In this document: positions 1-64,000 of the stretch, piece by piece
How positions within the stretch are numbered: the stretch's first letter is position 1
How the letters are laid out: each line of letters opens with the position of its first letter
Assembly (NCBI GenBank): GCA_020249775.1
Contig: JADCFA010000003.1
Span: 62,001-126,000 of the forward strand
Direction: 5' to 3'
Length of the DNA: 64,000 nucleotides
Origin: Roseomonas sp.
GTDB lineage: Bacteria; Pseudomonadota; Alphaproteobacteria; Acetobacterales; Acetobacteraceae
Made by a program: the position numbers and the translations under genes
Notes under the pieces: generated by a model
The model's input: the letters and a program-made list of their open reading frames with translations, nothing else
The model's database searches: none
What the model was told of the DNA's origin: nothing

Positions 1-80
1 TCAGCCACCACCAGCACCCTTATGGTAAATTGACAAGTTGTAATAAGGAGCGCTCGTGGTGATTTTGAGGCAGCGGGTGC

Positions 81-434
81 TTACGTCTTCAATAAGGCCG
101 CATAGCGCGCGGGATCAAAGCCGATCAGCAGCGTATCGCCCTTGGTCAACACCGGGCGCTTGATCATGCTCGGATTTGCAAGCATCAGCGCCACGGCACG
201 GGCCTCATCCAGCCCTTGCTTCTGATCTTCGGCCAATTTGCGGAAGGTGGTGCCGGCGCGGTTCAACAACGCCTCCCACCCCGCCTTGCGGACCCAGGCT
301 TGCAGCGTGACCGGGGTGATGCCGACGGTTTTATAGTCATGGAACTCATGCGTAACACCCTCAGCGTCGAGCCAAGCGCGCGCCTTTTTCATGGTGTCGC
401 AATTCTTGATACCATGAATGGTGACGCGCATCAT
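81..434 (-). CDS. ArsC/Spx-family reductase-like protein (YffB type)
   Basis: A 117-residue thioredoxin-fold protein of the ArsC/Spx/YffB group. The N-terminus reads as a beta strand followed by GIKNCDTMKKA, the family's single-cysteine redox loop (Cys about residue 12), and a late NPSMIKRPVL segment matches the conserved region with the cis-proline and the substrate-side Arg. Family members are small cytoplasmic thiol reductases or Spx-like regulators; real arsenate reductase activity is not implied because no ars genes are nearby. The length is normal for the family. It begins with two adjacent Met codons (ATGATG), so the start could be one codon later. The gene stands alone, with no operon partner visible. 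Confidence 0.85.
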   Translation of the reverse strand: MMRVTIHGIKNCDTMKKARAWLDAEGVTHEFHDYKTVGITPVTLQAWVRKAGWEALLNRAGTTFRKLAEDQKQGLDEARAVALMLANPSMIKRPVLTKGDTLLIGFDPARYAALLKT

Positions 435-593
435 TACCCTCTTTGGTCACGCCAAAAAGCCGAAAATAAGTCGGCACTTAAAGGCAACACATCTTCGCAA
501 CCGCCCCTGCCCTCTTGGCCATTCGTTTCACCCTGCGGGATCGGGGCCGTTACCAAACCGAAAATCTGGATGGGTAGCTATGGCGCGCTCCGC

Positions 594-845
594 TCAGCCA
601 GCCGCTGAGCCATTGCGCGGCGCGCGGTTGCGATTGGCCTTATTGGAGCTGCTGCTGCGATTCTGCCGATTGGCCTTCTGGCCCTGCGAAGCGCTTCTGT
701 TGCGCGTGGATTGGCTGCGCTGCGTGCTGCTGGCAGCGGCTTCCGTGCCATCCGCGGCACGGCGCGGCGCGGCTTCGGCCGGCGCCATGCTGGTGGCAAA
801 AACCAAGCCGCCAATGGCGGCCAGAAGCAAAAATCGTTTCATCAT
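594..845 (-). CDS. Small secreted basic, Ser/Asn/Arg-rich protein
   Basis: An 83-residue protein with a clear Sec signal peptide: MMKRF, a hydrophobic core and a likely cleavage site after APAEA near residue 25. The mature part is low complexity and dominated by Ser, Gln, Asn and Arg, with no cysteines, so it is probably disordered and positively charged. An AGGAAGG ribosome binding site lies about 8 nt before the first ATG. I do not recognise a family. A periplasmic or surface role such as nucleic-acid or polyanion binding is only a guess from the charge. The signal peptide and good RBS support a real gene. Confidence 0.6.
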   Translation of the reverse strand: MMKRFLLLAAIGGLVFATSMAPAEAAPRRAADGTEAAASSTQRSQSTRNRSASQGQKANRQNRSSSSNKANRNRAPRNGSAAG

Positions 846-986
846 GGGGTCAACCTTCCTGAGCGAATCGGGTTATTGTCTAGCATGATTTCTCCATGCC
901 CTGGCCATGCAAATCACGCTCAAAGGCTTTTCCGACAGCCACCCGCCCAAAGATGAAGTTTTTGTCATGCGCGAAAGGCCGCGCAA

Positions 987-1709
987 TCATTCACCGGATG
1001 CTTTGCCCTTGGCTTCTTCCGCGCTGCCAATCCCGCCATTGGCCTTGGACCATTGCACCGGGTCTTCCAGAAATTTCCGCACTTCCTTGAGCGCGCCTTC
1101 GCTGAAATAGGGGCGTTCCCGGCAGACCTCCAGCACATCCCACCAGGTGCAAAGATGGTGCAGGTTCAGCCCCATACCCTTCATGGTCTCAAAGGAACCG
1201 GGGAAAACACCGTAATAGAAAACCACGAAGGTATGATCACAAACAGCGCCCGCATCACGCAAAGCCGTGGCAAAACGGATTTTGGAGGCGCCATCGGTGG
1301 TCAAATCTTCCACCAGCAGCGTGCGCTGACCCACCGGCACCTCGCCTTCAATCAGCGCATTGCGCCCGAAACCCTTCGGCTTCTTCCGCACATAGGCCAT
1401 GGGCGCCAACATGCGATCCGCGATCCAGGCGCCGAAGGGAATCCCCGCCGTCTCCCCCCCAACCACCACATCAATCGATTCATAACCGACATGCCGGCCG
1501 ATCTTTTCCACACCCAAATCGCAAATCCGGTTGCGCGCCCGCGGGAAGGAGATGATCTTCCGGCAGTCAATATAAACGGGGCTCTTCCAACCGCTGGTAA
1601 AGGTGTAGGGCTCTTCCGGGCGGAAATTCACCGCCTTGATTTCAAGCAGGATGCGCGCGGTGGTGAGCGCCGCGTCGCGGTCCCAGTCGGAGGCATGAAG
1701 GGCGGGCAT
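987..1709 (-). CDS. pyrE: Orotate phosphoribosyltransferase
   Basis: Cytoplasmic enzyme of UMP biosynthesis that joins orotate and PRPP to give OMP. The 240-residue product has the [15 protein letters not shown] segment, the [12 protein letters not shown] loop and the PRPP-binding motif [14 protein letters not shown] typical of PyrE. The open frame extends about 860 nt further upstream, but that part is antisense to the next gene. I chose the ATG at 1709 because it opens the conserved domain and is preceded by AGAGGAG at good spacing. It is somewhat longer than the 213-residue E. coli enzyme because of a C-terminal extension, which is seen in other alphaproteobacteria. The gene is divergent from the ELM1-like gene, 54 bp away. 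Confidence 0.95.
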
Positions 1710-1763
1710 GGATAGGGCTCCTCTCTTTCCGGGCTTTGGTAATGCGGCGGGCGGGCGGCGTCC

Positions 1764-2708
1764 ATGACCCTGCCCGAGTCGCCCAGGATTTGGGTGCTGG
1801 CGGACCCGCGCGCTGGCACGGCAGCGCAGGCCTTGGGCATTGCCGAACGGCTGGGTGAACCCTTCCGCCGCATGGATTTGGCCTGGGGCGCGCTGGCGCG
1901 GCTGCCTTTGCCTTTCCCTAGCCTGACGGGCCTTTCGCCCGAAGCCCGCGCCGCTTTCGCGCCCCCCTGGCCGGCATTGGTGATATCGGCGGGGCGGCGC
2001 AGCGCGCCTGTAGCGCTCTGGTTGAAGCAAAAAGGCGCGCGGCTGGTGCATTGCATGCGCCCCGGCTTTGGCGCGGCGCGCTTCGATCTGTTGGTGATTG
2101 GCCGGCATGATCCACCCAAGCCCGCGCCGAATATCCTGCCCATTCTGGGCGCGGCGCATCGCATGTCTCCCGAAAGGCTTTCGGGGGCGCGGGCGGAATT
2201 CGCCGCCCTTGCCGCGCTGCCTTCCCCGCGCGTGGCGCTGCTGATGGGCGGCCCGCCGCGCGCCGAGGGGATGGACCCAAGCGTGGCCGGTGCCATTACC
2301 GCCAAGGTGGCGGGCTTTGCGGGCAGCGTGCTGGCCACCGCATCGCGGCGCACTGGCAGCCCAGCGGAAGAAGCCATGGCGGCGGCGCTGGCTGGGCATC
2401 CGCATAAGCTGTTTCGCTGGGGCGATGCGCCGCCCAACCCCTATGCCGGCTTCCTCGCCTGGGCGGATCAGGTCGTGGTAACGGGGGATTCGGTTTCCAT
2501 GCTCTCGGAAGCACTGGCGACCAGTGGGCCGGTTTTCATCGCCGATCCCGGCGGGCTGGGGCCGCGCCACCAGCGATTGGCGCGAAGCCTGATTGCGGCC
2601 GGCCAGGCGCGGGATTTGGCCGCTGCGCCCGCGCCCTTTGTGCGCGCGCCGCTTGATGAAAGCGGGCGCATCGCCGCCGAAATCAAGCGGCGCGGCATGC
2701 TGGGCTGA
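1764..2708 (+). CDS. Mitochondrial fission ELM1-like protein (DUF1022)
   Basis: A 314-residue protein resembling the ELM1/DUF1022 family. It opens with [19 protein letters not shown] and contains [11 protein letters not shown] and [10 protein letters not shown], with a C-terminal half ([22 protein letters not shown]) that looks like a GT-B glycosyltransferase nucleotide-sugar fold. In plants ELM1 acts in mitochondrial fission. The bacterial proteins have no established reaction but probably bind a nucleotide sugar. The gene is divergent from pyrE. It is followed after 48 bp by the glutamate-synthase-like gene on the same strand, so co-transcription is possible. Confidence 0.8.
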
Positions 2709-2756
2709 CGCCGGCGCAATCCGGTCTATGCTGCGGGCGACACGAAAGGTGCCGCC

Positions 2757-4382
2757 ATGACCCGCAGCCTGAGCCTTGCCTTTTCACCGCGCTTCATCTG
2801 TCTGAGCCTGGCCTTGCTGGCCACGCTGCTGCTTGGCTTGGCGCTGCTGATCGCCCCTGGTTTCTGGACCGGCTTAGGCTTCGTGCTGGCAACCGCCCTC
2901 AGCGTGCTTGGGCTCCGCGATCTGTTCCACCCAACCCATGCCATTCTGCGCAATTACCCAATCGCGGGGCGGCTTCGCTTCCTCATGGAAGAACTCCGCC
3001 CCGAAATGCGGCAATATTTCTTCGAAGATGAAAAGCACGGCACGCCCTTCAGCCGTGACAAGCGCGCCATTGTTTATCAACGCGCCAAACGGCAATTGGA
3101 TAAGCGGCCCTTCGGCACGCAATATGATGTCTATGAAACGGGCTTTGAGTGGTTGCAGCATTCGCTGGCCGCCCGCGCACCAGCCAAGGATTTGCCGCGC
3201 ATCCTGATTGGCGGGCCGGCCTGCATACGGCCTTATTCCGCTTCCATATTGAATATCTCAGCCATGAGTTTCGGATCATTATCCGCCAATGCCATTCGCG
3301 CGCTCAATCAAGGTGCCAAGCGCGGCGGCTTTGCGCATGATACGGGCGAAGGCGGGCTCAGCCCCTATCACCGCGAAGCAGCCGGCGATCTGATTTGGGA
3401 AATCGGTTCCGGCTATTTCAGCGCGCGCAACCCTGATGGTAGTTTTTCGCCGGAGCACTTTGCCGAAGTCGCGGCACTTGATCAGGTGAAAATGGTGGAG
3501 TTGAAGCTCAGCCAGGGTGCCAAGCCCGGCCATGGCGGCGTGCTACCCGCCGCCAAGGTCAGTGCGGAAATCGCCGCCACGCGGGGTGTGCCGATGGGGC
3601 AGGATTGCGTTTCTCCGCCTGCCCATAAGGCTTTTTCAACACCTGTTGAAATGATGCGTTTCATTGCGGAGATGCGCCGCCTGTCGGGCGGCAAGCCTGC
3701 CGGCTTCAAGCTCTGTATCGGTCATGCTTGGGAATTCCTCGCCATTTGCAAGGCCATGATCGAAACGGGCATTGCGCCCGATTTCATCGTGATTGATGGC
3801 GCGGAAGGCGGCACGGGCGCCGCACCCTTGGAATTCATGGATCATGTCGGCATGCCGCTGAGGGAAGGGCTAAGCTTCGCCCATAACGCGCTGATCGGCA
3901 TTGGGTTGCGAGATCAGATCAGGCTCGGCGCCAGCGGCAAGATCGCGAGCGCCTTTGACGTGGCGCGCGCGCTCGCTCTCGGTGCTGATTGGTGCAATGC
4001 CGCGCGGGGCTTCATGTTCGCCATTGGCTGCATTCAATCGCTTTCCTGCCATACGGATCACTGCCCAACAGGTGTGGCAACGCAGGACCCCGCGCGCCAA
4101 CGCGCGCTGCGCGTGCCGGATAAGGCGCCGCGCGTGCATCAATTCCATGCCGCCACCCTGGAAGCGCTGAATGAATTGGTCGCCGCTGCCGGGCTTTCGC
4201 ATCCATCCGAATTGCGCGCGGAACATTTCAGCCGGCGCCTTTCGCCAAGCATCGTGAAAAACTTTGCCGAGCTTTACCCGCCGCTCACGCCCGGCGCCTT
4301 GCTGGCCGGCACGGATGATCCGCGCTTTGCCGAAGCCTGGGCGATGGCAGATGCGCATAGCTTCGCCCCGCGCCGCGCGTGA
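2757..4382 (+). CDS. Membrane-anchored FMN-binding glutamate synthase family protein
   Basis: A 541-residue protein built on the FMN barrel domain of GltB. Two hydrophobic segments (about residues 12-34 and 36-53) anchor it in the membrane and are not part of classical GltB. The barrel shows [37 protein letters not shown] and [14 protein letters not shown]. Near residue 425 lies a Cys-x5-Cys-x4-Cys pattern ([12 protein letters not shown]), matching the 3Fe-4S ligands of glutamate synthase. There is no glutaminase domain, so the ammonia source and true substrate are unknown. The GTG start of the YkvA-like gene overlaps its stop by 4 nt, indicating translational coupling. Confidence 0.88.
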
Positions 4383-4759
4383 TCGCCCTCTGGCAACGCT
4401 TGCGCCTTTGGGCGCGTTTGGTGCTGCGCGATGGCTTGGCGCTGTATATCGCCGCACGCGATCCGCGCACGCCGTGGTTTGCCAAGCTGCTCGCACTTCT
4501 CGTCGCGGCCTATGCGCTTTCCCCGATTGACCTGATCCCCGATGCCATCCCGGTGCTTGGCCTGCTGGATGAGGTGATCCTGCTGCCCATTGCCATTGCG
4601 CTGATCGCACGGCTGATCCCGGCGGAGGTCATGGCCGATAGCCGCGCCGCGGCGCAGCGCATGGTGGAAAAGCCGCGCAGCAAGGTGGGTGCGGCCATTA
4701 TCATCGGTGCTTGGGTCTTGGGGCTTGGGATTCTCCTTTGGTGGGTCTTCACGCGGTAA
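4379..4759 (+). CDS. YkvA family membrane protein (DUF1232)
   Basis: A 126-residue protein with the DUF1232 signature around residues 30-65 (PWFAKLLALLVAAYALSPID, then a stretch on through LIPD and PVLG) and a second hydrophobic segment at the C-terminus. The family is small, membrane-associated and of unknown function. The start is GTG, overlapping the stop of the upstream glutamate-synthase-like gene (GTGA). The two proteins may therefore be made in fixed ratio, and the upstream protein is itself membrane-anchored, so a shared membrane complex is possible but unproven. Confidence 0.85.
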   Translation: MIALWQRLRLWARLVLRDGLALYIAARDPRTPWFAKLLALLVAAYALSPIDLIPDAIPVLGLLDEVILLPIAIALIARLIPAEVMADSRAAAQRMVEKPRSKVGAAIIIGAWVLGLGILLWWVFTR

Positions 4760-4807
4760 GCTGGTGCGGATTAGGCTTCCTGCTGCAACCAACAAGGGAG
4801 AAAAACC

Positions 4808-5221
4808 ATGGCCAAATCCGCACTCTGGAAAAAGGGCGATGCGGTGCGCACGCGCCTGATGGGTGAAGCCGCCGTCAAGACCATGGCCAAGGGCGTTTAT
4901 AACGACCCCATCATGGACAAATTCGGCGATTACGCGCGCGAAGCCGTCTTTGGCATGCTCTGGTCCCGCCCGGGACTTGATCTCAAGACAAGGGCGCTGA
5001 TTTGCGTGATTTCCGATACCGCCACCCATGCCTGGCCGGAGCTTGCCATTCATCTTCGCATGGCGCGGCGCATGGGCTGGACCGAGGATGAACTTGCCGA
5101 AGCGCTGATGCATCTCTCCGGCTATATCGGCCTGCCCTCAGTGCGGGAGGCGCTGATCCTCGCCAAGGATGTCTTCACTGATATGCGCGCCGAACCTGAA
5201 GGCGGGCTGGCCGGCGCCTGA
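4808..5221 (+). CDS. Carboxymuconolactone decarboxylase family protein
   Basis: A 137-residue helical protein of the CMD family. It carries the DLKTRALICVISDTATHAWP and ELAIHLRMARRMGWT segments that form the family's core helices, and a C-terminal GYIGLPSVREAL. It lacks the CxxC of AhpD-type peroxidase members, so it is nearer the gamma-carboxymuconolactone decarboxylase branch, although no protocatechuate genes are nearby and the substrate cannot be named. An AAGGGAGAAAAACC ribosome binding site precedes the ATG. The next gene, a gamma-glutamyltransferase, follows 84 bp downstream. Confidence 0.88.
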   Translation: MAKSALWKKGDAVRTRLMGEAAVKTMAKGVYNDPIMDKFGDYAREAVFGMLWSRPGLDLKTRALICVISDTATHAWPELAIHLRMARRMGWTEDELAEALMHLSGYIGLPSVREALILAKDVFTDMRAEPEGGLAGA

Positions 5222-5305
5222 GCTTTGTCTTTTTGACCATTTAGCCTAGAAACGGCGCGGGCGGTGTTGAACCCCGCCCGACCGAGAAACGGAACAAAAC
5301 CGCCC

Positions 5306-7144
5306 ATGTCCCATGCAAACCTTGCCTCGATCGGCTTTCCGGCGAAGGAGGGGGCGCGTGGTTTCACGACGCGCCCGGAAATCAGCGGCACCTTTGGCGC
5401 GGTGGCCTCCACCCATTGGATCGCGTCCCAGGTCGGCATGGCGGTGCTTGAACGCGGCGGCAATGCTTTTGATGCGGCAGCCGCCGCCGGCTTCACGCTG
5501 CAAATCGTGGAACCGCATTTGAACGGCCCCGGCGGCGATTGCCCCATTCTGCTGCATAGCGCGCGCACCGGCCAGCAGCAGGCGATTTGCGGCCAAGGCA
5601 CCGCGCCTGCCGGCTTGAATGTCGCGCTGATGAAAAGCCTGGGCCATGAGATCATGCCCGGCACCGGCATGCTGGCGGCCCCCATCCCCGGCGCCTTTGA
5701 CGCCTGGATGCTGATGCTGCGTGATCACGGCACCTGGAAGCCGCGCGATATTCTGGCCTATGCCATTGGCTATGCGCGGCATGGCGCGCCCATGGTGCCG
5801 CGCGTGCGCGCCACGATTGATTCGGTGCGCCCCTTGTTTGAGGCGGAATGGAAAACCTCCGCGGCGCTTTGGCTGCGGGGTGGCGGGCCAGCGCCCGGCG
5901 GGCTTTATGCCAATCCGACACTCGCAGAAACCTATGAACGCGTGGTGCGCGAAGCGGAAGCCGCGGGCAGCGATCGTGTCGCGCAAATCGAAGCCGCGCG
6001 GCGGGCCTGGTATCGCGGTTTTGTGGCGGAAGCGATTGATCGCTTCTGCCGCACGACAGAGGCGATGGATACATCCGGGCGCCGCCACCGCGCCGTGCTG
6101 AATGGCCAGGATTTGGCTGGCTGGTCCGCAACCATCGAAGAACCGCTCGGCTTGGATTACCACGGCCATCGCGTGCTGAAATGCGGCCCCTGGAGCCAAG
6201 GCCCCGCCATGCTGCAAACCCTGGCCTTGATCGCGGGCGATAATATTGCGGCCATGGACCCGCTGGGCGCGGATTTCATCCATCTGGTGACAGAGGCGAT
6301 GAAGCTTGCCTTCGCGGATCGTGAAGCCTTTTATGGCGATCCGAATTTTGTTGATGTGCCGATGGCAACCCTGTTGTCGCCCGCCTATAACGCCGCGCGT
6401 CATGCGCTGATTAACGCTGCCGCCAGCATGGAATTCCGCCCCGGTTCGCCGGATGGCCGCGCCCCGCGCACCGATTATGCCGCTGCCATTCGCCGCGCGC
6501 AGGAAATGGCCGCCGCCGCCGGTAGTGGTGAACCAACGGTCTCTCGTCTTGGTGCCGCCGGCGGCGATACCTGCCATGTGGATGTGATTGACGCGGTAGG
6601 GAATATGGTGAGCGCGACACCATCGGCCGGCTGGCTGCAATCCTCACCCGCCATTCCAGAGCTTGGCTTCTGCCTTGGCACGCGCTGCCAGATGTTCTGG
6701 CTGGATGAGACGCTGCCTAATGGCCTGCAACCCGGCAAGCGCCCGCGCACCACGCTTTCACCCGCGCTGGTGTTGCGCGATGGCAGGCCCTGGATGAGCT
6801 TTGGCACACCAGGCGGCGAACAGCAGGATCAATGGCAGCCCATCATGCTGCTGCGCATGCTGCATCACGGCATGAATATCCAGGAAGCGATTGACGCACC
6901 TTCCTTCCATTCGGAACATTGGATCAGCAGCTTTTGGCCGCGTGGCGCCAAGCCGGGTAAGCTTGTGATTGAAGGGCGCTATGCGCCGGAAGTGCTGACG
7001 GCGCTTAAGGCGCGTGGCCATCAGGCGGAAGCGGGCGGCGATTGGTCCGAAGGGCGGCTGACAGGGGCGCGGCTTGAAGCCGATGGCACCATCCGCGCCG
7101 GGGCCAATCCGCGCGGCATGCAGGGTTACGCGGTGGGACGGTGA
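5306..7144 (+). CDS. Gamma-glutamyltransferase family protein
   Basis: A 612-residue Ntn-hydrolase of the gamma-glutamyltransferase family. The N-terminal part has [20 protein letters not shown] and [12 protein letters not shown]. The self-cleavage region reads [20 protein letters not shown], so the likely nucleophile is Thr at about residue 422. No signal peptide is visible, which fits the cytoplasmic or cephalosporin-acylase-like branch rather than secreted GGT. An in-frame GTG 42 nt upstream exists, but the ATG at 5306 has GAGAAACGGAA about 8 nt before it. Its stop overlaps the ATG of the UDP-glucuronate decarboxylase gene (TGATG), although the two functions look unrelated. Confidence 0.9.
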
Positions 7145-8130
7145 TGGAAAAATCCGGCGAGGAAAAACGCGAATACCATGCGCGCAAGCGCATCCTGGTC
7201 ACGGGCGGCGCGGGCTTTGTTGGCAGCCACTTATGCGATGCGCTATTGGAAGCAGGGCATGAGGTTCTCTGCGCCGATAATTTCTTCACCGGCAACAAGG
7301 CCAATATCGAAAGCCTGCTGGATCACCCCTATTTCGAATTGATCCGTCATGATGTGACCTTCCCGCTTTATGTGGAAGTAGATGAGATCTACAATCTCGC
7401 CTGCCCGGCATCGCCCATCCATTACCAGCATGACCCGGTGCAGACGCTGAAGACCAGCGTGCATGGCGCGATCAATATGCTCGGCCTCGCCAAGCGCCTG
7501 AAAGCGCGCATCCTGCAAGCTTCCACCAGTGAGGTTTATGGCGACCCGAATGTGCACCCGCAACCTGAGGAATATTGGGGCAATGTGAACCCAATCGGGC
7601 CGCGTTCCTGCTACGATGAAGGCAAGCGCTGCGCGGAGACTCTGTTCTTCGATTATCACCGCCAATTCCGCCTGCCGATCAAGGTGGCGCGCATCTTCAA
7701 CACCTATGGCCCGCGCATGCACCCGAATGATGGGCGCGTGGTGTCCAACTTCATTGTCCAGGCCTTGCGCGGTGATCCCATCACGATCTATGGCGATGGC
7801 AAGCAGACACGTTCCTTCTGTTTTGTGTCAGACCTTGTGGAGGGTCTTCGCCGGCTGATGGATTTACCAGAAGATGTCACGGGGCCGATCAACCTTGGCA
7901 ATCCGGGCGAATTCACCATGATCGAATTGGCCGAAGCGGTGATCCGGCTGACCGGTTCTGCTTCGCCCATGGTTTTTCGCCCTGCCCCGGTTGATGACCC
8001 GCGCCAGCGCCAGCCTGATATCACCAAGGCGCGCACCAAGCTTGGCTGGGCACCGACCGTACCACTGGAACAGGGCTTGGTGCATACCATCGCCTATTTC
8101 GACAATCTTCTTTCAAAAGGGCCTGCCTGA
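7144..8130 (+). CDS. UDP-glucuronate decarboxylase (UDP-xylose synthase), SDR family
   Basis: A 328-residue extended short-chain dehydrogenase that converts UDP-glucuronate to UDP-xylose. It shows the NAD-binding [15 protein letters not shown], then [13 protein letters not shown], the catalytic Ser region ([10 protein letters not shown]) and [11 protein letters not shown] (Tyr-x3-Lys). The [10 protein letters not shown] and [14 protein letters not shown] segments are characteristic of UXS enzymes rather than of GalE or RfbB. About 20 non-conserved residues precede the Rossmann motif. The start overlaps the upstream stop (TGATG; GTG at 7141 is also possible). The following gene starts 2 nt after its stop, so they are very likely co-translated. 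Confidence 0.93.
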
Positions 8131-8132
8131 GC

Positions 8133-9011
8133 ATGCGCATCCTTCTTGCCATCGCGCATTATTTTCGTGCGGAGGAAGGATCAACCCACAGCTCGACAGA
8201 CGCGCATCGGCGTGATCAACGCGCACAGGCAATCCGCAGCGTGATTGACGCTTGGCGCGGCCATTACGGGCCGGTCTACGGCATCAATGTCTGGCACAAG
8301 AAATTCGAGCCCATGGCCGGGGTGGCGGATCAACTTGACATCATTGTGCTGGTGAATGGCGAGAATCATTTGCTTGATTCGGATTACTGCCGTTCGCGTG
8401 GTGTGCGGCTTTATGATGCGAAGCTGGATAATCCGCGCATGCTGGGCTTTTCGGCGCATAAGCTTTTTGCCGATGCGCGCAACATCTATGATGTCTTCGC
8501 CTTTTCTGAAGATGACCTCCGCCCCACTGGCGGTGATATGATCCCGCGCATCCTGGCCTTTCAGGATGATTTTGGCTGGCGGCGCGTATTGTTTCCCAAT
8601 CGCTTTGAATGGAACCCACGCGGCCCCGCACTGAAGACTTATATTGATGGCATGTTGCGCCCGGGGTTGCTCGCCCCCTTTGAAACCGCCTTGCCGGATG
8701 AACGCTTCCTGAAAACCCGCCAAGGCGGAAGGCCGCTCACCTTCCAGCGCGCGACCAATCCGCATTGCGGCTTTTTCGCTCTCACCGCCGAGCAATTGGC
8801 GCATTGGATGGCACAGCCGCAATTTGGCGATCAGGATTGCAGCTTCATCTCACCGCTTGAAAGTGCCGCGACCCTCGGCATTCTGAAAACCTTCCCGATC
8901 TACAAGACCTTTGGCCGCGATATGGGCTGGCTTGAGATCGAACATTTGGATACGCGTTTTTCCGGCATGAATCTGCCAGGGCGCAGGCCCGCCGCGCCCC
9001 AGCAAAATTGA
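8133..9011 (+). CDS. Unassigned protein downstream of UDP-xylose synthase, possibly glycosyltransferase-like
   Basis: A 292-residue soluble protein that I do not recognise. It starts MRILLAIAHYFRAEEGSTHS and has no signal peptide or membrane segment. Features that suggest a GT-A glycosyltransferase are an acidic SEDDLRPTGGD stretch near residue 127, which could bind a metal-nucleotide sugar, an alternating strand/helix pattern before it (DIIVLVNGENHLLDSDY), and NPHCGFFALT followed by FGDQDCSF towards the C-terminus. Its start lies 2 nt after the UDP-xylose synthase stop, so a xylosyltransferase or other user of UDP-xylose is a reasonable inference. It ends one base before the convergent TPP-enzyme gene. 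Confidence 0.75.
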   Translation: MRILLAIAHYFRAEEGSTHSSTDAHRRDQRAQAIRSVIDAWRGHYGPVYGINVWHKKFEPMAGVADQLDIIVLVNGENHLLDSDYCRSRGVRLYDAKLDNPRMLGFSAHKLFADARNIYDVFAFSEDDLRPTGGDMIPRILAFQDDFGWRRVLFPNRFEWNPRGPALKTYIDGMLRPGLLAPFETALPDERFLKTRQGGRPLTFQRATNPHCGFFALTAEQLAHWMAQPQFGDQDCSFISPLESAATLGILKTFPIYKTFGRDMGWLEIEHLDTRFSGMNLPGRRPAAPQQN

Positions 9012-10760
9012 TCAACGCGGGCGTGGCCCGCTTCGCCGCGGCGCCGGGCCACGCTTGGCAGCGGCCGGAACCCCCGCCGCCGGCGCAGCCTTGCCCGATT
9101 GCGCGCGCAAATCCGCAATCGTCGCGCGATTGGTCACCTGTTCTGGGTTCATGCGAATTTCCACCAGCGCCGGCTTGCCGGAAGCCAGCGCCCGCTGCAC
9201 TGCGGGCACCAATTCCTCGGTCTTTTCCACAATCTCGCCATGGCCGCCAAAGGCTTCTATGAAGCGCGCGAAATCCGGATTGGTGAGCGCCGTGCCGGAC
9301 ACACGATGCGGATAGGTGCGTTCCTGATACATCCGGATAGTGCCATACATCTGATTGTTGAAAACCAGAATCACCGGATTGACCGAATGATGGAACGCGG
9401 TCGCGATTTCCTGCCCCGTCATCAGAAAACCACCATCGCCGACAAAGCCAATCACTGGCCGTTCCGGATGAACAATTTTGGCGCCGATCGCAGACGGCAC
9501 CGCATAACCCATGGCGCCATTGGTGGGGCCGAGGAAATCCTGCCCCGCGCCGACATGCATGAAGCGCGTCGGCCAGGTGGCGAAATTGCCGGCATCCGTT
9601 GTGTAGATGGTATTGGCCGGCAGCGCCTTTTCCAAATCCTGCAAGGCTTTCGCCAGATTGAGCGGCCCTTCATAATCGGGCGCCGCCGCCTGTTTCATGC
9701 GCGTGGCGCGCAAATCCCGCGTCCAGCCAGCCCAGGCGGGTTTTTTGATGGGTGCTGCCGCCTTGGCCGCTGCGGCAAAGGCATTGAGGTCCGCGGTAAT
9801 GCCAAGGGCTGGGCGATAGACACGCCCGATTTCAGATTGCTCGGGATAGACATGCACAATCGACGTCGCCCCCGCCATATCCAATAGCGTGTAGCCCTGA
9901 CTGAAAGTCTCACCCAGGCGCGATCCAATCGCGATGATCAAATCCGCATCCTTGGCATGCGCCACCAGGCCCGGATCGGCGCCAACACCAAGGTCACCGA
10001 CATAATTTTCCGAAGTGCCATCGAAAATCCCCTGACGGCGGAAGCCCACCGCCACCGGCAGATCATTCGCCAACAGGAAGTCGCGGATATCCGCCTTGCC
10101 CTGATCCGACCAGCGTGAGCCCCCCAGCACCGCGAGCGGGCGCTTGGCCTTGCCCAGCATCGCCATCATGCGCGAAATGGCATCAGGCGCCGGGTGCGGC
10201 GGCAGCACGATGGCGGGGCCGATATCCGGCACGCTTGCGATGCGCTTTTGCATTTCCTCACTGATCGCAATCACCACCGGGCCGGGGCGACCAGATACCG
10301 CGACATCAAAGGCATGCGCCATCAATTCGGGGATGCGCTTTTCATCATCAATCTGCGTCACCCATTTCGCGATGGGGCTGAACATGCGGCGATAATCAAC
10401 TTCCTGGAAGGTCTCGCGGTCCGTCTCCTCTACCGGGATTTGGCCGACCAGCAGCACAAGCGGCGTTGAATCCTGCTGCGCGACATGCACGCCGATCGCG
10501 GCATGGCAGGCTCCAGGGCCGCGCGTGACAATCGCCACCCCTGGCTTGCCGGTAAGCTTGCCATAGGCCTCCGCCATATGGATGGCGCCCGCTTCAAAGC
10601 GGCAGGTCACCAGCTGCAGCCGATTGCGCACGGAATAAAGGCCATCGAGCAGGTCAAGATAGCTCTCCCCCGGCACGCAAAAGGCGTGGGTGACGCCTTG
10701 TGCCACCAGCGCATCGGCCAAGAGCTTGCCGCCTGTTCGTCCTGTTTTTGCCTCGGCCAT
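9012..10760 (-). CDS. Thiamine pyrophosphate-dependent enzyme, acetolactate synthase-like
   Basis: A 582-residue TPP enzyme with the three domains of the acetolactate synthase/pyruvate oxidase superfamily. The N-terminal domain carries the catalytic Glu (CRFEAGAIHMAEAYGKLTG), the middle domain is Rossmann-like (SRWSDQGKADIRDFL), and the C-terminal domain has the TPP motif GDGGFLMTGQEI ending in VFNN. The C-terminus has a low-complexity Ala/Pro/Arg tail. No ilvN regulatory-subunit gene is adjacent, so it is probably one of the catabolic or orphan members (oxalyl-CoA decarboxylase, sulfoacetaldehyde acetyltransferase and others) and not biosynthetic IlvB. It is convergent with the unassigned gene before it. 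Confidence 0.9.
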   Translation of the reverse strand: MAEAKTGRTGGKLLADALVAQGVTHAFCVPGESYLDLLDGLYSVRNRLQLVTCRFEAGAIHMAEAYGKLTGKPGVAIVTRGPGACHAAIGVHVAQQDSTPLVLLVGQIPVEETDRETFQEVDYRRMFSPIAKWVTQIDDEKRIPELMAHAFDVAVSGRPGPVVIAISEEMQKRIASVPDIGPAIVLPPHPAPDAISRMMAMLGKAKRPLAVLGGSRWSDQGKADIRDFLLANDLPVAVGFRRQGIFDGTSENYVGDLGVGADPGLVAHAKDADLIIAIGSRLGETFSQGYTLLDMAGATSIVHVYPEQSEIGRVYRPALGITADLNAFAAAAKAAAPIKKPAWAGWTRDLRATRMKQAAAPDYEGPLNLAKALQDLEKALPANTIYTTDAGNFATWPTRFMHVGAGQDFLGPTNGAMGYAVPSAIGAKIVHPERPVIGFVGDGGFLMTGQEIATAFHHSVNPVILVFNNQMYGTIRMYQERTYPHRVSGTALTNPDFARFIEAFGGHGEIVEKTEELVPAVQRALASGKPALVEIRMNPEQVTNRATIADLRAQSGKAAPAAGVPAAAKRGPAPRRSGPRPR

Positions 10761-10845
10761 AACCGCTTCCCCAATTCAATCCAGATGGATGGAAGCTAGC
10801 GCAGAACAGCCGGGTGTGAAATCACCCCGAGGAGAGGCGGCGGCG

Positions 10846-13800
10846 TTATTCCGCCGCCTGATGCCCATGACCCGTGACGGGTTTTGATTGCAGATCGGCC
10901 AGCTTCGCGGCAATGGCACCAATCGGCTTGGTATAGGGTGCGAGCAGCAAATAAAGCGCCGGCACGGCATAAAGCGTCACAATGGTGGAAAGCGAAATGC
11001 CGCCCACAATCACCACACCCAAAGCTTGCCGGCTTTCCGCCCCCGCCCCGGTTGCCATGGCGAGCGGCACCGCACCCAACACCGTTGCGATGGAGGTCAT
11101 CAGGATCGGGCGCAGCCTGACGACAGAGGCTTCCAGCACCGCATCACGGATACTCATGCCGCGATCACGCAGCTGATTGGCGAATTCCACCACCAAAATG
11201 CCGTTCTTCGCCATCAGGCCAATCAGCAAGACCATGCCGATCTGGCTGAACACGTTCAGCGTCTGCCCCGTCACCCATAGCGCCAATAGCCCACCAGTGA
11301 CGGCGAGCGGCGTGGAGAGCAGAATGACAAAGGGGTGGATGAAGCTTTCGAACTGCGCTGCCAGCACCAGGAACACCACCAGCAGCGCCAGCGCGAAGGT
11401 CACGTAAAGCGCACCAGAGCTTTCGCGGAATTCCAGGCTTTGCCCCAGATAGGAAATGCGCGCTTCCTGCGGCAGCACTTCCTTGGCGGTGCGATCGAGG
11501 AAATCCAAGGCCTCACCAAGTGAATAGCCAGGTGCGAGAGAGGCCGTGATGGTAATGGCGCGCACACGATCCTGGCGCGAGAGCGTCTGCGCGCGGGCGC
11601 GTTCGGAAAGCGTCACTACATTGGAAAGCGGCACCAGCCCGCCGCTTCCGGTGCGCACAAAGACATTTTGCAAATCGTAAGGCGAAAGCCGCGCGGAGTC
11701 CGGCGCCTGCAACAGTACCTTATATTCCTGCCCGCCCACGACATAGGTGGTGACTTCGCGCGATCCCATCAGCGTTTCAATGGTGCGCCCAACGGCGGCA
11801 ATGGAAATGCCAAGATCAGCCGCCTTGCGCCGATCAATATCCACGCGCACTTCCGGCTTGGTTTCCTTGAAATTGTGGTCAAGGTTCAGCAAACGCGGAT
11901 TGGTCCGCGCCTTTTCAATGAAGGCATCACGCCAGGCAATCAGCGTATCATAATCCGGCCCGCCGATCACGAATTGAACCGGCGGTTGGAAGCCGCGTTG
12001 GCCGAGCGAGGGCGGGTTCAGCGCAAAGCCACGAATGCCAGGAATACTGGTGACCAGCGGGAAAATCTCGGCAGCGATGGCCTGTTGCTTACGCTCACGC
12101 TCACTCCAGGGGGCCAAGCGCACAAAGACATTGGCAATATTACCAACGGCAGGGCGCTGGAAACCGCCAACCGTCGCAAAGACTGCGTAAGCCTCGCCAT
12201 TGTCCAGATAGCGTTGCAGCAGGTTTTCCAGGCGGATCACATGTTCAATGGTATAGGGGAAAGAAGCGCCCTCCGGTCCCGTGGTCGGGATAATGACCAC
12301 GCCGCGATCTTCGGTGGGGGCGAATTCCTTGGGCAAGGCATTGAACAGAACCACGGCAAAAAGCGACATGGCCGCCGATGCACCCATCACCAGCAGCGGC
12401 GCACGCAGCGCCTTATCCAGGGACCAGCGCAGGGCCTCGTTCATCGCAACGAAGAAGGGCTCCGTCATGCGCACCAAAAGCCCTTCGCCTTCATGCGCAC
12501 GCAGCAGCTTGGAACACATCATGGGCGTGAGTGTCAGCGCAATCAGTCCCGAAAATAAAACCGATGCCGCAAGCGCAATGCCAAACTCGGTAAACAGCCT
12601 GCCCGTATTCCCCCCCATGAAAGATAGCGGCAGGAACACCGAAACCAGCACCAGGGTTGTCGCAATCACGGCAAAGGCAATTTCGCGTGAGCCGAGCAAG
12701 GAAGCAAGCAAGGGGTCTTCACCAAGCTCGATCCGCCGATGGATGTTTTCCAACACCACAATGGCATCATCCACGACAAGGCCAATGGCCAGCACCAGCC
12801 CCAGCAGGGTCAGCACATTCACCGAAAATCCGAATACTGCCATGGGCAGAAAGGACGCCACGATGGAAACGGGAATGGCGACAGCCGGGATGATGGTGGC
12901 GCGCACCGAACGCAGAAACAGAAAGATCACGCCCACCACCAGCGCCAATGCGATCATCAGCGCATGCTCCACCTCATAGATGGATTGGGCGATGAACAGG
13001 CTTTCATCATAGCCTATGGTGGCATCCACGCCGGGCGGCAATGTTGGCTTGATGCGTTCCAATTCAGCCTTCACGCCATCGGCAACGGCCAGCGTATTGG
13101 CAGTGGATTGGCGCAGAATGCCAAGGCCGATGGAAGGCCGACCATTGATACGATAGCCGCCGCGCGTATCCTCGGCGCCTACCTCCACCCGCGCCACTTC
13201 ACCCAGCAATACCTGAGCACCCCCAGTGCCGCGGGCCACAACTACCTGCCGAAACTGATCAGGTGTGCTCATCCGTGAATCGGTTCGCACCGTCAATTCG
13301 CGCGCGGTGCTTTCCAGCCGCCCACCGGGCAATTCCACATTCTCGCGCCGGATCGCGTCTTCCACATCCTGCACGGTCAGACCACGCGCGGCGAGTGCCT
13401 GCCGATCCAGCCAAATGCGCATGGAAAAGCGCCGTTCGCCCAGTACCAACACCTGCGCGACACCTTCCACAATTGCCAACCGGTCAACAATGCGCCGGCG
13501 CGCGATATCAGTGAGGTCCAGCGGTGACAGGGTTTCGGAATTGAGCGCAATCCACAAAATCGGACGGCTATCGCCATCCACCTTTTGCACAATCGGCGTA
13601 TCGGCCTGTTCAGGCAGGCGCGCCAGCGCACGCGCCACACGGTCGCGCACATCATTGGCGGCGCTATCCACATCGCGCGTCAGGCGGAATTCAAGCGTGA
13701 TCTGGCTGCGTTCATCGCGCGATTGGGATTGGATGGATTTGATTCCCTCAATCCCCGCCACAGCCCCTTCCAGGATTTCCGTAATCTGATTATCCACAAC

Positions 13801-13971
13801 GGGTGCCGAGGCACCGCGATAGGTCGTGACAATCTGAATGATTGGCGGGTCAATCTTCGGGTATTCCCGGATTGGCATTTTATATAGGGAAGCAACGCCA
13901 AGCACGATCAGCATCAGGCTAATGACGGTGGCGAAAACCGGCCGCTTGATCGAGATATCGGAAAGGACCAT
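10846..13971 (-). CDS. RND multidrug efflux permease (HAE1 family)
   Basis: A 1041-residue inner-membrane proton antiporter, the usual length for AcrB/MexB relatives. It begins SDISIKRPVFATVISLMLIV (TM1) and has the REYPKIDPP segment, the TM4 proton-relay region GLVVDDAIVVLENIHRRIE with its paired Asp, and a repeat of the same organisation in the second half (LLIGLMAKNGILVVEFANQL). It works with the adaptor encoded 14 nt upstream on the same strand. No outer-membrane channel gene is present, so the pump would use a TolC-type protein encoded elsewhere. The substrate cannot be told from the sequence. Confidence 0.96.
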   Translation of the reverse strand: MVLSDISIKRPVFATVISLMLIVLGVASLYKMPIREYPKIDPPIIQIVTTYRGASAPVVDNQITEILEGAVAGIEGIKSIQSQSRDERSQITLEFRLTRDVDSAANDVRDRVARALARLPEQADTPIVQKVDGDSRPILWIALNSETLSPLDLTDIARRRIVDRLAIVEGVAQVLVLGERRFSMRIWLDRQALAARGLTVQDVEDAIRRENVELPGGRLESTARELTVRTDSRMSTPDQFRQVVVARGTGGAQVLLGEVARVEVGAEDTRGGYRINGRPSIGLGILRQSTANTLAVADGVKAELERIKPTLPPGVDATIGYDESLFIAQSIYEVEHALMIALALVVGVIFLFLRSVRATIIPAVAIPVSIVASFLPMAVFGFSVNVLTLLGLVLAIGLVVDDAIVVLENIHRRIELGEDPLLASLLGSREIAFAVIATTLVLVSVFLPLSFMGGNTGRLFTEFGIALAASVLFSGLIALTLTPMMCSKLLRAHEGEGLLVRMTEPFFVAMNEALRWSLDKALRAPLLVMGASAAMSLFAVVLFNALPKEFAPTEDRGVVIIPTTGPEGASFPYTIEHVIRLENLLQRYLDNGEAYAVFATVGGFQRPAVGNIANVFVRLAPWSERERKQQAIAAEIFPLVTSIPGIRGFALNPPSLGQRGFQPPVQFVIGGPDYDTLIAWRDAFIEKARTNPRLLNLDHNFKETKPEVRVDIDRRKAADLGISIAAVGRTIETLMGSREVTTYVVGGQEYKVLLQAPDSARLSPYDLQNVFVRTGSGGLVPLSNVVTLSERARAQTLSRQDRVRAITITASLAPGYSLGEALDFLDRTAKEVLPQEARISYLGQSLEFRESSGALYVTFALALLVVFLVLAAQFESFIHPFVILLSTPLAVTGGLLALWVTGQTLNVFSQIGMVLLIGLMAKNGILVVEFANQLRDRGMSIRDAVLEASVVRLRPILMTSIATVLGAVPLAMATGAGAESRQALGVVIVGGISLSTIVTLYAVPALYLLLAPYTKPIGAIAAKLADLQSKPVTGHGHQAAE

Positions 13972-13985
13972 GGGTTCAGCCCTGC

Positions 13986-15101
13986 TCAGCTTGTCGGACG
14001 CGTGATGGTTTCAATGATGCGCACCGGCGCATCCGGGCGCAAGCGCTGGATGCCGCGCACCACAACTGCTTCACCTGCCGCAACCCCTTCGCGGATTTCA
14101 ACCTCACTCGGCAGGCGCAGCCCCAGCTTCACTTCCTGGCGCTTCGCGCGCCCATCGCGGATCACATAAACAAAGGCGCGATCCCCCACCGGGTCAATCG
14201 CTTCTTCCGGGATCAGCAACGCACTCGGCCGTTCTTCCAGCACCATTTCCACATTCAGGAATAGGCCAGGTCGCAGCGCTTCATCGGTATTGTCGAATTC
14301 GCTGATGACGCGCACGCTGCGGGTCGCGGGATCAATGCGCGTATCAATGATCGCGACCTGTCCATTGAAGCGGCGCTCACCATAGGCAGTGCTGCGTGCG
14401 GTGACCTGCCGGCCAATTTGCACACGCGCCAGATAGACTTCTGGGACGGAAAACTCCACCCGAACGCGGGAGAAATCATCCAGCGTCGTGATGGCCGTGC
14501 CGGGCTGGATCAACGCGCCAAGGCTCACCTGCCGCAAGCCCACACGGCCGCTGAAGGGGGCGGTCACGCGCAATTCTTCAAGCTTGGCCTCGCCCTGGCG
14601 CACGCGGCCTTCCGCCTGCCGGGCCAGGGCTTCCAGCGTATCCAACCGCTGCGCCGCGATGGTTTGGCCCGGCTGCAAACCGCGGGCGCGCACCAATTGA
14701 TTGCGCGCGTCATCCAAAAGCGCGCGCGCCTGATCAAGCTCCGCTGAGACCGCGCCGGAATCAAGTTCCACGAGCGTTTCGCCGGCCTGGACCTTCTGGC
14801 CCTCGGTAAAGCGGATATGCGTGACAATGCCAACAATCTTGCCGGTGATGGTGACCGCTTCGCGCGCGCGCACGGTGCCAACACTTTCCACCTTGTCCAC
14901 CACCAGGCCGGTGCGCACCGGCTGCACCACCACGCCGATGGGTCCCGATGGCCCGCCACGCGCGGGCGCCTGGCTGGCAGGTGATTGCAGCCCAACCAAT
15001 TCCAATGGCTTGGGCAGGCCGTATTCCTCGCCCTTGAAATACCAAGCCGCGCCGACACCGGCGATCACGGCCAGAAGACCTAGCTGCGTAATGGTGCGCA
15101 T
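13986..15101 (-). CDS. RND efflux periplasmic adaptor (membrane fusion protein)
   Basis: A 371-residue membrane-fusion protein. An uncleaved N-terminal anchor (LGLLAVIAGVGAAWYFKG) is followed by the lipoyl half-motifs (VTITGKIVGIVTHIRFTEGQ and VTAPFSGRVGLRQVSLGALI) around a helical hairpin, then the beta-barrel and membrane-proximal domains (RVEFSVPEVYLARV, AFVYVIRDGRAKRQEVKLG). It links the RND permease to an outer-membrane channel across the periplasm. It is first in a two-gene operon with the permease. The start is the only good Met before the anchor, although its ribosome binding site is weak. Confidence 0.94.
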   Translation of the reverse strand: MRTITQLGLLAVIAGVGAAWYFKGEEYGLPKPLELVGLQSPASQAPARGGPSGPIGVVVQPVRTGLVVDKVESVGTVRAREAVTITGKIVGIVTHIRFTEGQKVQAGETLVELDSGAVSAELDQARALLDDARNQLVRARGLQPGQTIAAQRLDTLEALARQAEGRVRQGEAKLEELRVTAPFSGRVGLRQVSLGALIQPGTAITTLDDFSRVRVEFSVPEVYLARVQIGRQVTARSTAYGERRFNGQVAIIDTRIDPATRSVRVISEFDNTDEALRPGLFLNVEMVLEERPSALLIPEEAIDPVGDRAFVYVIRDGRAKRQEVKLGLRLPSEVEIREGVAAGEAVVVRGIQRLRPDAPVRIIETITRPTS

Positions 15102-15213
15102 ATCATTTCAACCCAAACCGCCCCCGCAGGACCGGCACCAAGGCAGAGCGCGACCGCAAAAGCGGCCGCGAACCGCGGGAAAGAACCTGGCGAGAGCGCC
15201 AAGCCCCGAAAAG

Positions 15214-15246
15214 CTTCTGCCGCGCCCCGAGGGCCGCGGCAAGTTT
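15214..15246 (-). terminator. GC-rich hairpin downstream of the peptide ABC operon
   Basis: GCCGCG (15219-15224) pairs with CGCGGC (15235-15240) around a short C/G-rich core, and CTT/AAG may extend the stem. On the minus strand it lies just past the stop of the oppD-like gene and is followed by AGAAGCTTTTC, a weak T-tract. On the plus strand it is followed by a pyrimidine-rich stretch ending in TTTCTTT. It may end transcription of the ABC operon before the efflux operon. Confidence 0.4.
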
Positions 15247-15254
15247 CACTTTCT

Positions 15255-16265
15255 TTAGATATGGGGTTGCCCCTCATTCGGCGCCACCCGGATGCAGCGC
15301 GCTTGCCGCCCCGCGACGATTTGGCGAAGCGCCGGCACCCCGGCATGGCAGGCATCTGTCACCTCGGCACAGCGCGGCGCGAAGGCGCAGCCTTCCGGCA
15401 CCTTGTCCAGCATGGGCGGCGCACCCGGGATGGTCGTCAGGCGCTTGCCGCGCATGCCGGCATGGACCGTCGCCCCCAAAAGCCCCTTGGCATAGGGGTG
15501 GAGGGGCCCGGCCATCAGCGCGCCAACCGGGCCTTCTTCCACCACCTTGCCGGCATACATCACCGCCACGCGATCTGCGATTTCGCCAGCAACGCCAAGA
15601 TCATGGGTCACGAACACCACCCCCATGCCAAGCTGTTCCTGCAAGGAGCGCAGCAGCAGCAGCACCTGAATTTGCACCGTGGCATCCAGCGCCGTGGTCG
15701 GTTCATCCGCCAGCAGCAGCTTAGGCCGACAAGCGAGCGCCACCGCAATCATGGCGCGCTGCCTCAAGCCCCCGGATAATTCATGGGGGTAAGCGGAAAG
15801 CCGCCGCTTGGCCGAGGGGATTTGCACCAATTCCAGCAATTCCAGGGCCCTGGCATCGGCGGCGCTGCGGCTGGCACCCTCATGCCGCTGCACAGTTTCC
15901 GCAATCTGCCGGCCGATGGTGAAAACCGGGTCGAGCGCCGTCATGGGTTCCTGGAAGATCATCGCCACATCGCCGCCGCGGAAATCGGCAAGCTGACGCT
16001 CGCTCATGGCCTGCACATCACGCCCGGCCACCTGGATTTCGCCCGTGACCTTCGCGGTTTTCGGCAAAAGCTTCATGAGCGCGCGCAATGTCACGGATTT
16101 GCCGGAACCTGATTCGCCCAGGATGCAAAGCACCTCCCCCGCCGCAAGGTCCAGATCAACGCCATTCACCGCATGCACGGTGCGATCGCGGCTTTCGAAC
16201 TTCACATGCAAATCGCGCAGCCGGATCAGCGGCGCCTCAGGGGTGGGTTTCAGTGCCGCGCTCAT
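15255..16265 (-). CDS. Peptide/nickel-type ABC transporter ATP-binding protein (OppD/DppD)
   Basis: A 336-residue ATPase of the dipeptide/oligopeptide importer family. It has Walker A GESGSGKSV, the signature LSGGLRQRAMIAVALA, Walker B KLLLADEPTTALD and the OppD-type C-terminal extension with cysteines (GCAFAPRCAEVTDAC), which in this family can hold an iron-sulfur cluster. Its ATG overlaps the stop of the OppF-like gene (ATGA), so the two ATPases are co-translated. No permease or substrate-binding protein gene is in this window next to them, so the transported solute is unknown. Confidence 0.93.
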   Translation of the reverse strand: MSAALKPTPEAPLIRLRDLHVKFESRDRTVHAVNGVDLDLAAGEVLCILGESGSGKSVTLRALMKLLPKTAKVTGEIQVAGRDVQAMSERQLADFRGGDVAMIFQEPMTALDPVFTIGRQIAETVQRHEGASRSAADARALELLELVQIPSAKRRLSAYPHELSGGLRQRAMIAVALACRPKLLLADEPTTALDATVQIQVLLLLRSLQEQLGMGVVFVTHDLGVAGEIADRVAVMYAGKVVEEGPVGALMAGPLHPYAKGLLGATVHAGMRGKRLTTIPGAPPMLDKVPEGCAFAPRCAEVTDACHAGVPALRQIVAGRQARCIRVAPNEGQPHI

Positions 16266-17314
16266 GCCGCGATCCCCCCGGCCTTGCTGTGGCCGCTGCC
16301 GGGCAGTGCCATATGGCAGGCGGCGGTGTGGCCGGGACTAAGCGTCGCGGCGATGGGTGGGATGTCGGCGCAAACCGCCTCGGCAAAGGGGCAGCGGGTG
16401 CGGAAACGGCAGCCGGAAGGCGGGTTCACCGGATTGGGCGGATCGCCCGTCAGCGGCGGTTCGGTGCGGCGCTGCGCCGGGTCCATGGAAGGGCGCGATG
16501 CCAGCAATGCGCGGGTATAGGGATGCGCCGGGCGGCTATAGATCTCATCCACCGGGCCTTCTTCTGCCACCTGGCCCAGATACATCACCAGCACGCGGTC
16601 GCTGATATATTGCACCACATTCAGATCATGGCTGATGAAGACATAAGTCAGGCCAAAGCTTTCCTTGAGGTCCACGAGCAGGTTCAGCACCTGCGCCTCC
16701 ACGCTTTTATCAAGCGCCGAGACCGGCTCATCCAGAATGACCAAACGCGGGCGAAGCGCCAGCGCGCGGGCGATATTCACCCGCTGGCGCTGGCCACCGG
16801 ATAATTCATGCGGGTAGCGCCGGGCGAATTGCGCTGGCGCCAGACCCACGGCGGCCAGCAATTCCCGCGCCCTTTCCCGCGCTTCGCCCGCCGGCACACC
16901 ATGGACTTGCGGCGCGAAGGCGATGCTGTCTTCAATCGGCAGGCGCGGGTTCAGGGAAGCGTAGGAATCCTGAAACACCATCTGCACCTGGCGGCGATAT
17001 TCCTTCAGCGATATGCCGCCGCCCAGATCATCCCGGCCGACCGGTTCGCCATCAAAAATCATCTCCCCCGCGCCGGGATCAAGCAGGCGCATCAGCAGGC
17101 GGGCCGTGGTGGATTTGCCGCAGCCGCTTTCGCCCACAATGCCCAAGGTTTCACCCTTGCGCACGGTCAGGGACACCCCATCCACCGCGCGAACCTCCCC
17201 CATCTGGCGACCGAATAGGCCGCCCCGGATGGGGAAATGCTTCACGAGGCCGCGGGTTTCGAGCAGGGGCTGGGCGGCGCCGCCGCGATCTGGGGCAGGA
17301 GGGGGCAAGACCAT
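16262..17314 (-). CDS. Peptide/nickel-type ABC transporter ATP-binding protein (OppF/DppF)
   Basis: A 350-residue partner ATPase with Walker A GESGCGKST, signature LSGGQRQRVNIARALA, Walker B RLVILDEPVSALD, switch His in VFISHDLNV, and the OppF C-terminal tail (NPVNPPSGCRFRTRCPFAE). It is the first gene of a two-gene operon with the OppD-like ATPase. The membrane subunits are missing from this locus, which is unusual because opp/dpp genes are normally kept together; they may be encoded elsewhere on the chromosome. The product starts with a short Pro-rich stretch before the ABC domain. Confidence 0.92.
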   Translation of the reverse strand: MVLPPPAPDRGGAAQPLLETRGLVKHFPIRGGLFGRQMGEVRAVDGVSLTVRKGETLGIVGESGCGKSTTARLLMRLLDPGAGEMIFDGEPVGRDDLGGGISLKEYRRQVQMVFQDSYASLNPRLPIEDSIAFAPQVHGVPAGEARERARELLAAVGLAPAQFARRYPHELSGGQRQRVNIARALALRPRLVILDEPVSALDKSVEAQVLNLLVDLKESFGLTYVFISHDLNVVQYISDRVLVMYLGQVAEEGPVDEIYSRPAHPYTRALLASRPSMDPAQRRTEPPLTGDPPNPVNPPSGCRFRTRCPFAEAVCADIPPIAATLSPGHTAACHMALPGSGHSKAGGIAA

Positions 17315-17365
17315 AATCCTCGGTTAAGCAAACCCTATGCCGCCTGGAGAGGCCACCCGACCGGC

Positions 17366-17389
17366 TTTTGGGCGATTTTTCGCCTAAAA
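17366..17389. promoter_or_regulatory. Inverted repeat between the ABC operon and the AsnC-domain gene
   Basis: TTTTGGGCGA (17366-17375) can pair with TCGCCTAAAA (17380-17389) around a TTTT loop, giving a 10-bp stem with one G-T wobble. It lies in the 180-bp divergent gap between the OppF-like gene and the small AsnC-type gene. It could be an operator shared by both promoters or a hairpin in a leader; the sequence does not decide between them. Confidence 0.4.
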
Positions 17390-17493
17390 CTTAGTCATAA
17401 TGCTAGGCGCTTTGCAAATTAACCTGCCTGACGCGGTGCCGTGTTTCCCGGCGGCTGGGTTCCGCGTTACCATGCTCGAGGAGGGTCAATGCC

Positions 17494-17748
17494 ATGCGCG
17501 CCGTATTCATCATGATCAAATGCGAAATGGGCCAAGCCTATCACGTGGCACGCGAGATGGCCGATGGCATTCCGGAACTTTCGGAAATGCACTCCATTTC
17601 CGGCCAATATGACCTGCTCGGGAAATTCTATCTGGAAGCAGATCGCGATATCGGGCTTTTCGTGGTGGAAACCATCCAGACCGTGCCCGGCGTGAAGGAC
17701 ACCTATACGCTGCAAACCTTCAATGCCTTTTCCGGGCGCGGGGGGTAA
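17494..17748 (+). CDS. Stand-alone Lrp/AsnC ligand-binding domain protein
   Basis: An 84-residue protein equal to the C-terminal RAM domain of Lrp/AsnC regulators, without the DNA-binding half. The fold pattern is clear: strand RAVFIMIKC, helix, strand SGQYDLLGKFYLE, helix, then VPGVKDTYTLQTFNAF. Such stand-alone domains form octamers that bind amino acids, and they may modify other Lrp-type regulators or act as small-molecule sensors. A strong ribosome binding site (GAGGAGGG) precedes the ATG. It is convergent with the PEP-mutase-family gene. Confidence 0.88.
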   Translation: MRAVFIMIKCEMGQAYHVAREMADGIPELSEMHSISGQYDLLGKFYLEADRDIGLFVVETIQTVPGVKDTYTLQTFNAFSGRGG

Positions 17749-17772
17749 GCCACCACCGCGCCCGTGATGGCC

Positions 17773-18693
17773 TCAATTCTGCGGCATGCCTTCCGGCACA
17801 ATGGTGCGCACCAGGCTGGCATCGAGCGATTCATAGGCGTGATAGCCAATCGTCTCATACAGCGCGGCGCGGGTTTGCATGCGACCCACCATGTTATGCG
17901 TGCCGCCATCGGCTTTGATCGCGCCGTATAAATCTTCCATGGCCTTTGCCGCGATGCGCAGATGGCTGACAGGCCAGATCACCATGGCATAGCCCATTTG
18001 CTGGAATTCAGTGGCAGTGAAAAACGGCGTGCGACCAAATTCGGTCATATTGGCCAAAAGCCTCACGCCCGGCATGCGGGCCGCGAATTCGCGAAACATC
18101 TCGGCAGTGGTCAAAGCTTCGGGGAAGATGGCATCGGCGCCGGCTTCCAGATAGCGCTTGGCGCGATCAACCGCCGCATCCATCCCTTCATTGGCGACCG
18201 CATCGGTGCGCGCAATGATCACCAGATTGCGCCTTGCCTTGCGCGCAGCCGCGACCTTGGCCGCCATTTCATCCACCGGGGCCAGTTTCTTGTCGTTCAA
18301 ATGGCCGCATTTCTTGGGCAGCAACTGGTCTTCCAGATGCACCGCACCGGCACCCGCTTCTTCAAAGCAGCGCACCATGTGCATGACGTTGAGCGCCTCA
18401 CCATAGCCGGTATCGCCATCCACCAGCACCGGCAGGCCGGAAGCGCGCACCACCTGGCGCACATGCCAGGACACATCATCCACGGTGATCATGCCAAGAT
18501 CGGGCAGGCCCATGGTGGCCGACATGGCGGCGCCGGACATATACAACGCCTCAAACCCCGCCTTTTTCGCGAGCAAGGCAGCAATGCCCAAATGCGCGCC
18601 GGGCATTTGCAGGATTTGCGGGCGATCCAGCAGGCGGCGGAAACGCACACCGGCGGGTTCATGGGGCAGATCATCGGCGATCACGTAGGGCAT
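17773..18693 (-). CDS. Isocitrate lyase/PEP mutase family protein
   Basis: A 306-residue barrel enzyme of the PEP mutase/isocitrate lyase superfamily. It shows LPVLVDGDTGYGEALNVMH (metal-binding Asp residues), VHLEDQLLPKKCGHL (the KKCGH active-site loop of the methylisocitrate lyase branch) and IIARTDA. It probably cleaves a C-C bond in a 2-hydroxy or 2-methyl acid such as methylisocitrate, oxaloacetate or dimethylmalate. No prpC or prpD gene is nearby, so methylcitrate-cycle membership is unsupported. The antiporter gene lies just upstream on the same strand, its stop 10 nt from this start, so the two probably form an operon. Confidence 0.9.
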   Translation of the reverse strand: MPYVIADDLPHEPAGVRFRRLLDRPQILQMPGAHLGIAALLAKKAGFEALYMSGAAMSATMGLPDLGMITVDDVSWHVRQVVRASGLPVLVDGDTGYGEALNVMHMVRCFEEAGAGAVHLEDQLLPKKCGHLNDKKLAPVDEMAAKVAAARKARRNLVIIARTDAVANEGMDAAVDRAKRYLEAGADAIFPEALTTAEMFREFAARMPGVRLLANMTEFGRTPFFTATEFQQMGYAMVIWPVSHLRIAAKAMEDLYGAIKADGGTHNMVGRMQTRAALYETIGYHAYESLDASLVRTIVPEGMPQN

Positions 18694-18703
18694 GGAAATT
18701 TCC

Positions 18704-20098
18704 TCAGAAGAAAATGAACGTCACCAGCACGAAAAGCGGGATCAGGACCACAAAAGCCCAGGCGCAATAGCCAAAGAAGGATGGCATGCGCACACCCTGT
18801 TCTTCGACAATCGCCTTGACCATGAAATTCGGCGCATTGCCGATATAGGAATTGGCCCCCATGAAGACCGCGCCGCAGGAAATCGCCGCCAGCGTCAGCG
18901 CGCCTTCGGCCATCAGATGCGCGGGATCGCCGCCGGCCAGGTTGAAGAACACCAGATAGGTCGGCGCATTATCCAGAAAGGAAGACAGCGCCCCGGTCAG
19001 CCAGAAATAAACCCATGGGATAGGCTCCCCGCCCGCGCCGGAAGTCAGCGCCACAAGCGGCGCCGCCGCCCCCGCCGTGCCGGCGCGGAGTATCGCAAGC
19101 ACGGGCGCCATGGTGATGAAAATGGCGGCGAAAAGCTTGGCCACTTCGGCAATCGCACCCCAAGCGAAGCCATTATCTTCGCGCAATTGCCGCGGCGTGA
19201 CCCACATGGAAATCGCAGCAATGCCAACAAACACCGCCACCCCAACCAGCCTTTCAAGCCCGATCTTTTCGCCAAACAGCGCAACATCGCCAGGCCGCCA
19301 ATAGCCCTGCGCCAACACCATCAGCACCACGCCGCCAATGAGCCACAGATTGGCATAGCCTTCGATGGAAAGTTTCTCACGCTTTTCGATGACCGGTGGC
19401 GTCGGTTTTTCCCGCGCCCAGGCCCAGCTATCCAGCACGTAATAGGCGGCCAGCAGCAGCACGGCGCAGACCAGGAATTCGCCGAAAAGATGCGTCGTGG
19501 TCCAGAAGAAGGATACGCCCTTCAGGAAGCCAAGATACAGCGGCGGGTCACCCAGCGGCGTCAGCGATCCGCCGATATTGCTGACCAGGAAGATGAAAAA
19601 TACGAAGGTATGGATCTTGCGCTGACGGAAGGCATTGGCGCGCAACACCGGGCGGATCAGCAGCATGGAAGCGCCGGTGGTGCCCATCACACTCGCAATC
19701 ACCGTGCCAAAGGCCAGCAAAGCGGTATTGGTGGCCGGCGTGCCGATCAGCGTGCCCTTCAGCAGCACCCCGCCACCCGTGACGTAAAGCGCCAGCAGCA
19801 GGGCAATGAAGGGGATGTATTCCTGCAAAAGGATATGCCAGACCTCGGAAGCCGCGACTTCCGGCCCAAAAGCGACAGCAAAGGGCAGCACGAGCAGCAA
19901 AGCCCAGCCGGCGGCGATCTTGCCATAATGATGATGCCAGATCGGCCCCGCCAGCAGCGGCATCAGCGCAATGGAAAGCAACAGCCCCGCGAAAGGCAGT
20001 CCCCAGGCCAGGCTCATGCCCGCACCCGAAACCCCGGCGGCTTCCGCCGGCAGGCTCAGCGCCAGGAACAGCATCAGGGCGAAGCAGGTCGCCTTCAT
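18704..20098 (-). CDS. Sodium:proton antiporter, NhaD/citrate-transporter-like
   Basis: A 464-residue polytopic membrane protein of the ion transporter superfamily. A signal-like N-terminus (about residues 1-20, ending PAEAAG) precedes roughly a dozen hydrophobic segments. Conserved stretches include GTPATNTALLAFGTVIASVM, SNIGGSLTPLGDPPLYLGF, and near the end DNAPTYLVFFNLAGGD and GANSYIGNAPNFMVKAI, the two re-entrant-loop motifs of the NhaD/ArsB/citrate group. Sodium/proton exchange is the usual annotation, but dicarboxylate transport is also possible. It is the upstream gene of a probable operon with the PEP-mutase-family enzyme, which hints at organic-acid uptake. Confidence 0.86.
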   Translation of the reverse strand: MKATCFALMLFLALSLPAEAAGVSGAGMSLAWGLPFAGLLLSIALMPLLAGPIWHHHYGKIAAGWALLLVLPFAVAFGPEVAASEVWHILLQEYIPFIALLLALYVTGGGVLLKGTLIGTPATNTALLAFGTVIASVMGTTGASMLLIRPVLRANAFRQRKIHTFVFFIFLVSNIGGSLTPLGDPPLYLGFLKGVSFFWTTTHLFGEFLVCAVLLLAAYYVLDSWAWAREKPTPPVIEKREKLSIEGYANLWLIGGVVLMVLAQGYWRPGDVALFGEKIGLERLVGVAVFVGIAAISMWVTPRQLREDNGFAWGAIAEVAKLFAAIFITMAPVLAILRAGTAGAAAPLVALTSGAGGEPIPWVYFWLTGALSSFLDNAPTYLVFFNLAGGDPAHLMAEGALTLAAISCGAVFMGANSYIGNAPNFMVKAIVEEQGVRMPSFFGYCAWAFVVLIPLFVLVTFIFF

Positions 20099-20239
20099 CG
20101 GCCAGGGCCTCCCTCAACAATTGCGGACTTTCGCCCGTTCAGAGCGTGCTTGCCGGATGATCCGCCCCGCCACAAGGGGGCGCCCCCTTTCCCCCATGGC
20201 CTTGCGCCCCTAGTTTGGGGGGAAGCAGGAGATCACCCC

Positions 20240-20860
20240 ATGGATATGAATGGCGAGCGCCGCATCCCCGCGCCCCGCCAGCGCGTCTGGGACGCGCTGA
20301 ACGACCCCGAAATGCTGAAGGCCGCGATTCCCGGCTGCGAAAGCGTGACCAAGACCGGCGATGACGCCTTTGAGGCCAAGGTTTCGGTCAAGATCGGCCC
20401 CATGGCGGCGAAATTTGGCGGCAAGGTGAAGCTGGAAAACATCCAGGCGCCGGCTTCCTATACCATCACCGGGGAAGGCAATGGCGGCGCCATGGGCTTT
20501 GCCAAGGGTGGCGCTGACGTATCCCTGGAAGAGGTCGGCCCCAACGAAACGCTACTGAAATTTGTGGTGAAGGCGCAGGTCGGCGGCAAGATGGCGCAGC
20601 TTGGCGCGCGGCTGATTGATGCAACCGCCAAGCAAATGTCCGATCAGTTCTTTGATCGCTTCGCCGCCGCGGTTGCCGCCGCAGAACCCGCTGCGCCTAC
20701 GGCCCCTGGCGCGGCGCCAGCCCCCATGCCTGCCCCGCCGGTCTCGGACGGTGGCATTTCCATTTTCGAATTGCTGCCGGAAGCGCCGCTTGGCATTCCG
20801 CTGCTTGCCTGGGTGGGGGGCGCGATCTGGCTGGTTATTGTCGCGTTGATGCTGAAGTGA
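20240..20860 (+). CDS. coxG: CO dehydrogenase subunit G-like SRPBCC protein
   Basis: A 206-residue protein with an N-terminal SRPBCC/CoxG domain (about residues 3-150: IPAPRQRVWDALNDPEMLKA, IPGCESVTKTGDDAFEAKV) followed by a Pro/Ala linker and a C-terminal hydrophobic anchor of about 20 residues ending in KMstop-type basic tail (ALMLK). CoxG proteins recruit molybdenum hydroxylases to the membrane. The open frame runs far upstream antisense to the antiporter; I set the start at 20240, where GCAGGAG gives a good ribosome binding site. It begins a six-gene run in which every gene overlaps the next by 4 nt. Confidence 0.92.
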   Translation: MDMNGERRIPAPRQRVWDALNDPEMLKAAIPGCESVTKTGDDAFEAKVSVKIGPMAAKFGGKVKLENIQAPASYTITGEGNGGAMGFAKGGADVSLEEVGPNETLLKFVVKAQVGGKMAQLGARLIDATAKQMSDQFFDRFAAAVAAAEPAAPTAPGAAPAPMPAPPVSDGGISIFELLPEAPLGIPLLAWVGGAIWLVIVALMLK

Positions 20861-21744
20861 GTCTGCCCGCAAGCGTTGCCGAAACCCAGGCGCTGCTCGG
20901 CTCTGGTGGCTATGTCGCCGACAAGGCGCTGGCCACCACCATCCATCTGGCGCTGACCATGGGCCGCCCGCTTTTCCTGGAAGGCGAACCGGGCACGGGC
21001 AAGACGGAAATCGCGAAAGTGCTGGCCGCGCGCCTGCCGCGCCGGCTGGTCAGGCTGCAATGCTATGATGGCCTCGATATTTCGGCTGCCGCCTATGAAT
21101 GGAATCATGCGCGGCAATTGATGGCGATACGGCTTGCGGAAGCATCGGGCGCAGCGGATAGCGCCGCACTGGAACGCGGCATTTATGACCGGAAATTCCT
21201 CCAGCCGCGCCCCTTGCTCGATGCCTTGGAAGGCAGCCCCGCCGTTTTGCTGATTGATGAGCTTGATCGCGCGGATGAGCCTTTCGAAGCCTTCCTGCTT
21301 GAAATCCTCGCGGATTTCCAGATCACCATCCCCGAACTTGGCACGGTGAAAGCGGCAACACCGCCGGTTGTCATCATCACATCCAACCGCACGCGCGAAG
21401 TGCATGACGCGGTGCGCCGGCGCTGCCTATATCATTGGGTGGATTACCCGGATGCGGCGCGTGAGCGCGCCATTCTGAAGCTACGCGCGCCCGGCCTGCC
21501 GGAAGCGCTTTCCGCCCAGGTCGTCGCCTTTGTGCAGAAATTGCGGGAGGGTGATTACTTCAAACTCCCCGGTGTCGCGGAGACGATTGATTGGGCGCAG
21601 GCCCTTGCCGCGCTTGATGCCAAGGCGCTGGAACAGGGCGTGGTGGATGAAACGCTGGGCGTTTTGCTGAAATACCAGGATGACATCGCCAAGCTGAAGG
21701 GCGAGGAGGCGGCACGGCTCATTACGGAAGTCCGCGCGGGGTGA
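20857..21744 (+). CDS. coxD: MoxR-type AAA+ ATPase, CoxD-like
   Basis: A 295-residue AAA+ ATPase of the MoxR/CoxD group. Walker A is GEPGTGKTE (about residues 44-52), Walker B is AVLLIDELDRADE, sensor 1 is VVIITSNRTRE. In the CO dehydrogenase system CoxD acts with CoxE as a chaperone that inserts sulfur and copper into the active site. The start is GTG overlapping the coxG stop (GTGA). Because no coxL is present, the client may be a different molybdenum hydroxylase. Confidence 0.93.
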   Translation: MSLPASVAETQALLGSGGYVADKALATTIHLALTMGRPLFLEGEPGTGKTEIAKVLAARLPRRLVRLQCYDGLDISAAAYEWNHARQLMAIRLAEASGAADSAALERGIYDRKFLQPRPLLDALEGSPAVLLIDELDRADEPFEAFLLEILADFQITIPELGTVKAATPPVVIITSNRTREVHDAVRRRCLYHWVDYPDAARERAILKLRAPGLPEALSAQVVAFVQKLREGDYFKLPGVAETIDWAQALAALDAKALEQGVVDETLGVLLKYQDDIAKLKGEEAARLITEVRAG

Positions 21745-22991
21745 CGCCGGATCGGGACCCTGCCCGCATCATCGCCGGCGGCCAGCCCTTGCTGGCCTCG
21801 GCGCCCAGTGCGGGCGGGCATATCGCGACCAATCTGCTGGCCTTCACGCGCTTGTTGCGCCGTTCCGGCCTGCCGCTGGGGCCAGGTGAGGCACTCAGCG
21901 CCCTTGCCGCCTTGAACGCGATAGAGATCGGGGATCGAAGGCAGGTGCATGCCGCGCTCCGCGCCGTGATGGTGCATCGGCGTGAGCATTTTGAATTATT
22001 CGACCAGGCGTTCCAGTTGTTCTGGCGCGACCCGGAAGCCGCCGCCCATGCCGCTGCCATGGCCGCGCTGGATGGCCATAAGCCGCCATCCGAAAAACCC
22101 CCGCCGGCATCTCGGCGCCTCGCGGAAGCGATGCAGGGCGAAAAACCGAAGCCCCGCCCGCCTGAGCCGGAACCGCCGCGCCAGGATATGAGCTTCACGG
22201 TGAGCGACCGGGAAAAACTGCAAAAGCTGGATTTTGAGGCCATGTCGGCGGCTGAAATCGCCGCCGCCAAGCAGGAAATTCGCAAACTGACCCTGCCGCT
22301 TGATGAAAAACCAACGCGGCGCTTTCGCACCCATCCCGCCGGGCGCATCGTGGATTTGCGCGCCACTTTGCGCCAAAGCCTGCGGCTCGGCGGCGATATC
22401 CTGAAGCTGGAACACAAGCAGCGCCTGGAAAAGCCACCCCCCTTGGTGGTGCTATGCGATATCAGCGGCAGCATGGCGCGTTACGCGCAAATCCTGCTGC
22501 ATTTCCTGCACGCCGTCACCAATGAACGCGGCCGGGTGCATAGTTTCCTGTTCGGCACGCGGCTGACCAATGTGACGCGGCAATTGCGCCATCGCGATCC
22601 GGAATTCGCCTTTGAGATGGTCTCCCATATCGTGCCTGATTGGTCGGGTGGCACGCGGATTGGTGAAAGCCTGGGCCTGTTCAACAAGCTATGGGCCAGG
22701 CGCGTGCTGGGCCAAGGTGCCGTGGTGCTGCTGATCACGGACGGGCTGGACCGCGAAGGTGCGGCGGGGCTCGCGGAAGCGACCGAGAGGCTCCGGCAAT
22801 CCTGCACGCGGCTGATCTGGCTCAATCCGCTGTTGCGTTTTTCGGGCTTTCAACCGAAATCCCAGGGCATTCGGGCCATGCTGCCCCATGTGGATGATTT
22901 CCGGCCCGTGCATAATCTTGAAAGCCTGCGCGCACTGATCCAAACCTTATCCGATCCGCGCATAGGCCAAAGCAGGAGGATGGTCGCATGA
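21741..22991 (+). CDS. coxE: VWA-domain protein, CoxE-like
   Basis: A 416-residue partner of the MoxR ATPase. The N-terminal half is helical and charged, with a long basic/Pro linker near residues 115-150. The C-terminal half is a von Willebrand A domain starting LVVLCDISGSMARYAQILL, which has the complete DxSGS metal site, followed by IPDWSGGTRIGESL and VVLLITDGLDREG. MoxR-VWA pairs act as metal-dependent chaperones. The start is GTG overlapping the upstream stop. The end overlaps the XdhC-like gene by ATGA. Confidence 0.92.
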   Translation: MTPDRDPARIIAGGQPLLASAPSAGGHIATNLLAFTRLLRRSGLPLGPGEALSALAALNAIEIGDRRQVHAALRAVMVHRREHFELFDQAFQLFWRDPEAAAHAAAMAALDGHKPPSEKPPPASRRLAEAMQGEKPKPRPPEPEPPRQDMSFTVSDREKLQKLDFEAMSAAEIAAAKQEIRKLTLPLDEKPTRRFRTHPAGRIVDLRATLRQSLRLGGDILKLEHKQRLEKPPPLVVLCDISGSMARYAQILLHFLHAVTNERGRVHSFLFGTRLTNVTRQLRHRDPEFAFEMVSHIVPDWSGGTRIGESLGLFNKLWARRVLGQGAVVLLITDGLDREGAAGLAEATERLRQSCTRLIWLNPLLRFSGFQPKSQGIRAMLPHVDDFRPVHNLESLRALIQTLSDPRIGQSRRMVA

Positions 22992-23317
22992 CCCAGAATG
23001 ACGATGCCGAAGATATCCTGGCCATCGCGGCCAATTGGAAGGCAGCGGGGGAAGATGTTGCCATCGCCACCGTGGTGGAAACCTGGGGGTCTTCGCCGCG
23101 CCCGGCAGGATCGCGGCTTGCCATCACCAAATCGGGCAAGCTCGCGGGCTCCGTTTCCGGCGGCTGCATTGAAGGGGCGGTTGCCGATGCCGCGCGGCAA
23201 TCCATGGCGAGCGGGGCACCGCAATTGCTCGATTTCGGGATTTCCGATGAACGTGCCTGGGAAGTCGGGCTTTCTTGCGGCGGCAAGGTGAAGGTGTTTG
23301 TGGAGCCACTGTCATGA
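22988..23317 (+). CDS. XdhC/CoxI N-terminal domain protein
   Basis: A 109-residue protein that matches only the first domain of XdhC: ATVVETWGSSPRPAGSRLA, GKLAGSVSGGCIEGAVADA and GLSCGGKVKVFVEPL. XdhC holds newly sulfurated molybdopterin and delivers it to molybdenum hydroxylases; the Cys in SGGC and in LSCGG are the conserved ones. In E. coli-type or Rhodobacter XdhC the Rossmann domain follows in the same chain; here it is in the next gene, overlapping by ATGA. The separation is seen in Cox-type clusters, so this is a split pair and not a broken gene. Confidence 0.9.
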   Translation: MTQNDDAEDILAIAANWKAAGEDVAIATVVETWGSSPRPAGSRLAITKSGKLAGSVSGGCIEGAVADAARQSMASGAPQLLDFGISDERAWEVGLSCGGKVKVFVEPLS

Positions 23318-24027
23318 AGGGCTCTACCCTCGCGCGGCTGCAAGCCGAACGCGCCGCCAAGCGCCCGGTGGTGCTGCTGACGCGGCTTTCCGATGGCGCG
23401 CAGTTGCTTTGGCCCGGCGATGACATGCCGGCAGAATTGGTGGAAGCGTCCAAGGCCGCGCTTGGCAGCGAAGAAGCCGGCAATGTGACGCTGGGCGAAG
23501 ATACCTGGTTCGTCCATCCGCATAACCCGCCGCTGCGCATCATTGTGGTGGGCGCGGTACATATCGCCCAGGCCATGGCGCCGATGGCCGCACCGCTTGG
23601 CTTTGCCATGGTGGTGGTGGACCCGCGCCGCGCCTTCGCCAGCGAAGAACGCATGCCCGGCGTGACCCTTTCCACCGATTGGCCGGATGAGGCGATGGCA
23701 GCTTTGGCGCCTGATGCGCGCACCGCCGTGGTGACGCTGACGCATGACCCGAAGCTGGATGATCCCGCCTTGGATGCCGCGCTGAAGAGCGAGGCGTTTT
23801 ACATCGGCGCGCTTGGCAGCCGGCGCACCCATGCCAAGCGCATCGCGCGCCTGACGGAGCTTGGCCATAATGCGGAAGCGATGGGGCGGATCCATGCGCC
23901 CGTCGGTTTGAACATTGAAGCCATCACGGCACCGGAAATCGCGCTTTCCATCATGGCGGAAATCGTAGCTGCCCGGCGCGGTGCGGCGCTTGGGGCCGTT
24001 AGGCCGCTTCCGGGTATTGCGGCATGA
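23314..24027 (+). CDS. XdhC family protein, Rossmann domain
   Basis: A 237-residue protein containing the second XdhC domain. About 75 less conserved residues precede a Rossmann-like fold: PPLRIIVVGAVHIAQAMAPM, VVVDPRRAFAS, TLTHDPKLDDPALDAALKS, then YIGALGSRRTHAKR and GRIHAPVGLNIEAITAPEIA. The last two are the family's signature. Probably it completes the molybdenum-cofactor handling function of the 109-residue protein. The start at 23314 is the ATG overlapping the upstream stop; the longer frame begins inside the previous gene. Overlaps the next gene by ATGA. Confidence 0.9.
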   Translation: MKGSTLARLQAERAAKRPVVLLTRLSDGAQLLWPGDDMPAELVEASKAALGSEEAGNVTLGEDTWFVHPHNPPLRIIVVGAVHIAQAMAPMAAPLGFAMVVVDPRRAFASEERMPGVTLSTDWPDEAMAALAPDARTAVVTLTHDPKLDDPALDAALKSEAFYIGALGSRRTHAKRIARLTELGHNAEAMGRIHAPVGLNIEAITAPEIALSIMAEIVAARRGAALGAVRPLPGIAA

Positions 24028-25676
24028 TTTTCGGCCCGACGCGGCTTGAAGAAGCGAAAGGCGCGATCCTGGCGCATACCATGCGCCTGACCGGCCGCGT
24101 CCTCAAAAAAGGCACGGTGCTGGATGATGGCGCCATCGCCGCCTTGCGAGACGGCGGGCATCGCGAAGTCATTGCCGCGCGGCTTGAAGTGGGTGATGTG
24201 CCGGAAGATGAAGCGGCTGAGCGGCTCGGCCAGGTTCTGGCCGCACCCTTGCTGGCGCGATCCCGCGCGGCCACGGGGCGCGTCAATATCCTTGCCGAAA
24301 CCGCCGGGCTTTTGGTGCTGGACACGAAGCGCATCGCGCGCATGAACGCGGTGGATGAAAGCCTGACCATTGCGACGCTGCCCAATTTCACGCCCGTCAA
24401 CACCAAGGAAATGGTCGCGACCATCAAGGTGATTCCCTTTGCCGTGCCGGGGCAAATGCTGGGCGTGGTGGAAGCGGTTGCGAAAAGCGGCACGGGGCCG
24501 GTGCTCGCCATTCATCCCTTCCGCGCGCTAAAGGTTGGGCTGGTGCTGTCCGAATTGCCCGGCATCAAGGAAAGCGTCATGGAAGGCGCGATTGAAGCAA
24601 CAGAAGAACGCATCGCCGGGCTTTGTGGCACGCTATTGCCGGTGGAACGCGTGCGCCATGACACGGTTGCGATTTCCGATGCGCTGTCGCGGCTACGCCG
24701 CGCGGGCGCTGAGATGTTGTTGGTGGCTGGCGCCTCCGCCGTGGTGGATCGGCGCGATGTCGGGCCTGCGGCCATTGTGCGCGCGGGTGGCGTGATTGAT
24801 CATTTCGGCATGCCGGTTGATCCGGGCAATCTGCTATGTTTGGGGCATATCGGCAAAATCCCCGCCATGGTGCTGCCTGGCTGTGCGCGCAGCCCCAAGC
24901 TGAATGGCTTTGATTGGGTGCTGCAAAGGCTTTTCGCGGGGCTTGAAGTCACCCCTGAAGATATCGGCGCCATGGGCGTTGGCGGCCTGCTCAAGGAAAT
25001 CGAAGTACGGCCCCTACCGCGCGAACAGGCACCGCGCACGCCACCACCCGCCCTCGCCCCGCGTCGCGGCCGGCGCGTGGCAGCGATTGTGCTGGCGGCT
25101 GGCCGGTCTCGGCGCATGGCGCCGCTGAACAAGCTGCTGGTCACGGATAATGATGGCGTGCCCATGGTGGTGCGCGTGGTGGAACAGGTGCTGGCTTCCC
25201 ATGCGCGGCCGATCATTGTCGTGACCGGGCATGAGCATGACCGGGTAGAGGAAGCACTTGCCGGTCGCGCCGTGCAATTCGCCCTGGCCGAGGATTACGC
25301 CCAGGGGCTTTCTGCCTCGCTCAAGGCCGGGCTGCGCGCTTTGCCGGAAGATATTGAAGGCTTCATGGTGTGTCTTGGCGATATGCCTTTGGTGAGTGCC
25401 GCCATGCTTGATCGGCTGATGGCCGCCTTTGACCCGGAAGAAGGCCGCGCGATTGTCATGCCGACCTTCCGCGGCAAGCAGGGCAATCCGATGCTCTGGT
25501 CACGCGAATTTCTGCCCGAGATGCTGGCGATTACCGGCGATGTCGGCGCGCGGCATTTGGCCGGCAAATATGCCGATCGCTGCGTTGAGGTTGAGATGGC
25601 CGATGACGCGGTGCTGCGCGATTTTGACACGACCGAGGCGCTAAAAGGCGTGCCGGGGTATAGTATGGTGAGGTGA
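24024..25676 (+). CDS. Molybdopterin-binding / NTP-transferase fusion protein (MobA/MocA-like)
   Basis: A 550-residue two-domain protein. Residues about 1-340 look like a molybdopterin-binding module of the MoaB/MogA/MoeA fold (GAILAHTMRLTGRVLKKGTV, MLLVAGASAVVDRRDVGPAA, VDPGNLLCLGHI). Residues from about 350 are a nucleotidyltransferase with AIVLAAGRSRRMAPLNKLL and MVCLGDMPLVSAAMLDRL, as in MocA/MobA, which add CMP or GMP to molybdopterin. The fusion would let one polypeptide bind the pterin and add the nucleotide. It is the last gene of the cox-type operon and is followed by the tandem hairpin repeat. The same fusion is known in other alphaproteobacteria. Confidence 0.9.
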   Translation: MIFGPTRLEEAKGAILAHTMRLTGRVLKKGTVLDDGAIAALRDGGHREVIAARLEVGDVPEDEAAERLGQVLAAPLLARSRAATGRVNILAETAGLLVLDTKRIARMNAVDESLTIATLPNFTPVNTKEMVATIKVIPFAVPGQMLGVVEAVAKSGTGPVLAIHPFRALKVGLVLSELPGIKESVMEGAIEATEERIAGLCGTLLPVERVRHDTVAISDALSRLRRAGAEMLLVAGASAVVDRRDVGPAAIVRAGGVIDHFGMPVDPGNLLCLGHIGKIPAMVLPGCARSPKLNGFDWVLQRLFAGLEVTPEDIGAMGVGGLLKEIEVRPLPREQAPRTPPPALAPRRGRRVAAIVLAAGRSRRMAPLNKLLVTDNDGVPMVVRVVEQVLASHARPIIVVTGHEHDRVEEALAGRAVQFALAEDYAQGLSASLKAGLRALPEDIEGFMVCLGDMPLVSAAMLDRLMAAFDPEEGRAIVMPTFRGKQGNPMLWSREFLPEMLAITGDVGARHLAGKYADRCVEVEMADDAVLRDFDTTEALKGVPGYSMVR

Positions 25677-25678
25677 AG

Positions 25679-25784
25679 CATTTTCAAGCCAAGTGGAAAC
25701 ACTTGGCGGCTCGGAAAATGCGATCAAACAAACCATTTTCAAGCCAAGTGGAAACACTTGGCGGCTCGGAAAATGCGATCAAAC
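25679..25784. repeat. Tandem 55-bp repeat, each copy a nested hairpin with GAAA loop
   Basis: Two head-to-tail copies (25679-25733 and 25734-25784 plus) with a 55-bp period and 51 identical bases. Each copy can form a hairpin: outer CATTTTC/GAAAATG, an internal loop, then GCCAAGTG-GAAA-CACTTGGC (25688-25707 in copy 1). Loop GAAA is a GNRA tetraloop. The copies sit between the convergent MobA-like gene and the DMT transporter gene. No T-tract follows on either strand, so it is not a standard terminator. It may be a REP-like element or an RNA-stabilising structure. Confidence 0.8.
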
Positions 25785-25840
25785 CAAGGTTCAGCGCCTG
25801 TCCCGCGAACGAAGGCGAACGGGAGACGCCCAAAGGCGAC

Positions 25841-26770
25841 TCAGGCCTTGTTTTGCTCCCGTGCCGATAAGGCCGCCAGAAAGGCGCCAAGGCTGATTGC
25901 AGCCGCGCCCAGCATTTCGAATAGGCTCGGGACTTCCCCGAGGATGAAGAATGCCAGCAGAAAACTTGCGACCGGCAGCAGCGCAAGGCTCATTGCCGCC
26001 GCCGGCGCGCCCAGCAGCATGGCGGAACGCCCGAGTGAAAAAATCGTCAAGGCGCCCATCAGGACGCCCTGATAGAATCCCTGAAACACCAAATCCGATA
26101 CCGGGATTTGCGTGAGCTTCGAGGAATCCCACCACAGCCAGAGAAAAAGCGGCGTATAGATCAACATGGAATAGACGCTGAGCAACGCCGCCCCCTGCAA
26201 GGCGGAAAGCCCGGAACGCCGCATGCGGAGCAGATAGACGGACCCCATCATGCCAGCGCAGACAAACAGGATATCGCCCTTCCAGTAATCAGGATGGATG
26301 CTGGTCAGGCTGAATCCGCCAATGGCGAGCGCGCCGAGTGTGATCAAGCCAAGCCCGAGCTTGCGCAGGCGCGAAATCGGCTCATGCAGGAAAATGAGGC
26401 AAAGCAGGCTGGTGAAAAGCGGCATGAGGCCCGTAGAGAGCGCCAAATGTCCCGCAGGTGATAACGCCAACCCCTTTGTGGTCAGCATCGCAAGCGGCGC
26501 GCCTTGCAGCAGGGCGAACCAAAGACCCTCCAGCCAGGCATGGCGTGGCATGGCACTGGCGAGGCGCAGCAGCACCGGTAGTAGAATCAAGCCACCGATG
26601 CCGTAGCGCAGCAGAACAATATCCGGCGGCGTGACTGATTCGGTGACCGCGAGCCGCGTGAAAGCGGGCCAGGCTGACCAGACAATGAGCGTGAGCGAAG
26701 CCCATAGGCAGCCCACCAGAATGGTGTTGGTTTCGGATTTCGGCGCTGTAATTGATTTTTCGGCCGCCAC
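25841..26770 (-). CDS. DMT-family transporter (EamA)
   Basis: A 309-residue inner-membrane protein with two EamA repeats and about ten hydrophobic segments (LVGCLWASLTLIVWSAWPAF through LGAAAISLGAFLAAL). Conserved EamA features include LRYGIGGLILLPVLL and LGEVPSLFEMLGAAAI. Members export metabolites, amino acids or drugs; the substrate cannot be inferred. It is first gene on the left edge of the island and is downstream of the large regulator on the same strand (43 bp gap), so it may be co-transcribed with it. Confidence 0.9.
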   Translation of the reverse strand: MAAEKSITAPKSETNTILVGCLWASLTLIVWSAWPAFTRLAVTESVTPPDIVLLRYGIGGLILLPVLLRLASAMPRHAWLEGLWFALLQGAPLAMLTTKGLALSPAGHLALSTGLMPLFTSLLCLIFLHEPISRLRKLGLGLITLGALAIGGFSLTSIHPDYWKGDILFVCAGMMGSVYLLRMRRSGLSALQGAALLSVYSMLIYTPLFLWLWWDSSKLTQIPVSDLVFQGFYQGVLMGALTIFSLGRSAMLLGAPAAAMSLALLPVASFLLAFFILGEVPSLFEMLGAAAISLGAFLAALSAREQNKA

Positions 26771-26813
26771 GCAGGGTTCCCTTCAATCGGGCGAATGGGG
26801 GCAGGGCATGAGG

Positions 26814-28862
26814 TCAGCCCTTCGGCACCCCGGCCAATTCCAGGCCGCGCGCATAGTTTTCTCGATCTTCCTGCCGAGCCAGAGGATAGGTGCGGGAGAA
26901 ATGGGCGATGGTGAAATGCGGTTCGAGTTGCAGAAGCTTTTGAAGATAGGGGGCGGCTTCCTCGCGCCGACCAAGGTGACCCAGGGCGGCGAGGAGATGC
27001 TTATAGCCGTTGGAGAAATCGGGGCATGCCCGCACCGCCCGCTTGCCAAAACGAGACGCAGCTTCGTAATCGCACTTGAGTACGTAAGTGGTAGCGTAGA
27101 TGGTGTCACCGAAATAGGCGTTCGGATCAAAGCTTGATAAAGCCGAATAGCGTTGAAGATGCTGAAGCGCAGCGTCCGGCTCCCCAACATAATTGTAGGT
27201 TGCCGCACTCATGGCCCAAGCGAAGGTTATGTTTGGGTTGAGCCGTAGCGCGACGTCAAAATAATGTCGGGCAAGCTCATAGTCTCTTTCCAAAAAAGAA
27301 CAGACATGACCGCAAACCGCATAAGCTTCGGCATTTTCCGGATCAATCCGGATTGCGCGAAAGGCCAAATCAGACGCTTCTTCAAGGCTGGCTCGCGGAT
27401 CGCTAGCCCATCCCTGGCCAGTATGAAACACATGCCAGAATGCTTTCCAGGCCGCCGCTTTGGCATTCAGCGGATCAATGCGCAGCGCCTCGTCCAGGAA
27501 CTGACCAGCCTTTTCAAAGAGGTCACGCTGCATGACGAAAAATACCGGTAAAGCCTGCAGAACAAGGCTCGTCGAGCCCGATCTTCGCTGAAGCGCCTGT
27601 TGACCCTCAATAAAGAGTATCACAGGATCAATCCGCGCCACCACTGGCGCCACGACACGGTCATGAAATTGGTCCAGCCTATCGCTGGCCAATTCGAACC
27701 GATCACTCCAGACCGGCCGGATATCCGGGCCAATATCCAGCAGGCGTATACTGATGCTGATCTTATCAGCGCCGCTGATCAGGGTGCCTTCAACCGCATA
27801 ATGCCAGCCCTTGGCACGGATAAAAGCCTCATCCCAATGCGCCATATGCGGTTGTGGCGCCAGCGCGGCAATCACATCAAACCACCGAAACCGCGCAAGC
27901 GCCGAGGCGATTTCCTGGCTCAGGGAAAACGCCAATGGCGCATCCTCATCCGCGGTGGCCTGAAAGGGAATAACGCCAATCCGCAAGCGGGATGCGGCTG
28001 GCGCACCAATCGGCGTGCTGGGGCGCGGTTCAAGGCGGGCCGAAGAAGGCCGATCAGCTTCAAGCTTCTGGCGGGGCGGCGCCGAACGCAGGTTTTCATA
28101 AAGCGCCCTGGTTTCGGTTGAAGGTTCCACTTCCAACCTGCTCAGCATGGCCAGCCGACAGCGTTCAAATTCGCGGAGTGCCTGGGCCTTTTCGCCAAGA
28201 TCGGCCAGCGCCATCATCAGCATTCGGCTGGCGCCCTCATGGGTTGGATCGCAGGCAATGATGCGGCGCGCCAAGCCCGCACGCCGTTCCGCCGGGACCT
28301 CAGCCTGGGAGAGTTGCTGCAATTCCTCATCAAATACGCCGGTGATTTCAGTGGCGAAGCGGGCCCGTTCCATCAGCAGCCATTCGTCAAAGGCTTCCGA
28401 TATGCCATTGAGGTCTTCCAGCAATTCACCTTCGCAAAGCGCCGCCAGATCGGTCCTGAGCAGATTGGCCGGATGCGGGCCGGCCAGGATGGCGGCGGTA
28501 TCCACCCAGCATGAACGCTGGTTGAGCCGCAGCATCTCTGCGTCTGTTTCCAGGATTTCATCCGCCAGCGGCCCGAAGGCCAGCAATAATTCCCGCAGGG
28601 ATTGGCGCAGGCTGGCGCGCGCCTGATTTTCCGGCACCCGATCCCATAGCAGGGAAGCTATTTTAGCCCGTGGCACGCGCTGCCCGACATGCAGGCAAAG
28701 ATAGCCAAGAATGGCGCGCGCCTTGCGGCCCCGGGGTACCAAATCCTCCCCAAGGTAGCTGATGGCGCGCAGCGCACCCAGCAGGTGAATACGGACAGCC
28801 GCCTGCCGGGCGCCAATATCCAGCGCCACGAGGTTGTTTTGATTGGCATTTTGTCGCGCCAA
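26814..28862 (-). CDS. SARP-like regulator: winged helix, BTAD and TPR domains
   Basis: A 682-residue protein with the architecture of bacterial SARP/BTAD regulators. Residues about 20-100 form an OmpR-type winged helix (VRIHLLGALRAISYLG, RKARAILGYLCLHVGQRVPR, IASLLWDRVPENQARASLRQ). Residues about 108-250 are the BTAD helices. A TolB-N-like domain follows (about 290-420: LRIGVIPFQATADEDAPLAF, YAVEGTLISG), then TPR helices to the end (FLDEALRIDPLNAKAAAWKA, YFDVALRLNPNITFAWAMSA). No membrane segment or nucleotide-binding motif is seen. It is divergent from the repeat-protein gene across a 242-bp gap and is its most likely regulator, by position only. Confidence 0.85.
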   Translation of the reverse strand: MARQNANQNNLVALDIGARQAAVRIHLLGALRAISYLGEDLVPRGRKARAILGYLCLHVGQRVPRAKIASLLWDRVPENQARASLRQSLRELLLAFGPLADEILETDAEMLRLNQRSCWVDTAAILAGPHPANLLRTDLAALCEGELLEDLNGISEAFDEWLLMERARFATEITGVFDEELQQLSQAEVPAERRAGLARRIIACDPTHEGASRMLMMALADLGEKAQALREFERCRLAMLSRLEVEPSTETRALYENLRSAPPRQKLEADRPSSARLEPRPSTPIGAPAASRLRIGVIPFQATADEDAPLAFSLSQEIASALARFRWFDVIAALAPQPHMAHWDEAFIRAKGWHYAVEGTLISGADKISISIRLLDIGPDIRPVWSDRFELASDRLDQFHDRVVAPVVARIDPVILFIEGQQALQRRSGSTSLVLQALPVFFVMQRDLFEKAGQFLDEALRIDPLNAKAAAWKAFWHVFHTGQGWASDPRASLEEASDLAFRAIRIDPENAEAYAVCGHVCSFLERDYELARHYFDVALRLNPNITFAWAMSAATYNYVGEPDAALQHLQRYSALSSFDPNAYFGDTIYATTYVLKCDYEAASRFGKRAVRACPDFSNGYKHLLAALGHLGRREEAAPYLQKLLQLEPHFTIAHFSRTYPLARQEDRENYARGLELAGVPKG

Positions 28863-29104
28863 CGCCCTACCCCCTCTGCCAAACGCTTCCCATGAAGCGT
28901 CAATCGGGGAAGCCTATTACCTATGGTTGCATGATGCAAGCATCATTTCACGCCTTACAAGCGTTTTTTTAACGCCGCTATGCCGTCCACTTCACGCCAC
29001 CATCACGCGGAGGCGTGACCCTGACCCTGCTTTGAGAATTCTTACTTCGCGCTTTCAACCAAAGGTGGTTGCTAAGCGGCGGCCCAAATACGGGAGAGGA
29101 TAAA
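28863..29104. promoter_or_regulatory. Divergent intergenic region with palindromes, regulator/repeat protein
   Basis: The gap is richer in A and T than its flanks. It contains a palindrome ATGATGC-AA-GCATCAT at 28931-28946 and, about 15 bp on, GCGTT-TTTTT-AACGC. It must hold the promoters for both the SARP-like gene and the repeat-protein gene. The first palindrome is the best operator candidate. I cannot place -35/-10 boxes with confidence. Confidence 0.45.
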
Positions 29105-29599
29105 ATGAGCGATCTGAACACCCAACAGCTTCCTGCCATGACGCCGGTCACCCTTGGCGTCGCTACCATTGCCGATACCGGCAAGGTCCGCGTAGGTGGT
29201 CTATCTCCAAGCCTGCCGCCCGTGCGTGTTTCCGCCGAAGCGGTGGCCGATGCCGGCAAGGTCCGCTTTGGCGGCAATGCCCCAAGCCTGCCGCCAGTGC
29301 GCGTTTCCGCCGAAGCGGTGGCCGATACCGGCAAGGTCCGCTTTGGCGGCAATGCCCCAAGCCTGCCGCCAGTGCGTGTCTCCGCCGAAGCGGTGGCCGA
29401 TGCCGGCAAGGTCCGCGTCGGTGGTTGCGCCCCAAGCCTGCCGGCAGTGCGTGTCTCCGCCGAAGCGGTGGCCGATACCGGCAAGGTCCGCGTCGGTGGT
29501 TGCGCCCCAAGCCTGCCGCCAGTGCGCGTTTCCGCCGAAGCGGTGGCCGATGCCGGCAAGGTCCGTTTCGGCGGCAATGCCCCAAGCCTGCCGCGCTGA
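29105..29599 (+). CDS. Protein of six tandem 25-residue repeats
   Basis: A 164-residue protein made of a 14-residue start (MSDLNTQQLPAMTP) and six uninterrupted units of exactly 25 residues. The consensus unit is V-x-V-S-A-E-A-V-A-D-(T/A)-G-K-V-R-(F/V)-G-G-(N/C)-A-P-S-L-P-P; unit 1 is the most diverged. Units 4 and 5 carry a Cys after GG. There is no signal peptide or hydrophobic segment. GGGAGAGGATAAA gives a good ribosome binding site before ATG 29105, which I prefer to an in-frame start 36 nt upstream. I recognise no family. A repeat-core precursor peptide or a repetitive structural/adhesive protein are both possible. It is divergent from the SARP-like regulator and upstream of a DUF6065-like gene. 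Confidence 0.8.
   Translation: MSDLNTQQLPAMTPVTLGVATIADTGKVRVGGLSPSLPPVRVSAEAVADAGKVRFGGNAPSLPPVRVSAEAVADTGKVRFGGNAPSLPPVRVSAEAVADAGKVRVGGCAPSLPAVRVSAEAVADTGKVRVGGCAPSLPPVRVSAEAVADAGKVRFGGNAPSLPR
29147..29596 (+). repeat. Six tandem 75-bp coding repeats
   Basis: Units start at 29147, 29222, 29297, 29372, 29447 and 29522, each exactly 75 bp with no spacer. Units 2 and 3 differ by about two bases, so duplication is recent or the array is being homogenised. The period is a multiple of three and the array is fully coding. Several other frames also stay open through it because the unit has no stop in them. Confidence 0.95.
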
Positions 29600-29612
29600 A
29601 TTGTGGGCATAG

Positions 29613-29640
29613 TGAGGCTGGGGCGTCGCGCCCCGGCTTA
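29613..29640 (+). terminator. Hairpin between the repeat-protein gene and the DUF6065-like gene
   Basis: GGGGCG (29620-29625), loop TCG, CGCCCC (29629-29634), extended by weaker pairs to about 11 bp (AGGCT/GGCTT side). The tail TTATAGTCTT is only moderately T-rich. It could be a leaky terminator or attenuator letting the repeat protein be made in excess over the downstream protein. Confidence 0.45.
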
Positions 29641-29699
29641 TAGTCTTGGGGGGATGGGCATGTCTTCGCCCACCACTACCGCACCATTTGCCGGGGGCG

Positions 29700-30473
29700 A
29701 TGGTGACTGAGCCACGCAAGGCCATGGCGCCGCTTGCCACCTTCTACCGAATGATCCCCTCGGCGCGCGCACCCCAGCGCGCCGACCGTTCGGCGGCGGG
29801 CACCATGCCCACCAGGGCCTTCCGTTTTTGTGAGGCAATGACCACTGCCTCCGCCTTCGGCTGGTACGTCTTCCCGCCTATTGGCTTCAAGCTGATGTGG
29901 GATGGCTCGGATGTGATATGGACCTATGATGGTGTGGCGGATTGGTATCCCCTCACCAGCGCGCAATTTCCGCATTTCGCCGCGCAGTTCGATGAGGCAG
30001 CGCCGGATGACATCAAGGGCTATTCGCCGCCCTTCCTAAGCACCTTTATCGAGCCTGGCCTGGTGCAGATCTGGAGCGGCCTTGCCATGCGCACCGCGCC
30101 GGGCTGGGCAGCGCTGATCAGGGCGCCAGCCAATTTCGTGCGCAATCGCGGCTATGAATGCTACGAAGGCATCATCGAAACCAGCCGCTGGTTCGGCCCG
30201 CTTTTCATCAATGTGCGTCTGACCCGCACGCATCATCCGATCGAATTCGATCCGAATTTTCCCTTTTTGCAGGTGCAACCCCTCCCGCAGGACGCTTATG
30301 GCCCCGCGGCGGATAAATTTGCCATCATTGATGATCTGGCGGGCTTTGGTGCCGCCGAATGGAATGATTTTCGGAGCACGATTGTCAGGCCAAACAAGGA
30401 CCCGCACCGCAAGCTTGGTGAATATGCCGTCGGAATCCGCAAGTCGCAGCGCGCGAAAGGGGATGATTCCTGA
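29700..30473 (+). CDS. DUF6065-like protein
   Basis: A 257-residue soluble protein. The pattern FYRMIPSARAPQRADRS, then RAFRFCEAMTTASAFGWYVF followed by PP and a WDGSDVIWTYDG stretch, resembles DUF6065, in which a Cys/Asn-rich segment precedes GW and a W-D/N-G motif; this is from memory and needs a profile search. Later features are a hydrophobic APGWAALIRAPANF and a basic C-terminus. No catalytic motif is evident. ATG 29700 is preceded by CCGGGGGCG; an in-frame TTG lies 54 nt upstream, and a Met at codon 9 (29724) is another choice. It lies 100 bp after the repeat-protein gene on the same strand, before a good terminator. Confidence 0.7.
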   Translation: MVTEPRKAMAPLATFYRMIPSARAPQRADRSAAGTMPTRAFRFCEAMTTASAFGWYVFPPIGFKLMWDGSDVIWTYDGVADWYPLTSAQFPHFAAQFDEAAPDDIKGYSPPFLSTFIEPGLVQIWSGLAMRTAPGWAALIRAPANFVRNRGYECYEGIIETSRWFGPLFINVRLTRTHHPIEFDPNFPFLQVQPLPQDAYGPAADKFAIIDDLAGFGAAEWNDFRSTIVRPNKDPHRKLGEYAVGIRKSQRAKGDDS

Positions 30474-30768
30474 CAAGATTGAGGTTTCTGATGGCCCCGG
30501 CTTGCAGCCCGATCCCCCTACAAGGGGGTTTGAAATCATGCGAAAAAGCTACCAAGCGATTCCCGTTCACCCTGGTTTACGGGACATGCTCTGAACCTTT
30601 GTTCGGTGGCGTGCTCCAGGCTGCCGAAGGATGCCGATTTACCTGAAGATGCTAAAAGCGCTTTCAGAATATATTTGCACGCTTACTGGAGAACTTGGGG
30701 CAATGGACATTGCTTTTTGCTTACGAATTGTTACCTGGAGAATGTGTTGACGCCGGAGAAGCCATGCC
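30474..30768. other. Non-coding gap after the DUF6065-like gene
   Basis: About 295 bp of lower GC than the flanks. Apart from the terminator-like hairpin at its start I see only an 18-codon ORF beginning at 30538 with no clear ribosome binding site, and an AT-rich stretch around 30660-30740 that may hold the promoter of the next small ORF. No RNA gene is recognisable. Confidence 0.4.
30514..30535 (+). terminator. Intrinsic terminator-like hairpin
   Basis: CCCCCT (30514-30519), loop ACA, AGGGGG (30523-30528) followed by TTTGAAAT. It lies 40 bp after the stop of the DUF6065-like gene, in the right place to end the repeat-protein/DUF6065-like transcript. The T-tract is short. Confidence 0.6.
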
Positions 30769-31014
30769 ATGGAAACTGACAAGATTGAATCGCTTTACGC
30801 TGTGCCAATGTCTCCAATGCTTGAGTTGGCGGTATTGAGCTTTTGGGCGACCGCGATTCAAATAGAGCGAAGCTTCGGCCGACGGGAAATTGAAGCCATT
30901 CCTGAACTTTCACGCGCGATCCAAGCGGCGCATTCATTGCCTTTGGCAATTGGTTGGGGCGATGTTTATCCTCTCTGTTCTGGCAAGCCGTCAAACAAAT
31001 CGGCGGATAACTGA
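30769..31014 (+). CDS. Small hypothetical protein
   Basis: An 81-residue ORF starting METDKIESLYAVPMSPMLEL, preceded by CGGAGAAGCC as a possible ribosome binding site. It has one moderately hydrophobic helix (LELAVLSFWATAIQI) and no recognisable domain. Base composition is lower in GC than the surrounding core genes. It is convergent with the XRE regulator gene. It could be spurious. Confidence 0.35.
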   Translation: METDKIESLYAVPMSPMLELAVLSFWATAIQIERSFGRREIEAIPELSRAIQAAHSLPLAIGWGDVYPLCSGKPSNKSADN

Positions 31015-31065
31015 AAGCAGGTTCCCGATCGGAACATTCTCCTGCCCATCAGTTCAAACTTGCTT

Positions 31066-31512
31066 CTATGCATCGCTTTCATCACGAGCCAAACTCCGGA
31101 CCAGGGTAGAGATGGATCGTCTTATCTCAGGGTCAGCGATCTGAGAAAAAGCGCGCCCAACATGATACGCTTCTCTCGCTGCCACCGGGATTTCCAATTC
31201 GGATGGGGAATCTCCAGCCTGTTGGCGCAGGAAGGCTTGATGGTCCAATAGAAAAGTTATTGGAATGCCAAGGGTCGTTGCCACCAACAACAAACGCCCG
31301 GCACCAATGCGGTTTTCTCCACGTTCATATTTTTGTAGCTGCTGAAAGGTGATGGAAAGCCTCTCAGCAAGTTTTTGCTGGCTCATGCCGACCATTGATC
31401 GATAAAGCCGGATCCGCTCGCCGACAAATTTGTCGGCCTCATTGGTTTCCCTGGTTGCGGGCCTTTTCATCACGTCCAAGCGCATTTGATCGGTCGAGCT
31501 GGTTTCTGGCAT
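31066..31512 (-). CDS. XRE-family helix-turn-helix transcriptional regulator
   Basis: A 148-residue DNA-binding protein. An unconserved N-terminal tail of about 28 residues precedes a HTH_3 domain: VGERIRLYRSMVGMSQQKLA, then ERLSITFQQLQKYERGENRI and LLLVATTLGIPITFLLD. The C-terminal part (IADPEIRRSISTLVRSLARD) resembles the tail of PraR/SinR-type alphaproteobacterial regulators, which repress quorum sensing or biofilm genes. AGAGAGAGG precedes the ATG. No target gene is evident; it may autoregulate through the palindromes in the gap upstream. Confidence 0.88.
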   Translation of the reverse strand: MPETSSTDQMRLDVMKRPATRETNEADKFVGERIRLYRSMVGMSQQKLAERLSITFQQLQKYERGENRIGAGRLLLVATTLGIPITFLLDHQAFLRQQAGDSPSELEIPVAAREAYHVGRAFSQIADPEIRRSISTLVRSLARDESDA

Positions 31513-31803
31513 GGCACCCTCTCTCTCTCTGGCGCGGTCAGACCCTTCATGGCCGCTTTCCTGAGTTTTTGGTGACCAAAGTGATAGGGAAGGAAAATGG
31601 ATTGGGCGTGATTAAGCCGCGGTATTCGCGTTAATTTTCCCGCCTACTAGTGAAAAAGCGCGACAAAACATGTAAAGGCCGCGTGAAAGCGGCGATTGGA
31701 ATCAATCGTTCACGAGTTCTGCACCCACAAGGCGCATGGGTATTGCTGGCCCAATATGCCGCCGCATCGGGCCGGGGGGGCGAAAGCCCCTACCCGGGCC
31801 TGC
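31513..31803. other. Intergenic region upstream of the XRE gene and downstream of moeA
   Basis: About 290 bp with no convincing gene. It contains a palindrome CGATTG-GAAT-CAATCG (31693-31708), a short GCCGC/GCGGC inverted repeat just before it, a CT dinucleotide run next to the XRE start, and at 31772-31797 a hairpin with inner stem GGGGC-GAAA-GCCCC and outer CCGGG/CCCGG. The last lies just beyond the moeA stop on its strand and may end the trp/Mo operon, though no T-tract follows. Confidence 0.5.
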
Positions 31804-33027
31804 TCAAACCCCCAATTCGCCAAGCATAATCGCCTCCACCTCCGCCCCCGCCGGCAAGGCGGGCGCGAAGGGTGCGCGCAGCACCAGCGCATCAGCGCGC
31901 GCCAGCGTGGCCAACATGGAGCTATCCTGCACCGCAAAGGGCCGCACCGTGATGTGCCCTTGCCCATCTGCCTCCAGGCTTGCGCGCAGGAAATCGGCCC
32001 GGCGGTCATTTTCGGCCAGGGCAGTGGCGCAGATCACGCGCCGGCTGGGCGTGGGTGCGCCGGGCAGGCCGGAAAGCCGCGCCAAAGCCGGCAGCAGGAA
32101 AATAATGGCGCAAACCAGCGCCGAGACCGGATTGCCCGGCAGGCCAAGCACCGGCACGCGCCCCAACCGCCCCCAGATCAAGGGCTTGCCCGGCCGCATG
32201 GCGATTTTCCAGAAGCCGAGTTCAAAACCTTCGCCACCAAGGGCTTGCTGGATAAGATCATGCTCACCCACGCTGGCGCCGCCAGTGGTCACCAGCATGT
32301 CATAGGCCCGGGCGGCGGCAGCGATATCGGCAATGGCGCTGGCATCATCAGGCGCGATGGGCAACACGATGGGCTCGCCGCCCGCAGCGCGAATCAGCGC
32401 GGCCAAGGCATGCGCGTTGGAACTGACAATGCCGCCGGGCGGGATGGGGTCTCCGGGGAGTGCGATTTCATCCCCGGTCGCCAAGATGCCGATGCGCGGG
32501 CGCCGATGCACGGCAAGCCAGGGGTTATTGCTGGCCGCTGCAAGGCCAATATCGCGCGCCGTCAGGCGGCGCCCCGCTGCCAGCAGCGTTTCCCCTTCGG
32601 CGAAATCCAGGCCGCGCTTCCTCACCCAGCGCCCTGGCGTGACGCTTTCCTTGACTACAACAGCGCCATCCGCGGCTTCGGCATCTTCCTGCAACAGGAT
32701 CGAATCGGCGCCTTCAGGAACAAAGCCACCGGTGAAAATCCGCACCGCCTGACCAGGGCCAACCGACCCCGCAAAAGGGTGCCCCGCCGGCGCCGCGCCA
32801 ATCACCGCAAGCCTGGCACCCAAAACGCCATCTGCCGCGCGCAAAGCATAGCCATCCATGGCGGAGACCGCCGCCGGTGGCTGCGTGAGGCGCGCCAGCA
32901 CCGGCCGCGCCAGCACGCGCCCGGCGGCTTCGGGGATCGCAATAGTCTCGGCAGCAATGGGTGTCAGCGCGGCCAGGATGCGCGCGCGGGCTTCCTCAAC
33001 CGGCAGCAAGCCGCCCTTCTCAGCCAC
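31804..33027 (-). CDS. moeA: Molybdopterin molybdotransferase
   Basis: A 407-residue enzyme that inserts molybdate into adenylylated molybdopterin. It has the MoeA domains in order: [68 protein letters not shown], then [13 protein letters not shown] and [21 protein letters not shown] chose the GTG at 33027, which overlaps the end of moaC by 8 nt and opens the conserved domain; the ATG further upstream would add 18 residues encoded entirely inside moaC. Last gene of the trpG-trpD-trpC-moaC-moeA operon. Confidence 0.93.
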
Positions 33028-33499
33028 CGATGAACTCGCCCGATTTGCCGCCGGCCTTATGGACCAGGCGGATATCCTCAATCCGCATGCCGCGATCCAC
33101 GGCCTTCACCATGTCATAGACCGTGAGTGCGGCGATGCTGACCGCCGTCAGCGCCTCCATCTCGACCCCCGTCTTGCCGGTCAGGCTGACGGTGGCTTCG
33201 ATGATGATGGCATCATCGCCTTCCGGTTCCAGATCAACGGCGACTTTTGAGATCATCAGGGGATGGCAGAGCGGGATCAAATCCGATGTGCGCTTGGCCG
33301 CCATGATCCCGGCAAGCCGCGCCACGCCCAGCACATCGCCCTTGCCCGCGCGGCCTTCACGAATGAGTGCGAGGGTTTCTGGCGCCATCACAATGCGCCC
33401 GCGCGCGGTGGCCGTGCGCGCGGTTTCGGCCTTGGGGGAGACATCCACCATGGCCGCGCGTCCCGCGGCATCAAAATGCGTGAGGCGCTGTTCGGTCAG
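33020..33499 (-). CDS. moaC: Cyclic pyranopterin monophosphate synthase
   Basis: Second-step enzyme of molybdenum cofactor synthesis, making cPMP from the MoaA product. Family motifs are complete: [68 protein letters not shown] and KSGGKSG-like KAGGKSGEF. From the first ATG (33451) the protein has 143 residues, but the frame upstream encodes [11 protein letters not shown], which matches the start of MoaC proteins. The only suitable initiator is a CTG at 33499-33497 overlapping the trpC stop (CTGA), with GGTGGA upstream. That gives 159 residues, the normal length. Confidence 0.9.
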
Positions 33500-34335
33500 G
33501 ACACATCCACCAATTGGCGCGCGGCGGCGGCGACATCGGCCTGGCGCATCAGATGTTCACCCACCAGGATGCAGCGCGCCCCGGCAGCCGCCATGCGGCG
33601 CACATCATCGGGCGTGCGGATGCCGCTTTCGGCGACCGGCAGGCGATCCGCCGGCACCAGGGGTGCCAAGGCTTCGCTGGTCGCCAAATCCGTCTGCAGC
33701 GTGCGGAGATCGCGGTTATTGATGCCGATCAGGCGCGTTTCCAGGCCAAGGGCGCGGTCCAATTCGCGCCGGTCATGCACTTCGGCCAGCACGGACATAT
33801 CAAGGGACCGCGCGATATCTTCCAACTCACTCGCCTGAGCATCGGTCAGCGCGGCCATGATCAGCAGAATGCAATCAGCGCCCATGGCGCGGGCTTCGAA
33901 CACCTGCCAGGGATGGATCATGAAATCCTTGCGCAGCACGGGGAGCGAACAGGCAGCGCGCGCGGCTTCCAAATGTTCCACCGCGCCTTGGAACCAGGGC
34001 GCATCGGTCAGCACGGAAAGACAGGCAGCGCCACCCATTTCATAGGCGCGGGCGAGCGCCGCCGGTTCAAACGGATCGCGGATCAAGCCGCCGGAAGGCG
34101 AAGCGCGCTTGATTTCCGCAATCAGCCCGGTGCGGCCTTCGCCAATGCGTTCACAGAGCGCGCCGACGAAGTCACGCAAAGGCGGCGCAGCCGCCGCGCG
34201 GCGTTCGATTTCCGCCTGCGGCGTGATCTCCATCCGTTCGGCGACTTCGCGCGCCTTATCGGCCAGGATACGGGCCAGGGTGTCAGGGACCGATGCGGCA
34301 TCGGTCGAGGGCACCGAGATATGAGGTGCATTCAT
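33496..34335 (-). CDS. trpC: Indole-3-glycerol phosphate synthase
   Basis: Closes the indole ring in tryptophan synthesis, converting CdRP to indole-3-glycerol phosphate. The 279-residue barrel shows [77 protein letters not shown] and [15 protein letters not shown], with the catalytic Lys and Glu residues in place. I chose the ATG at 34335 because it overlaps the trpD stop (ATGA); an upstream Met would lie within trpD. Translationally coupled at both ends, with trpD before and moaC after it. Confidence 0.95.
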
Positions 34336-35354
34336 CCAACAATGTCCTTGGGCGGGCAAAGCGCCCGGAGGCGCGCCAATACTCCAAAGGCGGCCCCTTC
34401 GTCTATGGCCCGGGCGGCGATGGGCACACCGGCCTTGAGGTCCGCCGCCTTGCCGGCGACGATGAGCGACGCCGCGGCATTCAGCAACACAACATCGCGA
34501 TAGGCGCCATGCGCCCCGCGCAACAAGGCTTCCAAGGCGGCGGCGTTTTCCGCCGGGTCCCCGCCCTTGAGCGCCGAGGCCGGGGCGCGGCTGAGCCCCG
34601 CATCTTCCGGGGTCACGGTAAATTCGCGGATTACGCCATCTTCCAGCGCCACTACCTGGCTTTCACCGGAAAGGGTGAGTTCATCCAGCCCCTGCCCATG
34701 CACCAGCCAGGCGCGTTCCGTGCCAAGGCGCGCGAGCGTCTCGGCCATGGGGCGCAGCCATTGCGGGGCGAAGGCGCCCGTCATTTGCCGCTTGACGCGG
34801 GCGGGATTGGCGAGCGGTCCCAGCAGGTTGAAAATGGTGCGCGTGCCCAATTCCATGCGTGGGCCGGCAGCATGGCGCATGGAAGCGTGATGACGCGGCG
34901 CCATCAGAAACACCATCCCCGCTTCACGCAGCACTTCGGGCAGTTTTTCCATTGGCACATCGAGCGAAATGCCAAGTGCGGAGATGGCATCCGCCGCGCC
35001 GGAGCGCGAAGACAAAGCGCGATTGCCATGCTTGGCTACCGGCACCCCACAGCCCGCCACCACCATGGCCGTGGTGGTGGAGATATTGAGCGTGCCTGCC
35101 GCATCCCCCCCGGTGCCGACAATGTCCATCGCCCCCGGCGGCGCTTCAATCGCGACCATGCGCGCACGCATGGCGCGCACGGCGCCAGTCATTTCCTCGA
35201 CCGTTTCGCCGCGCACGCGCATGGCCATCAGCATGCCCGCGATCTGCGCCGGTGTGGCTTCGCCAGCCATGATGATGCCGAAGGCTTCCTCGGCCTCGAT
35301 CTCCGTCAGGCGCGCTCCATCAGCGAGCCGTGCCAGGATGGGTTTCAGCGACAT
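34332..35354 (-). CDS. trpD: Anthranilate phosphoribosyltransferase
   Basis: Transfers the phosphoribosyl group of PRPP to anthranilate. The 340-residue protein carries the PRPP-binding DIVGTGGDAAGTLNIST motif, VAKHGNRALSSRSGAADA, FLMAPRHHASMRHAAGPR (anthranilate site), RTIFNLLGPLANPARV and VHGQGLDELTL. The start is the ATG at 35354, 4 nt after the trpG stop; a longer frame would run into trpG. Normal family length. Confidence 0.95.
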   Translation of the reverse strand: MSLKPILARLADGARLTEIEAEEAFGIIMAGEATPAQIAGMLMAMRVRGETVEEMTGAVRAMRARMVAIEAPPGAMDIVGTGGDAAGTLNISTTTAMVVAGCGVPVAKHGNRALSSRSGAADAISALGISLDVPMEKLPEVLREAGMVFLMAPRHHASMRHAAGPRMELGTRTIFNLLGPLANPARVKRQMTGAFAPQWLRPMAETLARLGTERAWLVHGQGLDELTLSGESQVVALEDGVIREFTVTPEDAGLSRAPASALKGGDPAENAAALEALLRGAHGAYRDVVLLNAAASLIVAGKAADLKAGVPIAARAIDEGAAFGVLARLRALCPPKDIVG

Positions 35355-35358
35355 GGGA

Positions 35359-35958
35359 TCAGGCCGGGATGGCAGCGCCATGGCTGGCGCCGGCCAGTTT
35401 CAGGAAATTGCGCAAAAGGTCATGCCCATGGGCAGAGGCGATGCTTTCCGGATGGAATTGCACCCCCCAGACCGGCAAGTCGCGATGCGCCAAGCCCATG
35501 ATCAGCCCATCTTCCGTCCAGGCGGTGGGGCGCAGGCTGGCCGGCAGGGTTTCGCGTTCCACGATCAGCGAATGATACCGCGTGGCGGCGAAGGGCGAGG
35601 GCAGGCCAGCGAAGATATCCGTCCCGCCATGATGCACATCCCAGACCTTGCCATGCACGGGTTCCGGCGCGCGGATCACGCGCCCGCCAAAGGCCTGGCC
35701 AATCGCCTGATGGCCCAAGCACACGCCCAGAATCGGCAGCTTCACCTCGGCGGCCAGCGAGATCAGCGGCAGGCAAATGCCGGCCTCATTGGGTGTGCAG
35801 GGGCCGGGGGAGAGCACCACGGCTTCGGGCTTCATCGCCAGCACCCCTTGCGGGTCTATGGCGTCGTTTCGCCTGACCTCCACCCGCGCGCCGAGATCGC
35901 CCAGGAAGTGGAAAAGGTTGAAGGTGAAACTGTCATAATTGTCGATCAGCAGGATCAT
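35359..35958 (-). CDS. trpG: Anthranilate synthase component II (glutamine amidotransferase)
   Basis: A 199-residue class I glutamine amidotransferase that supplies ammonia to TrpE. Starts [20 protein letters not shown], the typical TrpG/PabA opening. It contains the oxyanion motif [12 protein letters not shown], the nucleophile elbow [15 protein letters not shown] (Cys about residue 80) and the His-Glu pair in [10 protein letters not shown]. trpE is not in the window. Because PabA and TrpG are alike and often shared, it may also serve p-aminobenzoate synthesis. First gene of the trp/Mo-cofactor operon. Confidence 0.94.
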
Positions 35959-36063
35959 GCGCGTGATCCTTGGGCCGAAGGGGGGGAAGAATCAAGCGGC
36001 GGGCGTGGCGCCCCGGCTCGGGGCAGGTTAATTTCCCTGCATGGCTAGCTGGGAGGAGCGGAA

Positions 36064-37611
36064 ATGACCAATAGAAGGGCAATTCTGGGCGGCGGCTTGG
36101 CGGCGGCTTTGTCGGGCCTGGCGCCGGGGCTGCTGCGACGCGCTGCCGCCCAGCCCGCCGCGCCAGGTGCGGCCGCCCGGCCCAATATCATCATGATCAT
36201 GGCCGATGATGTCGGCTACTGGAATGTCGGCGCCTATAGCCATGGCATGATGGTGCCAACACCGAACCTGGATCGCTTGGCGCGGGAAGGGATTCTGTTC
36301 ACCGATCATTACGCGGAACCCACCTGCACGCCTGGCCGCGCTGCCTTCATTACCGGGCAAATGCCGATCCGCACGGGGCTCACCACGGTGGGGCTGCCGG
36401 GCTCACCGATCGGCATTGATCAGCGCGACCCAACGCTTGCGACGGTGCTCCGCGCGCAGGGTTATCGCACCGCGCAGATCGGCAAGAATCACCTGGGCGA
36501 TCTCAATCGCCATTTGCCGACGGTGCATGGCTTCGACATGTTCTTCGGCAATCTCTATCACCTCAATTCGGAAGATGAGCCGGAAGACCCCGATTGGCCG
36601 ACAGATCCCGGCTTCAATGCGCGCTATCGCCCGCGCGGCGTTTTGGATTGCGTGGCGATGACCGCGGATAACCCCGCGCCGGTGACGGATGCGCGTTTCG
36701 GTCCCTGGGGCGCGCAGCGCTGCACGGATACCGGGCCGCTCACGCGCAAACGCATGGAAACGGTGGATGATGAATTCGTTGATCGTTCGCTGCGGTTCAT
36801 TGAAGATAGTGCCCGCGCCCGCCAGCCCTTCTTCCTGTGGCACAACCCGACGCGTATGCATATCTACACCAATCTGCGCCCCGAGAATCGGTTATTGGCA
36901 AGGCCCCATTCATCGGGTGATGACATTTACGGCGCCGGCATGATGGAATTGGATGCACAAGTCGGGCGCATCCTGGACCGCGTGGATCAGCTTGGCATTC
37001 GCGACAATACCATCATCGCCTTCACCTCAGACAATGGCGCCATGGCGGCCTGGTGGCCCGATGGTGGCACCACCCCTTTCCGGAGTGAGAAGGCGACAAC
37101 CTGGGAAGGTGGCGTGCGGGTGCCCATGCTGATCCGCTGGCCGGCGCGCATCCGCGCGGGTTCCGTTTCCAATGGCATTCAAAGCCATCTGGATCTGTTC
37201 ACCACCTTTGCCGCTGCCGCTGGCGTGCCTGATGTGGCGGCGCGGCTGCGTGCCAGCCATCATGTGCATATTGATGGTCTGAATAACCTCGCGCATTGGA
37301 CACAAGGTGCCGAAAGCGCGCGGCAAGTGCAGATCATGTATAATGAGGCGCGGCTGACCGCGCTGCGCTTTGGGCCGTGGAAGGCGCATTTTCAGACGCG
37401 CGATGGTTTCTTTGATGCCTTCACCGAAAGCGCGCTGATTTTCAATTTGCGCATGGACCCCTTCGAACAACGCGATGGGCATCGTTCCAATTTGCTCGCC
37501 ATGCGCAAGGCGTTTTTGGGTGGGCGGATCATAGACATCATGGCGGAGCATCAGGAATCGCTCCGCGCCTTCCCGCCCCGTCAGGCGGGGGGCTCGCTGC
37601 GCCCAAGATGA
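36064..37611 (+). CDS. Secreted arylsulfatase-like sulfatase (type I)
   Basis: A 515-residue sulfatase. The N-terminus (NRRAILGGGLAAALSGLAPG, ending near AAAQPAAPG) looks like a Tat signal, with a twin Arg. The catalytic domain shows PNIIMIMADDVGYWNVGAYS (metal Asp pair) and the formylglycine motif CTPGR, with Cys at about residue 88, then GKNHLGDLNRH and TIIAFTSDNGAM. Cys-type activation needs a formylglycine-generating enzyme or anSME; neither is visible nearby. GGGAGGAG precedes the ATG. The physiological sulfate ester is unknown. Convergent with the SbtA-like permease gene, sharing a terminator hairpin. Confidence 0.93.
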   Translation: MTNRRAILGGGLAAALSGLAPGLLRRAAAQPAAPGAAARPNIIMIMADDVGYWNVGAYSHGMMVPTPNLDRLAREGILFTDHYAEPTCTPGRAAFITGQMPIRTGLTTVGLPGSPIGIDQRDPTLATVLRAQGYRTAQIGKNHLGDLNRHLPTVHGFDMFFGNLYHLNSEDEPEDPDWPTDPGFNARYRPRGVLDCVAMTADNPAPVTDARFGPWGAQRCTDTGPLTRKRMETVDDEFVDRSLRFIEDSARARQPFFLWHNPTRMHIYTNLRPENRLLARPHSSGDDIYGAGMMELDAQVGRILDRVDQLGIRDNTIIAFTSDNGAMAAWWPDGGTTPFRSEKATTWEGGVRVPMLIRWPARIRAGSVSNGIQSHLDLFTTFAAAAGVPDVAARLRASHHVHIDGLNNLAHWTQGAESARQVQIMYNEARLTALRFGPWKAHFQTRDGFFDAFTESALIFNLRMDPFEQRDGHRSNLLAMRKAFLGGRIIDIMAEHQESLRAFPPRQAGGSLRPR

Positions 37612-37622
37612 CGCCCCCCGCC
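37584..37622. terminator. Bidirectional terminator-like hairpin between sulfatase and SbtA-like genes
   Basis: GGCGGGGGGC (37584-37593) is a perfect inverted repeat of GCCCCCCGCC (37613-37622), with a 19-nt loop that contains the sulfatase stop codon. It is followed by TTTCGATC on the plus strand. The two flanking genes converge here, so it could serve both. Confidence 0.6.
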
Positions 37623-37644
37623 TTTCGATCATGCCGCGCTGGCC

Positions 37645-38616
37645 TTACCCATAGAGCCAACCACTCGCTGCATAAAGCAGCGGCATATTGATGAGCAGGT
37701 TGAAGGGAAAAGTGATGCCGAGCGAGGCGGTCAGGTAGATGCCTGGGCTCGCTTCCGGCAGCGCCGCGCGGCAGGCAGCCGGTGCATCAATATAGGATGC
37801 GCTGGCGCAAATCGCGGCAAAGACAAAGGCGCCGCCTTGCGACAGGCCAACCAGCGAGCCCGCCATCAGCCCCGCCAGACCGAAGCAGATTGGCGCGAGG
37901 ATGGCAAAGCCCGTCATGAAGCGCCCGACTTCGGCAAAGGCGCGTATTTGCCGCGCCGCGGTCATGCCCATCTCGAGCAGGAACAGCATCAGGAAGCCGC
38001 GAAACAGGTGTTCATAAAAGGGCGCGATCCGCCGCCATTCCGCATCGCTTGCCATATAGCCGATGAACATGCCGCCCGTGAGCAACAGAATACCCCGGCC
38101 CCTGAGTGTGTCCATCAGCAATTCACCAAGGCGAAAATTGCCCGTATTGGTCTGGTTGCCCCAGCGCCCGATGACGAGGGAGATAATGACAGCGAATTCC
38201 ATCACCGCGACAATCGCGGTCATATAGCCTTCCGCCGGGGTTTCCATGGCGCGCGCAAAGGCGATGGCCGCGAAGAAAGTGACGCTGGAGACCGAGCCAT
38301 AATGCGCGGCAACGGCAGCGGCGTTGGAGACATCAAAACCACCCACCCGGCGCAGCACCGCATAGCAAGTGACGGGAATGGCAATCGTCATCGCCATGGC
38401 GGCGGCGATCAGGGTTGAGACATCACTGAAGGAAACTTGCGCGAGTTCACGCCCGCCCGTCAGGCCGATCGAAAACAGCAGATAGATGGAGATCAGTTTC
38501 AGCACCGCTTCGGGCAATTCAAGCTCTGATCGGATGAAGCCCGCCACCGCGCCGAGCGCGAAGGCGAGCACGATGGGTGAGAGAAGGTTCGTCAGCAGCA
38601 GGTCCAAGCCGGGCAT
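37645..38616 (-). CDS. SbtA-like sodium-dependent bicarbonate transporter family permease
   Basis: A 323-residue protein of about ten membrane segments. Recognisable stretches are LTNLLSPIVLAFALGAVAGF, SIYLLFSIGLTGGRELAQ, AAAVAAHYGSVSSVTFFAAI, and SQGGAFVFAAICASASYIDA followed by PAACRAALPEASPGIYL. These match the SbtA family, known in cyanobacteria as a high-affinity Na+/bicarbonate symporter, but heterotrophs also carry members. No SbtB PII-like gene is adjacent. The start is ATG 38616; the longer frame extends into the regulatory gap. Divergent from a LysR gene that probably controls it. Confidence 0.88.
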   Translation of the reverse strand: MPGLDLLLTNLLSPIVLAFALGAVAGFIRSELELPEAVLKLISIYLLFSIGLTGGRELAQVSFSDVSTLIAAAMAMTIAIPVTCYAVLRRVGGFDVSNAAAVAAHYGSVSSVTFFAAIAFARAMETPAEGYMTAIVAVMEFAVIISLVIGRWGNQTNTGNFRLGELLMDTLRGRGILLLTGGMFIGYMASDAEWRRIAPFYEHLFRGFLMLFLLEMGMTAARQIRAFAEVGRFMTGFAILAPICFGLAGLMAGSLVGLSQGGAFVFAAICASASYIDAPAACRAALPEASPGIYLTASLGITFPFNLLINMPLLYAASGWLYG

Positions 38617-38716
38617 GGTTTTGGTTCCGTCCAGATGAAGGGACCCGCCCCATAGGCCAGGCTTATGGATAAATAAAATACATTGTATCAATCCTATTGT
38701 TCTATAAAATAGAAGC
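38617..38716. promoter_or_regulatory. AT-rich divergent promoter region, LysR/SbtA-like
   Basis: The 100-bp gap is strikingly AT-rich between about 38665 and 38712. It contains ATACA-T-TGTAT (38678-38688), a perfect short palindrome of T-N-A type, followed by spaced ATTG/CAAT elements. LysR regulators normally bind such a dyad in the shared promoter and control the divergent gene, so this is the expected operator. Confidence 0.5.
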
Positions 38717-39607
38717 GTGAACCGCCTGAACCTGCGCCATCTTGGCTATTTCCGCGCTGTCGCGCATGAGGGAAACCTGACGCGCGCGGCGGAAAAGCTT
38801 GGCCTTTCGCAATCCGCCCTTTCGGTGCAGATCCGCGCTTTGGAAGAAAGGCTTGGGCATCCGTTGTTTGAACGCACGCAGCGAAAGCTCGTGCTGACCG
38901 AAGCGGGGCGGATTGCGCTGGATCACGCCGATGCCATTTCCGCGACTGGCGAGGAATTGCTGGCAACACTGAAGGGCGATACGCCGGCGCGCGCAAGCTT
39001 GCGGATCGGCGCGCTGGCAACCCTTTCGCGGAATTTCCAGCTGGCTTTTTTGCAGCCCCTGCTGGAACGGGGCGATCTCCATCTGGTGCTGCGCTCAGGC
39101 GGGCCTGTTGAATTGCTCGCTGAATTGCGTGCGCTCAATCTTGATGTGGTGCTGATGGATCGGCTGCCGGCGGCCGGGCCTGGGCCTGCCTTGGTTGGGC
39201 ACCGCGTGGCGCGGCAGCGGGTGGAGCTTTTCGGCACGCCCAAAAGGCTGCGCGCGGGTGGCAGCCTGCCGGAATTGCTCGCGCGCCATCCGGTGATTGT
39301 GCCGGGGCCGGAAAGCGGGCTCCGCGCGGAATTCGAAGCCCTTGCCAATCGGCTGCGCGTCACGCCGCGCATCGCGGCCGAGATTGATGACATGGCGATG
39401 ATGCGTCTGCTCGCGCGCCAGGATGTTGGGCTTGCGGTGATGCCCGCCATTGTGGTGCGCGATGAGCTTCGCGCCGGGACATTGTTGCGCGCCACACCGC
39501 TTTCGGGCCTGATTGAGACCTTCTATGCCGTAACCATCGCGCGTTCCTTCCCCAATCCGTTGCTGCGGCCCTTGCTCAAGGCCCGTTCCGCCGCGCTGGA
39601 GGATTAG
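38717..39607 (+). CDS. LysR-family transcriptional regulator
   Basis: A 296-residue LTTR of normal length. The N-terminal winged helix is LRHLGYFRAVAHEGNLTRAA, KLGLSQSALSVQIRALEERL, then GHPLFERTQRKLVLTEAG. Residues about 90-290 form the two-lobed effector domain (LRIGALATLSRNFQLAFLQP, RQDVGLAVMPAIVVRDEL). The start is GTG at 38717, the only one that keeps the complete helix-turn-helix. Divergent orientation next to the SbtA-like gene makes that permease the likely target. The effector is unknown. Confidence 0.93.
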   Translation: MNRLNLRHLGYFRAVAHEGNLTRAAEKLGLSQSALSVQIRALEERLGHPLFERTQRKLVLTEAGRIALDHADAISATGEELLATLKGDTPARASLRIGALATLSRNFQLAFLQPLLERGDLHLVLRSGGPVELLAELRALNLDVVLMDRLPAAGPGPALVGHRVARQRVELFGTPKRLRAGGSLPELLARHPVIVPGPESGLRAEFEALANRLRVTPRIAAEIDDMAMMRLLARQDVGLAVMPAIVVRDELRAGTLLRATPLSGLIETFYAVTIARSFPNPLLRPLLKARSAALED

Positions 39608-39625
39608 CGGGCGCTGCGCCGGGGC

Positions 39626-40609
39626 TTACTCGGCGCGGATATTTCCCTCACGAATCACCGGCGTCCATTTCGCGTGATCGCGCGCGATCAATGCCGCAAA
39701 TTCCGCAGGGCTTGAGGCAATTACATCCGCGGCCTGCACGCGCTGCACGGTTTCCTTGACCTCGGCCGAGGTGATGATGGCGCGGAACACGCGATTGGCC
39801 GCCGCCACCACATCATCCGGCATGCCGGCAGGCCCAACAATGCCGTGCCATGTCATTGCCTCAAAGCCTGGGAAGCTTGCCGCGACAGAAGGCACGCCGG
39901 GAAGCGCCGCAACCGGGGCTGGCGTGCCGATCGCAAGCGCACGCACACGACCTTCACGAATAAAGGGAAGTGCGGTTGAGACAGAGGGGAAGGAGAATTC
40001 AGTCTCGCCCTGGATCAGGCTTCGCATGACATCGGCGCCGCTGCGGTAATGCACCGCCGTCAGCTTTACACCAGCGCGGCGGCCCAAAAGCTCGGCCGCC
40101 AAATGGCTGACATGACCAACACCTGGTGAGGCATATTGAATGCCATCGGCCCGCGCTCGCGCCCGCGCGAGCAAATCTTCCAGTGTTTGCACCGGCAGAT
40201 TGGCAGGCACGATCACCGCGATGGGCAGATTTACCAAATGCGAGACCGGCGTGAAGGCGCGCATCGGGTCATAATTCAGCGCAGGCTGCAATTCCTTGCC
40301 AATGCAATTGGCCCCCAGATCGGCCATCATCAGCGTATAGCCATCCGGCCGGCTTTGCGCGACGAAGGCTCCCGCAATGGCACCGCCCGCGCCGGAACGG
40401 TTTTCCACCACCATCGTCTGACCATTGGCCTGTGCGGCGAAGCCATTGGCGACCAGGCGGGAAAGCGTATCAACCGCGCCGCCTGCGCCGAAAGGCACAA
40501 TCAGCCGCACCTGACGATCCGGCCAAGCAGCTTGCGCGGAAACCGTTGCGGGCAATAGCGACGCAAGAGCTATGCCGGCAAAGCCGCGGCGTGAGATGGT
40601 AATGGACAT
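39626..40609 (-). CDS. Tripartite tricarboxylate transporter substrate-binding protein (Bug family)
   Basis: A 327-residue periplasmic binding protein. It has a signal peptide (TISRRGFAGIALASLLPATV, cleaved near SAQA), then the Bug opening WPDRQVRLIVPFGAGGAVDT, VVENRSGAGGAIAG and SRPDGYTLMMADLG. A GGGAGG ribosome binding site supports ATG 40609; a longer frame upstream is unconserved. No TctA/TctB membrane genes are adjacent, so it is an orphan that either uses distant permeases or acts as a sensor protein. Divergent from the DUF1028 gene and convergent with the LysR gene. Confidence 0.93.
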   Translation of the reverse strand: MSITISRRGFAGIALASLLPATVSAQAAWPDRQVRLIVPFGAGGAVDTLSRLVANGFAAQANGQTMVVENRSGAGGAIAGAFVAQSRPDGYTLMMADLGANCIGKELQPALNYDPMRAFTPVSHLVNLPIAVIVPANLPVQTLEDLLARARARADGIQYASPGVGHVSHLAAELLGRRAGVKLTAVHYRSGADVMRSLIQGETEFSFPSVSTALPFIREGRVRALAIGTPAPVAALPGVPSVAASFPGFEAMTWHGIVGPAGMPDDVVAAANRVFRAIITSAEVKETVQRVQAADVIASSPAEFAALIARDHAKWTPVIREGNIRAE

Positions 40610-40713
40610 AGCAAGAAACCTCCCGTTTCGGCTTATTTTGGCATGAGATGGGCTTCCTGCAAGCGCCGCTGCGCGGTTAAGCTTTCGCCCTGGTATGAAG
40701 AAAGGCTCACCGC

Positions 40714-41436
40714 ATGACCTGGTCCATTGTTGCGCATGATCCCTCAACGGGCGCCTTTGCGGTTGCTGTAACCACCTGCAATATCGCAGTTGGCGCCACC
40801 TGCCCTTTCCTGAAATCCGGCGTTGGCGCTGTGAGCACGCAGTCCATGAGCAATCGCTATTTGGGCCCAGCCGTGCTGCAAGGGCTGGAACGCGGCCTGA
40901 CGCCCGCCAAAGCCATTGAAGCGGCGCTGGTGGGTGATGAAGGCAAGGGCCTGCGGCAAATCCACGCCGTGGATCGCCATGGCCACAACGCTGCCTGGAC
41001 CGGCGATAATTGCGTTGAATGGTGCGGGCATCTCAGTGGCGATGGCTTTAGCGTGGCGGGAAATATGCTTTCGGGCGGTGCCGTGGTGCAGGCAAGCTTT
41101 GATACCTTTCGTGCCAATGCCGGCCTTGCGCTGCCGGAACGCCTGATCACCGCGCTTGATGCGGGCGAAGCTGCCGGCGGGGATAAGCGTGGGCGGCAAT
41201 CCGCCGCACTTGTTTTGACCACGACAGAGGATTTCCCGGATATCAATCTGCGCGTTGATGATCACAGCGCACCGCTTGCGGAATTGCGCCGCCTGCTTGG
41301 CCTATGGCGCATTCAGGCGGAACCAGGGCTTGCTTCCCGCCCGAGCAAGGCCAATCCTTCCGGCGAAACTGATCTTGATGTGATTGAAGCCGCCTGGATT
41401 GCGCGCGGCTTGGATTTGCGCCTCAGGCGCGCGTGA
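40714..41436 (+). CDS. DUF1028 family protein (putative Ntn-hydrolase-like)
   Basis: A 240-residue protein with the DUF1028 opening MTWSIVAHDPSTGAFAVAVT and conserved VGATCPFLKSGVGAVSTQS, VDRHGHNAAWTGDNCVEWCG and SVAGNMLSGGAVVQA. The family resembles Ntn-hydrolases and is often encoded beside amino-acid or organic-acid catabolic genes, but its reaction is unknown. It is the first gene of a probable operon with the dehydrogenase (16 bp downstream) and the cyclase-family gene. Confidence 0.9.
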   Translation: MTWSIVAHDPSTGAFAVAVTTCNIAVGATCPFLKSGVGAVSTQSMSNRYLGPAVLQGLERGLTPAKAIEAALVGDEGKGLRQIHAVDRHGHNAAWTGDNCVEWCGHLSGDGFSVAGNMLSGGAVVQASFDTFRANAGLALPERLITALDAGEAAGGDKRGRQSAALVLTTTEDFPDINLRVDDHSAPLAELRRLLGLWRIQAEPGLASRPSKANPSGETDLDVIEAAWIARGLDLRLRRA

Positions 41437-41452
41437 AAGGAAAGCACCGACC

Positions 41453-42529
41453 ATGAAGACTTATAGAATTGCCGCCATGGGTGGCGACGGCATCGGGCCT
41501 GATGTCATCAGGGCGGGCTGCCATGTTTTGCAGGCGCTAGCGGACAAGAATGGCGGCTTCGCGCTGAGCTTCCAGGATTTCGATTGGGGCAGCGATTATT
41601 ATCGCCGCACCGGGCGGATGATGCCGGAAGATGGCTTGAAACAGCTTGAGGGTTTTGATGCGATCTTCTTCGGTGCCGTTGGTGCACCGGATATTCCGGA
41701 TCATGTCACGCTGTGGGAATTGCGCCTCGCGATCTGCCAGGGCTTTGACCAATACGCCAATGTTCGCCCGACGCGCCTGCTGCCCGGCATCAAGGGCCCA
41801 TTGCGCCCTGATCTGGGGGAACAGATTGATTGGGTAATTGTGCGCGAAAATAGTGAGGGCGAATATGCCGGCGTTGGCGGGCGCGCGCATCGCGGCCTGC
41901 CGATTGAAGTTGCGATGGATGTCGCGGTGTTCACGCGCGAAGGGGTGGCGCGCATTTGCCGCCATGCCTGCGAAGTTGCCATGGCGCGCCCGCGCAAGCA
42001 TTTGACGGTGGTCACGAAATCAAACGCGCAACGCCATGGCATGGTGATGTGGGATGAGGTTTGCGCGGAAATCACCGCCCAATATCCGGCCCTCACGGTT
42101 GAGAAAATGCTGGTGGATGCCATGACCGCGCGCATGGTCATGAAGCCCGGCAGCATTGATACCGTTGTCGCAACCAATCTGCATGCCGATATCCTGTCTG
42201 ATCTTGCGGCGGCCTTGGCGGGTTCCCTTGGCATTGGTGCTACAGGCAATATTGATCCATCCCGCAAGCGCCCTTCAATGTTTGAACCGATCCATGGCTC
42301 GGCGTTTGACATTACCGGCAAGGGCATTGCCAATCCGTTGGGTGCCTTCTGGACCGCTTCCATGATGCTCGAATATTTGGGTGAAGCGCCGGCAGCCGCG
42401 CAGTTGATGCGCGCGGTGGAAACGGTGACGCGGCGCGGTGATGTGTTGACCCCTGATCTTGGCGGCAAGGCGACCACGGACCAGGTGACGGAAGCGATCA
42501 TCAACGCCCTTCGCGGCGTCAATCTTTAG
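41453..42529 (+). CDS. Tartrate/isopropylmalate-type NAD-dependent dehydrogenase
   Basis: A 358-residue beta-decarboxylating dehydrogenase. It carries AAMGGDGIGPDVIRAG, LLPGIKGPLRPD, VIVRENSEGEYAGVGG, then MVMKPGSIDTVVATNLHADI and the metal/NAD site ILSDLAAALAGSLG with FEPIHGSAFDITGKGIANP. The YAGVGGR and WELRLAICQGFDQYANVRPT segments are closer to tartrate dehydrogenase/decarboxylase (TtuC) than to LeuB. leuC/leuD are absent, which argues for an organic-acid catabolic role. In a run with DUF1028 and the cyclase-family gene. The start is ATG 41453. Confidence 0.9.
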   Translation: MKTYRIAAMGGDGIGPDVIRAGCHVLQALADKNGGFALSFQDFDWGSDYYRRTGRMMPEDGLKQLEGFDAIFFGAVGAPDIPDHVTLWELRLAICQGFDQYANVRPTRLLPGIKGPLRPDLGEQIDWVIVRENSEGEYAGVGGRAHRGLPIEVAMDVAVFTREGVARICRHACEVAMARPRKHLTVVTKSNAQRHGMVMWDEVCAEITAQYPALTVEKMLVDAMTARMVMKPGSIDTVVATNLHADILSDLAAALAGSLGIGATGNIDPSRKRPSMFEPIHGSAFDITGKGIANPLGAFWTASMMLEYLGEAPAAAQLMRAVETVTRRGDVLTPDLGGKATTDQVTEAIINALRGVNL

Positions 42530-42555
42530 GAACCTGGCGACAAGGGACAAGAAAC

Positions 42556-43245
42556 ATGGAATTCGTTGATCTCAGCCGTGAAATCTTTCACCGCACCCAA
42601 ACGCATCCAAGCCATCCGCCTGTGGTGATGACGGTCTGGGGTGATCATTCCGAAAAGAAAGTTGCTGGCAATACGGTTTTCTCCAGCAAGGCGCTCTATT
42701 TTTCCTTGTCGGATCACGCTGGCACGCATGTGGATGCGCCGGTGCATTTCGATCCGCGGCCTGGTGCGCTTTCGGTCGAGCAAATGCCACTCGAGAAATT
42801 CTACACCAGCGCAATTTGTCTTGACCTTTCCCATGTGCCGCTGAAGCACGCGATAACAGTCAAGGAAATGGAGGCAGCACTCGCCGCATCCGGGCAGGAA
42901 ATCCGCAAGGGCGATACCGTGCTGATCTGGATGGCGACGAATGAAAGGCTGCTCGGCAAGCCTGGCTATTTGCATGATTTTCCGGGCCTTGCCCTTGAAT
43001 CCGTCCATTGGCTTGCGGATCGCGGCATTGGCATGTTTGGCGTGGAGGCGATCAGCCCCGCGCCGGAAGGTGAGTTGAATTTCCAGGCCCATATGGCCTG
43101 CGCGGAACGTGGCATTACGCATATGGAATGCCTCGCCAATCTGGATAAGCTGATTGGCCGTGGGCGCTTCACCTTTATCGGCTTTCCGCTGAAAATCCGG
43201 GGCGGCACGGCAAGCCCCATCCGTGCCGTGGCCATGTTCCCATGA
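42556..43245 (+). CDS. Cyclase family protein (kynurenine formamidase-like fold)
   Basis: A 229-residue metal-dependent hydrolase of the cyclase superfamily. The metal site HAGTHVDAPVHF (about residues 55-66) is intact, with later GVEAISPAPEGE and GLALESVHWLADRGIGMFGV. Members hydrolyse N-formylkynurenine, lactones or isatin. No kynureninase gene is close, so kynurenine breakdown is not supported. It follows the dehydrogenase by 26 bp and is convergent with the enoyl-CoA hydratase gene. Confidence 0.9.
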   Translation: MEFVDLSREIFHRTQTHPSHPPVVMTVWGDHSEKKVAGNTVFSSKALYFSLSDHAGTHVDAPVHFDPRPGALSVEQMPLEKFYTSAICLDLSHVPLKHAITVKEMEAALAASGQEIRKGDTVLIWMATNERLLGKPGYLHDFPGLALESVHWLADRGIGMFGVEAISPAPEGELNFQAHMACAERGITHMECLANLDKLIGRGRFTFIGFPLKIRGGTASPIRAVAMFP

Positions 43246-43256
43246 AGCTTGAGTGC

Positions 43257-43997
43257 TCAGCGCCCGCGAAAACGCGGCGGGCGCTTTTCGCGAAAGGCGG
43301 CCTTGCCTTCGGCGAAATCCTCTGAAGCGCGAATGGCGCCCATGCGCTGGCCATGGATCGCCATTTGTTCCGAAGGACCGCGCGGCAGGATTTCCTCGGT
43401 CACCATGCGCTTCAATTCCGCGACAACCATGGGCGCCATGCCGGTCAGTTCCAAAGCCCAAGCCTTGGCAGTTTCCAACGCCTTGCCGTCCTCCACCACC
43501 TCATTCACCAGCCCGATGGACGCGGCGCGATCCGCATCCACGGTGCGGCAGAGCAGCATGATTTCCATTGCGATCTTATGCGGAATGCGACTGACCAGGC
43601 CGGCGATCATGCCACCGGTCAAGCCAAGCTTTGCTTCCGGATAGTAGAATTTTGCGCTTTTGCCGCAGACCAGCAGATCGGCCATCATGGCGAGAACAAT
43701 GCCGCCGCCCACGCACCAGCCTTCAACTGCGCAAATCACGGGCTTGAGCGGCCGATAGCCGACACTTGGAATGGTGCGCCACAGCTCGGGAGGGTCAGAG
43801 ACATCCGCGCCAAAGGTAAAGGCGCGCGTCCCGGCCGCGGTGATGATCGCGCAACGCAAATCATCGCGCGCTTCAAATTCGCGCATGGCGGCTTGCACTG
43901 CCTCACCCATTGGTTTGCTGATGGCATTGCCCTTGGCAGGATTGTTCAGCGTGACAATGCGGATCGGGCCTTCATCGGTGACAGTTACAGGTTCCAT
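43257..43997 (-). CDS. Enoyl-CoA hydratase/isomerase family protein
   Basis: A 246-residue crotonase-fold protein. It has the oxyanion-hole regions AGTRAFTFGADVSD and CAVEGWCVGGGIVLAMMADL, and LGLTGGMIAGLVSRIPHKI. The catalytic Glu positions of classical enoyl-CoA hydratase are not obviously conserved (the second is replaced around the PEAKLGLTGG segment), so it may be an isomerase, dehalogenase or racemase-type member. Two nucleotides separate it from the Bug-protein gene upstream, so the two are an operon. Confidence 0.9.
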   Translation of the reverse strand: MEPVTVTDEGPIRIVTLNNPAKGNAISKPMGEAVQAAMREFEARDDLRCAIITAAGTRAFTFGADVSDPPELWRTIPSVGYRPLKPVICAVEGWCVGGGIVLAMMADLLVCGKSAKFYYPEAKLGLTGGMIAGLVSRIPHKIAMEIMLLCRTVDADRAASIGLVNEVVEDGKALETAKAWALELTGMAPMVVAELKRMVTEEILPRGPSEQMAIHGQRMGAIRASEDFAEGKAAFREKRPPRFRGR

Positions 43998-43998
43998 G

Positions 43999-44952
43999 TC
44001 AGTTCACTTTCGCTCCTGTTCTTTCGATCACACCTTGAAAGATGGCGCGATCTTCGCGGATGCGCCGGGTGAAGGCATCGCCGGTTTCAAAAGCGGGCCG
44101 CAGCCCGCCAATTGCCATGCCGGAGGCAACCGCCGGCGCGCGCAGCGATTCTTCCAAGCTGGCTGAAATGCGCGCTTGAATGTCAGGGGGCGTGCCCGCA
44201 GGCGCAGCGATGCCGAACCAAGACATGGCGCCGCGTTCCGCCAAGCCCAATTCCATCAACGTCGGCACATCCTTGAATTCCTCATGCCGCCGATCACCAA
44301 AACTCGCCAGCGCAATCAGCCGGCCATCACGCACTCCAGGCAGCGCGGCTGGGTCACAGATCATCTGAATCCGTCCGGCCAGTAGATCAATGAAGGATTG
44401 GCCGGAACCACGATAGGGCACGTGTTCAAGCTTGATGCCCGCAGCCTCAGCGAAGATTTCACATTGCAGCTGCGTGATCGTGCCATTGCCGGCGGAGCCA
44501 AAACGGAATTCACCGGGCCTTTGCTTGGCGAGTGCCACCAGATCGCGGATATGCCGCGCGGGAACAGAGGGATGAATGATGACAAAAGCATCGGAAGCCG
44601 CCACGCGCGCAATGGGCACAAAGGCGCGATCCACATCATAGGGAAGCTGCATCATATGCGGGCTGATGGTGAAAATCGCCGTCGGAAAAAGCAGCAGCGT
44701 ATGGCCATCGGGCCGCGCACGCGCCACCAGATCAGCGCCGATCGTGCCCCCTGCCCCGCCGCGATTTTCAATCACCACAGCCTGGCCCAGCACCTTGCCC
44801 CATTCCTGCACCAAAGGCCGCGCGACATTATCCGTGCTGCCGCCTGGCGGGTAGGGCACAATCAAGCTGATGGGCCGATTGGGCCAGGCGGTTTGCGCGA
44901 AAGCCAAGGCCGGCCATACCAGCCAGGACAGCAGCCAAAGCAAGCGTAACAT
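43999..44952 (-). CDS. Tripartite tricarboxylate transporter substrate-binding protein (Bug family)
   Basis: A 317-residue periplasmic protein with a signal peptide (LRLLWLLSWLVWPALAFAQT) and the typical WPNRPISLIVPYPPGGSTDN, VVIENRGGAGGTIGADLVAR and ARPDGHTLLLFPTA. It lies between the MBL-hydrolase gene (3 nt upstream) and the enoyl-CoA hydratase gene (1 nt downstream). It is the second orphan Bug protein in the window, again without TctA/TctB. The ligand is probably an aromatic or organic acid; the operon partners suggest a CoA-dependent degradation route. Confidence 0.93.
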   Translation of the reverse strand: MLRLLWLLSWLVWPALAFAQTAWPNRPISLIVPYPPGGSTDNVARPLVQEWGKVLGQAVVIENRGGAGGTIGADLVARARPDGHTLLLFPTAIFTISPHMMQLPYDVDRAFVPIARVAASDAFVIIHPSVPARHIRDLVALAKQRPGEFRFGSAGNGTITQLQCEIFAEAAGIKLEHVPYRGSGQSFIDLLAGRIQMICDPAALPGVRDGRLIALASFGDRRHEEFKDVPTLMELGLAERGAMSWFGIAAPAGTPPDIQARISASLEESLRAPAVASGMAIGGLRPAFETGDAFTRRIREDRAIFQGVIERTGAKVN

Positions 44953-44955
44953 GGC

Positions 44956-45828
44956 TCAATCCACCGCTTCAGCGCGGAACCCATTACCCCAGCGCTTGAT
45001 CCGCCCGCGCGATGGCGAAGGGAAATGTCCAAAGCAGAGAATGGTGGCGGTATCACAGGCGCATTCCATCACGCGTCGCCTGGTGGCCGCCGCCTGCGCG
45101 GGATCACTATCGGCACGCATGGAAATTTCCGGATAGCGCGCTTGCAGGGGCGAATGGATCAAATCCCCGGTTGCCAGCGCATCAGCGCCCTTTTTGCCAA
45201 GCCGCACCGCCACATGATCCGGCGTATGACCCGGTGTTGACTCCAGCTTCACCAGATCATTCATTTGATAGTCATTACTCACGAAATCCACGCGGCCCGC
45301 TTCCACCACGGGCAAGACACTATCAGCGAAAACCGGCGAGGCCGCCTTGGCGTGTTCCCTTTCCCAATGGGCATATTCTTCCTTGGCGAAAAGATAGCGC
45401 GCCTTGGGAAAGCTCGGCACCCAGCGCCCATCCTCAAGCCGCGTATTCCAGCCAACATGATCCACATGCAAATGCGTGCACATGACGAAATCAATATCAC
45501 CAACGCCAAGCCCTAGCGCGGCAAGGTTGCGCATATAGGTCTCGCTCTTCATCTGGTGCCAAAAGGGATGGTTTGGCCGCGTCTTGTCATTGCCGACACA
45601 GGTATCAATCAGGATGTTTTGATGCGGCGTGCGCACCACCCAGGATTGGATGCAGAGCATCAGCTTGCCCGTCTCGGGATCCAGTGCCTTGGGTTCCAGC
45701 CATTCCCGATTTTCGGCCAGCAATTCCGGCGTGAGCGTCGGGAAGAAGGTCAGCGGGTCGAAGATAGGTCTTTCTTCCTCGACAACCCGTTGAATCGTCA
45801 GCTCACCGAGCTGAAAACCTTTATCCAT
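44956..45828 (-). CDS. MBL-fold metallo-hydrolase
   Basis: A 290-residue metallo-beta-lactamase-fold hydrolase. The metal motif is complete: DFVMCTHLHVDHVGWNTRL (HxHxDH), LESTPGHTPDHVAVRLG and ATGDLIHSPLQARYPE. It resembles quorum-quenching-lactonase or N-acyl hydrolase type members with ILIDTCVGNDK ahead of the metal site. First gene of a three-gene operon with the Bug protein and the enoyl-CoA hydratase. Divergent from the Baeyer-Villiger monooxygenase gene across 110 bp. A lactonase that opens a product of that monooxygenase is a possible but untested link. Confidence 0.92.
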   Translation of the reverse strand: MDKGFQLGELTIQRVVEEERPIFDPLTFFPTLTPELLAENREWLEPKALDPETGKLMLCIQSWVVRTPHQNILIDTCVGNDKTRPNHPFWHQMKSETYMRNLAALGLGVGDIDFVMCTHLHVDHVGWNTRLEDGRWVPSFPKARYLFAKEEYAHWEREHAKAASPVFADSVLPVVEAGRVDFVSNDYQMNDLVKLESTPGHTPDHVAVRLGKKGADALATGDLIHSPLQARYPEISMRADSDPAQAAATRRRVMECACDTATILCFGHFPSPSRGRIKRWGNGFRAEAVD

Positions 45829-45938
45829 GGACTTTCCCCTTCACGTAATTGCGGTAGCATAGCGCGGCTGGCCGGCGTTGACAGTCCCGGCGGAAGGCTT
45901 TCCGCTGGCCCCTGGAAGACAGGCCTTGGAGGAGGAAC

Positions 45939-47564
45939 ATGGCACAGGAACATCATGGCGCTGTCATTGTAGGCGCCGGCTTTGCCGGGCTTTATCTGCT
46001 GCATCGCCTGCGCGGCTTGGGTATCTCCGCGATTTGCCTGGAAGCCGCGGATGATGTGGGTGGCACCTGGTATTGGAACCGCTATCCCGGCGCGCGCTGC
46101 GATGTGGAAAGCATGCAATATTCCTTTTCCTTCTCTGAGGAATTGCAGCAGGAATGGCGCTGGTCTGAACGTTTTGCCGCACAGCCTGAAATCCTTGCCT
46201 ATGCGCGCCATGTTGCGGAACGCTTCGATCTGCGCCGCGATGTCCGCTTCGAAACCCGCGTGACCGATGCCGCCTGGGATGATGCGGCCGGGCTTTGGCG
46301 CATTGCGACCAACCGCGGGAAAAAGCTCACCGCGCGCTATTTCTTCATGGCGACAGGCTGCCTTTCCGCGGCCCGGCTGCCCGATATTCCGGGCATTGCC
46401 GATTTCAAGGGAAGGCAATTCCATACCGGCTATTGGCCGCATCACAAGGTGGATTTCTCCGGCCGGCGGGTGGCCGTGATCGGCACCGGGTCTTCCGCCA
46501 TTCAATCCATCCCCGTGATTGCGGAACAGGCTGCGCAGCTCACGGTTTTTCAGCGCACGCCGAATTTCAGCATCCCATCGCGCAATCGCCCAATGGATGA
46601 TGAGTATGAGCAAAGCTGGAAGGGCGATTACGCCAATCTCCGGCAAAAGGCGCGCATGATGCGCACCGGCATCCTTTACGGCCTGAGCGATACGCCTGCG
46701 ATGTCGGTCAGCGCCGAGGAACGGAAGGCCGAGTATGAAAAGCGCTGGGCCGTGGGCGGCACGGCCTTCATGGGTTCCTTCCGCGACCTGCTGCTTGATC
46801 AGGCCGCCAATGACACGGCGGCGGATTTTGTGCGCGGCAAGATTCGCGAAACCGTGAAGGACCCAGCCACAGCCGAAAAACTCTGCCCGCGCAATCACCC
46901 GATCGGCACTAAGCGCATCTGCGTGGATACGCATTATTACGAGACTTATAATCGCCCCAATGTCACGCTGATAGACATCAACGAAGCGCCGATCACGCGC
47001 ATTACCGCAACCGGTATTGAAGCGGGCGGGGCCCTGCATGAATTCGACGATATTGTTTTCGCGACCGGCTTTGATGCCATGACAGGCGCGCTGCTTGGTG
47101 TGGATATCAAGGGTCGCGCGGGTGAAAGCCTCAACGCGAAATGGGAAGCCGGGCCGCGCAGCTTGCTTGGCATCATGACGGCAGGTTTTCCGAACATGTT
47201 CATGATCACGGGTCCGGGAAGCCCTTCGGTCCTCAGCAATATGATCGTTTCCATCGAACAGCATGTGGATTGGATCATGGATTGCCTGGCGCAGATGCAG
47301 GCCAAGGGTCAGGTCTCCATCGAAGCCGATCGCAGCGCAGAAGACGCCTGGGTAGAGGAAGTGAATAAGGTCGCGCATCGCACGCTCTATCCGCGTGCGG
47401 CGTCCTGGTACATGGGTGCCAATGTGCCGGGCAAACCAAGGCTATTCATGCCCTATGTGGGCGGTGTTGGAAATTATCGTGTGCTCTGCGATGAAATCGC
47501 TGCCGATGGCTATCGTGGCTTTCATTTTGGTGGCGCGGAACGCCCGGCAGCGGCAGCGGAATAA
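45939..47564 (+). CDS. Type I Baeyer-Villiger monooxygenase
   Basis: A 541-residue FAD/NADPH monooxygenase that inserts oxygen next to a ketone to make an ester or lactone. It has the FAD motif VIVGAGFAGLYLLHRL (about residues 7-22), the BVMO fingerprint FKGRQFHTGYWP (about 156-167), the NADPH motif VAVIGTGSSAIQSIPVIAEQ, and a late GPGSPSVLSNMIVSIEQHVD. The fingerprint separates it from flavin-containing monooxygenases. GGAGGAGGAAC precedes the ATG. The esterase gene 11 nt downstream would hydrolyse the ester product, so the two form a ketone degradation unit. The natural substrate is unknown; length fits cyclohexanone-type members. Confidence 0.93.
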   Translation: MAQEHHGAVIVGAGFAGLYLLHRLRGLGISAICLEAADDVGGTWYWNRYPGARCDVESMQYSFSFSEELQQEWRWSERFAAQPEILAYARHVAERFDLRRDVRFETRVTDAAWDDAAGLWRIATNRGKKLTARYFFMATGCLSAARLPDIPGIADFKGRQFHTGYWPHHKVDFSGRRVAVIGTGSSAIQSIPVIAEQAAQLTVFQRTPNFSIPSRNRPMDDEYEQSWKGDYANLRQKARMMRTGILYGLSDTPAMSVSAEERKAEYEKRWAVGGTAFMGSFRDLLLDQAANDTAADFVRGKIRETVKDPATAEKLCPRNHPIGTKRICVDTHYYETYNRPNVTLIDINEAPITRITATGIEAGGALHEFDDIVFATGFDAMTGALLGVDIKGRAGESLNAKWEAGPRSLLGIMTAGFPNMFMITGPGSPSVLSNMIVSIEQHVDWIMDCLAQMQAKGQVSIEADRSAEDAWVEEVNKVAHRTLYPRAASWYMGANVPGKPRLFMPYVGGVGNYRVLCDEIAADGYRGFHFGGAERPAAAAE

Positions 47565-47575
47565 GGGGAAGCCAG

Positions 47576-48520
47576 ATGACACTTGATGCAGGCGCACAAC
47601 ATGTTCTCAACCTGATCAAGGAAGCCAAGCGCCCGGCCTTCAATACGCTTACCCCCGCCGAAGCGCGAGAGGTTTCCGCCGCTTCCCGCCGCGTGATGCA
47701 GCCTGACCCGCCTGAAGTTGCTTTGGTGGAAGACCTTAAATGCCCGGGCCCTGCGGGCAGAATACGCTTGCGCCGCTATCGCGGCATTGGCACGGATTCT
47801 GATGCTGCGCTGCCTTGCCTTGTCTATATGCATGGTGGCGGTTGGGTGATTGGTGATTTGGACAGCCATGATCAGCTATGTCGGCGGCTTGCGAATCTCA
47901 CGCAGGCTTGCGTCATTGCGATTGACTATCGCCTTGCTCCGGAACATCGCTACCCGGCAGCGGTCGAGGATTCCGCCGCGGCCTATGGCTATATTTGCCG
48001 CCAGGCGAAGCGCCTTCGCATAGACCGAACCCGCATTGCGGTGGGTGGCGATAGCGCGGGTGGCAATCTTGCCGCAGTGCTGGCGCTGATGGCACTGCAT
48101 GGTGATTTGCCCATGCCGGATTATCAGATCTTGTTCTATCCGGTCACCGATATGGCCGGCAACCCGCCATCCTATGATCGCTTCACCGAAGGCTTGGTGC
48201 TGACGCGCGATGTCATGAAGTGGTTCATTGCGCATTATCTCGGGCCCCATGAAAAGGGCATTGATTGGCGCGCTTCACCCCTGCGCGCGCCCTCGCTCAA
48301 GGGCCTGCCGCCAACCTTTCTGATGACAGCGGGCATTGATCCCCTGGTGGATGAGGGCATTGCCTATGCCAAGCGGCTGGATGGGGAAGGGGTGAATGTC
48401 ACGCATCTGCATGTTGCGGATCAGATCCATGCCTGCCTGACCATGGGGCGCTTCATTCCGAAATCCGATTTGGTGCTGCAACATGCCGCCGCCAGCCTGC
48501 GCGCGCATTGGGGGATATGA
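47576..48520 (+). CDS. Alpha/beta hydrolase, HSL-type (family IV) esterase
   Basis: A 314-residue esterase. The oxyanion-hole motif is MHGGGWVIGDLDSHDQLCRR, the nucleophile elbow is GGDSAGGNLAAVLALMALHG (Ser about residue 158), and the Asp/His partners are in TAGIDPLVDEGIAYAKRL and VADQIHACLTMG. It lacks a signal peptide, so it acts in the cytoplasm. Directly behind the Baeyer-Villiger monooxygenase gene and probably co-transcribed, it is expected to cleave the ester or lactone that enzyme makes. Confidence 0.93.
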   Translation: MTLDAGAQHVLNLIKEAKRPAFNTLTPAEAREVSAASRRVMQPDPPEVALVEDLKCPGPAGRIRLRRYRGIGTDSDAALPCLVYMHGGGWVIGDLDSHDQLCRRLANLTQACVIAIDYRLAPEHRYPAAVEDSAAAYGYICRQAKRLRIDRTRIAVGGDSAGGNLAAVLALMALHGDLPMPDYQILFYPVTDMAGNPPSYDRFTEGLVLTRDVMKWFIAHYLGPHEKGIDWRASPLRAPSLKGLPPTFLMTAGIDPLVDEGIAYAKRLDGEGVNVTHLHVADQIHACLTMGRFIPKSDLVLQHAAASLRAHWGI

Positions 48521-48521
48521 T

Positions 48522-49439
48522 CTACCGTTTCACGCCGAGCTGCATTTCACGATACCAAATATAAAGCCCCGCACCCACCAGGATCAGGATGCCGAGGAAA
48601 TCCCAGGCATCCGGCATTTCCGCCCAGATCAGCGCGCCAAGCGCCGTGGTCCAGATGATCGCTGAATATTCGAAGGGTGCGAGCAAGGATGCCTCCCCCT
48701 TCCGATAGGCATCCGTCATCATGATTTGTGCAATCGCGGAAACCAGGCCGATTCCCGCCAGCAGCGCCCATTGTGTTGGGCTTGGCCAGACCCAAACGGG
48801 GATCATCACAATGCCGGCCAGCACAGCGGAGAAAAACGCGAACCAAAACACAATGGCCACACCGCTTTCGCCGGCCTCACCCATTTTCCGGATGGTGATC
48901 ATGGCAAGCGCCCAGGCCAAAGCGCCCAAAAGGCAAAGCCCAAGCGCCAGCCATTGCGTATCCGTGATGCCCTGTTCGGGCCGCACCATCAGCAGCACGC
49001 CACAAAAGCCAACCAGCACCGCAAGCCAGCGGCGCCAGCCCACCTTCTCGCCAAGGATCGGAATGGCAAGCAGGGTCAGAAACAGCGGCATGGTGAAGCC
49101 AAGTGCCGTCACCGTCACCAGCGGCAGATGGACATAGCCATAGAAGGAACCGACCATTCCCATCATGCCAAAAATCATGCGCAGCACATGGCTGCCGGGA
49201 TTGCGCATGCGCAGTGCCGCCAGGCCGCCAGCGCCGATCACCACCGGCAAAAGCGGAAACAGGGCGAAGAAATTGCGGAAGAAAATCACCTCCGCCACCG
49301 GAATACCGGTGCCGATGGTCTTGGCAAAAGCGGCCGAGATGGAAAAGCTCGCCGCCGCCAGAACAACCAGAATGACGCCACGGCGGCGCGCGCGCCGGGT
49401 CCGGACGGGATCGGGGGCTAGGGAATCGTTTTGTTGCAT
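48522..49439 (-). CDS. DMT-family transporter (EamA)
   Basis: A 305-residue inner-membrane protein with two EamA repeats and about ten membrane segments (GVILVVLAAASFSISAAFAK, VTALGFTMPLFLTLLAIPIL, ALGALIWAEMPDAWDFLG). The HLPLVTVTALGFTMPLFL stretch resembles riboflavin/S-adenosylmethionine-type EamA carriers. Substrate unknown. Convergent with the esterase gene, whose stop is 1 nt away, and divergent from the alanyl-tRNA editing gene. Confidence 0.9.
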   Translation of the reverse strand: MQQNDSLAPDPVRTRRARRRGVILVVLAAASFSISAAFAKTIGTGIPVAEVIFFRNFFALFPLLPVVIGAGGLAALRMRNPGSHVLRMIFGMMGMVGSFYGYVHLPLVTVTALGFTMPLFLTLLAIPILGEKVGWRRWLAVLVGFCGVLLMVRPEQGITDTQWLALGLCLLGALAWALAMITIRKMGEAGESGVAIVFWFAFFSAVLAGIVMIPVWVWPSPTQWALLAGIGLVSAIAQIMMTDAYRKGEASLLAPFEYSAIIWTTALGALIWAEMPDAWDFLGILILVGAGLYIWYREMQLGVKR

Positions 49440-49545
49440 GCGACTGGCGGCTTAATTCTACCCCTAAACCGGCCCCAACGGCAGAGGTTTTGTTCCGCCG
49501 CTTTCTGGCCTAGCCTATCGCCTTCAAGCAACGCCCAGGAAACGC

Positions 49546-50265
49546 ATGACTGAATTGCTTTATCGCGAAGATGCCTATGCGCAGCAGATCAGCGCCAAGG
49601 TGCTTGCGGCTTCGGCCGAGGCGATCATCACGGACCGGACGAATTTCTACGCCCAGGCAGGCGGTCAGCCCGGCGATACTGGCCTTCTGCGCTGGCAGGG
49701 CGCGGAAGCGCGCATCGCCAATACCATCAAGGGGCCAGAAGATTCTGTCCTGCATGTGCCGGAAGCTGGCGCCGCCCTGCCGGAAGTGGGGGCGGAAGTC
49801 ACGCTTGCGCTCGATTGGCTGCGCCGCTTTCGCCTGATGCGCATGCACACCACGCTCCATTTGCTGTGCAGCCTGATCCCCGGCGCGGGGGTGACGGGCG
49901 GGCAAATCGGGCTTGAGAAATCGCGCCTTGATTTTGATTTGCCCGAGCCGCCGACGAAGGAAAGCCTGACCGAAGGGCTGAATGCGCTGATCGCCGCCAA
50001 TCATCCCATCACGCAGGAATGGATCACCGAAGCGGAACTTGATGCGAACCCCGGGCTTGTGCGCACGCTTTCCGTGCAGCCGCCGCGCGGCGCTGGGCGC
50101 ATTCGCCTGGTGCGTATTGGCAGCGCTGATGCGCCAATTGATCTGCAACCTTGTGGCGGGACGCATGTGCGCCATACGGGGGAGATCGGGCGTGTGGAGG
50201 TCACGAAAATCGAAAACAAGGGCAGGCAGAATCGCCGCGTTTCCCTGGTGCTGACGGAGGATTGA
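49546..50265 (+). CDS. alaX: Alanyl-tRNA editing protein (AlaX)
   Basis: A 239-residue free-standing homologue of the AlaRS editing domain, which removes serine or glycine from mischarged tRNA-Ala. It contains the zinc site HTTLHLL (about residue 103) and CGGTHVRHTGEIG near the C-terminus, plus TNFYAQAGGQPGDTGLL. Length and content fit AlaX-M type, with an N-terminal beta-barrel of the AlaRS kind. AGGAAACGC is a fair ribosome binding site. The sulfurtransferase gene follows by 3 nt, so the two share a transcript. Confidence 0.93.
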   Translation: MTELLYREDAYAQQISAKVLAASAEAIITDRTNFYAQAGGQPGDTGLLRWQGAEARIANTIKGPEDSVLHVPEAGAALPEVGAEVTLALDWLRRFRLMRMHTTLHLLCSLIPGAGVTGGQIGLEKSRLDFDLPEPPTKESLTEGLNALIAANHPITQEWITEAELDANPGLVRTLSVQPPRGAGRIRLVRIGSADAPIDLQPCGGTHVRHTGEIGRVEVTKIENKGRQNRRVSLVLTED

Positions 50266-50268
50266 TCC

Positions 50269-51111
50269 ATGCATGATCTGGTTTCAACCGAATGGCTGGC
50301 CGGGGCGCTTGGCGCGCCTGATCTCATGGTATTTGATGCGACCAAATACCTGCCCAATGAACCCTTTGATGACCTGACCAAATATCGCGAAGCGCATATT
50401 CCGGGCGCGCGTTTTTTCGATATTGATGTAGTGGCCGATCCCGACACCAATTTGCCGCATATGGCGCCAACGGCCGGTCGCTTCGCGCGGCTGATGGGTG
50501 AGATGGGCATCAGCAATGCGACGCGCGTGATCTTCTATGATCAAAAGGGTCTGCAATCCTCGGCGCGCGGTTGGTGGCTGATGAAGCTGTTCGGTCATGA
50601 AAAAGCGGCGGTGCTGGATGGTGGATTGCCGAAATGGTTGGCGGAAGGGCGCGCCACCGAAAGCGGCGATGCGAAACCCGCCGCGCCCAGCAGCTATACG
50701 CCGGATTTCCGCGCCGATCTGGTGAAAGGCATTGGCGATGTTAAGCGCATCATCGCGCATGGCGGCGCGCTGATTCTGGATGCGCGCGCCAAAGGCCGCT
50801 TTGATGGCACAGCGCCGGAACCGCGCCCGGGGCTGCCTTCTGGCCATATGCCAGGGGCGAAAAGCGTGCCCTTCAATGAATTGCTCAATGCCGATTTCAC
50901 CATGAAGGATCCGGCGGCGCTGCGTGCGCGTTTTGACGCGGCCGGTGCGGATGGCAGCAAGCCCGTTGTCACCAGCTGCGGCACGGGCGTTACTGCCTGC
51001 ATCCTGGCACTTGGTCTGAAACAGGCGGGGCTTGGTGATGCGGCGATTTACGATGGTTCCTGGACCGAATGGGCCGGCAGGCCCGAAACCCAAAAGGAAA
51101 AGAGTAGCTGA
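50269..51111 (+). CDS. sseA: 3-mercaptopyruvate-type sulfurtransferase (rhodanese)
   Basis: A 280-residue two-domain rhodanese. The N-terminal inactive domain holds YREAHIPGARFFDIDVVADP and VIFYDQKGLQSSARGWWLMK. The C-terminal domain has the active-site loop SCGTGVTACILALGL, whose CGxGVTAC form is typical of 3-mercaptopyruvate sulfurtransferase and not thiosulfate sulfurtransferase (CRKGVTA). It moves sulfur from mercaptopyruvate to cyanide or thiols. It lies in a row with the cystathionine beta-lyase gene (1 nt gap), consistent with sulfur amino-acid metabolism. Confidence 0.93.
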   Translation: MHDLVSTEWLAGALGAPDLMVFDATKYLPNEPFDDLTKYREAHIPGARFFDIDVVADPDTNLPHMAPTAGRFARLMGEMGISNATRVIFYDQKGLQSSARGWWLMKLFGHEKAAVLDGGLPKWLAEGRATESGDAKPAAPSSYTPDFRADLVKGIGDVKRIIAHGGALILDARAKGRFDGTAPEPRPGLPSGHMPGAKSVPFNELLNADFTMKDPAALRARFDAAGADGSKPVVTSCGTGVTACILALGLKQAGLGDAAIYDGSWTEWAGRPETQKEKSS

Positions 51112-51112
51112 T

Positions 51113-52309
51113 ATGGCCGACGACAACGCCAAAGACGGGCAAGGCTTCGCCACACGCATGTCTCATGCCGGGCGCGCGGGAACGCGGGTGCATGGCTTCG
51201 TCAATCCCGCCGTGCATCGCGGGTCCACCGTGCTGCACCCGAATTCCGAAGCGCGCCGCGCCTTCCAGAAGGATAAATGGAACCGCGTGATGACCTACGG
51301 CACCGCCGGCGGTCCCACACAATACGCGCTTGAAGATGTGGTTGCGGAAATTGAGGGCGGCACGCGCTGCGTGCTGGTTGGCACCGGCCTTGCCGCCGTG
51401 ACGGTGCCGTTGATGGCGTATTTGAAAACCGGCGATCATTGTCTGATGCCCGATTCCGCCTATGGCCCCGCGCGCAATGTTTGCAATGGGCTGCTCAAGG
51501 ATTGGGGGATTGAGACCACCTATTACAACCCGCTGATTGATGAGGCCGGCATCCGCGCGCTGATCCGCCCCAATACCAAGGTTGTTTATACCGAAAGCCC
51601 TGGCAGCCACACCTTCGAAGTGCAGGATGTGCCGGCCATTGCGCGCGCCGCCCATGCTGCCGGTTGCGTGGTGATGATGGACAATACCTGGGGCATTCAT
51701 CACTTCATGCCCTTTCAGCATGGCGTGGATGTCTCGATTCAGGCGCTGACAAAATATGTCGGCGGGCATTCGGATGTTTTGCTGGGTTCCATCACCGTGA
51801 ATAGCGAAAAGGATTATGAGATTATGCGCGGCGCGGCTTCCCAAATGGGGCATTTCGCCGCACCCGATGATTGCTGGCTGGCGCTGCGTGGCGCGCGCAC
51901 CATGCCCATCCGTTTGCAGCAGCAGGAGAAAAGCGGGCTTGAGGTGGCGCGCTGGTTTGAAAACCGGCCTGAGGTTCTGAGCGTGCTGCACCCTGCCCTG
52001 CCATCGCATCCCCAGCATGCCTTATGGAAGCGCGATTTTACTGGCGCTTGCAGCCTATTCGGCGTGGTGTTCAAGCCGCGCTATACGGAAGCGGATATCT
52101 TCAACTTCATTGATAGCCTCAAGCTTTTTGGCATTGGTGCTTCTTGGGGTGGCTTTGAAAGCCTGGCCTTGCCCACCACCGGCTTCATTACCCGCACCGC
52201 GACCAGCCCGGATTTGGGCGGCTTCACGGTGCGCATTCATATCGGGCTTGAGGATGTGAGCGATCTGATCGCTGATCTGACGCAGGGTTTGGCAACCCTG
52301 CCGAAATAA
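51113..52309 (+). CDS. metC: Cystathionine beta-lyase
   Basis: A 398-residue PLP enzyme of the Cys/Met metabolism family. Opening FATRMSHAGRAGTRVHGFVN is followed by VNPAVHRGSTVLHPN, the cofactor region GTGLAAVTVPLMAYLKTGDH, YTESPGSHTFEVQDV, MMDNTWGIHHFMPF, and the PLP lysine in SIQALTKYVGGHSDVLLG (Lys about residue 215). The form GHSDVLLG and the W-rich segments fit MetC rather than MetB/MetZ. It cleaves cystathionine to homocysteine, pyruvate and ammonia. Start is ATG 51113 right after the sulfurtransferase stop; the longer frame lies within that gene. Confidence 0.92.
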   Translation: MADDNAKDGQGFATRMSHAGRAGTRVHGFVNPAVHRGSTVLHPNSEARRAFQKDKWNRVMTYGTAGGPTQYALEDVVAEIEGGTRCVLVGTGLAAVTVPLMAYLKTGDHCLMPDSAYGPARNVCNGLLKDWGIETTYYNPLIDEAGIRALIRPNTKVVYTESPGSHTFEVQDVPAIARAAHAAGCVVMMDNTWGIHHFMPFQHGVDVSIQALTKYVGGHSDVLLGSITVNSEKDYEIMRGAASQMGHFAAPDDCWLALRGARTMPIRLQQQEKSGLEVARWFENRPEVLSVLHPALPSHPQHALWKRDFTGACSLFGVVFKPRYTEADIFNFIDSLKLFGIGASWGGFESLALPTTGFITRTATSPDLGGFTVRIHIGLEDVSDLIADLTQGLATLPK

Positions 52310-52355
52310 TGCGGCAGGTTAAGGGCCGCCCCACATCATGGGCGGCCCAATACCG

Positions 52356-52631
52356 TCAACGCTGGCTGCGCCCCGTCTCCACCCCGCGCTGATAGGCGCG
52401 CTGCTCATTTTCGCGCGATTGGCCGACCGCCAAGCCGCCAGCCGCGCCAACGCCAGCGCCAATCAACGCACCCCAGCCGGCATTGCCGGAAAAGGAGCCG
52501 ATCGCCGCACCACCCAGCGCGCCCGCGCCGGCACCAATCGCCGTGCTGCGCTGCTTATCGGTCATATCCGCGCAGCCGGTCGCTGCCAGCAGCGCCACGC
52601 ACGCGATACCTGTTTTCCATTTGCCAGCCAT
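52356..52631 (-). CDS. Small glycine-zipper lipoprotein
   Basis: A 91-residue envelope protein. The N-terminal ACVALLAATGCADM fits a lipoprotein signal with Cys at about residue 20. The middle is a glycine zipper: AIGAGAGALGGAAIGSFSGN and ALIGAGVGAAGGLAVG, as in YMGG/SlyB/OmpA-like glycine-zipper proteins. It ends in a polar tail. Start ATG 52631 follows the ribosome binding site in GGAGAATCCC. It lies 39 nt downstream of the Rap1a/Tai-like gene on the same strand and is probably co-transcribed. Role: outer-membrane stability or membrane insertion, by family only. Confidence 0.8.
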   Translation of the reverse strand: MAGKWKTGIACVALLAATGCADMTDKQRSTAIGAGAGALGGAAIGSFSGNAGWGALIGAGVGAAGGLAVGQSRENEQRAYQRGVETGRSQR

Positions 52632-52669
52632 GGGATTCTCCTTGGCGTTTGCCGTATTTCGATCTTGCA

Positions 52670-53095
52670 TCAGCGCCGCGCCGAACGCGTGGCGCAGGGG
52701 TATTGCGCAGCGGCAAAGCGCATCAGCCCATCGGCGGCACGCATGCCTTGGAACTGTGGATTAGCCGCCGACCAGGCGACAAAACTTGCCGCCACCTGAT
52801 CCAAGGTGGGCGATGGTGTCGGCAGGCAGAAGCCTGGCCGCGTGCCTTGGCGCTTATGCATCATGTCGCTGGTCTGGCCAGAGCCCACCAGCACGCCATG
52901 GCAGAAATGTATCGCCGCCGCGTAAGCGGGTTCCTGCGCCGTGGCGCCACAGAGCCGCGCCAAGGCGCCGGTGGTGCCGGCGCTGAAAGTCTCACCCGAA
53001 ATGGCGCCACCTTGCGCCGAAGCCGGCAGCGCGGCGCCCAATGTCACCGCAAATGCGGCCATGGGAAGGAAAGAAGCAAAACCGCGTAACGCCAT
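52670..53095 (-). CDS. Secreted Rap1a/Tai-like small protein
   Basis: A 141-residue protein with a signal peptide (FASFLPMAAFAVTLGAALPA, cleaved near ASAQG). The mature part has TTGALARLCGATAQEPAYAAA, an IHFCHGVLVG segment, PGFCLPTP, and the C-terminal AAQYPC, giving conserved Cys pairs like the Rap1a/Tai family, in which some members are immunity proteins against type VI effectors and others are orphan periplasmic proteins. No effector or T6SS gene is in the window. AGGAGGG precedes ATG 53095; the longer frame is not conserved. Confidence 0.75.
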   Translation of the reverse strand: MALRGFASFLPMAAFAVTLGAALPASAQGGAISGETFSAGTTGALARLCGATAQEPAYAAAIHFCHGVLVGSGQTSDMMHKRQGTRPGFCLPTPSPTLDQVAASFVAWSAANPQFQGMRAADGLMRFAAAQYPCATRSARR

Positions 53096-53159
53096 CACGC
53101 CCTCCTGTTCCGAAAGGAAGCATGATCTTAGGCACCGCACCCGCAGCTTGGCAATGCGA

Positions 53160-53657
53160 TCAGGCCTGCGCGCTGTGCAGAGCGTCCCCGCATTTCCCGC
53201 AATAGCCCTCGATCTCCACCGTGCTGCGCGCGGCGGAAAAGCCGGCCTTGGCAGCGGCAGCGGTGATCGCCGCGGCCACGCCATGATCGGAAATCTCCCG
53301 CGTCGCGCCACAGCCGCGGCAAATCAGGAATTGATGCGGGTGGTCATGCGCATGATCGTGATGCTGCCCATGGCCATCAAGCGCCTCAGCGCAGCCCATG
53401 AAGGCGTTCAGCCGTTCCAGCCGATGGATCAACCCCTGTTCCAGCAGGAAATCCAGCGCGCGATAGACAGTCGGCGGCGCGGCCTTGGCTCGGCTCGCCT
53501 TCAATTGATCAAGCAGCGCATAGGCACCGATAGGCGCTTCCGCTTCCAGCACCAGGCGCAGCACATCGCGGCGCAGCGGTGTGAGTTGCACACCGCGCGT
53601 CTGGCAAAGCGCCTCCGCCCTTTCGAGCGCCGTCAGAGAATGACCCGATCCATGCAT
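53160..53657 (-). CDS. zur: Fur-family zinc uptake regulator Zur
   Basis: A 165-residue Fur-family repressor. A winged helix ([40 protein letters not shown]) is followed by a dimerisation domain rich in His ([15 protein letters not shown]) and two CxxC pairs ([10 protein letters not shown] and YCGKCGD) that bind structural zinc. The absence of the Fe-type Fur N-terminal motif and the adjacent zinc genes support Zur rather than Fur. It is divergent from hisI/COG0523, and the Zur-box-like palindrome between them touches the hisI start. Confidence 0.88.
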
Positions 53658-53682
53658 GCCGCTTCCTAACAGAAGTTGCGAG

Positions 53683-53697
53683 TGTTATAAAGTAACA
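53683..53697 (+). promoter_or_regulatory. Zur-box-like palindrome
   Basis: TGTTATAAAGTAACA forms a TGTTA-N5-TAACA inverted repeat, ends at the base before the hisI ATG and lies 26 bp from the zur start on the other strand. Alphaproteobacterial Zur boxes have a similar TGTTAT-ATAACA core. Binding there would block hisI and the COG0523 gene when zinc is plentiful. Confidence 0.6.
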
Positions 53698-54117
53698 ATG
53701 ACGCTATCCGCCACCCCTATCTCCGCCCCTGCCCGCGAAGCCTTGCTCGCCGCGCTGAAGCCCGATGCCGCGGGGCTGATCCCCGCCATCGCACAGCAAC
53801 ATGATACGGGCGAAGTGCTGATGATGGCCTGGATGAATGCCGAAAGCCTGGCTGAGACACTCGCAACCGGCCGGGTCTGCTATTATTCGCGTTCCCGCAA
53901 GTCGCTATGGCGCAAGGGGGAGACTTCCGGTCAGCTGCAGATGCTGGTGGATCTCCGGCTTGATTGTGATGGCGATACCATTCTGCTGCTGGTGGATCAG
54001 CAGGGGGTTGCCTGCCATACCGGGCGGCGCAATTGCTTCTACCGCGCCCCGCGCGGCGAAGCGTTGGCGAATATCGCTGAACCGCTGATGGACCCGGAAG
54101 CGCTTTACCGCAAATGA
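53698..54117 (+). CDS. hisI: Phosphoribosyl-AMP cyclohydrolase, likely Zur-controlled copy
   Basis: A 139-residue HisI, the zinc enzyme that opens the adenine ring of PR-AMP in histidine synthesis. It has [50 protein letters not shown] (Mg aspartates and a zinc Cys) and [13 protein letters not shown] (the other two zinc Cys). The metal ligands are intact. HisE is not fused. Start ATG 53698, just after the Zur-box-like site. Its ATGA overlap with the COG0523 gene and the divergent zur gene resemble known Zur regulons with extra hisI copies. I cannot see whether another hisI exists. Confidence 0.93.
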
Positions 54118-55160
54118 CGCCCATTCCCGTCACGGTGCTGACCGGCTTTTTGGGCGCGGGCAAGACCACGCTTCTCAACCGGCTGCTGAAGCATCCGGAC
54201 ATGGCCGGCTGTGCTGTTCTCATCAATGAATTTGGCGAAATTGGCCTCGATCATCTGCTGGTCGAAAAGCTTGATGAAGACACCGTGCTGCTCAATGCCG
54301 GCTGTCTTTGCTGCACCATTCGCGGTGATTTGCAGCGCGCCTTGCGTGGTTTGGCGCTGAAAGCGGAAGCGGGGCATGATATTCGCCGTGTGCTGATTGA
54401 AACCACCGGCCTTGCTGATCCCGCGCCCATTCTGCAAACGCTGATGAACGACCCGGTGGCGCTGCGGTCCTTCCGCTTGGATGGCGTGGTGACGGTGGTG
54501 GATGCGGTGCTTGGCAGCACAACGCTGGACGCGCAGATTGAGGCCGTGAAGCAGGCTGCCGTGGCCGACCGGCTGATCCTGAGCAAGACGGATATTGCAA
54601 CTGTGGATCAAATCAACGCACTTGAAGCGCGCCTGCATGCGCTCAATCCCGGCGCGCCAATCCAGCGCGTTGTGGCAGGTGATGTCGCGCCGGATTTCCT
54701 GTTTGGCGCGGGCAGCTTTGATCCCAGCGCAAAAATCGCCGAGGTCGCAGATTGGTTGGCAGCGGAAGCCGTGCATCACCACCATCATCACGACCATCAC
54801 CATGATCCGAACCGCCATGATGCGCGGATCCAGGCGTTCGGTCTGACCTTCACAGAACCCCTCCCCTGGGAAGGCTTGGCGAGTTGGCTGGAAATGCTCG
54901 CCATCACGCGCGGCGCCAGCATCCTTCGCATGAAGGCCATCTTGAATTTGCAGGGAGAAGATCGCCCGGTGGTGCTGCATGGCGTGCAGCATGTGTTCCA
55001 CCCGCCGGAGCGCCTGGCCGCCTGGCCCGCAGGGCATGATCGGTGCTCCCGCATCGTCTTTATCCTGCGTGATCTGGACCGTGCCGTTGTGGAAGAAGGC
55101 TTGGCCGCCTTTCTGCAAGCGGCGCGCGACAAGGCCGCGCTTGCGGCGGGCACAACATGA
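54114..55160 (+). CDS. COG0523 family GTPase, putative zinc metallochaperone
   Basis: A 348-residue GTPase of the CobW/ZagA group. It has Walker [16 protein letters not shown], the metal motif [11 protein letters not shown] (Cys 64, 66, 67), [14 protein letters not shown] (switch), and [14 protein letters not shown] (GTP specificity). A His-rich loop (about residues 221-233, [13 protein letters not shown]) separates the GTPase and C-terminal domains and should bind zinc. Under zinc shortage such proteins deliver zinc to key client enzymes. The coupling to hisI and divergent zur supports zinc, not cobalt, as the metal, with HisI as a possible client. Confidence 0.93.
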
Positions 55161-55195
55161 TTCCGCTGCGCAGCAATCTCCGCTAAAAGCGCCCC

Positions 55196-55798
55196 ATGCC
55201 CCCTGCCCCTTTGACCTTTGAGACCCTGTCTGGCGCCGCGCTGTCCGCGCGGCTGGATGCCTTGGCCGGTTTGCGCATCCGCGTCTTTCGCGAATGGCCC
55301 TATTTGTATGAGGGCGATGCGGCCTATGAGGCGCGCTACTTGGCAGCCTATGCGCAAAGCCCCGGCGCCTTGGTGGTGGCGGCCAGCACAGCAGAGGGTG
55401 AGGCCGTTGGCATGGCAACCTGCCAGCCCGGCACGGAAGCGAACGAAAAGCTCCGCGCCGCTTGGACCATTGCTGGGCTGGATGCTGCCCGCCTCTGCTA
55501 TTTCGGCGAAAGTGTTCTCTTGCCGGAATATCGCGGCCAGGGTGCGGGCGTGCGGTTTTTTGAGGAACGCGAAGCCCATGCGCGACGCCTTGGGCTTTCC
55601 ATCGCGGCGTTTTGCGCCGTGGTGCGCAATGAAAACGACCCGCGCCGGCCGCGCGATTACACACCGCTGGATCGGTTCTGGCGTAATCGTGGCTATGCGT
55701 CGCGGCCGGATATCTCAACAGTGATGTCCTGGCGCGAGGTCGGCGATACGCGCGAAACGCCGCATGTGTTGTCCTTTTGGATCAAGCGGCTTTCATGA
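55196..55798 (+). CDS. GNAT family N-acetyltransferase
   Basis: A 200-residue acetyltransferase. The acetyl-CoA loop is in LLPEYRGQGAGVRFFEERE (R/QxxGxG/A type), preceded by a strand ending FGESVLL. N-terminal part LAGLRIRVFREWPYLYEGDA is common in amino-group acetyltransferases. The acceptor is unknown. Its stop overlaps the nitrilase-family gene by ATGA, and that one overlaps lpxB, so the three form a translationally coupled set. Confidence 0.88.
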   Translation: MPPAPLTFETLSGAALSARLDALAGLRIRVFREWPYLYEGDAAYEARYLAAYAQSPGALVVAASTAEGEAVGMATCQPGTEANEKLRAAWTIAGLDAARLCYFGESVLLPEYRGQGAGVRFFEEREAHARRLGLSIAAFCAVVRNENDPRRPRDYTPLDRFWRNRGYASRPDISTVMSWREVGDTRETPHVLSFWIKRLS

Positions 55799-56685
55799 CG
55801 CCGGCGCAACCCATCCGGCTTGGGCTGCTGCAATATCCGGTGGGGCGCCCGGCCTCCATTGCGGATTTCGCCAAGGGGCTTGATCGCTGGCTGGAAGAAG
55901 GCCGCGCGAGCGCGGATTTGCTGGTGCTGCCGGAATATGCCGCGGTGGAACTGGGCGCTGCGTTGAATGGCGGCAAGGCAACCGAAGCCGCCGAGCTTGC
56001 CGCCATGATCGCCGCCGCACCGGATATCCTGGCGGCGATGCGCGATGCCGCGCGGCGCCATCAGGTCTGGCTGCAACCCGGCACATTGCCGATGCGTACT
56101 GCTGATGGCCGCGTGATCAATCGCGCGCCCTTGATCACGCCAGAAGGCCGCATCGCCTTTCAGGACAAGCGCGCCATGACGCGTTTTGAGACTGAACGCT
56201 GGGGCGTCAGCCAAGGCGCCGATCCCAATGTGTTTGACACGCCCTGGGGCCGGATCGGCATTTCGATTTGCTACGATATCGAATTTCCGAAACATGCGCG
56301 CGTGCAAATCATGGCCGGCGCCTGGCTGATCCTGGCGCCGAGTTGCACGGACACACTCGCCGGTTTCAATCGCGTGCATTTCTCGGCGCGTGCACGCGCC
56401 TTGGAAAACCAATGCTATGTCGCGATCACGCCAACCGTCGGTGAAGCGCCCTGGTCTGCCGCGCTTGATGTCAATCGCGGTCGCGCCGGCGTTTTCGGCC
56501 CGATGGATCGCGGCTTTCCCGCTGATGGTATTCTGGCCGAGGGTCAGATGGATGCGCCGGGCTGGGTATTTTGCACGCTCGATCCAGGCCTGATTGAAGC
56601 GGTGCGGCGCGATGGCGCCGTGCTCAATCACCGCGATTGGCCAAGGGCGCCCTTCGCCAAGCCCAAACCCGCCAGCTTTGCATGA
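55795..56685 (+). CDS. Carbon-nitrogen hydrolase (nitrilase superfamily)
   Basis: A 296-residue amidase. The Glu-Lys-Cys triad is visible: Glu in LLVLPEYAAVE (about residue 45), Lys in AFQDKRAMTRFE (about 123), Cys in GISICYDIEFPKHARV (about 160). The WGRIGISICYDIEFP segment fits aliphatic amidases or omega-amidases such as Nit2, not N-carbamoylputrescine hydrolases. The start is ATG 55795, overlapping the GNAT gene; the end overlaps lpxB. Substrate unknown. Confidence 0.91.
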   Translation: MTPAQPIRLGLLQYPVGRPASIADFAKGLDRWLEEGRASADLLVLPEYAAVELGAALNGGKATEAAELAAMIAAAPDILAAMRDAARRHQVWLQPGTLPMRTADGRVINRAPLITPEGRIAFQDKRAMTRFETERWGVSQGADPNVFDTPWGRIGISICYDIEFPKHARVQIMAGAWLILAPSCTDTLAGFNRVHFSARARALENQCYVAITPTVGEAPWSAALDVNRGRAGVFGPMDRGFPADGILAEGQMDAPGWVFCTLDPGLIEAVRRDGAVLNHRDWPRAPFAKPKPASFA

Positions 56686-57830
56686 CGCTGATCTATATCA
56701 TCGCCGGTGAGGCTTCAGGCGATGTGCTCGGCGCGCGGCTGATCGCGGCTTTGCGCAAGGCGCGGCCTGATTTGCAATTTGCCGGCATTGGCGGTGAACG
56801 CATGGCCGAACAGGGCATGCCAAGCCTTTTCCCCTACCGCGAATTGGCGCTGATGGGCTTACTGGAAGTGCTGCCGCGCATCCGCCAATTGAAGCGCCGC
56901 CTGGCGGAGACCGAGGCTGATATCGTTGCCCGCCAACCCGCCCTGCTGGTCACGATTGACAGCCCCGGCTTCACGCTCCGCATCGCGAAAGCCGTAAAGC
57001 CGCAAGGCATTCGCGTGATGCATTATGTCGCACCGCAAGTCTGGGCCTGGCGGCCGGGGCGCGTCAAAAAACTGCGCCGCAAGATTGACCATTTGCTCTG
57101 CCTACTGCCCTTCGAGCCTGGGTTTTTCGAAGCGGCTGATATACCCGTAACTTTCGTGGGACATCCCGTCTTGGAAAGCGGCGTTGATCAGGGAAATGCC
57201 GCGCGCTTCCGCGCCCGTCATGGGCTGGCAGCCTCAGATCGCCCGCTGATCATCATGCCGGGCAGTCGGCGCATTGAAGCCACGCGCCTGTTGCCGATTT
57301 TTGGTGCCAGCTTGAAGGCTGTGCTGCCGCAAAACCCAGCGCTGCGCCCGGTCATTCCTGTCTCGCCCATCGTCGCATCTTTGGTGCGCGAAGCGGCTGC
57401 CGCTTGGCCCGCCAAACCCATTCTGGTGGAAGACATTGCCGATAAGCATGATGCCTTCGCGGCGGCAGCGGAAAACGGTGCGGGGCTGATCAAATCCGGC
57501 ACCTCCTCGCTGGAAATGGCGGTAGCCGGCGTGCCGCATATCGTTGCATATCGCGTCAATCCCATCACGGCAGCGATTGCGCGGCGGCTGATCAAGGTGC
57601 CGCATGCCTCACTCGTTAATCTGCTCTGCGCAAGGGAAGTGGTGCCGGAACGCATTCAGGAAAGCTGCACCCCTGAAGCACTTGCCGCCGCCCTACTGCC
57701 CTTGTTGCAGGATCAAGCTACCATCGCAGCGCAGCGCCAGGGTTTCGCTGAAACCCTGGCCAAGTTAAGCGCGCCGGAAGGCACGCCATCCGAAGCGGCG
57801 GCGAAGGCTGTCCTCGCCGCCCTTCCATAA
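56682..57830 (+). CDS. lpxB: Lipid-A-disaccharide synthase
   Basis: A 382-residue peripheral membrane glycosyltransferase (GT19) that joins UDP-diacylglucosamine and lipid X to make the lipid A disaccharide. It has IIAGEASGDVLGARLIAALR, FAGIGGERMAEQGM, LMGLLEVLPRIRQL, HYVAPQVWAWRPGR, FVGHPVLES and IKSGTSSLEMAVAGVPHIVA. lpxA/lpxD/lpxI are not in the window. In related genomes lpxB often stands near a Gfo/Idh oxidoreductase, as here at 59.9-60.8 kb. The start is ATG 56682, overlapping the previous stop. Confidence 0.95.
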   Translation: MTLIYIIAGEASGDVLGARLIAALRKARPDLQFAGIGGERMAEQGMPSLFPYRELALMGLLEVLPRIRQLKRRLAETEADIVARQPALLVTIDSPGFTLRIAKAVKPQGIRVMHYVAPQVWAWRPGRVKKLRRKIDHLLCLLPFEPGFFEAADIPVTFVGHPVLESGVDQGNAARFRARHGLAASDRPLIIMPGSRRIEATRLLPIFGASLKAVLPQNPALRPVIPVSPIVASLVREAAAAWPAKPILVEDIADKHDAFAAAAENGAGLIKSGTSSLEMAVAGVPHIVAYRVNPITAAIARRLIKVPHASLVNLLCAREVVPERIQESCTPEALAAALLPLLQDQATIAAQRQGFAETLAKLSAPEGTPSEAAAKAVLAALP

Positions 57831-57835
57831 TTCCA

Positions 57836-58609
57836 TCAGGGCTGCATATGCGCCCCACCGCATTGCACCCAATTCTGCCCGGTGATGAAGGAAGCCCCTT
57901 CGGACAGCAGGAAGCAGATCAAGGGCGCCACTTCGGAAGGCTGCGCCACGCGCCCAAGCGGAATGCGCGCGAGCGTGCGTTCGCGGAAGCGTTCTGAACG
58001 AATCACCTCGGTCATTGGTGTTTCCACCGTGCCGAAGCCAACACTATTCACGCGAATGCCATAACGCGCCCATTCGCTTGCCGCTGTCATGGTAATGCCG
58101 AAAAGTCCGGATTTGGCGGCGGCGTAATTCACCTGCCCGATGCTGCCCCTTTTGCCGGCGGTGGAGGAAATATTCACAATCGCGCCCGGGCGTTCCTCAC
58201 CGGCGCGCGCGCGTTCGATCATGTGCTTGCCCACCGCCTGCTGCATCAAATGGCAGGCGGTCAGGTTGACATTGATCACTTCCTGCCATTGGCGGAGCGT
58301 CATTTTCTCGATCATCGCAGGCCGCGTGATGCCGGCGCAATTCACCAGGCCATGCACGGCGCCAAACCGCGCCACCGCATCGGCCACGCATTGCGGGCCG
58401 AAGGCTTCATCGCTGACATCGCCTTCAATCGCCATGGTGCGATCCCCAGCCAGGTCTTCGGCAACCTGCATCAGGGTTTCGCGATTGCGCTCCACCATCA
58501 CCAGATTGCCTTCAAGCCCCAGCACCAATTCGGAAATGGCGCGGCCAATCCCCTGCCCCGCGCCGGTTACGATGATGGTCTTGCCCGCAAGCGCCATCGG
58601 ATTCATCAT
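57836..58609 (-). CDS. SDR family oxidoreductase
   Basis: A 257-residue classical short-chain dehydrogenase. Cofactor motif IIVTGAGQGIGRAI, then NCAGITRP, catalytic Ser in VNISSTAGKRGSI and Tyr-x3-Lys in VNYAAAKSGLFG. The C-terminal SGASFITGQNWVQCGG-type end (EGASFITGQNWVQCGG) is standard. It begins with two Met codons at 58609 and 58606; a longer frame reaches into the next gene without conservation. Substrate unknown. Its start lies 38 nt from the stop of the ketopantoate-reductase-like gene upstream on the same strand. Confidence 0.92.
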   Translation of the reverse strand: MMNPMALAGKTIIVTGAGQGIGRAISELVLGLEGNLVMVERNRETLMQVAEDLAGDRTMAIEGDVSDEAFGPQCVADAVARFGAVHGLVNCAGITRPAMIEKMTLRQWQEVINVNLTACHLMQQAVGKHMIERARAGEERPGAIVNISSTAGKRGSIGQVNYAAAKSGLFGITMTAASEWARYGIRVNSVGFGTVETPMTEVIRSERFRERTLARIPLGRVAQPSEVAPLICFLLSEGASFITGQNWVQCGGAHMQP

Positions 58610-58647
58610 GATCGTTTCCTTCCTTGTTTTGTCTGCAAAACTTGTTT

Positions 58648-59712
58648 TCAATTCAACCGCAAGCCGCGGATCAATTCTGGGCTTGGCTTGGCGTCACCGC
58701 GTTCGACCCGCTTCACAATATCGGTCAGCGCGGCATTGGCCGGCGCATCAATGCCAATCGTGGCACCCTTATCCACGACAAAGCCGTTCAGAAATTCAAT
58801 CTCCGTCCGGCGGCCCTTCACCATATCCTGGCCCATGGAAGGCCGATGCGCGCCACCACCACCCTTGGCTGTTTCCGCCAGGCGATGCTCATCATAGGTC
58901 TGGCGCGCTGCCGCATCACCCTCACCCGCGCGGGCGATGATCTCGGGATCCAGGTGGAAAATCTCCTCCAGATCGTAACCCAGCGCCTGCCCGATGCGGA
59001 TCGCCTCAGCCCCCAAACGCGCCGCAAAAGCGCGAATGGCGTCATCGGCCACCATATCGCGCGTGGTGAGCCCCGTGCAGGCGGAAAGCCCATTGCCCAT
59101 GACATTGGCAACAAGTTTCGACCAGCGCTCACCCCAAAGATTGCTGGTGGTCAAAGCACTATCGGTCAGCCCGACAAGCTTGGTGATGTGTTCCGCGCGC
59201 GGCGAAATCCGCCCATGCGGTTCGCCCACGCGAAACACCGTATGCGCCGCGCCGCTTTTGCCTGCCGCGCGCCGCACATGGCCAGGCTCTGCCAATTCCA
59301 CCGTGATAAGGCTCGCAATCGCGCCAAGCACGCGGCCCCAGCCGACAATGCCCGCGATCACTTCCTCATTGATGCAATTCTGCAGCGAAACCACATACCC
59401 ATTGGGCGAGAGATATTGCGCGATCATCGTCGTCGCCCAGGCCGTGTCATATGATTTCATGCAGATGAAGGCGATGTCTATCGGCTTTTCCTTTGCCAGC
59501 GCCTGCACTTCCGTCAAATGCAGCGCGCGCGGCCTCACGGTGAATTCCGGCACATCGCGCAAATGGGTGATGCGAAGGCCGGTCTTCCGCATCGCCTCCA
59601 CATGCTCGGGCCAGGGGTCAATGAAGGTCACATCCTCCCCCGCTTGCACCATATGCGCGCCGGCATAACCGCCAACCGCGCCCGCCCCAAAAATCGCTAT
59701 TCTTGGCTTCAT
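58648..59712 (-). CDS. 2-dehydropantoate 2-reductase family protein
   Basis: A 354-residue NADPH-dependent reductase with IAIFGAGAVGGYAGAHMVQA at the start, IAFICMKSYDTAWATTMI, VVSLQNCINEEVIAGIV, KLVANVMGNGLSACTGLTTR and a C-terminal RRTEIEFLNGFVVDKGATIG. It belongs to the PanE/ApbA superfamily. At 354 residues it is longer than E. coli PanE (303), and many such homologues reduce other 2-oxo acids, so pantothenate synthesis is not certain. Start ATG 59712 opens the Rossmann motif. Upstream of the SDR gene and probably co-transcribed. Confidence 0.9.
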   Translation of the reverse strand: MKPRIAIFGAGAVGGYAGAHMVQAGEDVTFIDPWPEHVEAMRKTGLRITHLRDVPEFTVRPRALHLTEVQALAKEKPIDIAFICMKSYDTAWATTMIAQYLSPNGYVVSLQNCINEEVIAGIVGWGRVLGAIASLITVELAEPGHVRRAAGKSGAAHTVFRVGEPHGRISPRAEHITKLVGLTDSALTTSNLWGERWSKLVANVMGNGLSACTGLTTRDMVADDAIRAFAARLGAEAIRIGQALGYDLEEIFHLDPEIIARAGEGDAAARQTYDEHRLAETAKGGGGAHRPSMGQDMVKGRRTEIEFLNGFVVDKGATIGIDAPANAALTDIVKRVERGDAKPSPELIRGLRLN

Positions 59713-59836
59713 CGCGTTTCCCCAAACTAAGCTCGCGTGATGCTCCGCCCGGAATCGCACGGCGGCAAGAGGGGGTCAGGCGCTGGCCCTAAGCGTCTGA
59801 TCCGCGAAGGCGGAATCGCCGGAGCGGTGAATCAGC

Positions 59837-59885
59837 CGCTCAAACAAAACCATGAAGTGATCCGGCGAATCGGATCACTTCATGG
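59837..59885 (-). terminator. Strong intrinsic terminator of the Gfo/Idh gene
   Basis: A perfect 15-bp inverted repeat, CCATGAAGTGATCCG (59850-59864) and CGGATCACTTCATGG (59871-59885), with a 6-nt loop. On the minus strand the stem begins in the last codons of the gene, contains its TGA, and is followed by TTTTGTTTG. This is a rho-independent terminator that overlaps the end of the coding sequence. Confidence 0.85.
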
Positions 59886-60822
59886 CTTCCTCAATCGCCA
59901 GCGCCCATTTCAAGGCGCGCCGCCCGGCAGCGCCATCCACCACCACCGGCCCCTGTCCCTGGCAGGCCGCGATGAAGGCCGCCTGTTCGGCTTCAAGGCT
60001 GTCATGATCCGTCCAGGTGGCGCGATCCACGCCATGGCCAGACATGGTCTCAACCGGCTCAGCCCCGCCGCGTCGCAGCACGGCGAGGGACCGCGTGAGG
60101 AAATCCACCGCCATCTCGCCCTCGGTCCCCAGCACGCGTAGCCGCCTTTCCATGGCAAGCGAAACCCGCGACGCCGTGATGCAGGCCGCCCGCCCGCCGG
60201 GGAAGCGCAACCTGGCCACCGCGAAATCCGGATGGTCGGAGGCGATCGCTGCCCCCACCGCCTCCACGGCTTCGGGCTCCCCGCCCGCCAATTCCATCAC
60301 CAGATCAAGGTCATGGATCATCAGGTCCAAAACCACCGAAACATCCAGGCTGCGCGGACGGAAGGGCGCGGCGCGCACTGCTTCAAAGGATAAGGCGCGC
60401 CCGCCGGAAGGGGTCGCCATCACGGTGCGAAAGGCCGCCGAAAACCGTTCAATATGGCCGACTTGCAGCACGCGCCCCTGCCGGGCAGCGAGCGCAATGA
60501 GCCGATCCGCCTCATCAAGGCTGGCCGCGATAGGTTTTTCAATAAAGACATGCCGCCCGGCCGCCAGCGCCTGTTCCGCCAGCGCGTAATGGAACCGCGT
60601 GGGCGCAGCGATAATCACCGCCTCAGCCGCCGCGATCACGCCCTCGGGCGGCAGCGCCTCTGCGCCAACCTCTCCGGCGATCTGGGCGGCCCTCTCGGCC
60701 GAGGCATCATGCAGGCCAATCAGGCGGATGGCGGGGTTGGCGGCGGCCTTCAAGGCATGGAATCGGCCAAAATGGCCGACCCCCAAAATGCCGAGGCGAA
60801 GCGGGGCGGGGTTCACATTCAT
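59875..60822 (-). CDS. Gfo/Idh/MocA family oxidoreductase
   Basis: A 315-residue NAD(P)-dependent dehydrogenase. Rossmann motif LGILGVGHFGRFHALKAAA, then VFIEKPIAASLDEADRLIAL (the EKP motif), VLQVGHIERFSAAFRTVM and LDLMIHDLDLVMELAG (active-site His region). Homologues near lpx genes are thought to act on sugar or UDP-sugar substrates, but this one is separated from lpxB by two opposite-strand genes. Divergent from secDF across 91 bp. Confidence 0.9.
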   Translation of the reverse strand: MNVNPAPLRLGILGVGHFGRFHALKAAANPAIRLIGLHDASAERAAQIAGEVGAEALPPEGVIAAAEAVIIAAPTRFHYALAEQALAAGRHVFIEKPIAASLDEADRLIALAARQGRVLQVGHIERFSAAFRTVMATPSGGRALSFEAVRAAPFRPRSLDVSVVLDLMIHDLDLVMELAGGEPEAVEAVGAAIASDHPDFAVARLRFPGGRAACITASRVSLAMERRLRVLGTEGEMAVDFLTRSLAVLRRGGAEPVETMSGHGVDRATWTDHDSLEAEQAAFIAACQGQGPVVVDGAAGRRALKWALAIEEAMK

Positions 60823-60913
60823 GTCGGAAAGCTACACCTAACCGGGGCGGGCTTGCATCCCCTTGGGTGCGTCGCCATTGTCCGCCCGCTCAACCAGGGG
60901 ATTCCACCCGCCC

Positions 60914-63484
60914 ATGCTTCATTTCGCGCGCTGGAAACAGGCTGTCATTCTCGGCGTATGTCTGCTCGGGGTGGTTTTGTGCCTACCCAACCTCATGCCG
61001 CGTTCGGCCTTTCCATCCTGGATGGAACCCCGCCAGATCAGCTTGGGGCTCGATTTGCGCGGCGGGTCCTATCTGCTGCTGGAAGTGGATTTGAACACTG
61101 TCGTGCGGGAAAGGCTGGAATCGGTCGTGGATGGTGTGCGCGGCAAGCTCCGCACCGCCAATATCCGCTATGTGAACCTAGCCGCCGATGGGGCGAACCG
61201 CCGCATGGGTTTCCGTGTGCTGGACCCGGCGCAGGCCGGCGCGGCGGCGGCGGCGCTGCGGGAATTGGCCGAACCTGTGACACTGCCGACCGGCCAGAAT
61301 GTCCCGGATATTGAGGTGACCACCGCCTCTGATGGCACGGTTACGGCGACGCTGAGCGAAGCCGGGCTGCGCGCCAAGGCGAGTGCGGCGGTGGAGCAAT
61401 CCATTGAAATCATTCGCCGCCGCGTGGATGAAACCGGTGTCGCTGAGGCACTCATCGCCCGCCAGGGGCAGGCGCGCATTCTGGTGACGCTGCCCGGTGT
61501 GGAAGACCCGAATCGCATCAAGGATTTGCTGGGCCGCACCGCGCGCATGACGTTTCATCTGGTGGATGAAGGCGCCAATCTGGCCGGCAGCCCGCCGCCC
61601 GGTGTGATGTTCCTGCCGAGTGAACGCCCCGGCGAACGTGTGGCGGTGCGCCGCAATGTCGCGGTGGATGGCAAGAACCTGACCAATGCCCGCGCCGGGC
61701 AGGATTCGCGCACTGGCGAATGGGTGGTGAATTTCACCTTTGATGGCACCGGCACCAGGCGCTTTGCCGATATCACCCGCGCCAATGTCGGGCGCCCCTT
61801 CGCCATTGTGCTGGATGACAAGGTGATCAGCGCGCCCGTAATCCGAGAGCCGATTACCGGCGGCCAGGGGCAGATCAGCGGTTCCTTCACCGTACGCACG
61901 GCGAATGATCTTGCCGTGCTGCTCCGCGCCGGCGCCCTGCCCGCGCCGCTCACGATTGTCGAAGAACGCACCGTCGGCCCGGAATTGGGCGCGGATGCCA
62001 TTCGCGCCGGCATGCTCGCACTCGCTGCGGGGACATTATTTGTGTTTCTCTATATGGGCTTTGCCTATGGGATTTTGGGCTGGTTCGCCAATATCGCGCT
62101 GGCCATCAACATCATTCTGCTGATGGCGGGGCTTTCCGTGCTGGGCGCGACGCTGACCCTGCCTGGCATTGCCGGAATTGTGCTGACGCTTGGCACTGCG
62201 CTTGATGCGAATATCCTGATCAATGAACGCATCCGCGAAGAAGTGAAGAACGGGCGATCTCCGATCAATGCGCTGGAAGCCGGCTATACCAAGGCATCCG
62301 GCACCATCCTTGATTCGAACCTGACAAACCTGATCGCCATGGCCTGTTTGTATGGTTTTGGCTCAGGCCCGGTGAAGGGTTTTGCGGTTACGGTTGCCAT
62401 CGGCACCATCGTGCAGATGTGGACCGCGACAGTGCTGACGCGGCTTTTCGCTTCCTGGTGGTATCGGCGGACGCGGCCAAAGGAATTGCCGGTCTTTCAG
62501 CGCCCAGGGCTTTCGCTGCTCGACCGGCTTCGCCGGCCGCTGTTTCGGATTTTTCCGGATGGCACACGCATTCCCTTCATGCGCGGCGCCAAGATGGGGT
62601 TGATTGTCTCGGCGCTGCTGTCGAGCATTTCGGTCGCCATCGCCTTCCATCCAGGGCTTGAAAAGGGCATTGATTTCAAGGGCGGGGTTGAGATGGAAAT
62701 CCGCACCCCTGGCCCAGGCGATATCAGCGTGTTGCGCGGCGCGGTGGGCGGGCTTGGGCTTGGCGATGCAACGCTGTTGCAATTTGGCGATCCCGCCACC
62801 TTCGCGCTCCGCCTGCCCGCGCAAGGCGATGAAGGCGGTGTGCAAAGGGCCGTCACCGCCGTGCGTGAGGCTTTGGAACGCGCCGCCCCTGGCACGCGCA
62901 TTCTGCGTGTGGAAGCCGTGGGTAACCGTGTTTCGAATGAGCTGTTCCTGGGTGGGCTGATGGCGCTTGGCCTCAGTTTCCTCGCGATGCTGATCTATAT
63001 CTGGGTGCGGTTTGAATGGCAGTTTGGTATTGCCGCCATCACCACGTTGATCCTGGATGCGACAAAAACCATTGGCTTCATGGTGCTGTTCGGCATTGAA
63101 TTCAACCTGACCACCGTTGCCGCCATCCTGACCATCATTGGCTTTTCGGCGAATGACAAGGTGGTGGTGTTTGACCGCATGCGCGAAAATCTACGCAAGT
63201 TCAAAGCCATGCCGCTGGAGCAATTGGTGGATCTTTCCATCAATGAGACAATGAATCGCTCGCTCGGCACTTCCATGACCTTGCTGCTTTCAGCACTGCC
63301 GCTTGCGCTGTTCGGCGGCGATACGCTGTCAGGCTTCGCTTGGGTGATGGTGGTCGGCATTGTGATTTCGGCCGGGTCTTCGGTGTTCATCGCCGCCCCC
63401 ATTGTGCTGTTCACCGGGCGCAATCGGCTGCGCATGCCGGATGCCGCAGCGCCGGGCAAGGCTGAGGGCGCGGCGCCAAGCTAG
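60914..63484 (+). CDS. secDF: Fused protein translocase subunit SecDF
   Basis: An 856-residue single-chain SecD-SecF. The first half (about 1-545) has ISLGLDLRGGSYLLLEVDL, a large periplasmic domain, the IVEERTVGPELGADAIRAGM region and TLGTALDANILINERIREEV. The second half (from about 560) has KGIDFKGGVEMEIRT, the EAVGNRVSNELFLGGLMALG region, and FSANDKVVVFDRMRENLRKF with TSMTLLLSALPLALFGGDTL. SecDF uses the proton gradient to pull secreted proteins out of the SecYEG channel. Most alphaproteobacteria keep separate secD and secF; a fusion is a minority arrangement. Start ATG 60914; yajC is not adjacent in this window. Confidence 0.95.
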   Translation: MLHFARWKQAVILGVCLLGVVLCLPNLMPRSAFPSWMEPRQISLGLDLRGGSYLLLEVDLNTVVRERLESVVDGVRGKLRTANIRYVNLAADGANRRMGFRVLDPAQAGAAAAALRELAEPVTLPTGQNVPDIEVTTASDGTVTATLSEAGLRAKASAAVEQSIEIIRRRVDETGVAEALIARQGQARILVTLPGVEDPNRIKDLLGRTARMTFHLVDEGANLAGSPPPGVMFLPSERPGERVAVRRNVAVDGKNLTNARAGQDSRTGEWVVNFTFDGTGTRRFADITRANVGRPFAIVLDDKVISAPVIREPITGGQGQISGSFTVRTANDLAVLLRAGALPAPLTIVEERTVGPELGADAIRAGMLALAAGTLFVFLYMGFAYGILGWFANIALAINIILLMAGLSVLGATLTLPGIAGIVLTLGTALDANILINERIREEVKNGRSPINALEAGYTKASGTILDSNLTNLIAMACLYGFGSGPVKGFAVTVAIGTIVQMWTATVLTRLFASWWYRRTRPKELPVFQRPGLSLLDRLRRPLFRIFPDGTRIPFMRGAKMGLIVSALLSSISVAIAFHPGLEKGIDFKGGVEMEIRTPGPGDISVLRGAVGGLGLGDATLLQFGDPATFALRLPAQGDEGGVQRAVTAVREALERAAPGTRILRVEAVGNRVSNELFLGGLMALGLSFLAMLIYIWVRFEWQFGIAAITTLILDATKTIGFMVLFGIEFNLTTVAAILTIIGFSANDKVVVFDRMRENLRKFKAMPLEQLVDLSINETMNRSLGTSMTLLLSALPLALFGGDTLSGFAWVMVVGIVISAGSSVFIAAPIVLFTGRNRLRMPDAAAPGKAEGAAPS

Positions 63485-63564
63485 TGGAGGTTTGACCGCG
63501 GCAGGTTTTCTCTGGCGGTGATACTGCTACATTTGCGGGGATTAATGCAGCCTTCGGCAAGGGA

Positions 63565-64000
63565 ATGGGGCGCGTGGCGCAGCGCGTAATCAGCGGGCTA
63601 GGGGGAAAGGCGCAAGGCCGCGGGCTGCCGCATCTCCCGCGCGCGAAGGACCTGCCCAACCAGGAAGCGGAATTGCGTTCGGCCCTGTCGGGGCGCGCGC
63701 TACTGCTCCGCTACCAGCCCATTATCCGGCTGCGAGATGGCCATATCGCCGCGCTGGAAGGGCTGGTGCGCTGGCCGCGCCAGAACGCGCTGCTGCAAGC
63801 CGACGCCTTTGTGCCCTTGGCGGAAAAACTTGGTCTGGCGGTTGATTTGACTCATGCGGTCTTGGAACGGGTCGCGCATGATTGGCAAAGAACGCCCTCC
63901 CCCAAGGGTGGGCTTGCGGTGAATATGCCGCTTACTGTCCTCATGCTGCCGGAAATGCCTGCGCTGCTCGCGGCCATGCTGCGCCGGCATGGCGCGCGGC
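63565..64000 (+). CDS. EAL-domain protein (cyclic-di-GMP phosphodiesterase-like), truncated by window end
   Basis: The first 145 residues of an EAL protein that runs off the window. About 45 poorly conserved residues precede the EAL core: RYQPIIRLRDGHIAALEGLV (EGL in place of EAL), FVPLAEKLGLAVDLT and LERVAHDWQ, then AVNMPLTVLMLPEMPALLAA. Start ATG 63565 is the first possible initiator after an in-frame stop and has AAGGGA adjacent. EAL proteins hydrolyse c-di-GMP if the metal residues are complete, which cannot be judged from this fragment. No GGDEF or sensor domain is seen at the N-terminus. Confidence 0.82.
   Translation, partial: MGRVAQRVISGLGGKAQGRGLPHLPRAKDLPNQEAELRSALSGRALLLRYQPIIRLRDGHIAALEGLVRWPRQNALLQADAFVPLAEKLGLAVDLTHAVLERVAHDWQRTPSPKGGLAVNMPLTVLMLPEMPALLAAMLRRHGAR

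Follow-up and report, generated by a model that had tools for sequence, protein, structure and literature searches.

Does a gene for a peptide of six tandem units, lying between a divergent regulator gene and a gene of the DUF6065 family, form a system with these neighbours, and what might such a system do? The question arises from a 64,000-nt stretch of DNA (the window) in a Roseomonas sp. genome of 4.07 Mb in 56 contigs. A sequence-only reading of the window had offered two roles for the peptide, either a multi-core precursor modified by the DUF6065-like protein or a repetitive effector or surface protein.

Organization of the locus

The peptide gene (29105..29599, + strand) is present in the open reading frame (ORF) list and encodes 164 residues with six units of the ADxGKVRxGGxxPSL type, as seen in the array, the survey and the alignment. 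Its tandem array occupies 29171-29594, with a period of 75 nt, 5.7 copies and 90% matches, so that the peptide of six repeat units facing the regulator is as first described. The peptide start is backed by the Shine-Dalgarno-like GGGAGAGG at 29092..29099 (+), 5' of the ATG, and AGGAGA or GGAGAGG together with the ATG is kept in 7 aligned loci of the window's unit type (type A, below). After the peptide stop and a gap of 100 nt, the gene for a 257-residue protein follows on the same strand (29700..30473, +). This proposed partner, which would act on the units, matches Pfam DUF6065 (PF19541) with 53.5 bits against a cut-off of 26.6 (E 3.1e-14), in agreement with its earlier description as DUF6065-like; we refer to the branch of DUF6065 to which it belongs as DUF6065R.

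On the opposite side of the peptide gene from DUF6065R lie the regulator gene (26814..28862, - strand), divergent from the peptide, and an EamA/DMT exporter gene (25841..26770, -; Pfam EamA, E 3.6e-23), an occasional member of the system that had rightly been placed on the regulator strand. Of the architecture claimed for the SARP-like regulator (682 residues), the BTAD domain (E 6.6e-13) and the TPR region (several matches) were recovered; the winged helix stayed below the Pfam threshold (Trans_reg_C, 14.2 bits versus 26.2). A terminator had also been described after the DUF6065 gene. Scanning 28700-30700 gave none on the + strand and 2 matches, both on the - strand, against a shuffled mean of 1.9. 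The HTH gene at 31066-31512 was rejected as a member of the system, being seen only in type-A loci of the genus.

The peptide gene is coupled to one branch of DUF6065

We searched the window's DUF6065 protein in its own genome and 34 others of the genus; matches were strong in the former and in 29 of the latter. This first set comprised 41 places including the window, the other 40 fetched with their flanks and a weak match in genome G058 left out. A second set of 47 further places (loci L166-L212) and a third of 9 more (L235-L243) brought the chromosomal places read to 97; of 67 new strong places in the family sample, 37 were read, 28 of them with loci and 9 picked for flanks, and L165, a second copy of L068, was left out of the counts. 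Profile searches located the branch in 50 of the 150 genomes sampled from the window's family (E < 1e-40); for families f41 and f66 the counts were 9 of 25 and 9 of 75. Strong matches in the class sample were confined to 5 of 385 genomes, every one in f1, f41 or f66; the single match among 398 genomes of the phylum sample was the window's own genome, and a phage collection gave no match. Named relatives of the window peptide are metagenome-assembled genomes labelled Roseomonas, Asaia and Rhodospirillales, which makes Acetobacteraceae the probable family.

These data showed an ORF bearing the repeat unit just upstream of DUF6065R, on the same strand, in 95 of the 97 places. In the first set this held for 40 of 41, with 74-193 nt between the end of the ORF and the start of the match; L073 differed in having a repeat ORF of another type. 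The two exceptions among the 97, L168 (genome G743) and L174 (G816), lack an adjacent peptide, and in each of these genomes a peptide of the GAFAPTL type is encoded on a different contig, where DUF6065R is not its neighbour (L254 and L258). The same peptide type adjoins DUF6065R at L175, near L168 and L174 in the tree. Among seven close contigs labelled 'viral', five carry a unit peptide and the other two end at the gene.

Linkage was then set against two controls, canonical DUF6065 genes and random flank positions. At least two strict units stood upstream of 69 of 88 DUF6065R genes but of none of the 29 canonical genes or 2242 random positions. Relaxing the requirement to one strict unit gave 80/88, 1/29 and 30/2242, and to one loose match 83/88, 11/29 and 279/2242. 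Since loose single matches alone prove little, loci with such matches were read by eye; the regular expression detects 83 of the 88, and L073, L189, L190 and L242 were added from reading of the translations. Canonical DUF6065 genes had no shared neighbour across the 14 loci read.

Co-occurrence with the DUF6065-like gene, whose absence had been set beforehand as refuting the sequence-only reading, was also evident between genomes. Among 150 genomes of the family, DUF6065R was present in 28 of 30 with a peptide match at E <= 1e-5, a limit chosen after the matches were seen, versus 22 of 120 others (Fisher p 1.4e-14), the comparison omitting 11 genomes with peptide E from 1e-5 to 1e-3 (6 with and 5 without DUF6065R). 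In G767 and G779, which have the peptide without DUF6065R, the array extends to the contig end. Solitary peptides were found at L254, L258, L269 and L270 (both in G808) and L265 (G702); four of them belong to genomes with DUF6065R elsewhere, where the peptide type is matching or paired, and the one in G702 adjoins a regulator homologue.

The pair also occurs on two Rhizobium plasmids (NZ_CP104041.1 and NZ_CP104036.1; 2/2 records). Here the protein, annotated 'DUF6065 family protein', is 45.7% identical to the window's (PF19541, 46.4 bits), and the peptide, annotated 'hypothetical protein', has three DDGKVHIANKSPAFDIADF-type units and ends 16 nt before the DUF6065 gene. The latter overlaps an MFS gene by ATGA; in WSM4643 the annotation splits the MFS frame into two hypothetical proteins. 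The arrangement in the window is thus a system and not a chance juxtaposition.

Unit type and DUF6065R are inherited together

Peptides were sorted by unit into type A (that of the window, GGxAPSLP), B (GGLSPLF), C (GAGMRTPKA), D (GNMSPAF), E (GMMAPAF) and others. In their distribution the unit types track the DUF6065R tree and not the genome, with 19 label changes against 53.8 when labels were shuffled (89 proteins). Types D and E each form one supported clade; B needs 6 changes, the labels being crude enough that the window and two relatives were tagged B since some of their units read GGLSP. Importantly, ten genomes of the genus hold both B and C loci, and each DUF6065R groups with the clade of its own peptide type. 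Moreover, in the unlinked exceptions the peptide retained is of the type that the tree predicts. Because any linked pair clusters by descent, the genomes with two pairs and the unlinked exceptions weigh more heavily as evidence for co-inheritance than the clustering does. The peptide is genetically coupled to a single DUF6065 branch, with matching of type.

Regulators and exporters are recurrent partners

In 57 of 72 informative loci (30/32 in the genus, 27/40 elsewhere) a homologue of the regulator is encoded within 4.5 kb, 13 loci with too little flank having been set aside and ORF L242_11, which we take to be histidine-kinase-like, excluded from the cluster. Its placement varies between divergent, convergent and same-strand, upstream or downstream. 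Pfam (E <= 0.001) found BTAD in 40 of 52 neighbouring homologues and the winged helix in 9 of 52, and 54 of 55 clustered ORFs matched a profile made from the N termini of type-A regulators. Across 14 genomes the number of Pfam BTAD genes ranged from 0 to 9. The sole BTAD gene of G749 adjoins DUF6065R; G075 and G202 (f41) have one each, distant from DUF6065R. Genome G745 has a regulator homologue near DUF6065R yet no BTAD match anywhere in the genome, indicating that Pfam BTAD undercounts these regulators. The peptide modification system cyclase family TIGR04510 was rejected for the regulator (15.2 bits versus 400, over the TPR part only).

Seven type-A intergenic regions have in common TTTCACG, within TTTCACGCC at 28946..28954 in the window and kept in 7/7 aligned loci, and downstream of it TTCACRG-4 nt-TTCACGC with a period of 11. 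The window counterpart, TTCACGC-4 nt-ATCACGC at 28991..29008, is a candidate regulator site; its second heptamer, ATCACGC, is one base off the TTCACGC of its relatives. Over 69 loci of all types, period-11 repeats were not enriched. Spacing of 11 nt is called classical for SARP sites in PMC10972967, and the system resembles the Streptomyces SARP regulators described there in its BTAD domain and, tentatively, in the candidate heptamer repeats with 11-nt period at type-A loci. Unlike those regulators, the present ones are alphaproteobacterial, have a TPR-rich C terminus and are weakly matched by Pfam in the winged helix.

An EamA gene is found in all six type-A loci with enough flank. In G691, of the window's family, DUF6065R overlaps by ATGA an EamA gene with 38% identity to that of the window, and an MFS gene lies 50 nt downstream in G750; neighbours in G924 and G006 that we take for EamA are not closely related to the window gene. 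Both regulator and exporter recur as partners without being universal, the exporter genes being adjacent in a minority of loci, and because transporters of these kinds are common, exporter neighbours are supportive but not decisive. A presumably tldD-like gene adjoins the peptide in 8 loci, and was set aside as evidence because in several of them a gene we take to be ctaA-like accompanies it, so that its presence may be plain synteny. It had been an attractive candidate, as TldD/E matures some RiPPs (PMC10885120).

Frequent neighbourhood of a TPR-containing regulator raises the possibility of peptide signalling. In yeast, the alpha-factor ligand is cut from a precursor holding several copies of it; by analogy the peptide here would free a unit ligand for the TPR part of the regulator to sense, with DUF6065R serving as a processing or carrier protein. 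The 57 of 72 loci, the type matching inside two-pair genomes and the occasional exporters are all consistent with such a role. We nevertheless consider it unlikely, as 15 of the 72 informative loci, family f41 among them, have no regulator nearby and TPR domains bind many ligands.

The unit is what is conserved

The conserved unit is of about 14 residues with the core (D)-x-G-K/T-V-R-L-G-G/A-x-x-P-x-L/F; its commonest residues, weighted over 83 loci, are V/T-A-D-A/K-G-K/T-V-R-L/I-G-G/A-M/G/L-S/A-P-S/A/T-L/F. Peptides carry from 1 to about 18 units. Those with a single unit (L238, L127 and L128; 30-35 residues) indicate that the conserved entity is the unit and not the array, and they count against a structural repeat protein. 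Such short peptides agree poorly with the proposal of a repetitive effector or surface protein, and no signal peptide was seen by eye. Charge and linkers differ between types, making a nucleic-acid-binding or solenoid role unlikely as well. Peptide N termini are alike only within a type, and those of f66 begin almost at the first unit.

Within an array the unit is nearly constant; linkers and copy number vary. Changes between units are mostly synonymous (pN 0.087, pS 0.299, pN/pS 0.29 for 62 pooled arrays, with pN < pS in 56 of the 62). Since picking units by motif favours conservation, the analysis was rerun with anchor codons removed, giving pN/pS 0.39 and pN < pS in 53 of 62 arrays. The 17 units of L185 have pN 0 at pS 0.231. 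One array, L035 in G022, shifts frame internally, and this copy may therefore be broken or misassembled.

Constant units joined by variable linkers in variable number, together with matched DUF6065R types, would also suit a multivalent scaffold, in which the peptide, left unmodified, would offer a row of binding sites that gathers copies of DUF6065R and no processing would take place. One-unit peptides speak against gathering, and the exporter genes coupled by ATGA suggest a diffusible product, leaving this explanation quite improbable.

DUF6065R among known protein families

DUF6065R is homologous to canonical DUF6065 (PF19541; hhalign probability 98.9, E 2.6e-17) and set apart from it by score (at least 399 bits versus at most 43.5). 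Canonical members are about 20% identical to the window protein and, besides having no upstream pair of strict units, lack a 22-column stretch present at about its residues 98-119. Among the positions invariant in a 24-row DUF6065R alignment are C44, N145, E160, W164, G166, P167 and N171. Searches of the PDB returned no match with P0002 (E <= 1) or A1 (E <= 5) and six with A5 (E <= 10; best E 0.24), with no DUF6065 relative detected. Resemblance to the dUTPase/dCTP deaminase fold, spotted by eye, was discarded, the best hhalign value of 18.9 falling within the range given by 16 unrelated profiles (10.9-19.7). Scanning of five window genes revealed no known RiPP enzyme, and no open-licence paper that we searched named DUF6065, PF19541 or the unit strings, or described the system.

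A conflict pair, either toxin-antitoxin or anti-phage defence, would account for a small ORF beside a partner gene and for the patchy distribution, but is highly improbable given that the three proteins had no PADLOC match at E <= 0.1 and that unit copy number varies widely.

A proposed RiPP-like pathway as the best explanation

We consider the best explanation, at a probability of roughly 0.5, to be a RiPP-like pathway in which DUF6065R would act on each unit. The system would work like a multi-core RiPP system, membership of the RiPPs being a candidate assignment. Linkage in 95/97 places and 2/2 Rhizobium records against controls of 0/29 and 0/2242 argues for it, as do unit type following clade, exceptions keeping the expected type, one-unit peptides, low pN/pS and the ATGA coupling to EamA (G691) and MFS (Rhizobium) genes. 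On the other side stand unconserved leaders, exporters in a minority of loci, the lack of a RiPP enzyme among the five scanned genes and of a detected DUF6065 relative in the PDB, and a unit near-constant within the array, in contrast to hypervariable RiPP cores. A weak leader counts against textbook RiPP logic, yet fits recognition of the unit itself. Of the original multi-core precursor idea, the linked pair and the recurrent regulator and exporter have held up; its RiPP nature is a deduction from sequence, some peptides being almost leaderless.

Two known groups offer comparison. Graspetides with multi-core precursors (PMC8939145) likewise combine a ribosomal precursor and several core repeats beside a dedicated gene; they use an ATP-grasp enzyme and a leader, whereas here the dedicated gene is DUF6065R, with no ATP-grasp among the scanned window genes and no conserved leader. 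Pearlins (PMC10885120), which are amino-acid products assembled on a scaffold peptide, would be alike in yielding a small molecule from a ribosomal peptide if the RiPP reading is right; their product is built at the scaffold end, whereas the present units are internal repeats.

In the RiPP-like pathway, the BTAD/TPR regulator would turn the genes on, in type A through the heptamer repeats between the divergent genes. DUF6065R would recognise each unit and modify it or ready it for cleavage, general proteases would free unit-derived products, and a DMT or MFS exporter may ship these out in some lineages; multiplication of units would raise the yield per transcript. A bolder version, which we put forward tentatively, is that DUF6065R founds a new kind of peptide-acting enzyme. 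It would read the unit instead of a leader, converting every (D)xGKVRLGG(M)xPxL unit to a small metabolite or signal for export. Tandem precursors would allow this product to be made in bulk, and a dedicated TPR-SARP regulator would sense it.

In conclusion, the linkage offers a functional handle on DUF6065, a domain of unknown function, and joins into one family small peptides that are annotated as hypothetical where annotation was seen. Should the two prove to be maturase and substrate, they would contribute to RiPP biology a further protein family, testable with two genes.

Genes adjoining the peptide–DUF6065R pair

The pair comprises the repeat peptide gene and the gene for the DUF6065 branch (DUF6065R) immediately downstream. 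A gene of cluster c21, which we take to be threonine-dehydratase-like, adjoins the pair in two distant families (loci L232, L235, L104, L105 and L107), and at eight loci (L216, L217, L220, L221, L224–L226 and L228) the peptide gene is preceded by what is presumably a tldD-like gene, an arrangement that may reflect either synteny or function. In Rhizobium sp. WSM4643, the MFS gene downstream of DUF6065 (L287, 9840–10858) is annotated as two hypothetical proteins; its counterpart in SRDI969 is a single frame. The reading frame shifts within the repeat array of locus L035 (genome G022), which may be a broken or misassembled copy.

Separately, a 55-bp sequence is repeated head-to-tail at 25679–25784 of the window (1.9 copies, 100% matches), between the EamA exporter gene (25841–26770, minus strand) and a gene whose end lies at 25676.

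Distant relatives of DUF6065R

Canonical DUF6065, represented by the other PF19541 members (∼20% identical to the window protein), also occurs in fusions: in L115 and L118 the added domain is, we assume, cupin/JmjC-like, whereas the one in L117 is presumably SapC-like. DUF6065 relatives of ∼22–29% identity are encoded on IMG/VR viral contigs (L131–L151), one of them matching phrog_7084, a family of unknown function.
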